Source: Candidatus Epulonipiscium sp.
GTDB lineage: Bacteria > Bacillota > Clostridia > Lachnospirales > JAAYNZ01
Assembly: GCA_012524135.1 (NCBI GenBank)
Contig: JAAYSE010000007.1
Span: 1-33,920 of the forward strand
Reading direction: 5' to 3'
DNA: 33,920 bases
Shown here: piece by piece, positions 1 through 33,920 of the stretch
Layout of the letters: each line of letters begins with the position of its first letter
Position numbering within the stretch: position 1 is the stretch's first letter
The notes under the pieces: model-generated
What the model was told of the DNA's origin: nothing
Database searches by the model: none
What the model saw: the letters and a program-made list of their open reading frames with translations, nothing else
Translations under genes and position numbers: made by a program

Positions 1-95
1 CAAAAAACCATTGTATAAAATTTGAATATACTATATAATAATAATATAATACCTATGCAATACATATAATAAATAATAATCTATCGTTAAAGTAG

Positions 96-125
96 TTGTT
101 AATTTATTTAATATAAAGATATAAA
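96..125 (+). promoter_or_regulatory. Candidate sigma-A promoter for the arabinose operon
   Basis: TTGTTA at 96-101 and TATAAA at 120-125 are separated by 18 bases. The predicted transcription start (about 132) lies just ahead of the palindrome at 147-171, which is where a repressor would block transcription. The whole region is very AT-rich, so chance matches to a -10 box are common. Confidence 0.35.
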
Positions 126-146
126 ATAGTTAGATTTAAGTAAATA

Positions 147-171
147 TTGTTTACTAAACATTAGTAAACAA
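147..171. promoter_or_regulatory. Perfect palindromic operator candidate upstream of araA
   Basis: TTGTTTACTAA (147-157) is followed by ACA and then its exact reverse complement TTAGTAAACAA (161-171). It lies about 105 bases before araA, just downstream of the candidate promoter. The geometry fits a dimeric sugar repressor (AraR/GntR, LacI or ROK type). The arms do not match the B. subtilis AraR consensus, and no such repressor gene is in the window. No T-run follows, so it is unlikely to be a terminator. Confidence 0.55.
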
Positions 172-276
172 GAGGTAAATGTAATAAAAATTTTTACGTG
201 AAATAGAGAGTATGAGGGTCAATATAAGAGGAATAATCATTTTTAAAAATAAAATATAATAAAAAGGAGAGGTTTT

Positions 277-1758
277 ATGAAAAGTTTAAAGTTTTGGTTT
301 ATTACGGGGAGTCAACATTTATATGGAGAAGAGACACTGAAAGAAGTAGCTCAACATTCGAAAGAGATAGTTCAGTTTTTTAATCAGCAGAAAGAAATAG
401 AGTATGAGATCTTGTATAAACCTATTGTAACTACTCCTGAAGAAATTTTAAATATTATGATTGAAGCAAATGGAGATATAAATTGTGCAGGAGTGATTAC
501 TTGGATGCATACTTTTTCACCATCTAAAATGTGGATTAATGGATTAAAAGCTATTAATAAACCGATGTTACATTTACATACTCAATTTAACAAAGAAATT
601 CCATGGGATACCATTGATATGGATTTTATGAATACAAATCAATCTGCCCATGGAGACCGTGAACATGGTTTTATTTTTACACGAATGGGTATTAAAAGAA
701 AAGTGATTGTTGGATATTATCAAGATTCTAAGGTAATTAAACGTATTGGAAAATGGCTAAATGTAGCTGCAGTTGCTTATAAAGGTACGGATATTAAAAT
801 CATGAGATTAGGAGATAACATGCGAGAGGTAGCTGTAACAGAAGGGGATAAAGTAGAAGCCCAAATTAAACTAGGTTGGCATGTAAATACCTATAGCGTT
901 GGTGAATTAGCAGAAAGAGTAGATTTTGTTTCTGATAGGCAAGTAGATCTTCTTTTAAAAGAATATAAAGAAAAGTATATTTTTGAAGATGATCTGTTTG
1001 AGGATTCTTCCCAATTAGAATCTATACGATATCAAGCTAAACTTGAAATTGCACTTCGATCTATGTTAGAGGAAGGAGGATTTGGAGGATTTACGGATAC
1101 GTTTGAAGATTTACATGGATTACAGCAATTGCCTGGGTTAGCTTCTCAACGTTTAATGGAAATGGGATATGGATTTGGACCTGAAGGAGATTGGAAAGTT
1201 GCTGCTATGGTTCGTATTATGAAAATGATATCAGGTAATAAAGGAACATCTGTAATGGAAGATTATACGTATCATTTGGAAACGGGAAATGAAGCGATTT
1301 TGGGAGCTCATATGTTAGAAGTTTGTCCAACGCTAGCAGATAGTACACCGAAAATAGAAGTACATGATTTAGATATTGGAGGAAAAGAGGCTCCTGCTAG
1401 GCTTACTTTTAATGGAAAAGAAGGTAAAGCTATTTGTGTATCGCTTGTAGATATGGGTGGACGACTTCGATTGATTGTTTTAGATGTAGAAGCTATTAAA
1501 AGTTCACATGATATGCCTAAGTTACCGGTAGCCTCTGTACTTTGGAAGCCTATGCCTAATATGCTAGATGGTGCAGAAGCATGGATTTATGCAGGTGGTG
1601 CTCATCATACTGTCTTTTCTTATGAAGTAACTGCAGAAGAGATGATGGATTGGGCTGAATTAATGGATATTGAATGTATTTATATTAATAAAAATACAAC
1701 TATTCCTAAATTAAAACGGGAATTAGCAATCAATGAATTGTTGTGGAAATTTAAATAA
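277..1758 (+). CDS. araA: L-arabinose isomerase
   Basis: Converts L-arabinose to L-ribulose in the cytoplasm, the first step of arabinose catabolism. The 493-residue length is normal for the family, and the N-terminus (FWFITGSQHLYG) is typical. The metal/catalytic residues are present: E303 in GFGPEGDWK, E328 in MEDYTYH, H345 in GAHMLE and the His pair H443-H444 in AGGAHHTVFSYE, matching the Glu-Glu-His-His set of the E. coli enzyme. The ATG follows an AAGGAGAGG ribosome binding site. It is the first gene of a seven-gene co-directional run; araB begins 14 bases after the stop. Expression is probably controlled through the palindrome at 147-171. Confidence 0.97.
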   Translation: MKSLKFWFITGSQHLYGEETLKEVAQHSKEIVQFFNQQKEIEYEILYKPIVTTPEEILNIMIEANGDINCAGVITWMHTFSPSKMWINGLKAINKPMLHLHTQFNKEIPWDTIDMDFMNTNQSAHGDREHGFIFTRMGIKRKVIVGYYQDSKVIKRIGKWLNVAAVAYKGTDIKIMRLGDNMREVAVTEGDKVEAQIKLGWHVNTYSVGELAERVDFVSDRQVDLLLKEYKEKYIFEDDLFEDSSQLESIRYQAKLEIALRSMLEEGGFGGFTDTFEDLHGLQQLPGLASQRLMEMGYGFGPEGDWKVAAMVRIMKMISGNKGTSVMEDYTYHLETGNEAILGAHMLEVCPTLADSTPKIEVHDLDIGGKEAPARLTFNGKEGKAICVSLVDMGGRLRLIVLDVEAIKSSHDMPKLPVASVLWKPMPNMLDGAEAWIYAGGAHHTVFSYEVTAEEMMDWAELMDIECIYINKNTTIPKLKRELAINELLWKFK

Positions 1759-1772
1759 AAGAGGTGTATAAG

Positions 1773-3434
1773 ATGGAAAAGTTTGTGATAGGAATTGATT
1801 ATGGGAGTGATTCTTGTCGTGCTGTTTTAGCTAGTACAAAGGATGGTCATGAATTAACGAGTGAAGTTTTTAATTATCCTCGTTGGCGAAAGGGGCTATA
1901 TTGCGATCCTAGTCAATCTCAATATCGACAACATCCTTTAGATTATATAGAAGGATTGGAATACACCATTAAAACGATTCTCTCTCGGGTAGATCAAGAA
2001 ACGATGGATAATATTGTAGCTATTAGCGTAGATACTACAGGTTCTACTTTATGTGCAATTAATGAAGAGGGCGTGCCTTTAGCTTTATTACCTGAATTTG
2101 CTCAAAATCCTAATGCGATGTTTATTTTATGGAAAGATCATACTGCTGTAAAAGAAGCAGATGAGATTAATTGGACTGCTAGAAATTGGGGGGGAGAAGA
2201 TTACACTAAATATATCGGAGGTGTTTATTCTTCAGAATGGTTTTTTGCTAAAATTTTAAGAACAATACGTGTAGATAAAAAAGTTAGAGAAGCTGCTTAT
2301 AGCTGGGTAGAACATTGCGATTGGATTCCTGCTTTATTAACAGGTACAAAAGGGGCTAAGAATATTATGCGAAGTCGATGTGCTGCTGGGCATAAAGCAA
2401 TGTGGAATGAGGAATTTGGAGGACTTCCTCCTAATGAATTTTTCTTATCTATTGATCCTTTATTGGATGGATTACGGGATCGTTTATTTGAAAAAACATA
2501 TACATCCGATCAAAGTGCAGGGGAAATTTCTGAAGAATGGGCTCAAAAATTGGGATTGCCTAAAAGTGTTCGTATTGGTATAGGGGCTTTTGATTGTCAT
2601 ATGGGAGCAGTAGGAGGAAATATTGTACCTAAAGCAATTGTTAAAGTAATGGGTACTTCTACCTGTGATATTATGATTGAAGATAAAGAAATTATGAAAG
2701 ATGTATTAGTGGAAGGGATTTGTGGGCAAGTAGACGGATCTGTTGTACCTGGTATGTTGGGAATGGAGGCAGGGCAATCTGCTTTTGGAGATGTGTATGC
2801 ATGGTTTCGGCAACTGATTTCTTGGCCTCTTGGTTTAATTCCTAAAGAAAAGATGTCTAATGAAGAAATTTATAAAATGAAGAAAAATATTTTATTTGAA
2901 TTAGAAAAAGAGGCAAAAAAGGTAAACCCTGTTAAAAGTACTGTTTTAGCTCTAGATTGGATTAATGGACGACGAACTCCTTATGCCAATCAAAATTTAA
3001 AGGGAGCTATTACAGGAATTACTTTAGGTACAAGTGCGCCTCAAGTATATCGAGCCTTGATTGAAGCTACTGCTTTTGGATCAAAAGCAATTGTAGAACG
3101 TTTTCGTGAATCAGGTGTTGAAATTAATGAAGCAATTGCTATTGGAGGCGTGGCTAAGAAATCACCTTTAAATATGCAAATTGTCGCTAATGTTTTAAAT
3201 ATGCCGGTAAAGGTTTCTCAATCAGAGCAAACAGTTGCTTTAGGAGCTTCTATTTTTGCAGCTGTAGTTGGAGGGGTTTATAAAAATGTTCAATCAGCTC
3301 AACAAAAAATGGCGAGTCCTGTAGAACAAATATATTATCCAGAAAAAGATATGGTAGATATATATGAAGAACTTTATCAAAAATATTTAGAATTAGGACG
3401 TTATATTGAAGAAAAAACGAAACAGGGGAAGTAA
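1773..3434 (+). CDS. araB: L-ribulokinase (FGGY kinase)
   Basis: Phosphorylates L-ribulose to L-ribulose 5-phosphate using ATP. The FGGY family actin-like fold is shown by the N-terminal phosphate loop (GIDYGSDSCRAVLAS), VDTTGSTLCAI, MGTSTCDIM, the DWINGRRTP stretch and the C-terminal AIGGVAKKSPLNMQI and ALGASIFAA segments. The length (553 residues) is normal for ribulokinase. I chose ATG 1773 over the in-frame GTG at 1764: the GTG lies inside the ribosome binding site GAGGTG (1761-1766), which is 6 bases from the ATG. It follows araA closely and is probably co-transcribed. The next enzyme, AraD, is not in the window. Confidence 0.96.
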   Translation: MEKFVIGIDYGSDSCRAVLASTKDGHELTSEVFNYPRWRKGLYCDPSQSQYRQHPLDYIEGLEYTIKTILSRVDQETMDNIVAISVDTTGSTLCAINEEGVPLALLPEFAQNPNAMFILWKDHTAVKEADEINWTARNWGGEDYTKYIGGVYSSEWFFAKILRTIRVDKKVREAAYSWVEHCDWIPALLTGTKGAKNIMRSRCAAGHKAMWNEEFGGLPPNEFFLSIDPLLDGLRDRLFEKTYTSDQSAGEISEEWAQKLGLPKSVRIGIGAFDCHMGAVGGNIVPKAIVKVMGTSTCDIMIEDKEIMKDVLVEGICGQVDGSVVPGMLGMEAGQSAFGDVYAWFRQLISWPLGLIPKEKMSNEEIYKMKKNILFELEKEAKKVNPVKSTVLALDWINGRRTPYANQNLKGAITGITLGTSAPQVYRALIEATAFGSKAIVERFRESGVEINEAIAIGGVAKKSPLNMQIVANVLNMPVKVSQSEQTVALGASIFAAVVGGVYKNVQSAQQKMASPVEQIYYPEKDMVDIYEELYQKYLELGRYIEEKTKQGK

Positions 3435-3481
3435 ATTAAAGAGAATATTATAGAATATAAAACAATAGTGGGGGGATTGAA

Positions 3482-4843
3482 ATGAAAGGTTATAAGAAGG
3501 GTATAAAATATATTTTTATGGGGTTTTTATCTTTTTGTATGGTGTTATCAATAGCGGGGTGTAACAATACAAAAATGGATGCTAGTAAAGATAGAAGTAC
3601 TTCTTTAGAAATTGATACAGGAGCTAGTGAAGATGCGACAAAAATGGAGATGTGGGTTTTTGTAGAACTTCATAGTAAGTTTTATGGGGAAATGATTCGT
3701 CGGTGGAATCAGCAGCATCCAGATAGGCAGTTGGATATTCGCTTTGTGGCATTACCTTATGATGATATGCATAATAAATTACAAATGGCTCTTCAATCAG
3801 GAAAAGGAGCCCCTGATCTTTGTGATATTGAGGTGGGTAAATTTCCTAATTTCCTTATGGGAGAACCTCAATTAGAATCATTAAATGATGTAGTCGAACC
3901 GTATAAAGATTCTATTGTTCAATCAAGATTAGATCTTTATAGTAAAGATGGTAATATATATGGACTTCCTACACATGTAGGAGCGACAGTAATGTTTTAT
4001 AATACCGAAATATTAGAAGAAGCGGGTGTCGATTATACTCAAATAGAAACTTGGGATGATTATATATTAGCGGGGAAAAAAGTAGTGGAAGAAACAAGTA
4101 AAAGTATGGGAGTAGCAGAAACAAATGCCATGTGGACTTTGTCTGCATTATTAGCTCAACAAAGTAGTGATTATGTTACAGATGATGGAAAACCTAATGT
4201 TAACTCTAAAGAAATGATAAAAGCAATGACCTTGATTCAAGATATGCTAAATGAAGGAATTATTGAGGTTTGCCCGGGGGGACAACCGGATACAGAAGAA
4301 GGATTTGGATACATTAATGAAGGAAATGTAGCAAGTATGGTAATGCCTCTTTGGTTTATGTCACGATTTTTAGATTATATGCCAGACTTAAATGGAAAGA
4401 TTGCGATAGCTCCAGTTCCTGTTTTTGAAAAAGGGATGCCACGTTCAGTAGGATTAGGAGGAACAGGAACAGTAGTAACAAAAACAGCTGTAGATACTCA
4501 ATTAGCGAAGGAATTTCTTGCTTTTGCTAAGCTATCGGAAGAAGCAAACATGCAGGTGTGGAAAGTATTAGGGTTTGATCCTGTAAATACAAACTTATGG
4601 AAGAACAAAGAAATAACTCATGATGAAGAAAATAAATTTGTTCAATATTTTGTAAATAATCCATTTGAAGTACTAAATGAGGTTGAACATGAAATTGAAC
4701 TAATACGATCTTTAGAAATAACTCCTTCTATTAATAATGTCATAGGTACCCAAGTATTGAATGATATTAATGAAAATGGAGCGGATCCGGAGGCTACATT
4801 AAATGATGCTCAAGCTCAATTAGAAAACGAATTAGGATTGTAA
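3482..4843 (+). CDS. ABC transporter sugar-binding lipoprotein (AraN-like)
   Basis: Extracytoplasmic solute-binding protein, family 1, 453 residues. The N-terminus has a basic region, a hydrophobic stretch and a lipobox (LSIAGC) with the lipidated Cys at residue 27, so it should be anchored to the outer face of the membrane. Typical family 1 segments follow: a WNQQHPD region near the start of the mature protein, APDLCDIEVGKF, GLPTHVGATVMFYNTEILEEAG, and a late GLGGTGTVV loop. It sits directly before two permeases and within the arabinose genes, so the ligand is probably arabinose or arabino-oligosaccharides; this is inferred from context. A GTGGGGGG ribosome binding site precedes the ATG. Confidence 0.92.
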   Translation: MKGYKKGIKYIFMGFLSFCMVLSIAGCNNTKMDASKDRSTSLEIDTGASEDATKMEMWVFVELHSKFYGEMIRRWNQQHPDRQLDIRFVALPYDDMHNKLQMALQSGKGAPDLCDIEVGKFPNFLMGEPQLESLNDVVEPYKDSIVQSRLDLYSKDGNIYGLPTHVGATVMFYNTEILEEAGVDYTQIETWDDYILAGKKVVEETSKSMGVAETNAMWTLSALLAQQSSDYVTDDGKPNVNSKEMIKAMTLIQDMLNEGIIEVCPGGQPDTEEGFGYINEGNVASMVMPLWFMSRFLDYMPDLNGKIAIAPVPVFEKGMPRSVGLGGTGTVVTKTAVDTQLAKEFLAFAKLSEEANMQVWKVLGFDPVNTNLWKNKEITHDEENKFVQYFVNNPFEVLNEVEHEIELIRSLEITPSINNVIGTQVLNDINENGADPEATLNDAQAQLENELGL

Positions 4844-4900
4844 TAGTTTTAGTACGCACTTGTTTTAAAAAAGTGTTTATTGTTAAATAGGAGTGATAAT

Positions 4901-5800
4901 ATGGTTCGACTTAAAAAAATATTAAATTCTCAAAAGGTGGCTCCTTATGTTTTTATAACTCCTTTTATTCTGACATTTTTAATCTTTTTTGTTTATCCTC
5001 TTTTTAGTACAACGATTATGAGTTTTCAATCTGTTTTGCCAGGACAAATCGAGTTTATTGGATTTACCAATTATCGACGTTTATTTTCAGATAAGATTTT
5101 TTGGAAGGCTGTATCTAATAGTATCAAATATATGGTAGTCACTATTTTATTTTTAATTCCATTTCCAATGTTATTTGCTTTTTTTATTGATAAAAAAATT
5201 ATGATTGGAAGAGAAGTTTTTAAGTCTATTTTTTTTCTTCCAGCATTAACTTCAGTCGTAGTAGCAGGAACAATATTTCGATTGATTTTTGGAGAACTTC
5301 CCGGTTCTTTGATGAATACAGTAATATCTGCTTTGGGTATGGCACCTATTAAATGGTTAAAGATACAAAAGACGGGTTTTGCAGCTCTTATTATATTAGC
5401 TTGTTGGAGATGGACAGGAGTCAATATGCTATATTTTCTTTCTGGCTTGAAAAATATACCAGAACAATTATATGAATCAGCTGCTATTGATGGTGCAAAT
5501 GGATTTGAAAGGTTTATTTATATTACAATTCCTTTGTTAAAGCCAACTACGATTTATGTACTTACTATTAGTATTTATGCAGGATTAGCTATGTTTACTG
5601 AAAGTTATATGTTATGGGCAGGCAATAATTCGCCACAAAATATCGGTTTAACTATTGTAGGATATCTTTATAGACAGGGAATTGAAAAAAATAGTATGGG
5701 GTATGCTTCAGCTGTCGGTCTAATACTTTTAATTTTTACGATGGGTATAAATTTAACTCAGCTGAGATTTACAGGAGTTTTAAAAAAGGAGGAAGAGTGA
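4901..5800 (+). CDS. ABC sugar transporter permease (AraP/MalF-like)
   Basis: Integral membrane subunit of the carbohydrate ABC importer (CUT1 type), 299 residues with about six hydrophobic segments beginning at VAPYVFITPFILTFLIFF. The cytoplasmic EAA loop that docks the ATPase is clear (YESAAIDGANGFERFIYITI). I chose ATG 4901, which has AGGAGTG at 4889-4895, over an in-frame TTG at 4880. The second permease starts 2 bases after this stop. It works with the lipoprotein encoded upstream. No ATP-binding subunit is encoded nearby, as is usual for CUT1 systems served by a shared MsmX/MsmK-type ATPase. Confidence 0.94.
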   Translation: MVRLKKILNSQKVAPYVFITPFILTFLIFFVYPLFSTTIMSFQSVLPGQIEFIGFTNYRRLFSDKIFWKAVSNSIKYMVVTILFLIPFPMLFAFFIDKKIMIGREVFKSIFFLPALTSVVVAGTIFRLIFGELPGSLMNTVISALGMAPIKWLKIQKTGFAALIILACWRWTGVNMLYFLSGLKNIPEQLYESAAIDGANGFERFIYITIPLLKPTTIYVLTISIYAGLAMFTESYMLWAGNNSPQNIGLTIVGYLYRQGIEKNSMGYASAVGLILLIFTMGINLTQLRFTGVLKKEEE

Positions 5801-5801
5801 T

Positions 5802-6713
5802 ATGAAAAACGAAATAGATGTATTTTCAACTCAAGAAAACAAAAAAATCAATCAGACTCAATTTCCAATAAAAACGACAAAAAAAAATATAACGGCCATT
5901 CGTATTTTTTTATTAATCTTTTTTATCATACTCTCGGTTTTGATTCTTCTTCCTTTTTATGCAATTTTATTAGCCTCTTTTAAACCGGGAGGAGAATTAA
6001 TTCGACATGGATTAAATTTACGTATTCAATCAGATATTTTATCTTTAAATAACTATCGATTTTTATTTACGGGAGAACATTCTTATTTTACATGGTTTAA
6101 AAATAGTATGGTACTTACTATATTACAAGTAATATGTACACTAATAGTTAGTGCAACCGTAGGTTATGGTTTTGCTGTTTATGATTTTAAATTGAAAATA
6201 CCTCTTTTTATTTGTGTATTACTTATTATGATGGTTCCTTTCGAAATTTTAATGCTTCCTTTATATCAACAAACAATAAAAATGAATTTAATTAATACAA
6301 AGTTAGGAATTCTTCTTCCTTTTATGGCAAATTCATCGATTATTTTTTTCTTTATACAATACTTGACCGGAATACCACGTGATATTATTGATGCAGGAAG
6401 AGTAGACGGTGCAACAGAGTATGGAATTTTTTTAAGGTTAATTCTTCCTATTATGAAACCAGCTTTTGCGGCTATGGGAATTTTAGCAGGTATGAATAGT
6501 TGGAATAATTTTTTATGGCCGTTATTAGTTTTTAGGGAATCAGAGAAGTTTACTCTCCCTATAGGATTAAATACATTACTTACGCCATATGGTAATAATT
6601 ATGATTTACTTATTGTAGGTTCTTGTTTTTCTATTCTTCCTATCTTTATTTTATTTTTATGTTTTCAACAATATTTTATTGAAGGTATGACAGCAGGAAG
6701 TATTAAAGGGTAG
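5802..6713 (+). CDS. ABC sugar transporter permease (AraQ/MalG-like)
   Basis: Second membrane subunit of the same CUT1 importer, 303 residues. A polar cytoplasmic N-terminus of about 35 residues precedes the first transmembrane helix (FLLIFFIILSVLILLPFYAI). The EAA loop reads IIDAGRVDGATEYGIFLRLI, and the C-terminus ends in EGMTAGSIKG, characteristic of MalG-like permeases. The ribosome binding site AGGAGGAAGAG lies inside the end of the preceding permease gene and the start codon is a single base after its TGA, so the two are translationally coupled. It should form the channel with its partner for arabinose or arabino-oligosaccharide uptake. Confidence 0.94.
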   Translation: MKNEIDVFSTQENKKINQTQFPIKTTKKNITAIRIFLLIFFIILSVLILLPFYAILLASFKPGGELIRHGLNLRIQSDILSLNNYRFLFTGEHSYFTWFKNSMVLTILQVICTLIVSATVGYGFAVYDFKLKIPLFICVLLIMMVPFEILMLPLYQQTIKMNLINTKLGILLPFMANSSIIFFFIQYLTGIPRDIIDAGRVDGATEYGIFLRLILPIMKPAFAAMGILAGMNSWNNFLWPLLVFRESEKFTLPIGLNTLLTPYGNNYDLLIVGSCFSILPIFILFLCFQQYFIEGMTAGSIKG

Positions 6714-6836
6714 TGATTTTTGTATGCAAGTAATACTTATTATATATTTGTTCTTGTTTTGGTTTTAACGTGTAACTTAAAAAATAAATAGGCTATGAAT
6801 TTTTAAAATGAAAGAATCAAGAAGAGGAGGAATATT

Positions 6837-7484
6837 ATGAAGTTATTTATTGATACAGCGAATGTAGAAGATATTAAAAAGGCTAATGATATGGGAGTGA
6901 TTTGTGGTGTCACTACGAATCCTTCTCTCATTGCCAAAGAAGGGCGAGATTTTAAAGAGGTAGTAACCGAAATTACAACTATTGTAGATGGTCCCATTAG
7001 TGCAGAGGTTATTAGTTTGGAAACAGAGGGAATGGTTAGGGAAGCAAGAGAATTAGCTAAACTTCATTCTAATATTGTTATTAAAATACCAATGACAATA
7101 GAAGGCTTAAAGGCAGTTAAAATTCTTAGTAGTGAAAACATTAAAACAAATGTTACTTTAATTTTTTCTGCTGCTCAAGCTTTATTAGCAGCTAGAGCAG
7201 GTGCTACTTATGTAAGTCCTTTTTTAGGAAGATTGGATGATATAGGAAATGAAGGAATGCGATTGATTGAAGAGATTGTAGATATCTTTAATATTCATCA
7301 AATTTCTACAGAAATCATTGCAGCCAGTATTCGTCATCCTATTCATGTAATTCAAGCTGCTCGTTTAGGAGCTCATATTGCTACGATTCCTTATAAAGTA
7401 ATTGTGCAAATGACAAAACATCCTTTAACAGATATGGGTATAGAACGTTTTTTAAAAGATTGGGAAGGAGTAAAAAATCTATAG
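6837..7484 (+). CDS. tal: Transaldolase (TalC/fructose-6-phosphate aldolase-like)
   Basis: Small class I transaldolase of 215 residues that forms a Schiff base and exchanges a dihydroxyacetone unit between sugar phosphates in the pentose phosphate pathway. The N-terminus [15 protein letters not shown], the [14 protein letters not shown] motif and the catalytic Lys (K83 in IVIKIPMT) are all present; Lys83 is the position used in the B. subtilis enzyme. The length fits this short subfamily, whose members can be transaldolases or fructose-6-phosphate aldolases. Within an arabinose operon, transaldolase is the likelier role, since it routes the pentose phosphates made from arabinose to glycolysis. 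An AGAGGAGGAA ribosome binding site precedes the ATG. The 123-base gap before it has no clear terminator. Confidence 0.93.
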
Positions 7485-7511
7485 ATTTAAAATATATATT
7501 ATTATTAATGA

Positions 7512-9035
<1,524 letters not shown>

Positions 9036-9090
9036 GGTAAAAAAATATTGACATAAGTCTATATATTACAAAAGGTTATATATTTAATAA

Positions 9091-9137
9091 AATAACAAAG
9101 GGAAAGAGATATAATATATCTCTTTCCCTTTGTTATT
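9091..9137. terminator. Bidirectional terminator, 22-bp perfect hairpin
   Basis: Left arm 9091-9112 and right arm 9116-9137 are exact reverse complements with a 3-base loop. The arm ends in AATAAC/GTTATT, which gives short T-runs on either side. It lies between the convergent arabinofuranosidase and minus-strand 434-residue protein genes and can serve both. Confidence 0.85.
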
Positions 9138-9167
9138 TCATAGATTAACGGTTTAAATGAGAATATT

Positions 9168-10472
9168 TTATTTTTCTTTAATTTTTTCAGTTTTATTTTT
9201 CTTATTTTCTTGAATCTTTTCTTTTCTTAATTCCATTTGCTGAGTTTGTTGAGATGCATAGTAACGGTCTCTCCATTTTCTTCCTTCTTGTTGTAATTGT
9301 TTTGCAAAGTGATAAAGTTCATTATATTGTTTGGTGATATTTTCTTGCATTTCTTTTAATTGTTCATTTTCATCTTTGATATTTTTAAATTCTTCATTTT
9401 CTAAGTTTGCTTTTGGATTATTAGTAAAAGTATATTGAGATAAATAAAGTTTTAATTCTTTATTAGGTGCAATATAAGGATGTAAATGATCCATATCTAA
9501 TTGAGCTAAAATACAACAAATAGGATGAGGTGAAAAAACACCATAAACTTCATTGCAACGTAACCATTTTTTTAAATGTTGTAGTGGATGAATATAGTGA
9601 AATAACGTAAAAGAAGAATCCTGTAAAGAAGTTTTTTGAGGAGTACTAAAGGCTTTTCCTTCGTTAAAAAATAGAATCATTTTGCAAGTGTTTTGCTCTA
9701 ACCAATGAACCCATAGCCCTTCTCGATAATAAATAAAAAAAGGTTTTATAGCATAGGCGCAAGAATACAATAATTGGGTATGAGTATTTTGATTTTGTAA
9801 AGAATACAATTGATATTGTCCATATTTTTCTTGAACGTACAGAATGTAAATGCTGCCAGAAGGATGAAGTAAAAGATGACAGTGGATTAAAGGAAAAGAA
9901 GATTGAATCAATATCTTAGGAGGTTGCCATTCTTGAATAGAAGAGTCATAAATATGTAATTGCAGAAAATATTGTTGTTCTTTTTTAAAAATAGATAATA
10001 TATATATCTTATTTTGATGTACATAACAACTATAACTTGTACCGAGAATAGGAACTGTTCCTAAAGCATGAGGAACGCTTTGATGAGAAGAAGAGATACA
10101 ATGATGAATCAATTCACTTTTATTGGTTTTTGGATGAAGCGCATTATAAAATAAATGAAGTTCATTTTTGACAAAACATGCATATAAATTACAAATCTGG
10201 TATTGCTTTTTTCGATCATCCAGTATAATATCTTCTTGGATATTAGAAAATAGAGATTTTATATGAATGATTTGTTGTTTTGTATTTTTATAAATAACAT
10301 GAATATTTTGTTGTTCGTCTATAGTAGCAGTATATTCATCTAAACTATTGTTAGCAATACTAATGGTACGAGGATTAGGATTTTCAGTAAAGATTCGATA
10401 ACATAATCCGTTACGGGAAATATGATCAATCAAACAGAGTGTATTATCTTCATTACGAATAAGATAGACCAT
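9168..10472 (-). CDS. Unknown protein: beta-repeat (propeller-like) region plus coiled-coil tail
   Basis: I do not recognise this 434-residue protein. Residues 1 to about 330 contain at least five spaced modules with alternating hydrophobic/aromatic strands, for example NIHVIYKNTKQQIIH, ELHLFYNALHP, KIYILSIFKKEQQYFLQL, SIYILYVQEKYGQYQLYS and LWVHWLEQNTCKMILF. This pattern resembles a beta-propeller. Residues from about 360 to the end are highly charged and Gln-rich (ENEQLKEMQENITKQYNELY onward), probably a coiled coil ending in a Lys/Glu tail. There is no signal peptide or membrane segment. AAGGAGG precedes the ATG. It is divergent from the Cys-rich protein at 10615, sharing a 142-base intergenic region, which raises a spore-related role, but only as a guess. 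Confidence 0.75.
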   Translation of the reverse strand: MVYLIRNEDNTLCLIDHISRNGLCYRIFTENPNPRTISIANNSLDEYTATIDEQQNIHVIYKNTKQQIIHIKSLFSNIQEDIILDDRKKQYQICNLYACFVKNELHLFYNALHPKTNKSELIHHCISSSHQSVPHALGTVPILGTSYSCYVHQNKIYILSIFKKEQQYFLQLHIYDSSIQEWQPPKILIQSSFPLIHCHLLLHPSGSIYILYVQEKYGQYQLYSLQNQNTHTQLLYSCAYAIKPFFIYYREGLWVHWLEQNTCKMILFFNEGKAFSTPQKTSLQDSSFTLFHYIHPLQHLKKWLRCNEVYGVFSPHPICCILAQLDMDHLHPYIAPNKELKLYLSQYTFTNNPKANLENEEFKNIKDENEQLKEMQENITKQYNELYHFAKQLQQEGRKWRDRYYASQQTQQMELRKEKIQENKKNKTEKIKEK

Positions 10473-10554
10473 AATTTGCCTCCTTACTTTATGTATTTTA
10501 CTTTACATATATATGTATCTATTTTGTAAATATGAATTTTTTTGGCTTAGAGTA

Positions 10555-10582
10555 ACACATTGGACAATTCTAACATAGGATA
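10555..10582 (+). promoter_or_regulatory. Sigma-K-like promoter for the Cys-rich protein
   Basis: CATAGGATA at 10574-10582 fits the B. subtilis sigma-K -10 pattern CATAnnnTA. The dinucleotide AC (10555-10556, in context AACA) lies 17 bases upstream, matching the short sigma-K -35 element. The predicted start falls about 25 bases before the gene's ribosome binding site. The motif is short, so chance is possible; the gene's Cys-rich composition supports it. Confidence 0.5.
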
Positions 10583-10614
10583 TAGTGAGTCTATAAAAAA
10601 GGAGGTTTATCATT

Positions 10615-11535
10615 ATGAGCATAAATAGAAGAAGCTGTAAGAAGGAAAATCAAGGTTTATTTTTTCAAAGACCATTAGCTGGAAGTTGTCCTGTTTGTGA
10701 TACTGATGCTATCGATCCCGCTAGTGATGCTTGTATTTGTCCACCATTAGGAGAACCTAATAACTTAACGATTGTGGCTCCTGTTGTATTTGATGAATGT
10801 GGTATTAATCTTTGTCAAGTGATAGAATTACCAGAATCTATATTAGCACAAGAAAATGTAGATACTATCGAATTAAAAGTAATTGATATTGATTTTAATA
10901 TTTGTGATGGTAGTTCATCGGTACAAACATTAACTAGACGACCTAATTGTGTTAGAGTTTTTTTAACAGATATTACGATAAGTTTAGTAGCTAGATTATT
11001 AGATATTAATTGTCGAGTATTGGATGAGGTTTGTTTTGAAGTGGATTTCTTACCATCGGATGATCAAGATCCCGGTTTTGATCCTCAAACTAACCCTACT
11101 TCCATTAGCGTTGATTTATATACCCCTTATGGTGTATCATATTGCTCTCTTGAAAATTGTGGTGAAGCAACGATTAATTTCTTAGGATTTATTGAAGAAG
11201 ATGGACGAAATAATGATTTACGACAAGGTATTGGTGCTCAAGCATTAGCGAAGATAGTAAATTTAGATTTAGAATCTGGTTTAGCAGCTGTAGGTCTTAC
11301 GATTTATTTTAAAGTGATTTACTTTGTACAATATAAAATTCCTCATAAGGGACTTTGTGTACCTCCTAAATGCTTACCTGCTGAAGAAGCAGCAAGTGCA
11401 TGTATTGAATTCGTAGAAGGAGATTTATTAGAACAAAGTATTCAACCATTAGAATTATGCTGTCCACCTAAAACAATTTGTTCAGGTAGACGTAAACCAG
11501 TAACAGATCCTACACCAGCTAATCCTTGTGATTAA
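10615..11535 (+). CDS. Cysteine-rich protein of unknown function, possible spore coat component
   Basis: 306 residues with 20 Cys (about 6.5%), many as CxxC, CxC or CC: SCPVC, ACIC, LELCC. The first 45 residues and last 60 are Cys/Pro-rich. Two beta-rich blocks lie between: residues about 60-145 (VIELPESILAQENVDTIELK onward) and about 180-245 (a block with LTIYFKVIYFVQYKIP). They are separated by an Asp/Pro/Gly/Asn linker. There is no signal peptide or membrane helix, so secretion is not indicated; many Cys in a cytosolically made protein suits disulfide-cross-linked spore coat or exosporium. A sigma-K-like promoter lies upstream and AAAGGAGG precedes the ATG. I do not recognise the family; the spore role is inference. 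Confidence 0.8.
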   Translation: MSINRRSCKKENQGLFFQRPLAGSCPVCDTDAIDPASDACICPPLGEPNNLTIVAPVVFDECGINLCQVIELPESILAQENVDTIELKVIDIDFNICDGSSSVQTLTRRPNCVRVFLTDITISLVARLLDINCRVLDEVCFEVDFLPSDDQDPGFDPQTNPTSISVDLYTPYGVSYCSLENCGEATINFLGFIEEDGRNNDLRQGIGAQALAKIVNLDLESGLAAVGLTIYFKVIYFVQYKIPHKGLCVPPKCLPAEEAASACIEFVEGDLLEQSIQPLELCCPPKTICSGRRKPVTDPTPANPCD

Positions 11536-11543
11536 TGATTATA

Positions 11544-11583
11544 AAAGACAGTTGCTTTAGCTTTATCTAAAGCGACTGTCTTT
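11544..11583. terminator. Intrinsic terminator after the Cys-rich protein gene
   Basis: AAAGACAGT-T-GCTTTAG (11544-11560) pairs with CTAAAGC-G-ACTGTCTTT (11567-11583) around a 6-base loop; one pair is a G-T wobble. T-rich sequence lies on both sides, so it can also serve the convergent exporter genes, whose last stop codon it overlaps. Confidence 0.85.
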
Positions 11584-11998
11584 ATCTTTGCTTTTTATTA
11601 GGGAATGAAGATACCATGACCATAGCTATGGCAATGACACCTGCAATTTGCAACGTAGAGATACCATAAGTAGCAGCACCAACTAAATCATTATTTATAA
11701 TGGCAAACATAGTTCGATACATACCAGCACCAGGAACTAAAGGAATGATGCCAGAAATCAGAAATATAGTTACGGGAACTTTTCTGATTTTTGACATGCT
11801 ACGAGAAAAAATAGCAACGGTTAAGGCGCCTAAAAAACTAGCTAAAACAGGTGAATGAATACTTTGTATGCAACATAAATAAATAAACCAACCGATGGCT
11901 CCACCTAAACCGCAAAAAATCAAATTTTTCTTTGCAATATTGAAAATAATAGAAAAGAAAATAGTGGCAAAAAAGGCACTCATTGTTTTTACAATCAT
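11582..11998 (-). CDS. Threonine/serine exporter family protein, YjjB-like small subunit
   Basis: 138 residues, almost entirely hydrophobic, with about four transmembrane helices. It matches the C-terminal (ThrE_2/DUF3815) half of ThrE-type exporters: the GGAIGWFIYL region, ASFLGALTVAIFSR, and ISGIIPLVPGAGMYRTMFAI, whose PLVPG signature is typical. Its start codon overlaps the stop of the larger subunit by 4 bases (ATGA), so the two are translationally coupled and probably form one membrane complex. Members of this split family export threonine, serine or dicarboxylates such as succinate; which one applies here cannot be told from sequence. Its stop codon lies inside the terminator hairpin. 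Confidence 0.88.
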   Translation of the reverse strand: MIVKTMSAFFATIFFSIIFNIAKKNLIFCGLGGAIGWFIYLCCIQSIHSPVLASFLGALTVAIFSRSMSKIRKVPVTIFLISGIIPLVPGAGMYRTMFAIINNDLVGAATYGISTLQIAGVIAIAMVMVSSFPNKKQR

Positions 11999-12774
11999 GG
12001 CATTGAACCTCCTGTTATTAATAAAAATATTTTTAAAACAATTCCAACACCAGTAGCAATAGAAATAGCAATTAAAAAGGCTTCTGTAGCTCTTGAATTT
12101 CCAGCTACTAAATCTCCTTGAATTGTATCACGAATGGCGTTGGTGATAGCCACTCCAGGTACAAGAGGCATAATAGAACCAATAATAATAGGATCAAGAT
12201 GTTGTCCTAGAGGAAGGATAGAAGTAAGCAAAATACTAGTTAAACCAATACAAGCTCCACCTACTATGTTAATAAAAAAATTAGAGATTTTTTTATTAGA
12301 AAAATACAGTTGAACCATAGATAGTATGATTCCAATGATACCAGAAGCAATAAAATCACGCCAATGACCACCAAACATTAAAGTGAAAAAAGCAGAAGCT
12401 AGTCCAATTGACAAAGTTATGATAAAAGAAGAATAAGGAGGTTTTTGTTGAATTTGTTGTAATTCTTTTAAAGCTTCTGAAATTTCTAATGAACCACTTA
12501 CAAGACGTCTAGAAATGTCATTAACAAGAGCTACTTTTTCTAAATTGGTGGTTCGATGTTGTACTCGTTTAATGAGGGTTATTAGTTCTGTATTAGAATC
12601 TGCTATAGTAACGAAAATACCTGTGGGAGTAACAAAGGATTCAATTATTTCAAATTCATAGGTATGTAGAATACGATTTATAGTATCTTCTACACGATAG
12701 GTTTCAGCTCCATTACGGAGCATAATTTCTCCAGCTAATAAAGCAACATGAAATAAAGAACGATGTTGCATCAA
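11995..12774 (-). CDS. Threonine/serine exporter family protein, YjjP-like large subunit (DUF1212)
   Basis: 259 residues. The N-terminal soluble part (about 1-115) has the ThrE signature LLAGEIMLRNGAETYRVEDT followed by FVTPTGIFVTI. About five transmembrane helices follow, including IIIGSIMPLVPGVAITNAIR, where the second PLVPG signature lies, and RDTIQGDLVAGNSRATEAFL. It is the first gene of the minus-strand pair and overlaps the YjjB-like gene by 4 bases. Predicted role: proton-driven efflux of small amino or dicarboxylic acids. The neighbour on the far side is glyA (serine/glycine interconversion), a suggestive but unproven link to serine or threonine export. Confidence 0.9.
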   Translation of the reverse strand: MMQHRSLFHVALLAGEIMLRNGAETYRVEDTINRILHTYEFEIIESFVTPTGIFVTIADSNTELITLIKRVQHRTTNLEKVALVNDISRRLVSGSLEISEALKELQQIQQKPPYSSFIITLSIGLASAFFTLMFGGHWRDFIASGIIGIILSMVQLYFSNKKISNFFINIVGGACIGLTSILLTSILPLGQHLDPIIIGSIMPLVPGVAITNAIRDTIQGDLVAGNSRATEAFLIAISIATGVGIVLKIFLLITGGSMP

Positions 12775-12899
12775 TAATCACCTCGTTGATTTGCTATTAT
12801 AAATTACACTTTAAAATATGATAAAGTGATAAAGTATAGTTTTATGATACAATAAAAAAGTATAAAAAGAAACTTAAAGTTAAAAATAGGAGGATAATA

Positions 12900-12911
12900 A
12901 TGATCTTGTAG
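12900..12911 (+). other. Three-codon open frame behind a strong RBS, upstream of glyA
   Basis: AGGAGGATAATA is followed by ATG ATC TTG TAG. The ribosome binding site is as good as those of real genes, yet the frame closes after three codons. It lies 80 bases before glyA and upstream of the extended -10 element at 12941, so it is only transcribed if an earlier promoter exists. It may be a decayed gene start or a leader minigene. Confidence 0.3.
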
Positions 12912-12940
12912 TATAAAATGTTTTAATATTTTATAAATTA

Positions 12941-12949
12941 TGCTATAAT
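12941..12949 (+). promoter_or_regulatory. Extended -10 promoter for glyA
   Basis: TGCTATAAT gives a perfect TATAAT with the TGn extension. The -35 position (TTTTAA, 12921-12926, 17-base spacer) is weak, as is common with extended -10 promoters. The predicted leader is about 35 bases, too short for a riboswitch. Confidence 0.6.
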
Positions 12950-12992
12950 ACCTTTATTATATTATCGATATATATATATAGGAGGGAATAGG

Positions 12993-14234
12993 ATGTACTC
13001 ATTGGAAGAAATTTTATCAGTAGATCCCCAAGTTGGAAAAGCTATTCAACAAGAAATAGAAAGACAAAGAAATAAAATTGAACTTATTGCTTCTGAAAAC
13101 TTTGTATCAAAAGCAGTGATGGCAGCTATGGGATCTCCATTAACAAATAAATATGCGGAAGGATATCCAGGAAAACGATATTATGGTGGATGTGAGTATG
13201 TAGATATTGTAGAAGACTTAGCAAGAGAACGGGCTAAAAAGATTTTTGGTGCAGAACATGCGAATGTACAACCTCATTCTGGAGCTCAAGCGAATATGTC
13301 TGTATTTTTTTCTGTACTAAATCCTGGAGATAAGGTTATGGGGATGAATTTATCCCATGGTGGACATCTAACTCATGGAAGTCCTGTTAATATGTCAGGA
13401 AAACATTATGAAATTATTCCTTATGGTGTAAATGAAAAAACAGGCTTAATTGATTATGAAGAAGTAAGAAAATTAGCTTTAGAGCATCGACCTAAAATGA
13501 TTATTGCAGGAGCAAGTGCTTATTCACGAATCATTGATTTTCAAAAATTTGGAGAGATTGCAAAAGAAATAGATGCATATTTAATGGTGGATATGGCACA
13601 TATTGCAGGATTAGTAGCTGCAGGATTACATCCTAATCCAGTTCCTTATGCTGATTTTGTGACAACTACTACACATAAAACATTAAGAGGTCCTAGGGGA
13701 GGTATGATTCTTTGTAAAGAAAAATATGCAAAGAGGATTGATAAGGCTGTTTTCCCCGGCGTTCAGGGGGGACCTTTAATGCATATTATTGCGGCTAAGG
13801 CAGTTAATTTTAAAGAAGTGTTAACAGATGAATTTAAAGTATACCAACAACAAATTATAAAAAATGCAAAGGCATTGGCAGATGCATTGATAAAAAAAGG
13901 GTTTGAATTAGTGTCTAATGGTACAGATAATCACTTATTATTAGTTGATTTACGAAATATGAATGTAACAGGAAAAGAAGCAGAACATTATTTAGATGAG
14001 ATTGGTATAACTTGTAACAAAAATACCATTCCTTTTGATCCTCAAAGTCCTTTTGTAACTAGTGGAATCCGTTTAGGAACACCTGCAGTTACAACTCGAG
14101 GGATGAAAGAAGAAGAGATGAAAGAAATAGCAGAAATTATTTATTTAGCTTTATCTGATTTTGAAGCGAATCAAAAAGAAGCAGAAGAAAGAGTAAGAAA
14201 ACTTACTGCAAAATATCCGTTATATGAAGCATAA
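12993..14234 (+). CDS. glyA: Serine hydroxymethyltransferase
   Basis: PLP enzyme that interconverts serine and glycine with transfer of a one-carbon unit to tetrahydrofolate. The 413-residue length is standard. Diagnostic stretches are [40 protein letters not shown], and the PLP-binding [14 protein letters not shown] with Schiff-base Lys K229. The C-terminal region has [16 protein letters not shown] strong AGGAGGG ribosome binding site precedes the ATG, and the gene appears monocistronic: an extended -10 promoter upstream and a T-tailed hairpin immediately downstream. Cytosolic, expected to be a homotetramer as in other bacteria. No anomalies were seen. Confidence 0.98.
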
Positions 14235-14244
14235 ATGTTATTCG

Positions 14245-14279
14245 ATAGACCCAATATAAGATTGGGTCTATTTATTTAT
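14245..14279 (+). terminator. Intrinsic terminator of glyA
   Basis: ATAGACCCAAT (14245-14255) pairs with ATTGGGTCTAT (14261-14271) around a 5-base loop, followed by TTATTTATT and then TTTTTT. Confidence 0.88.
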
Positions 14280-14299
14280 TATTTTTTGTAAAAATAGAG

Positions 14300-14340
14300 A
14301 TATATTATCTTATATTGTTTTTGAATAGAAGATAATATAT
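14300..14340 (-). terminator. Terminator of the LUD-domain gene
   Basis: ATATATTATCTT (14300-14311) and AAGATAATATAT (14329-14340) form a 12-bp stem with a 17-base loop. It lies just after the stop of the minus-strand gene; on that strand a T-rich stretch follows. The stem is AT-rich and so fairly weak. Confidence 0.5.
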
Positions 14341-14347
14341 TTTTAAA

Positions 14348-14986
14348 TTAATAACCTAAAGATTCGCCTACAAGGATAACTTTGATTCGGTTTGGAATAC
14401 GAGACATACGAGTAATTACAGTATGAGCACAAATCGAATCATCGGATAGACAATCTCCACATTTTCCTGTTTTTGTACATGGAGTATTTTTATTTAATCG
14501 AAGGGCATTAATAGGTGCTGCTTGATTTTTTACTCTCATTAGAGCTGCGTTTTCATCGGCAACCACTTTATTCATACCAGCCACTATAATCACATTCTTA
14601 GGTCCATAGATTAAGGCAGCTACTCGGTTTCCTGTACCATCCGTATTTACTAGTTTCCCATCTAATGTAATCGCATTACTACTCATTAAATAGTAATCAC
14701 ACGATAAAGCATCGTGATAGAGCTGTTCTATTTCTTGAGGAGTTTTAGCTAAACTACGATCAAGAACGTCATAGGATTTTTCCTGAAGCTTTTGTTGAAT
14801 ATGTAATGCTTTTAATGTCATAGAGCCACCCCAAGAAACGGAGCTGTTTTTAGGAATTAATTGCAATATTTGTTTGCTAGCTTCTTCTTTAGTAGAACAA
14901 TAATAAGCTTCTATATTCCTTTTTTTAAAAGCCTCTATTATTTTTTTACCTTGCAGAGCATAATATTGTTTTACCGGTGTAGACAT
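14348..14986 (-). CDS. LUD-domain protein (LutC/YkgG-related, DUF162)
   Basis: 212 residues. The LUD fold is recognised from VSWGGSMTLKALHIQ, the DYYLMSSNAITLDGKLVNTD region, and GPKNVIIVAGMNKVV. LUD proteins occur with LutA/LutB in lactate oxidation, but many anaerobes carry a stand-alone form of unknown activity, as here: no lut genes are nearby. Near the C-terminus four Cys (C170, C176, C179, C186; CX5CX2CX6C) could bind a metal or iron-sulfur cluster. GGAGG precedes the ATG and a hairpin follows the stop, so it seems monocistronic. The family call is firm; the substrate is unknown, and 'lactate utilization' should not be assumed. Confidence 0.88.
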   Translation of the reverse strand: MSTPVKQYYALQGKKIIEAFKKRNIEAYYCSTKEEASKQILQLIPKNSSVSWGGSMTLKALHIQQKLQEKSYDVLDRSLAKTPQEIEQLYHDALSCDYYLMSSNAITLDGKLVNTDGTGNRVAALIYGPKNVIIVAGMNKVVADENAALMRVKNQAAPINALRLNKNTPCTKTGKCGDCLSDDSICAHTVITRMSRIPNRIKVILVGESLGY

Positions 14987-15186
14987 AAATAGACCTCCTT
15001 ATTTTTATTTGAAGAATTTATATAATTTATCATCTATTCCTATTGTATCATAAAGTTTTTATTTAATAAAACCTTGTAAAAATGGATATCCTATTATAAA
15101 AATATTGAGAGATGAACATGGAATTATTTTTTGTTATTATAACGTTAAGAAAAATTTATGAAGGGGAAGAGAAAGGAAGAGGTTTT

Positions 15187-17841
15187 ATGCAGGACTTTTA
15201 TACTAAAACAGTGGAAGAAGTCGTAAACCAATTCAATACAAGTTCCAAACAAGGATTAACAGAAGCAGAAGCAAAACAACGCTTACAAAGATATGGTAAA
15301 AATCTATTGGTAGAAAATAAAGGACGTACGATAGGACAAATGATTTTAGAACAATTTACAGATTTTTTGGTCCTTATTTTATTTGTGGCTAGTATTGTAT
15401 CCATTGCATTAGGAGAATATGTTGATGGTATAGTAATCGTATTGATTATTGTTTTAAATGCAACTTTAGGTGTAGTTCAAGAGTATAAAGCGAGTAATGC
15501 TTTACAGGCATTAAAAGAAATGGCAGCACCTCAAGCAAAAGTGATTCGAGGTGGAGAATTACATAAAATTGCAGCCGATCAATTAGTTCCTGGAGATGTA
15601 ATTGTTTTAGAAGCGGGAGATTATGTACCAGCGGATTTACGTCTAGTGGAAAGTATGAATTTAAAAATAGAAGAAGCTGCTTTAACAGGAGAATCAGTTC
15701 CAGTAGAAAAATTTGCAGAAGAATGGATACAGGAAAAGGTAGGCATTGGAGATCGCGTTAATTCTGCGTTTATGGGTACGATTGTAACGTACGGAAGAGG
15801 AAGAGGTATTGTTACTGATACAGGGATGAAAACGGAAATGGGTTCTATTGCAAGGATGTTAGAAAAGGTGGAAGAAGACGGGACAATATTACAAAAAAAA
15901 CTAGCTTCTTTTGGGAAAAAGCTGGGAATTGCATGTTTAGGAATTTGTATTTTAGTTTTTATTTTAGGAATGATTAGACAAGAACCTTTTATGCAGATTT
16001 TTATGATATCGGTTAGTTTAGCAGTAGCTGCTATTCCAGAAGGGCTTCCAGCTGTGGTAACTGTAGTTTTAGCTTTAGGAATGCAAAGAATGGTAAAAAG
16101 AAATGCTATTATCAAACGGTTAAGTGCTGTAGAGACATTAGGAAGTACGACGATTATTTGTACAGATAAAACAGGAACGTTAACTCAAAATAAAATGACG
16201 GTTGTAGAAATATTTGATGGAATTGATTTTTGGGAAGTAACAGGACGTGGATATGTAGCAGAAGGTGATATTCTTCCAACAAATGATACTTCTACAAAGA
16301 AAGAACCTATTTCTTTAGAGTTTCTATTACAAGCGGGGGTATTATGTAATGATGCAGAATTTAAAAAAGCAGAAGAAGATATTATTGGTGATCCTACTGA
16401 AGGAGCTTTATTAGTTGCTGGAGAAAAAAGAGGATATATCAAAGAAAAATTAGAACAACAATATCCAAGGATTGAAGAGCTTCCTTTTGATTCTAAAAGA
16501 AAGTTGATGTCTACTTTCCATCAACAAGAAAAAGACATTCGGATGTATACTAAAGGAGCTCCAGACATTATTTTAAATCGTTGTGAATTTATTTTGCAAA
16601 AAGAAGAAGTTATACCTTTAACAGAAAGAATGAAAGAAAAGATACAAAAAGCAAATGATTATTTTGCTAATAAAGCATTGCGAGTTTTAGGATTGGCGTA
16701 TAAAAATATAGATACATTAGAAAGAGTGGAAGAACAGGAAAATGAACTTATTTTCTTAGGTCTAGTTGGTATGATTGATCCACCTCGAGAAGAAGCAAAG
16801 AAAGCAGTTGCCCTTTGTAAGCAAGCGGGTATTCAACCGGTGATGATTACGGGGGATCATAAGATTACGGCTACAGCGATTGGAAAAGCAATAGGAATTA
16901 TTGAAAAAGAAGAAGAGACGATGGATGGTAGTGAGATTGATCAATATAATGATAAAACTTTTCGAGAAAAGGTAAAAAAAGTTCGTGTTTTTGCACGTGT
17001 ATCTCCTCAACACAAAGTTCGTATTGTAAAAGCAATTCAATCCAATGATGAAATTGTAGCTATGACAGGGGATGGTGTAAATGATGCACCTTCACTAAAA
17101 CAAGCAGATATTGGAATTGCCATGGGAATTACAGGCACAGATGTTTCAAAAGAAGCTGCCGATATGATTTTAACGGATGATAATTTTTCCAGTATTGTAG
17201 ATGCAGTCGAAGAAGGACGAATTATTTATAGTAATATTCGTAAATTTGTAGGTTTTTTATTATCTTGTAATATTGGAGAATTATTATTAATTTTTATAGC
17301 AATGCTCCTAGGTTGGCCAGTACCTCTATTACCCATTCAATTATTATGGCTTAATTTGATTACGGATTCTTTTCCTGCTTTTGCATTAGGATTGGAACAA
17401 AAAGAGGAGGGAATTATGTCGAAACCTCCTCGGGATCCTCAAGAATCCATTGTAGATCGCAGTATGACAATTACGATTATAGCCCAAAGTATTGCTTTAA
17501 GTGTAGTAGCATTAGTAGCGTTTCAGTATGGATTGCAAATACTAGGTTCTTTAGAAGCAGGACGAACAAGTTGTTTTATTGCTTTAATTTTGGGTGAACT
17601 TTTACGAGCTTATTCAGCACGATCTGAACATCAATCTTTATTTAAGATGAAAATATTTTCTAATCAGTTTTTAAATATAGCTATTTTAAGTGCATTATTT
17701 CTTTTACTATTCGTTGTTTATGTTCCTTTTTTACAATCTATATTTCGTACTGTTTCACTTTCATTTTCTGATTTAGGAATACTTATTGTATTGTCTTTTA
17801 TTCCATTAATAGGAGGAGAAATTGCTAAACGATTTAAATAA
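15187..17841 (+). CDS. Calcium-transporting P-type ATPase (SERCA/PMR1-like, type IIA)
   Basis: ATP-driven membrane pump, 884 residues. It has an N-terminal cation-ATPase domain, the actuator TGES (ALTGESVPVEK), the phosphorylated Asp D327 in DKTGTLTQNKMT, KGAPD in the nucleotide domain and the hinge GDGVNDAPSLK. Ca2+ ligands of SERCA have counterparts: E285 in PEGLPA (E309), N695 and E698 in NIGE (N768, E771), N723 and D727 in NLITDSFPA (N796, D800). Calcium, perhaps also manganese, is therefore the likely substrate, pumped out of the cell. I chose ATG 15187, with AGGAAGAGG before it, over an in-frame ATG at 15112, because family proteins begin near this point. No riboswitch was seen upstream. 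Confidence 0.94.
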   Translation: MQDFYTKTVEEVVNQFNTSSKQGLTEAEAKQRLQRYGKNLLVENKGRTIGQMILEQFTDFLVLILFVASIVSIALGEYVDGIVIVLIIVLNATLGVVQEYKASNALQALKEMAAPQAKVIRGGELHKIAADQLVPGDVIVLEAGDYVPADLRLVESMNLKIEEAALTGESVPVEKFAEEWIQEKVGIGDRVNSAFMGTIVTYGRGRGIVTDTGMKTEMGSIARMLEKVEEDGTILQKKLASFGKKLGIACLGICILVFILGMIRQEPFMQIFMISVSLAVAAIPEGLPAVVTVVLALGMQRMVKRNAIIKRLSAVETLGSTTIICTDKTGTLTQNKMTVVEIFDGIDFWEVTGRGYVAEGDILPTNDTSTKKEPISLEFLLQAGVLCNDAEFKKAEEDIIGDPTEGALLVAGEKRGYIKEKLEQQYPRIEELPFDSKRKLMSTFHQQEKDIRMYTKGAPDIILNRCEFILQKEEVIPLTERMKEKIQKANDYFANKALRVLGLAYKNIDTLERVEEQENELIFLGLVGMIDPPREEAKKAVALCKQAGIQPVMITGDHKITATAIGKAIGIIEKEEETMDGSEIDQYNDKTFREKVKKVRVFARVSPQHKVRIVKAIQSNDEIVAMTGDGVNDAPSLKQADIGIAMGITGTDVSKEAADMILTDDNFSSIVDAVEEGRIIYSNIRKFVGFLLSCNIGELLLIFIAMLLGWPVPLLPIQLLWLNLITDSFPAFALGLEQKEEGIMSKPPRDPQESIVDRSMTITIIAQSIALSVVALVAFQYGLQILGSLEAGRTSCFIALILGELLRAYSARSEHQSLFKMKIFSNQFLNIAILSALFLLLFVVYVPFLQSIFRTVSLSFSDLGILIVLSFIPLIGGEIAKRFK

Positions 17842-17858
17842 CATAAAAGAGAAAAAGG

Positions 17859-17895
17859 ATAGGAAGTTTGTATTTCACAGGCTTCCTATTTTTTA
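17859..17895 (+). terminator. Terminator between the P-type ATPase and AraC genes
   Basis: ATAGGAAG (17859-17866) pairs with CTTCCTAT (17882-17889); the stem extends inward through two G-T wobbles and three more pairs to a 5-base loop. A run of T follows. The genes on either side converge here; the minus-strand tail (AAAAAGAG read in reverse) is also T-rich, so it may work both ways. Confidence 0.8.
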
Positions 17896-17901
17896 TATTA
17901 T

Positions 17902-18741
17902 TTATAAATCTAAGGATTTTAAATATTCGCTAGGAGCTATTCCGGTTAATCGTTTAAAATTGCGATAAAAAGTAGAATAATCTTCATAACCAATAGAATG
18001 GGCGACTTCAGATACAGGAATACCTAAGAGAAATTGTTCTTTGGCTTTTAATATACGTTTATGAGAAATATAATCACCGATGGTAACTCCCGTATTTTTC
18101 TTAAATAAATGACATAAATAATATTTATTAATAAAAAACTTATTTTCTAGTTCATCTAAAGTAATGGTTTGATATAAACGATCATTGATATAATGAAGCA
18201 CTTCTATAATTTTATCATCATAATTAGAAGAAGCAGGTACGGTTTTTTGTTTTGCAAAAATTTGATTTAAAGCAATTAATAATTGAAGAAAATAGGTTTT
18301 AAAGAGTAAGTCATTTTCAACAGAGGTAGGAGAAATTTCGCATAATTGTTGAAATAATGTTGGTATAGGAGAGTTTAAAATATCTTGATTAGGTAAAAGG
18401 TTATTTTGCCCTAATTTTCTTCTTTCAAAGCAGTATAAGATATTATATTTTTGAGTTTGGAATGCAGAAATATATTCAGGGCGAAAATGAATCACGATAC
18501 GTTTATAAGGAGCAGAGGTATTAAAGACAGGACGGTGTAGCTCGCCTGTATTAATTAATAAAAGATCATGAGGATGTAAATGATAGGTACTTCCTTCAAT
18601 AAGATAAGTGACATCACCCGATAAAAAATAATAAATTTCATATAGGTCATGGATGTGTACAGAAAAATTATCATGTGGGATAAGGTCATGATAGTTCATA
18701 TTTAATAAAGAGCCATACTCATAGTAAAAAGAGGAATTCAT
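17902..18741 (-). CDS. AraC-family transcriptional regulator
   Basis: 279 residues. The N-terminal half is a cupin-type sensor domain (VHIHDLYEIYYFLSGDVTYL, then HPHDLLLINTGELHRP). The C-terminal 100 residues carry the two helix-turn-helix motifs: ITLDELENKFFINKYYLCHL and the signature VSEVAHSIGYEDYSTFYRNF with KRLTGIAPSEY. Such regulators sense a sugar and usually activate neighbouring genes. It is divergent from the sugar-enzyme cluster that begins at 18888, and GCAAT direct repeats lie in the intergenic region, so that cluster is its likely target. AAGGAG precedes the ATG. The effector is unknown. Confidence 0.94.
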   Translation of the reverse strand: MNSSFYYEYGSLLNMNYHDLIPHDNFSVHIHDLYEIYYFLSGDVTYLIEGSTYHLHPHDLLLINTGELHRPVFNTSAPYKRIVIHFRPEYISAFQTQKYNILYCFERRKLGQNNLLPNQDILNSPIPTLFQQLCEISPTSVENDLLFKTYFLQLLIALNQIFAKQKTVPASSNYDDKIIEVLHYINDRLYQTITLDELENKFFINKYYLCHLFKKNTGVTIGDYISHKRILKAKEQFLLGIPVSEVAHSIGYEDYSTFYRNFKRLTGIAPSEYLKSLDL

Positions 18742-18781
18742 GTATATTCTCCTTGTAGTGTATTTTTTTTAGATTACGATA

Positions 18782-18810
18782 GCAATATATGCAATGTATG
18801 AAGCAATATA
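18782..18810. promoter_or_regulatory. Direct repeats spaced 21 bp, candidate AraC-type binding site
   Basis: GCAATATA occurs at 18782-18789 and 18803-18810, exactly 21 bases (two helical turns) apart, with the variant GCAATGTA at 18791-18798 between them. AraC-family proteins typically bind direct repeats about 21 bp apart. The last copy ends next to the expected -35 position of the cluster promoter, the usual placement for an activator. Confidence 0.55.
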
Positions 18811-18814
18811 AACA

Positions 18815-18843
18815 AAGTTATTTTCTTATTTTTAATTTATAAT
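18815..18843 (+). promoter_or_regulatory. Candidate activator-dependent promoter of the sugar-enzyme cluster
   Basis: TATAAT at 18838-18843 has only AAGTTA in the -35 position (18815-18820, 17-base spacer). A good -10 with a poor -35 just downstream of the GCAAT repeats is what an AraC-activated promoter looks like. The AT-rich context lowers certainty. Confidence 0.4.
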
Positions 18844-18887
18844 AAAATTATAACATAAAATTAATATAGTTGAAAAGGAGGAGTTGT

Positions 18888-19742
18888 ATGCAAACATTTG
18901 TATTATCTGCTTTTGCGGATGAAATAGATTCTGATTTAAAGTTGCAAATGGATACATTAGAAAAACATCAAATATGTCATATTGAGATGCGAGGGGTAAA
19001 TGGGAAAAATATTACAGAACATTCTTTACAAGAAGTAAAAAAAATAAAAAAACAATTAGATGATAGAGGGTTTCGTATTTCTGCTATTGGTTCTCCTATT
19101 GGGAAAATTCAAATTACGGATGATTTTTCATCTCATTTAGATTTATTTAAACATACATTAGAGATTGCAGATATTTTGGAAGCTCCTTTTATTCGAATGT
19201 TTAGTTTTTATATGCCAAAAGGAAAAAAAACAGAGCTTTATAAAGATGAAGTTCTAGAACGTTGGTATCAATTTTTAAAAGCGGCAAAAGGAACAGATAT
19301 TATCTTATTACATGAAAATGAAAAAGAAATATATGGGGACATTCCAGAACGTTGTTTAGAATTAGTCAATAATATGAATTCATCACAGATGAAATTAATT
19401 TTTGATCCTGCTAATTTTATACAATGTGATGTAGATACGATAGAGGCTTATGAACTTTTAAAAGAAGAAGTGATCTATTTTCATATTAAGGATGCAAATT
19501 ATGCGGATCATCAAGTAGTACCAGTAGGATATGGTGATGGACAAGTGCAACAAATTTTAACCAAGGCCTATCAAAATGGATTTAAAGGATTTCTTTCCTT
19601 AGAGCCTCATTTAGGATCTTTTATTGGATTATCTAAATTAGAACAAGGAAATCTAAAGGTTAAGAAGGAACAATCAGGACCTGAGAAGTTTGCTATTGCA
19701 ACGAATGCACTTAAAAATATTCTTAAAGAAATTAAAGGATAA
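18888..19742 (+). CDS. Sugar phosphate isomerase/epimerase-like TIM-barrel protein
   Basis: 284 residues of the AP-endonuclease-2/xylose-isomerase-like TIM-barrel superfamily. Metal-ligand-type residues sit at strand ends: the Glu in CHIEMRGVNG, the Glu in IILLHENEKEIYGD, the Asp in LIFDPANF, HIKDAN and the Glu in LSLEPHLG. The C-terminal part (QSGPEKFAIATNALK) is typical. Reactions in this superfamily include keto-sugar isomerisation, epimerisation and lyase chemistry. I chose ATG 18888 (AGGAGG 6 bases upstream) over an in-frame TTG at 18870. It is first in the AraC-linked cluster, and the Gfo/Idh gene follows within 13 bases of its stop. The substrate is unknown. Confidence 0.9.
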   Translation: MQTFVLSAFADEIDSDLKLQMDTLEKHQICHIEMRGVNGKNITEHSLQEVKKIKKQLDDRGFRISAIGSPIGKIQITDDFSSHLDLFKHTLEIADILEAPFIRMFSFYMPKGKKTELYKDEVLERWYQFLKAAKGTDIILLHENEKEIYGDIPERCLELVNNMNSSQMKLIFDPANFIQCDVDTIEAYELLKEEVIYFHIKDANYADHQVVPVGYGDGQVQQILTKAYQNGFKGFLSLEPHLGSFIGLSKLEQGNLKVKKEQSGPEKFAIATNALKNILKEIKG

Positions 19743-19755
19743 AGGAGAAATGACC

Positions 19756-20913
19756 ATGAGTTTTGTAAAAATAGGTATTATTGGTATTGGAAATATGGGA
19801 CGCAAGCATGCATTAAATATAAAAGAAGGACGAGTGCCAGGAGCAAAATTAATTGCTGTATGTGATTGGGATCAAGATCAGTTACAATGGGCGAAAGAAC
19901 ATTTAGGTTCAGATGTAAAACTTTTTGATTCTGCGGAAAGTATGTTTGATGCAAATGTTATTGATGCTGTTTTAGTTGCAACTCCTCATTATGACCATCC
20001 ACCTTTAGCAATTCAAGCTTTTGAAAAAGGTTTGCATGTTCTTATAGAAAAGCCAGCCGGCGTTTATACAAAACAAGTACGGGAAATGAATGAAGTGGCA
20101 GCTAAAACAGATAAAGTATTTGGAATTATGTATAATCAGAGAACCAATCCTATCTATAGAAAATTAAAAGACTTAATTGATTCAGGTGAATTGGGAGAAA
20201 TTAGAAGAGTGAACTGGATTATTACTTCTTGGTATCGATCTCAAAGTTATTATGATTCTGGCGGATGGCGTGCTACTTGGGCAGGTGAGGGAGGAGGAGT
20301 ATTACTCAATCAAGATCCTCATCAATTAGATTTATGGCAATGGCTTTGCGGTATGCCTAAGCGAGTGAGAGCGTTTATGGGATTTGGGAAAATGCATAAT
20401 ATAGAAGTAGAAGATGATGTGACTGCGTATGTAGAATATGAAAATGGAGCTACGGGAGTGTTTATTACTTCTACGAGTGATACACCAGGAACCAATCGCT
20501 TAGAAATTACAGGAGATCATGGAAAAATTGTTGTGGAAGATGATCATTTGAAGTTTTGGAGATTACGAATTCCTGAACGACAGTTTAATAAAGAATATAC
20601 AGGTGGTTTCGGTGAACCAGAATGTTGGAAATGTGAAGTACCTATTGAAGGAGAAAATTCACAACATATTGGAATATTAAAAAATTGGGTTTTGGCTATA
20701 TTAAAAGGAACACCGCTTTTAGCTCCGGGAGAAGAAGGAATTTTAGGTCTTACCTTATCGAACGCCATGCATTTATCTGCTTGGACCGATGACTGGGTGG
20801 ATCTTCCTATGGATGAAGATTTGTTTTATGAAAAATTAGAAGAAAAAATTAAAAGCTCTACCTTTAAGAAAACAGTTAGAAAAGCAACTTTTGATGTAAC
20901 AGGGACGCATTAA
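19756..20913 (+). CDS. Gfo/Idh/MocA family oxidoreductase (first copy)
   Basis: 385 residues. The N-terminal Rossmann domain has GIGNMGRKHA near the start and a catalytic-type EKPAG motif (VLIEKPAGVYT). The C-terminal domain has GGGVLLNQDPHQLDLWQWLCG, whose His and Asp are usual for the catalytic His/Asp of the family. It should oxidise or reduce a hydroxyl/keto group of a sugar or polyol using NAD(P). Two close starts exist: ATG 19750 is only 2 bases from the AGGAG (19743-19747), ATG 19756 is 8 bases away and is preferred. It follows the TIM-barrel gene directly and resembles the next gene, with WYRS, GGGVL and NQ motifs in common. Confidence 0.92.
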   Translation: MSFVKIGIIGIGNMGRKHALNIKEGRVPGAKLIAVCDWDQDQLQWAKEHLGSDVKLFDSAESMFDANVIDAVLVATPHYDHPPLAIQAFEKGLHVLIEKPAGVYTKQVREMNEVAAKTDKVFGIMYNQRTNPIYRKLKDLIDSGELGEIRRVNWIITSWYRSQSYYDSGGWRATWAGEGGGVLLNQDPHQLDLWQWLCGMPKRVRAFMGFGKMHNIEVEDDVTAYVEYENGATGVFITSTSDTPGTNRLEITGDHGKIVVEDDHLKFWRLRIPERQFNKEYTGGFGEPECWKCEVPIEGENSQHIGILKNWVLAILKGTPLLAPGEEGILGLTLSNAMHLSAWTDDWVDLPMDEDLFYEKLEEKIKSSTFKKTVRKATFDVTGTH

Positions 20914-20932
20914 AAGTAGAAGGGTGAGAAAA

Positions 20933-21955
20933 ATGAAAAAATTAGGTAGTGCTATTATAGGGTATGGTTCTATTGGCCCTATTCATGCAGAAGCTATTTC
21001 AAATTTACCACAAGTTCAATTAAAGGCGGTAGTGGATCTAAACAAAGAAGCAAGAGAACGTGCCAATAATAAATATCATTGTCAGGTATATGAACAATAT
21101 GATCAAGTATTACAAGATTCAGAAATTCAAGTCATACACATTTGTACTCCACATTATCTTCATGTACCGATGGCTATTCAGGCTATTCAAGCAGGAAAAC
21201 ATGTATTGATAGAAAAACCAGTAGCAATAAATTTGAAGGAATTAGCAGATATAAAGCAGATTCTAAAGTTATATCCGAATACTTATGCAGGAGTTATTTT
21301 TCAAAATCGTTATAATGAAACATCTATAAAAGCAAAAAAGATGATAGAAAATAAAGAAATAGGAGAAATATTGGGGATCAAAGGAATTCTTACATGGTAT
21401 CGAAGTGAAGATTATTATAAAAAAAGTGATTGGAGAGGAAAATGGGAAACGGAAGGAGGAGGTGTTTTAATTAATCAAGCAATTCATACTTTAGATTTGA
21501 TGCAATGGTTGGGAGGAAAAATTAAAGCAATTAAAGGAAGTGTGGATATTCGTAGTCTTCAAAATATAATAGAGGTAGAAGATACGGCTGAAGCAACATT
21601 GTATTTTGAAAGTAAGTATCGCGGTATTTTTTATGCAACGAATAGTTATACAGAGAATTCTTCAATAGAACTTGCGGTTCATGGAAGTCAAGGAAATATT
21701 ACTTTACGAGATCGGCAATTAATTCTTACAAAAGAAGGTCAAAGTACCATTATAGCAAAAGATAGAGGTATTCAAAAAGGAAAACCTTATTGGGGAAGTT
21801 CTCATCAAAAACAAATAGATGATTTTTATCAATGTATCATTCAAAAAAAGGACTATTCGATTTCGATAGAAGAAGCAGGAATAGCTATTGAAATGATTCA
21901 AGGTATTTATCAATCGGATCGTACAGAAAGACCTTACAAAATGCAATATTTATAA
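20933..21955 (+). CDS. Gfo/Idh/MocA family oxidoreductase (second copy)
   Basis: 340 residues, paralogous to the preceding protein but about 45 shorter at the C-terminus. The Rossmann nucleotide site is IIGYGSIGPIHAEAI; the EKP motif is VLIEKPVAINL; the substrate domain has TWYRSEDYY, then WETEGGGVLINQAIHTLDL and MQWLGG. In both proteins the spacing WYRS-YY-WR-W-EGGGVL-NQ-H-LDL-QWL is kept, so they probably act on related substrates or on opposite steps. I chose ATG 20933 (AGGGTGA 5 bases upstream) over GTG 20924, which lies within that ribosome binding site. It begins 19 bases after the first copy and is presumably co-transcribed. Confidence 0.91.
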   Translation: MKKLGSAIIGYGSIGPIHAEAISNLPQVQLKAVVDLNKEARERANNKYHCQVYEQYDQVLQDSEIQVIHICTPHYLHVPMAIQAIQAGKHVLIEKPVAINLKELADIKQILKLYPNTYAGVIFQNRYNETSIKAKKMIENKEIGEILGIKGILTWYRSEDYYKKSDWRGKWETEGGGVLINQAIHTLDLMQWLGGKIKAIKGSVDIRSLQNIIEVEDTAEATLYFESKYRGIFYATNSYTENSSIELAVHGSQGNITLRDRQLILTKEGQSTIIAKDRGIQKGKPYWGSSHQKQIDDFYQCIIQKKDYSISIEEAGIAIEMIQGIYQSDRTERPYKMQYL

Positions 21956-22065
21956 AATAAGTATAGTTATTTTTACAGTAGAGAATATTTATGGTACTAT
22001 CAATTATATATAGATAATAGATACAAAGGTGATTATTTTTAGATTATATCCTTAGATCAGAGAGA

Positions 22066-22096
22066 TTGTTTTTTTGAATACTATAAGTATTATAAT
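22066..22096 (+). promoter_or_regulatory. Weak promoter candidate for the second isomerase gene
   Basis: TATAAT at 22091-22096 is preceded by TTGTTT (22066-22071) at a long 19-base spacer. AATACT (22077-22082) and AGTATT (22086-22091) form a small palindrome overlapping the -10 box, a possible operator. The 193-base gap (21956-22148) holds no other recognisable feature. Confidence 0.3.
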
Positions 22097-22148
22097 AGAA
22101 TAGAAGTAATTAAAATATAAATGAAACGTTATAAAAGGAGGAATATAA

Positions 22149-22919
22149 ATGTCACAACCTAAAATAGCCGCTCAGTTATATACTTTGAGGGATTTTTTAA
22201 AAACACCGGAACAAATACAAGAAACCTTTAAAAAGGTAAAACAAATAGGATATTCAGCGGTACAGGTATCCGGAGTAGGAGTTATTGATCAGGAAAAAGC
22301 CAAAGTAATTAAAGACGCAGCGAAGGAAAACCAGTTAAATATTTGTGCAACTCATATTAGTTATGAGCAATTACAAAATCAAATGGATTGGGTAATAGAT
22401 TTTCATAACATGTGGGATTGTACGTACGTAGGATTAGGAGCTATGCCAGAACAATATCGCAATGAAGAAGGATATCATTTTTTTGCAAAAGAAGCATCGA
22501 AGATAGGAAAAATTTTAAAAGAACATGATCTTTCTTTTATTTATCATAACCATGCTTTTGAGTTTGAAAAATATAATGGGAAGACGGGTATGGATATTTT
22601 ATTGAAAGAAAGTGATCCAGCTACTTTTCATTTTGAGTTAGATACGTATTGGGTACAAGCAGGAGGAGCCGATCCAGTGGAGTGGATTAATAAGGTAAAA
22701 GGTAGAATGTCAGTTGTTCATTTTAAAGATATGGGAATTCATGAAGGAAAGCAAGTTATGATGGAAATTGGGCAAGGAAATCTAAATTGGAGAAAAATTA
22801 TTCAAGCTTGTCAAGAAATAGGAGTAGAATGGGCTGCGGTAGAACAAGATATTTGTTTAAGAAGCCCTTTTAAAAGTTTAGAAATGAGTTTATCATATTT
22901 AAAAGAGTTAGGATTATAA
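22149..22919 (+). CDS. Sugar phosphate isomerase/epimerase (IolE-like TIM barrel)
   Basis: 256 residues, xylose-isomerase-like TIM barrel. Typical segments are KIAAQLYTLRDFLKTPEQI, the VGYSAVQ-like IGYSAVQVSGVG, SFIYHNHAFEFEKYNGKTG, FHFELDTYWVQAGGADPVEW, VVHFKDMG, and a late Glu in WAAVEQD. The conserved HNH-E, E-D, H-K-D and E positions are those that hold a divalent metal and the substrate in this family. It differs clearly from the TIM-barrel protein at 18888. AAAGGAGG precedes the ATG. It may be on a separate transcript, since 193 bases precede it and a hairpin follows. The substrate is unknown; it probably belongs to the same pathway as the two dehydrogenases. Confidence 0.92.
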   Translation: MSQPKIAAQLYTLRDFLKTPEQIQETFKKVKQIGYSAVQVSGVGVIDQEKAKVIKDAAKENQLNICATHISYEQLQNQMDWVIDFHNMWDCTYVGLGAMPEQYRNEEGYHFFAKEASKIGKILKEHDLSFIYHNHAFEFEKYNGKTGMDILLKESDPATFHFELDTYWVQAGGADPVEWINKVKGRMSVVHFKDMGIHEGKQVMMEIGQGNLNWRKIIQACQEIGVEWAAVEQDICLRSPFKSLEMSLSYLKELGL

Positions 22920-22942
22920 AGTAAACTAAAATGGAATCATGT

Positions 22943-23007
22943 AGTATAATAAAGAGCGAACCGATGCAATGAAGAGTTGCAAAAGATGGTTCGTTCTTTG
23001 TTATACT
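22943..23007 (+). terminator. Long hairpin with nested stem, probable terminator
   Basis: A 20-base arm (22943-22962) pairs with 22988-23007 through 18 Watson-Crick and two G-T pairs. The loop holds a second stem, TGCAA (22965-22969) with TTGCA (22977-22981). The sequence after it (TTATTTAT) is only moderately T-rich. It separates the isomerase and hydrolase genes. Confidence 0.65.
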
Positions 23008-23014
23008 TTATTTA

Positions 23015-23023
23015 TGATATAAA
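23015..23023 (+). promoter_or_regulatory. Candidate extended -10 for the hydrolase gene
   Basis: TGATATAAA directly after the long hairpin; the -35 position would fall inside its right arm (TCTTTG, 22995-23000). Only suggestive. Confidence 0.25.
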
Positions 23024-23049
23024 AGAATATAAATAGAAGGGTGAATAGA

Positions 23050-23862
23050 ATGAAAGTTCAAACATTAGATTTATGGACAAAAGAGGAATATTTACATAAC
23101 CAAGGGATTCCTACTCTTACTACTTACATTACGGATACAACAAATAAAAAACCAGCAATTATTATTTGTCCAGGAGGAGGTTATAATCATTTATCAGATC
23201 GAGAAGCTGAACCTGTTGCTTTACAGTTTGTAGCAAAAGGATATCAGGCTTTTGTAGTTCGATATAGTGTAGCTCCCATTCATCATCCACAGCCTCTTTT
23301 AGACGTTGCAAAAGGTATTCAGCTAGTTCGAGGACATGCTGAAGAATGGAAGGTAGATTCTAATAAAATTATTGTATTAGGATTTTCAGCAGGTGGTCAT
23401 GTAGCTGCCAGTATTTCTGTTTACTGGAATCACCCTATAATCAAAGAAAAATTGCATGTAGATCCAACATATATCCAACCTAATGGTACGATTTTATGCT
23501 ATCCTGTTATTTCTTTTCAAGAATTTGCACATGAAGGTTCGGTATATAATTTATTAGGGGAAAATCCAAAAGAAACATTAAAAGAGAAGATGTCTCTTTA
23601 TAAACAAGTGGGAGCACATGTACCTCCAACGTTTATTTGGCATACGGTAACAGATGCTAGTGTACCTGTAGAAAATAGTTTATTTTATATTACGGCTTTA
23701 CAAAGACATCATATTCCTTTTGAAGCTCATTTGTATGATCAAGGTGCTCATGGACTTGCTTTAGCAAAAAGAGAAACATGTGATGGAAGAGAAGAATTAA
23801 TCGATCCACATATAGCCTCTTGGCTTCAGATAGCTCACGAATGGATAGAAAGAAATATATAA
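23050..23862 (+). CDS. Alpha/beta hydrolase, BD-FAE/acetyl-esterase-like
   Basis: 270 residues, alpha/beta hydrolase of the acetyl xylan/feruloyl esterase-like group. The oxyanion loop is CPGGGYNHLSDREAEPVA, the nucleophile is S113 in GFSAGGH, the acid is D202 in TDASVPV and the base is H234 in QGAHGL. There is no signal peptide, so it acts in the cytoplasm, probably removing acyl groups from an imported sugar or glycoside. I chose ATG 23050 (AAGGGTGA 5 bases upstream) over GTG 23041, which lies inside that ribosome binding site. It follows the isomerase and fits a carbohydrate role, but no substrate can be named. Confidence 0.9.
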   Translation: MKVQTLDLWTKEEYLHNQGIPTLTTYITDTTNKKPAIIICPGGGYNHLSDREAEPVALQFVAKGYQAFVVRYSVAPIHHPQPLLDVAKGIQLVRGHAEEWKVDSNKIIVLGFSAGGHVAASISVYWNHPIIKEKLHVDPTYIQPNGTILCYPVISFQEFAHEGSVYNLLGENPKETLKEKMSLYKQVGAHVPPTFIWHTVTDASVPVENSLFYITALQRHHIPFEAHLYDQGAHGLALAKRETCDGREELIDPHIASWLQIAHEWIERNI

Positions 23863-23879
23863 AAGATGATAAAAATTGA

Positions 23880-23906
23880 TTGACATTATAATCTCATTGC
23901 GATAAT
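23880..23906 (+). promoter_or_regulatory. Candidate promoter for the class V aminotransferase
   Basis: A perfect TTGACA (23880-23885) and TGCGATAAT, an extended -10 ending at 23906, are separated by 15 bases, 2 short of ideal. It lies between the hydrolase stop and the next start. Confidence 0.4.
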
Positions 23907-23990
23907 TTATTTCATATGATTTGTACAAAAATAAGATTAAAAAAACATGATCATATTCAATTATTGATTCTGAAAAAAGGAGAGTTTAAA

Positions 23991-25130
23991 ATGAATGATC
24001 CATTTATTATGACTCCAGGACCTACTCAAATACATGAAGATGTTAGAAGAGCTATGTCGAAAAATATTACCAATCCAGATTTAGATTTGAATTTTTATGA
24101 ATACTATAAAGAAACTTGTGAAAAAATCAAAGAACTTTTGCATACTCAAGGAGAAGTACTTATTCTTAGTGGAGAAGGTATATTAGGATTAGAAGCTGCT
24201 TGTGCTTCCTTGATCGAGCCTGGAGATCGAGTATTATGTATTGATAATGGAATTTTTGGAAAAGGTTTTGGAGATTTCGCAAAAATTTATGGAGGAGAAG
24301 TAGTATATTTTTCTGAAGATGATCGCCATCCTGTGGATGTTGATCAGTTAAGAGCATTTTTAGAAAATGATCATGACTTCAAAGTAGCTACCGTTGTTCA
24401 TTGTGAAACTCCTTCTGGACTTACTAATCCAGTAGATCAAATTTGCCCTCTATTAAAAGAATATGGAATGATTACTATTGTAGATTCTGTTTCTGCAATT
24501 GGCGGAGAACCTCTAGAAGTAGATCAGTGGCAAATAGATATTGTATTAGGAGGAAGTCAAAAATGTTTATCAGCATCACCTGGACTTACTTTTTTAAGTA
24601 TTAGTTCAGATGCTTGGAAGGCAATTTTAAATAGAAAAATACCGATTGCTTCATTTTATTGTAATTTAGGTATATGGAAAGATTGGTATAAAGAAAAATG
24701 GTTTCCCTATACTCCACCTATTAATGATATTTATGGACTTCGTTGTGCCGTAGAGAGAATTCTTGAACAAAAAGATACATTAGAAAGACATAAAAAAATA
24801 GGAGAAGCTGTACGAAAGGCTATGGTAGAAGCAGGTTTAGAACTTTATCCTTCTTCCGGTTTTTCTAATACGGTTACAACTGTAAAGATACCTAAAGGGA
24901 TTTCTTTTCAACAATTAAATAATACAATGTTACAAGAACATCATATTATGATAGCAGGAGCTTTTGATTATTTAAAAGATAAGGTATTTCGCATTGGACA
25001 TATGGGAGAAAATTGTTATGAAGAAAAATTATATAAGACTTTAAAAGCATTAGATCAAACTTTAAAAAAATATGGTGTGAAACTCAATGGAAGTTTACAC
25101 AGCCATTTTATTAAACAATTAGAGTACTAA
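23991..25130 (+). CDS. Class V aminotransferase (serine/alanine-glyoxylate type)
   Basis: 379 residues, fold-type I PLP enzyme of the alanine-glyoxylate/serine-pyruvate/PucG-like aminotransferase group. Conserved parts are MTPGPTQIHEDVRRAM, the LSGEGILGLEAA loop that holds the cofactor phosphate, VVHCETPSGLTNP, the PLP Asp in TIVDSVSAIGGE, and the Schiff-base Lys K191 in GGSQKCLSASPGL. I chose ATG 23991, preceded by AAAAAGGAGAG; upstream in-frame codons to 23916 would add a non-homologous tail. Amino donor and acceptor cannot be told apart from sequence. The link to the sugar cluster upstream or to xpt (purines) downstream is unclear; PucG-like ureidoglycine transamination is one option. Confidence 0.9.
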   Translation: MNDPFIMTPGPTQIHEDVRRAMSKNITNPDLDLNFYEYYKETCEKIKELLHTQGEVLILSGEGILGLEAACASLIEPGDRVLCIDNGIFGKGFGDFAKIYGGEVVYFSEDDRHPVDVDQLRAFLENDHDFKVATVVHCETPSGLTNPVDQICPLLKEYGMITIVDSVSAIGGEPLEVDQWQIDIVLGGSQKCLSASPGLTFLSISSDAWKAILNRKIPIASFYCNLGIWKDWYKEKWFPYTPPINDIYGLRCAVERILEQKDTLERHKKIGEAVRKAMVEAGLELYPSSGFSNTVTTVKIPKGISFQQLNNTMLQEHHIMIAGAFDYLKDKVFRIGHMGENCYEEKLYKTLKALDQTLKKYGVKLNGSLHSHFIKQLEY

Positions 25131-25245
25131 GAAAGATAATTATGAATCGCGTTTTTAGTGTAAATATAAAAATTTATGAAATGATCAATGGTACGTATTA
25201 TTTTTATTTACTTTTAGTATATAGAAAAAAGAAAGAGGAATATAG

Positions 25246-25818
25246 ATGCAACTTTTGAAAGACAAAATTAGGAATGAAGGAACTGTAATAGACGGAAAGA
25301 TTTTAAAAGTAGATAGTTTTTTAAATCATCAGATGGATATTCAATTTTTTAATGAAATGGGCAAAGAGTTTAAGAAAAGATTTCAAGATACAGAAATAAA
25401 TAAAATTATAACCATTGAAGCATCAGGCATTGGGATTGCTTGCATCGTAGCTCAATATTTTGATGTTCCCGTAGTTTTTGCAAAAAAACATGGTGGAACT
25501 AATATGAGTACGAATGTATATGAGTCTAAGGTATATTCATTTACAAAAGATCACTATTATACAATAAAAATAGCGAAAGATTATATAAAAGAAGAGGATA
25601 AAATACTTATTATTGATGATTTCTTAGCAAATGGAAATGCACTTAAAGGTTTGATCGATATATGCAATCAAGCAGGAGCCAAAGTACAAGGAGCAGGTAT
25701 TGTGATAGAAAAAGGATTTCAAAATGGCAGAAAGGTTATCGAAAAATTAGGCATAAGAGTGGAATCATTAGCGATTATAGAAGGTTTTGAAGATGGTAAA
25801 GTGATATTAAATGAATAA
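25246..25818 (+). CDS. xpt: Xanthine phosphoribosyltransferase
   Basis: 190 residues. Converts xanthine and PRPP to XMP in purine salvage. The PRPP-binding motif is [16 protein letters not shown], the N-terminal half has [14 protein letters not shown] and [13 protein letters not shown], and the length agrees with Xpt. AAGAGGAATATAG precedes the ATG. In many Firmicutes xpt is controlled by a purine riboswitch; the 115 bases upstream show none of its conserved elements. It stands alone, with the xanthine permease PbuX not adjacent, and is followed by a T-tailed terminator. Confidence 0.96.
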
Positions 25819-25842
25819 AAATTGAAAGCAAATATTTTTATT

Positions 25843-25897
25843 TACTGGAATAAGATCTAGATGAACATTAATCTTATTCCAGTATTTTGTTTTTTTA
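25843..25897 (+). terminator. Intrinsic terminator of xpt
   Basis: TACTGGAATAAGAT (25843-25856) and ATCTTATTCCAGTA (25871-25884) form a perfect 14-bp stem with a 14-base loop, followed by TTTTGTTTTTTT. Confidence 0.93.
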
Positions 25898-25898
25898 C

Positions 25899-25927
25899 TT
25901 GTCAAAAGATCTGTATTTTTGTATAGT
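25899..25927 (+). promoter_or_regulatory. Sigma-A promoter for trkA-trkH
   Basis: TTGTCA (25899-25904) and TATAGT (25922-25927) have an ideal 17-base spacer. It lies immediately after the xpt terminator and 21 bases before the trkA start codon, giving a very short leader. Confidence 0.7.
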
Positions 25928-25948
25928 AGGTGATGAGGTGAAAAATAA

Positions 25949-27340
25949 ATGAAAGTAATGATTATAGGGGCTGGAAAGTTTGGATATAAACTTGCAGAGT
26001 TGATGGTATTAGAAGATATTGATGTAACAGTCATTGATAAAAATATAAAAGTGCTAGAAATTGTAAATGAACATTTAGATGTGTTAACAGTTTTAGCAAA
26101 TGGATTGGATATTAAGATTCTTAAAGAATTAGATATTCAATCCTATTATTTATTAGTAGCTGCTACCGATAGTGATGAAACGAATACTTTAATTTGTTCT
26201 ATAGCAAAAAAATTAGGATGTGCAAAAACGATAGCGAGAATTAGAAATCCAGAGTATATCGAACAATTAGATTTCATGAAGACAGAAATGGGTATTGATC
26301 ATATTATGAATCCAGATTTAGCTACAGCACAAGCAATTGAAAAATATCTATTGAAGAATTATAGTTTTTATTCAGATGATTTTGCTAGTGGTAAAGTACA
26401 AATGATTGATGTAAATATTGGTCAGACAAAAGAATTTGTAGGGAAAAAATTAAAAGAGCTAGAAAATTTTAATGGTTTATTGGTGACGGCGATATCAAGA
26501 GATGGAGATATTATTATTCCTGATGGATCCACCGAGTTATTGTCCAATGATACCATTTATGTAATAGGAAAAAGTGAAGGGATTCAAAGATTAAACAATC
26601 ATTTTAGACAAGATATAACAAAAAGAGATATTGAAAGAGTAATGATTTTAGGAGGAAGTAATATTGGGTTTTATTTAGCTCAAAAGTTGGCAAAAGCCAA
26701 TATCAACGTTACAATAATAGAAAGAGATAAAGAAAAATGTAAGGAGCTAACTGAAAAACTAGATAATGCATTAATTATTCATGGAGATGGTACAGATATG
26801 AACCTTCTGGAAGAAGAAAGGATTTCCACCATGGATGCTTTTGTAGCTGTTACAGGATATGATGAAGGAAATTTATTAATGGGTCTAATGGCAAAACAAT
26901 CAGGTATTCCAAAAACAATATCTAAAATTAGTAGAGAGAATTATAGTAAAATTATAGATCGTTTAGGAATAGATGTTGCTTTGAATCCAATTTATATTAC
27001 AGCAAGTAATATTCTAAAATATATTCGAGGTGGCAAAATAGTATCGGTCTCTTTATTAATCGGTGGACAAGGAGAAGTGACAGAGATTATTTTAGGTAAA
27101 GATCTCCCTATTATAGGTAAAACTTTAGAAGAACTAAAGTTACCCAAGGGAATTATCATTGGGGCCATTGTTCGAGGAGGACAAGTGATTATACCAAATG
27201 GAAAATCAATACTATATGCCCATGATCGAATAGTGGTATTTTGTTTAACGGAAGATTTACCAAGGTTAAAAACGTTTTTCAAACCACATAAGGGAGGAGT
27301 ATTGAATGAATTATGGAATCGTGCTACAGGTATTAGGTAG
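25949..27340 (+). CDS. trkA: Trk potassium uptake regulatory subunit TrkA
   Basis: Cytoplasmic NAD(H)/nucleotide-binding partner that gates the TrkH K+ channel. 463 residues in two tandem RCK units, each with a Rossmann RCK-N and an RCK-C domain: first GAGKFGYKLAELM with DVTVIDKN, second (near residue 230) ILGGSNIGFYLAQKL with NVTIIERDKEK. This full-length duplicated form is the classic TrkA; KtrA has one unit. GAGGTG precedes the ATG. Its last 35 bases overlap the start of trkH, so the genes are translationally coupled. Driven by the promoter at 25899-25927. Confidence 0.96.
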   Translation: MKVMIIGAGKFGYKLAELMVLEDIDVTVIDKNIKVLEIVNEHLDVLTVLANGLDIKILKELDIQSYYLLVAATDSDETNTLICSIAKKLGCAKTIARIRNPEYIEQLDFMKTEMGIDHIMNPDLATAQAIEKYLLKNYSFYSDDFASGKVQMIDVNIGQTKEFVGKKLKELENFNGLLVTAISRDGDIIIPDGSTELLSNDTIYVIGKSEGIQRLNNHFRQDITKRDIERVMILGGSNIGFYLAQKLAKANINVTIIERDKEKCKELTEKLDNALIIHGDGTDMNLLEEERISTMDAFVAVTGYDEGNLLMGLMAKQSGIPKTISKISRENYSKIIDRLGIDVALNPIYITASNILKYIRGGKIVSVSLLIGGQGEVTEIILGKDLPIIGKTLEELKLPKGIIIGAIVRGGQVIIPNGKSILYAHDRIVVFCLTEDLPRLKTFFKPHKGGVLNELWNRATGIR

Positions 27341-28754
27341 TTTATTTATTATAGAATCTTTGTTTATGATTCCTTCCTTACTAATATCGATATATCATAA
27401 ACAAGTCGATACATTTGCATTTTTAATTACCATTATGATAACCATTATTTTCGGCTTTATTTTTAGACGAGTAAAAACTCAAAATAAATCGATTAATGTA
27501 AAGGAAGGATTGGCTATTGTATCTTTTGGTTGGATTGGAATATCAATATTAGGAGCATTACCTTTATGGATTTCTCATAGTACTCCTACTTATGTTGATG
27601 CATTATTTGAAATTGTATCCGGTTTTACAACAACAGGTGCAACAGTAATTACTAATGTTGAAATATTACCTTTAGGTATTTTATTTTGGCGTTCTCTTAC
27701 CCATTGGCTTGGGGGAATGGGAGTTTTAGTTTTTACATTATCTTTATTACCTGCATTGGGAATTGGTGGATTTCAAATTTTTAAGGCAGAAAGTCCAGGA
27801 CCGATTGCAGGGAAAATTGCTCCTAAAATTAAAGATACCGCTCAAATTCTATATACTACGTATATTACAATAACTATTTTACAAGTTGTTTTGTTAAAAT
27901 TAGGTGGAATGAATTTTTTTGATTCATTCGTTTATACTTTTGGGACAGTGGGAACAGGAGGATTTGCTACAAAAAATGCTAGTGTAGGAGCTTATAATAA
28001 TACCTATATTCATATTATTATCGGTATTTTTATGATTCTCTCTGGTGTGAATTTTTCTATGTATTATTCTATTTTTCAAGGAAAAAGAAAAGAAATTATA
28101 AAAGATGAAGAGTTAAAACTTTATTTTGGTATTATTTTTGTTGCAGTCATAGCGATTGGAATTAATTTATATGGGACAGTATATTCGAATTTAGGATTCG
28201 CATTTCGAGATTCTTTTTTTCAAGTAGGATCTATTATAACAACAACGGGTTATTCAACAGCGAATTTTGATTTATGGCCTACATTTAGTAAAGGAATATT
28301 GGTATTATTGATGTTTATCGGAGGAAGTGCAGGATCGACGGCGGGGGGCATGAAGGTTATTCGGATCTTAGTTACTTTTAAATTAATAAAAAGAGAAATT
28401 TTAAAGATTTTTCATCCTAGAGCAGTTATTCCAATTAAAGTAAATGATAAAGTATTGCCCAATGAAACGATAGCAGGTATTAATAGCTTTATGGGACTTT
28501 ATATTCTACTATTTGTATGCTCAACGATTTTAGTATCATTAGAACAAATTGATTTAGTAAGTGCAGCAACATCAGTAGCAGCAACGTTAGGAAATATTGG
28601 GCCAGGATTAGGTTTTGTTGGACCTACAAGTACTTTTAATGGATATCATTCGATTACAAAGTTATTTTTTTCATTATTAATGCTTTTAGGTAGATTGGAG
28701 TTATTTACTATTATTGCATTATTAGCACCTAAAAAATGGAGAAAAGAGATATAA
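27306..28754 (+). CDS. trkH: Trk potassium uptake channel subunit TrkH
   Basis: Integral membrane K+-translocating subunit, 482 residues with four M1-P-M2 repeats. The four pore-loop glycine regions are visible: SGFTTTGATVITNVE, GTVGTGGFATKNASVG, TTTGYSTANFDLWP and AATLGNIGPGLGFVGP. The flexible gate region of the third repeat (GGSAGSTAGGMKVIR) is conserved. The start lies within trkA; GGGAGGAG stands 6 bases before the ATG. With TrkA it forms a complete K+ uptake system. Hydrophobic stretches cover most of the protein, giving the 10-12 helices usual for TrkH. Confidence 0.96.
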   Translation: MNYGIVLQVLGSLFIIESLFMIPSLLISIYHKQVDTFAFLITIMITIIFGFIFRRVKTQNKSINVKEGLAIVSFGWIGISILGALPLWISHSTPTYVDALFEIVSGFTTTGATVITNVEILPLGILFWRSLTHWLGGMGVLVFTLSLLPALGIGGFQIFKAESPGPIAGKIAPKIKDTAQILYTTYITITILQVVLLKLGGMNFFDSFVYTFGTVGTGGFATKNASVGAYNNTYIHIIIGIFMILSGVNFSMYYSIFQGKRKEIIKDEELKLYFGIIFVAVIAIGINLYGTVYSNLGFAFRDSFFQVGSIITTTGYSTANFDLWPTFSKGILVLLMFIGGSAGSTAGGMKVIRILVTFKLIKREILKIFHPRAVIPIKVNDKVLPNETIAGINSFMGLYILLFVCSTILVSLEQIDLVSAATSVAATLGNIGPGLGFVGPTSTFNGYHSITKLFFSLLMLLGRLELFTIIALLAPKKWRKEI

Positions 28755-28792
28755 AAATACTACTTATTCATGGAAATGAATAAGTAGTATTT
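28755..28792. terminator. 17-bp hairpin with GGAA loop between convergent genes
   Basis: Arms 28755-28771 and 28776-28792 are exact reverse complements with the tetraloop GGAA. It begins one base after the trkH stop and lies 16 bases before the end of the convergent antiporter gene, so it can end both transcripts, though only short T-runs flank it. Confidence 0.85.
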
Positions 28793-28808
28793 AAGTATAA
28801 TGGATGAA

Positions 28809-29768
28809 TTAAAAACCATTAAAAGTTAAAAAAACATAAATTAAATAAGAACAGAGAAGGAATAGACCATTTTTACGTTGGAGTTTTTCTTCATTTATTC
28901 GGATAAAAAATAGTACTGCTGCGATAATAAAAATAGCAAAAGGCAGATGAAATAATATCCAACTTTTTCCTATTTGTATGGGGAGGATGGTTGCCGTTAG
29001 AGCAATTACTAGAATAATATTTAAAATATTAGCTCCTAGTATATTTCCAATGGATAGATCTTGTGCCTCTTTTTTCATGGATACAATGGCGGTCACTAAT
29101 TCAGGTAAAGAGGTTCCAACAGAAGTTAAAAGAAGACCTATTACAAGATCGGGAACGCCTAAAATACGGGCAATTTCTTCACCATATACAACTAATAAAT
29201 TAGCTCCGCCAATGGTTAATAATACTCCTACGATAAAAGCAACGATATTTTTGATAATAGAAAATTTATCTTTATGTACTGGCGTAGGCATGGTTAAGTC
29301 TGGTTCTTTTTTACTATTGCGAATATTATTATATAAGTAAAAGACAAGAATACCTAATAACAGGAATCCAATTTTTTGTGATATTTGTTGAAACAATAAT
29401 CCAACAAAGAATAGAAAAAACAATAATAGAATCAAAAAATGTCCTGTTTGTTGAAATTTTTTTCGTTCTCGAAGGCGAGGGGTAGAAAAAATAATAACAA
29501 TAGCTAAAATAAAGCTTGTATTAAAGATGATAGAACCTAATGCATTTCCAAAAGCCATATCCGTATTTCCACGAAGAGCAGAACTAGTAGAAACCATAGC
29601 TTCGGGTAATGTTGTACATAGACTTACAAGAGTAGCACCAATAATAATATCAGGGATTTTTAAAACTTTTGCAATCCATACAGCAGAATCAACAAACCAA
29701 TCACTTCCTTTGATAATCATGATTAGCCCAGCAATAAATAATAGAAAGGGCATCATTTGTTCTAACAT
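28809..29768 (-). CDS. CaxA/YrbG-family Ca2+/cation antiporter, probably manganese-responsive
   Basis: 319 residues with about ten transmembrane helices in two inverted halves, as in Na+/Ca2+ exchangers. The alpha-1 repeat is SLCTTLPEAMVST with GNALGSIIFNTS; alpha-2 is SVGTSLPELVTAI with GNILGANILNII. The acidic residue of each (PE) and the Asn following FN or LN are kept. In alpha-1 the usual GTS is CTT and GSN is GSI. A hydrophilic middle loop (about 150-165) separates the halves. AGGAGG precedes the ATG. It is controlled by the yybP-ykoY-type riboswitch and terminator upstream, which imply induction by Mn2+, so a manganese-export role is plausible, although family members are best known for Ca2+. 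Confidence 0.93.
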   Translation of the reverse strand: MLEQMMPFLLFIAGLIMIIKGSDWFVDSAVWIAKVLKIPDIIIGATLVSLCTTLPEAMVSTSSALRGNTDMAFGNALGSIIFNTSFILAIVIIFSTPRLRERKKFQQTGHFLILLLFFLFFVGLLFQQISQKIGFLLLGILVFYLYNNIRNSKKEPDLTMPTPVHKDKFSIIKNIVAFIVGVLLTIGGANLLVVYGEEIARILGVPDLVIGLLLTSVGTSLPELVTAIVSMKKEAQDLSIGNILGANILNIILVIALTATILPIQIGKSWILFHLPFAIFIIAAVLFFIRINEEKLQRKNGLFLLCSYLIYVFLTFNGF

Positions 29769-29841
29769 AAATATCCTCCTTTTGTAATAACGTGCTTAAT
29801 ATCATATTTTCCTAGCGTAATGAGAAAAGCTTACATAAAAA

Positions 29842-29881
29842 AAGACTTTTACTGGTAGAATAAGTTACCAGTAAAAGTCTT
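29842..29881 (-). terminator. Riboswitch expression-platform terminator
   Basis: A perfect 16-bp stem (29842-29857 with 29866-29881, 8-base loop) is followed on the minus strand by TTTTTTT. Its first-transcribed arm contains ACTTTT (29873-29878), which also forms the closing helix of the aptamer, so the two structures exclude each other. It acts before the antiporter gene, about 70 bases from its start codon. Confidence 0.92.
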
Positions 29882-29982
29882 GCTTTCATATTCGATCATG
29901 AGTAATGAACCGGGTATATTTATATATACCGTATTGACGATTCATTACACAGCTATGCTGTAAGCTACTCCCTTGTACTTTT
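29873..29982 (-). promoter_or_regulatory. yybP-ykoY-type manganese riboswitch aptamer
   Basis: Read on the minus strand, the leader holds the family's conserved pieces in order: AAGGGAGTAGC, a small ACAGC/GCTGT hairpin, a GTAATGAA/TTCATTAC helix enclosing TCGTCAATACGG and ACCCGG, then ATGAAAGCAAGAC. The closing helix is AAAAGT (29977-29982) with ACTTTT (29873-29878). The yybP-ykoY family binds Mn2+ and typically controls metal exporters (MntP, TerC, P-type ATPases). Because the closing helix shares a strand with the terminator, ligand binding should turn the antiporter gene on. Confidence 0.9.
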
Positions 29983-29988
29983 AAACTT

Positions 29989-30016
29989 ATTATACACGAA
30001 TATATTTAAAAATCAA
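29989..30016 (-). promoter_or_regulatory. Promoter driving the riboswitch-antiporter transcript
   Basis: On the minus strand, TTGATT (30011-30016) and TATAAT (29989-29994) are 16 bases apart. The expected start, about 29982, is exactly where the aptamer begins. Confidence 0.75.
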
Positions 30017-30202
30017 TCTTTATTTTTGATTCGATTGAGAATATCATAAGTGGATATCGTAAATGAACTATAAAAATATCTTTGTATTATGTATATGAAG
30101 TGAATAGGACAGAACATGATTTTTATATAAAAAATTATAAGATAGTTTAGGTATAAGTATATTGTTACATTGTTGAAATAAATATTCTGTATTATACAGG
30201 AA

Positions 30203-30232
30203 TTGACGTAACGGGAAAAATAAAAGTATAAA
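30203..30232 (+). promoter_or_regulatory. Candidate promoter of the radical SAM gene (distal)
   Basis: TTGACG (30203-30208) and TATAAA (30227-30232) with an 18-base spacer. The CTGTATTATACAG palindrome abuts the -35 box, a place where a regulator could act. Confidence 0.5.
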
Positions 30233-30282
30233 AATGTTTAGAGCGTATTTGAAAATAAGGACTTTTTTAAAGAAATTCCCTA

Positions 30283-30291
30283 TGGTATACT
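30283..30291 (+). promoter_or_regulatory. Candidate promoter of the radical SAM gene (proximal)
   Basis: TGGTATACT is an extended -10 element about 40 bases before the start codon; its -35 region is only a T-run (30263-30268). It may act instead of, or together with, the distal promoter. Confidence 0.4.
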
Positions 30292-30331
30292 AATAGTAGA
30301 CTAGAAGAAATATAAATTGAGGTGTATATAA

Positions 30332-31540
30332 ATGACAAAACCTTTTTCTTTATTGATTAAACCGGCATCAGCCGATTGTAATTTACGATGTTCTTATTGC
30401 TTTTATTTAGATCATTCAGCATTATATCCAGAAGAAAAAATACATCGAATGTCCGATGAAATTTTAGAAGAAATGATTTCACGTTATATGGCTACCGATC
30501 AACCACAATATATTTTTGGCTGGCAAGGTGGAGAACCCACTCTTATGGGAGTCGAGTTTTTTAAAAAAGTAGTTCATTATCAACAAAAGTATGCAAAACC
30601 AGGAGCTATTATTTCCAATGGCTTGCAGACAAATGGAACATTAATAACAGAAGAACTGGCAGAATTTTTACATAAATATAATTTTTTGGTTGGTATTAGT
30701 TTAGATGGACCTGAACATATTCATAATAAATATCGATTGAATCAAGGAATGAAAGGAACTCATGCTAAGGTTTGGGAAGGAATTCGTCTATTACAAAAGT
30801 ACAAAGTAGAATTTAATATATTAACATTAGTCAGCTCGTCGAATGTTCATCATGCCAAAGAAGTATATCATTATTTAAAAGATCATGGTTTTTATTATCA
30901 ACAATATATTCCTTGTGTGGAGATGGATGAACAAGGAAATCCCCTTCCCTTTACTATCACAGGAGAAGAATGGGGAAAATTTATGTGTGAAATTTTTGAT
31001 GAATGGATTCAGTCAGATCCTTATCGTATCTCGATACGCCTTTTTGATTCTATTTTATCTTTAATGTTTTATGGTCGGATGAGCGTATGTCATATGGCGG
31101 GTAATTGTCGTCAATATTTTGTTGTAGAATACAATGGAGATGTTTATCCTTGTGACTTTTTTGTAGAAAAAGAAAGGCGATTAGGAAATATAACTCGTAA
31201 TTCATGGGAAGAAATGCAGGATCACCCTTTATATCATTCTTTTGGGCATTTAAAACATCAATGGAATGACGCTTGCATACATTGTCCATATTTATTTTAT
31301 TGTTCTGGAGATTGTCTAAAACATCGTATTTATAATGGACAACCTTCAGAAACTATGAGTTGGTTATGTGAAGGATGGAAGAAGTTTTATAGTCATACCA
31401 TTCCAGGATTTTATAAGTTGGCAAAAGCTATTCAATTACAGCAATCGATCAAAGGACCATTATTTGTAGATCAAAAACAAGAACGAAACCAACCTTGTTT
31501 TTGTGGTAGTGGAAAAAAATATAAACAATGTCATGGATAG
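30332..31540 (+). CDS. Anaerobic sulfatase-maturating enzyme-like radical SAM/SPASM protein with SEC-C tail
   Basis: 402 residues. The radical SAM cluster motif is CNLRCSYC (C16, C20, C23) followed by FYLDHSALYPEEKIHRMSD, typical of anSME-type enzymes, which oxidise an active-site Cys/Ser of sulfatases to formylglycine without oxygen. SAM-contact motifs GWQGGEPTLMG and GISLDGPE are present. The C-terminal SPASM region has Cys residues for two more iron-sulfur clusters (YPCDFF, CIHCPYLFYCSGDCLKH, and a later CEGW). The end, CFCGSGKKYKQCHG, is a SEC-C zinc-binding motif. No sulfatase gene is in the window, so the substrate is inferred from family only; other peptide-modifying radical SAM enzymes are similar. 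GAGGTG precedes the ATG. Confidence 0.9.
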   Translation: MTKPFSLLIKPASADCNLRCSYCFYLDHSALYPEEKIHRMSDEILEEMISRYMATDQPQYIFGWQGGEPTLMGVEFFKKVVHYQQKYAKPGAIISNGLQTNGTLITEELAEFLHKYNFLVGISLDGPEHIHNKYRLNQGMKGTHAKVWEGIRLLQKYKVEFNILTLVSSSNVHHAKEVYHYLKDHGFYYQQYIPCVEMDEQGNPLPFTITGEEWGKFMCEIFDEWIQSDPYRISIRLFDSILSLMFYGRMSVCHMAGNCRQYFVVEYNGDVYPCDFFVEKERRLGNITRNSWEEMQDHPLYHSFGHLKHQWNDACIHCPYLFYCSGDCLKHRIYNGQPSETMSWLCEGWKKFYSHTIPGFYKLAKAIQLQQSIKGPLFVDQKQERNQPCFCGSGKKYKQCHG

Positions 31541-31591
31541 AAATGAAATTATTGAAAGAGCTTATGAATTAAAGAAAGTGAAGAAGATAAT

Positions 31592-31623
31592 AAAAAAAGC
31601 AGTGTTTATGCACTGCTTTTTTT
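31592..31623 (+). terminator. Terminator between the radical SAM and ArsR genes
   Basis: AAAAAAAGCAGTG (31592-31604) pairs with CACTGCTTTTTTT (31611-31623) around TTTATG; the T-tract is part of the stem, the classic intrinsic form. It ends only 19 bases before the arsR-like start codon. Confidence 0.93.
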
Positions 31624-31642
31624 AAAAGAGGAGAAGATTATT

Positions 31643-32008
31643 ATGGCTAAAAGTAATAAAATAGAAAAATGTGATTATACTCTTATTCATGAAGATCGAG
31701 TGAGACAAGTTCGTGATAATATGCCTCCCAAACAAGAATTACAGAAACTATCTCAATTATTTAAGGTATTTGGAGATTATACTCGTATTCGAATTATTCA
31801 TGCTTTATTTGAATGTGAGATGTGTGTATGTGATTTAGCTTATTTATTAGGGGTAACTCAGTCTGCTGTTTCACATCAGTTACGAGTTTTAAAACAAAGT
31901 AATATTGTAAAATATAGACGAGAAGGTAAAGTGGTTTATTATTCTTTAGATGATGAGCATGTACAACAAATTTTCTCTGTCGGATTGTCTCATATTAGAC
32001 ATGGATAA
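31643..32008 (+). CDS. ArsR/SmtB-family metal-sensing repressor
   Basis: 121-residue winged-helix dimeric repressor. The DNA-reading helix is in LLGVTQSAVSHQLRVLKQ, and the wing is YRREGKVVYYSL. Two possible metal sites are visible. The alpha-5 site D104-x-H106 with H117-x2-H120 has the SmtB/CzrA spacing for zinc or cobalt. The alpha-3 motif C61-V-C63 (preceded by C58), with C10 in the N-terminal arm, resembles the CadC cadmium/lead/zinc site. Metal binding would release DNA. GAGGAGAAG precedes the ATG. A terminator ends 19 bases upstream, leaving no room for a conventional promoter between. topB follows after 36 bases; no metal transporter is adjacent. Confidence 0.94.
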   Translation: MAKSNKIEKCDYTLIHEDRVRQVRDNMPPKQELQKLSQLFKVFGDYTRIRIIHALFECEMCVCDLAYLLGVTQSAVSHQLRVLKQSNIVKYRREGKVVYYSLDDEHVQQIFSVGLSHIRHG

Positions 32009-32044
32009 TAAAGAAAAAATTTCAAATAGAGAGGAGGAAGAAAA

Positions 32045-33920
32045 ATGGGAAAGATATTAGTAATTGCGGAAAAACCTTCCGTAGGACGGGATATTGCAAA
32101 GGTACTAGGAAGTACTAAAAAAGAAGAAGGCTGTCTTGTTGGAGATAAATATGTTGTTACATGGGCTATTGGACATTTAGGAATGTTAGCTCCACCAGAA
32201 GCTTATGGTCCTCAATATAAAGCTTGGCGCTATGAAACTTTACCAATTATACCTGAAAGTATGAAGGTTATACCTGTTTCAAAAACAAAAAAACAATTAA
32301 CTATTATTAAAAAGTGGATGAAAGATCCAAGTATTGTATCTTTGATTTGTGCTACGGATAGTGGAAGAGAAGGAGAATTGATTTTTCGTTATATTTATGA
32401 GATGACTCATTGTAAAAAGCCTTTTCAACGATTGTGGATTTCTAGTATGACAGATACAGCTATTAGAGAGGGATTTGCTAAACTTAGACCTGGTAAGGAA
32501 TATGATCTTCTTTTTGCTTCTGCAAAATGTCGGGCAGAAGCGGATTGGTTAGTCGGGATGAATGGAAGTCGAGCTTTTACTATTCAATATAATACTCTGC
32601 TTAGTGTAGGTAGAGTACAAACTCCTACTTTAGCTTTATTGGTTCAACGTCAAAAAAATATTGATGATTTTGTACCAGAAGATTATTGGGAAGTATATGG
32701 TGTTTTTCCAAATTTTCAAGGTATTTGGTTTGAGGATCATATAAAAAATACTCGTATTCAAACGAAAGAACAAGCAGAGACGATAGCTAAGAAAATTCAT
32801 AATCAAGAAGGGCAAATTATAGACAGCAAAAAAGAACAAAAAAAACAAAAACCTCCTTTACTTTATGATTTAACAGAATTACAACGAGAGGGTAATCGTA
32901 AATTTGGTTATTCAGCGAAAAAAGTTCTTTCCATTGCTCAAACTTTATACGAAAAAAAGAAAATGATTACGTATCCTAGGACGGACAGCCGATATCTTAG
33001 TCATGATATGGTTCCTATGATTTATAAAATATTACGACAGATACAAAAAGGACCTTATCAAAAAGAAGTAGAAAAAGTTTTACAACTTTCTCAGCTTCCA
33101 CTTACAAAAAGAATTATTAATGATAGTAAAATAACGGATCATCATGCTATTATTCCCACGGAAATAACTCCTAATTGGAATGCCTTAACAAAAGATGAAA
33201 GAAATATTTATGAGTTAATTGTGCTTCGATTTATCGCTGTTTTTTATCCAGATTATGTATATCAAATCACTCGTATTATTATTCATGTTGTAGCGGAAAC
33301 TTTATTGGTAGAAGGAAAGGAAATTTTACAATGGGGATGGATGAGTCTATATCCACCTAAAAATCAAGAGGAACAAACGTTACCACCGATGAAAAAGGGA
33401 GATAGAGTAAAGGTATTGGAAAGCAAGGTAGAGCAAAAGCAAACACAACCACCCAAGCTGTATACAGAAGCGACATTATTATCAGCAATGGAAAACGCAG
33501 GACGTTTGGTAGACGATGAGGTTTTAAAGGAACAGTTGAAGGAAAGCGGACTAGGAACTCCAGCTACTAGAGCAGCCATCATTGAACGTTTATTACAGGT
33601 AGGGTATATAAAGAGAAAGGGAAAATCTTTGTTTTCTACTCAAAAGGGGATGCAATTAATTGAAATAGTACCACCAGAATTAAAATCTCCTGAAATGACA
33701 GGAAAATGGGAAAAAGCATTAACTTCTATTACAAAGGGAACAATGAATCCAGAAAGATTTATGGAAAGCATTATTCGCTATGTGAAATACATTGTAGAAC
33801 AAGGAAAAAAGAAAAATCCTACTATTGTTTTTGATTCCCATCAAAAACAAAAAAGATCAAAGAAGAGGAATTATAATAAAAAAACTTTTTCTGGCTTAGG
33901 GAATTGTCCTCTTTGTAAAA
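32045..33920 (+). CDS. topB: DNA topoisomerase III (cut off at the window edge)
   Basis: Type IA topoisomerase that relaxes negative supercoils and resolves recombination or replication intermediates. The 625 codons seen are open to the end of the window. The TOPRIM domain has VIAEKPSVGRDIAKVLG and ATDSGREGELIFRYIYE; the strand-breaking Tyr is Y310 in MITYPRTDSRYLS; later come DHHAIIPT and GLGTPATRAAIIERLL. The last residues (GNCPLCK) begin a C-terminal zinc-ribbon, so perhaps 70-100 residues are missing. AGGAGG precedes the ATG. The gene is probably co-transcribed with the ArsR-type gene 36 bases upstream, an unusual pairing. Confidence 0.97.
   Translation, partial: MGKILVIAEKPSVGRDIAKVLGSTKKEEGCLVGDKYVVTWAIGHLGMLAPPEAYGPQYKAWRYETLPIIPESMKVIPVSKTKKQLTIIKKWMKDPSIVSLICATDSGREGELIFRYIYEMTHCKKPFQRLWISSMTDTAIREGFAKLRPGKEYDLLFASAKCRAEADWLVGMNGSRAFTIQYNTLLSVGRVQTPTLALLVQRQKNIDDFVPEDYWEVYGVFPNFQGIWFEDHIKNTRIQTKEQAETIAKKIHNQEGQIIDSKKEQKKQKPPLLYDLTELQREGNRKFGYSAKKVLSIAQTLYEKKKMITYPRTDSRYLSHDMVPMIYKILRQIQKGPYQKEVEKVLQLSQLPLTKRIINDSKITDHHAIIPTEITPNWNALTKDERNIYELIVLRFIAVFYPDYVYQITRIIIHVVAETLLVEGKEILQWGWMSLYPPKNQEEQTLPPMKKGDRVKVLESKVEQKQTQPPKLYTEATLLSAMENAGRLVDDEVLKEQLKESGLGTPATRAAIIERLLQVGYIKRKGKSLFSTQKGMQLIEIVPPELKSPEMTGKWEKALTSITKGTMNPERFMESIIRYVKYIVEQGKKKNPTIVFDSHQKQKRSKKRNYNKKTFSGLGNCPLCK

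Follow-up and report, generated by a model that had tools for sequence, protein, structure and literature searches.

We find that the 33,920-nucleotide stretch of Candidatus Epulonipiscium DNA analyzed here (henceforth the window) encodes on its minus strand what, taken as a whole, is likely to be a yybP-ykoY Mn2+ riboswitch that attenuates transcription of a Mn2+-exporting secondary antiporter of the CaCA/YRBG type. The window is part of a 1.95-Mb draft genome (93% complete) from the order Lachnospirales, whose closest relative is another Candidatus Epulonipiscium MAG with an antiporter of 82% identity. A promoter-like site, the aptamer, a terminator, a Shine-Dalgarno sequence and the ATG of a Na_Ca_ex gene follow one another on the minus strand, and the promoter, aptamer and strand-sharing terminator that the initial annotation had read at 29842-30016 are found there base for base. 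The antiporter gene (28809..29768, minus strand) has as its convergent neighbor a trkA-trkH pair (25949-28754, plus strand), while a radical-SAM sulfatase-maturase-like gene (30332-31540, plus strand) lies divergently on the other side of the leader. Farther along, an ArsR/SmtB-family repressor gene (31643-32008, plus strand) encodes an ELCVCDL-like motif (ECEMCVCDL) together with C-terminal D-x-H...H ligands; it adjoins a gene for a DNA topoisomerase (32045 to the end of the window), and no metal transporter gene adjoins it within the window.

The RNA almost certainly belongs to the yybP-ykoY class, as the initial annotation had proposed. The Rfam 15 manganese riboswitch model RF00080 (177 positions; cut-off 45 bits, a curators' threshold that we did not take as defining the class) gave no match on the window, either at gathering or at E<=10, and none on the whole 1.95-Mb genome. 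The same model scores the validated E. coli mntP leader at 41.6 bits, under its own cut-off, and misses the validated E. coli alx leader at E<=1, so its silence on the window is uninformative, the fault lying with RF00080 itself. It likewise matched 2 of 12 CaCA-linked leaders, both below cut-off (30-32 bits), missed the other 10, and gave nothing above cut-off across 196 genomes of the order. We therefore relied on a covariance model of our own, R1, built from 12 leaders (alignment A2), from which the window and its orthologues of 53-82% identity were excluded. On the window R1 reports a single site up to E=10, at 29976-29871 on the minus strand (55.0 bits, E=8.5e-13), which is also its one match at E<=0.001 in the genome; R1 E-values are rough owing to a shortened calibration, though the margin is large. 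R1 also recognizes the E. coli mntP (34.9 bits, E=7e-7) and alx (25.3 bits, E=3e-4) leaders and recovers all of the RF00080 loci that were fetched. Thus, the covariance-model search suggested at the outset failed in its literal form, with RF00080, and succeeded with a model that also finds validated members of the class.

The helices behind R1 are supported by covariation. In alignment A2, 96% of the cells pair and 19 of the 22 pairs vary at both positions (shuffles as high, 0/500), while pairing drops to 26-48% when the structures are slid. Ten orthologous leaders, in an alignment that was itself fitted to R1, contribute 11 pairs with both-sided changes (again 0/500 shuffles as high). The best Rfam match to the window is SSRC10 (RF02617, "Streptococcus sRNA 10"), covering 29837-29977 on the minus strand; at 23.5 bits against a cut-off of 56 we rejected it as the identity of the RNA. 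Its consensus (GGGAGuagC...CGUCaaUACGg...CCGgua...AGCgaGaC, followed by a terminator) itself reads like a yybP-ykoY leader, and this family, listed as an sRNA, probably represents a riboswitch.

Read along the minus strand, the leader begins with a promoter-like TTGATT-16 nt-TATAAT (29989..30016, 10/12 matches), from which a transcript would start near 29982. Such promoter-like matches are no commoner in the region than chance (12 seen, 14.6 expected); TATAAT stands about 14-16 nt ahead of the GGG of the aptamer in most orthologues as well. The predicted aptamer (29871..29978) folds better than shuffled sequences (z -3.6) and opens with the 5' strand of the P1.1 switch helix, GUACAAG (29972..29978), which pairs with 29871-29877 save for one C.U mismatch. 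L1 (GGAGUA) and the 5' strand of P1.2 (GC) follow at 29964..29971, GGGAGUA being found in 12/12 training leaders. Folding then places the P2 hairpin (ACAGC/GCUGU) at 29945..29963 and, together with R1, P3 and P3.1 at 29902..29948; P3 encloses the predicted metal-site loop L3, which reads CGUCAAUACGG (29929-29939), and shows both-sided changes in seven of its nine pairs in alignment A2 and in the orthologues too. The P4 hairpin (29886..29901) is assigned by folding, and alignment to R1 puts the 3' GC of P1.2, the AAGA of L1 and the 3' strand of P1.1, CUUUUAC, at 29871..29883. The P1.1/P1.2, P2, P3 (with P3.1) and P4 architecture is therefore complete and, except for P4, backed by covariation. 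Both hallmark motifs of the class are also in place, that of L1 (GGGAGUAG / GCRAGAC) at 29964-29972 and 29877-29883 and that of L3 (CGUCA..ACGG) at 29929-29939, and both are invariant or nearly so across alignment A2.

The aptamer runs directly into a predicted intrinsic terminator (29837..29881, minus strand), consisting of a hairpin from 29881 to 29842 of -21.4 kcal/mol and a U run; terminator-like sites number 4 against 1.0 expected. The 3' strand of P1.1 (CUUUUAC, 29877-29871) sits entirely within the 5' arm of this hairpin, and the Shine-Dalgarno sequence AAAGGAGG (29782-29775) and the ATG (from 29768) lie beyond it at 29766..29782. By sequence and by energy, P1.1 and the terminator exclude each other: over the full leader the terminator form (-60.9 kcal/mol) is favored by 15 kcal/mol over a fold with P1 forced (-45.7 kcal/mol), while a leader ending ahead of the terminator is nearly indifferent (best fold -29.5, P1 formed -27.5 kcal/mol). 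An attenuator whose balance can be shifted by ligand binding should show just such a layout of calculated energies. A simple folding test found the overlap of terminator and P1.1 in 33 of 36 leaders, the sister species' locus being counted twice among the 36.

The same arrangement operates in the yybP riboswitch of Lactococcus lactis yoaB, for which the P1.1/terminator switch has been established as a transcriptional ON switch that shares the 3' strand of P1.1 with the terminator (PMC11087558), although its target is a P-type ATPase. By sequence and precedent, the leader is very probably an ON switch that answers to Mn2+ by antitermination, and the transcriptional ON switch of the initial annotation is thus supported. 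Without ligand, the strong terminator hairpin would capture the 3' strand of P1.1 and transcription would halt about 70 nt ahead of the antiporter gene. Cytosolic Mn2+ would bind between L1 (GGAGUA/AAGA) and L3 (CGUCAAUACGG) and hold P1.1 closed, so that the terminator could not form and the antiporter would be produced, which would then export Mn2+, probably against Na+ or H+.

The predicted product is a 319-residue protein of the CaCA superfamily, in agreement with the Ca2+/Na+-exchanger type first assigned to it. It matches Pfam PF01699 (Na_Ca_ex) in two stretches (E=1.2e-59) and TIGR00367 ("calcium/sodium antiporter") with 208.5 bits, above the cut-off of 179.65, and is homologous over its full length to NCX_Mj (PDB 3v5u; E ~2e-29), a Na+/Ca2+ exchanger with which it shares both alpha repeats. 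We know of no riboswitch associated with NCX_Mj. The antiporter retains T50, E54, T209, S210 and E213 of NCX_Mj, which include the ion-path glutamates and threonines of the alpha repeats, but carries G49C, S51T, S236A and D240N, and has Ile at position 78, which is Cys in NCX_Mj, a solved Ca2+ exchanger. The initial annotation had taken the altered alpha-1 motifs (CTT and GSI; C49, T51, I78) as suggestive of Mn export. The substitutions are real, but the argument built on them fails: T51/I78/A236 is the mark of one of two deep CaCA subfamilies, in which 40 of the 57 members sampled lack a leader immediately upstream, and the ordinary GTS...GSN occurs in 18 of 35 leader-linked CaCA proteins. 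Over 110 sampled loci, residue 51 is Thr in 17 and Ser in 18 of the leader-linked proteins, against 40 Thr, 34 Ser and one Gly in the leader-free ones, and none of 11 independent pairs on the protein tree that differ in the leader differs at this residue. We therefore rejected the alpha-1 motif as a signature of Mn: it is a trait of a deep subfamily that does not follow the presence of the riboswitch, so that regulation, not residues, argues for manganese.

Cys49 is confined to the 12 members of the clade of orthologues to which the window's antiporter belongs, 10 of which have the leader. It represents one evolutionary event at most and is therefore no independent evidence. A tentative and rather doubtful proposal is that this Cys49-Thr-Thr clade, whose genes come from Epulonipiscium-like bacteria and their Lachnospirales relatives and mostly follow a yybP-ykoY leader, forms a subfamily devoted to Mn2+ export, its ion site (G49C, S51T, S236A and D240N relative to NCX_Mj) being tuned to Mn2+ in preference to Ca2+.

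The case for manganese comes from the regulation. Orthologues at 53-82% identity have the same leader, and in the sister species and the orthologues at 53-55% identity it stands at the same place, with covariation. Two orthologues (L012 and L013) lack it; just upstream of L012, a member of the CTT clade without an aptamer, the hairpin AAGACTTTTACTACAGACTAGTAAAAGTCTT is retained, apparently left over from a riboswitch that has been lost. For 110 distinct CaCA loci of the order we searched as much as 450 nt of preceding sequence and found a leader directly upstream of 35, in 10 families and both deep CaCA subfamilies (30 R1 matches at E<0.001 and five weaker ones, at E 0.002-0.05, with motifs readable by eye). 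About 0.01 would be expected by chance, judging from the density of the R1 matches listed. A leader is missing immediately upstream of two thirds of the CaCA genes sampled, and a tie to Mn therefore does not hold for the entire CaCA family. Well-supported branches of the protein tree show at least 11 switches between having and lacking the leader (17 on the best tree), and the link between leader and CaCA gene has therefore been repeatedly gained, kept or lost, and not inherited once.

The company kept by the leaders points in the same direction. In two loci (L016 and L021) an R1 leader is followed by an mntP gene and then by the CaCA gene, apparently placing two exporter families under one Mn riboswitch, and mntP lies directly upstream of the CaCA gene in L031 as well. 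Among the best 30 R1 loci, 20 lead into CaCA genes and eight into P-type cation ATPases, a CaCA share biased by the training set of R1, in which CaCA leaders predominate. RF00080, which is free of that training bias, independently puts leaders ahead of CaCA genes in genomes G003, G034, G047, G097 and G138. Besides the P-type ATPases, further targets include GDT1; both are known Mn exporter families. Strong R1 matches also precede flotillin-like and ABC-transporter-like genes (L154 and L164, assigned by eye from their translations), which are unusual targets.

Within the antiporter's own genome R1 finds no second site. In the sister species a GDT1-family gene (L040) also follows such a leader, and the genome of the window keeps a GDT1-family gene of 66% identity (L172). 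A second yybP-ykoY switch ahead of L172 was considered and rejected, since only a terminator-like remnant, the hairpin GAGACTTTTAA...TTAAAGGTCTC, and no aptamer is found there. If the 93%-complete draft is representative, the antiporter is the genome's one gene under this riboswitch class.

A pairing of this riboswitch class with a CaCA antiporter is already known from Bordetella, and the window is a further example. BP3410 of B. pertussis, by sequence a calcium:cation antiporter, has a yybP-ykoY riboswitch through which it is transcribed on exposure to Mn but not to Ca, and the functional protein lowers cell Mn (Capek et al. 2021, PMC8546581). In a review it appears as the YRBG-type Mn exporter (PMC9936198). 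By its description, the locus shared by B. pertussis and B. parapertussis (BP3410/BPP3560) resembles ours in having a yybP-ykoY leader on a CaCA/YRBG-type gene, with Mn2+ letting transcription pass the riboswitch and the product exporting Mn (PMC8546581), both of which are predictions for the window. It differs in coming from a Proteobacterium and in a leader that Rfam finds (at an E of 8.5e-15 in that study; PMC8546581), whereas the window has a CTT-subfamily protein from a Clostridia lineage and an RNA that RF00080 of Rfam 15 misses. A riboswitch-YrbG pairing has also been predicted for Vibrio vulnificus yrbG, which like the window joins the two elements but is a RegPrecise prediction from the Gammaproteobacteria (PMC13274385). 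The E. coli mntP and alx leaders, both matched by R1, control MntP and a TerC protein instead, and the L3 of the window is of the alx type.

Since the leader is conserved in the orthologues and on 35 of the 110 exchanger loci, Mn-triggered antitermination of a Mn exporter is the best reading. Its chief rival accepts the leader as a genuine yybP-ykoY riboswitch but makes the protein mainly a Ca2+ exporter, one that would move little or no Mn2+, under an RNA that would sense Ca2+ or use Mn2+ as a proxy. The score above the TIGR00367 cut-off and the retained NCX_Mj residues fit such a protein, and there is a report of a streptococcal yybP-ykoY member binding Ca2+ and controlling a Mn2+/Ca2+ ATPase (as described in PMC9495176). 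However, BP3410, from the same superfamily and under the same riboswitch class, exports Mn, and Ca fails to induce it (PMC8546581); relatives of the antiporter are encoded behind mntP under the same leader, and the other leader targets belong to Mn exporter families. We consider a mainly Ca2+-exporting protein improbable, and on sequence and analogy the main job of the antiporter is quite likely Mn2+ export. The Mn export predicted by the initial annotation thus gains probability from the leader linkage in 10 families, the leader-mntP-CaCA order and the published BP3410 case.

Two further readings concern the RNA itself. Breaker and colleagues expect variants of altered specificity among yybP RNAs (PMC7266159), and the aptamer could be one that senses a different divalent metal (Cd2+, Co2+ or Ni2+, for example) exported by the antiporter; yet L1 and L3 are ordinary, the L3 of the window (CGUCAAUACGG) standing beside CGUCAUUACGA in alx of E. 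coli, a validated leader, and this reading is very improbable. Still harder to credit is a plain attenuator, a riboswitch in decay or an sRNA that senses no ligand, as the silence of RF00080 and the sub-cut-off match to a listed sRNA might suggest, given that the invariant loops are kept, the helices covary across families, R1 finds the aptamer at E=8.5e-13 and the SSRC10 consensus is itself yybP-ykoY-like.

The riboswitch-CaCA pairing known experimentally from Bordetella is now extended to a whole order of Clostridia, most of whose leaders the current Rfam model misses. Because the pairing spans 10 families, both deep subfamilies and at least 11 supported changes in the presence of the leader, many of the "calcium/sodium antiporters" of this order would be better annotated as probable Mn2+ exporters. 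Their alpha-repeat residues do not separate Mn from Ca, and the leader-linked and leader-free CaCA members provide a ready set for asking what sets the choice between Mn2+ and Ca2+.
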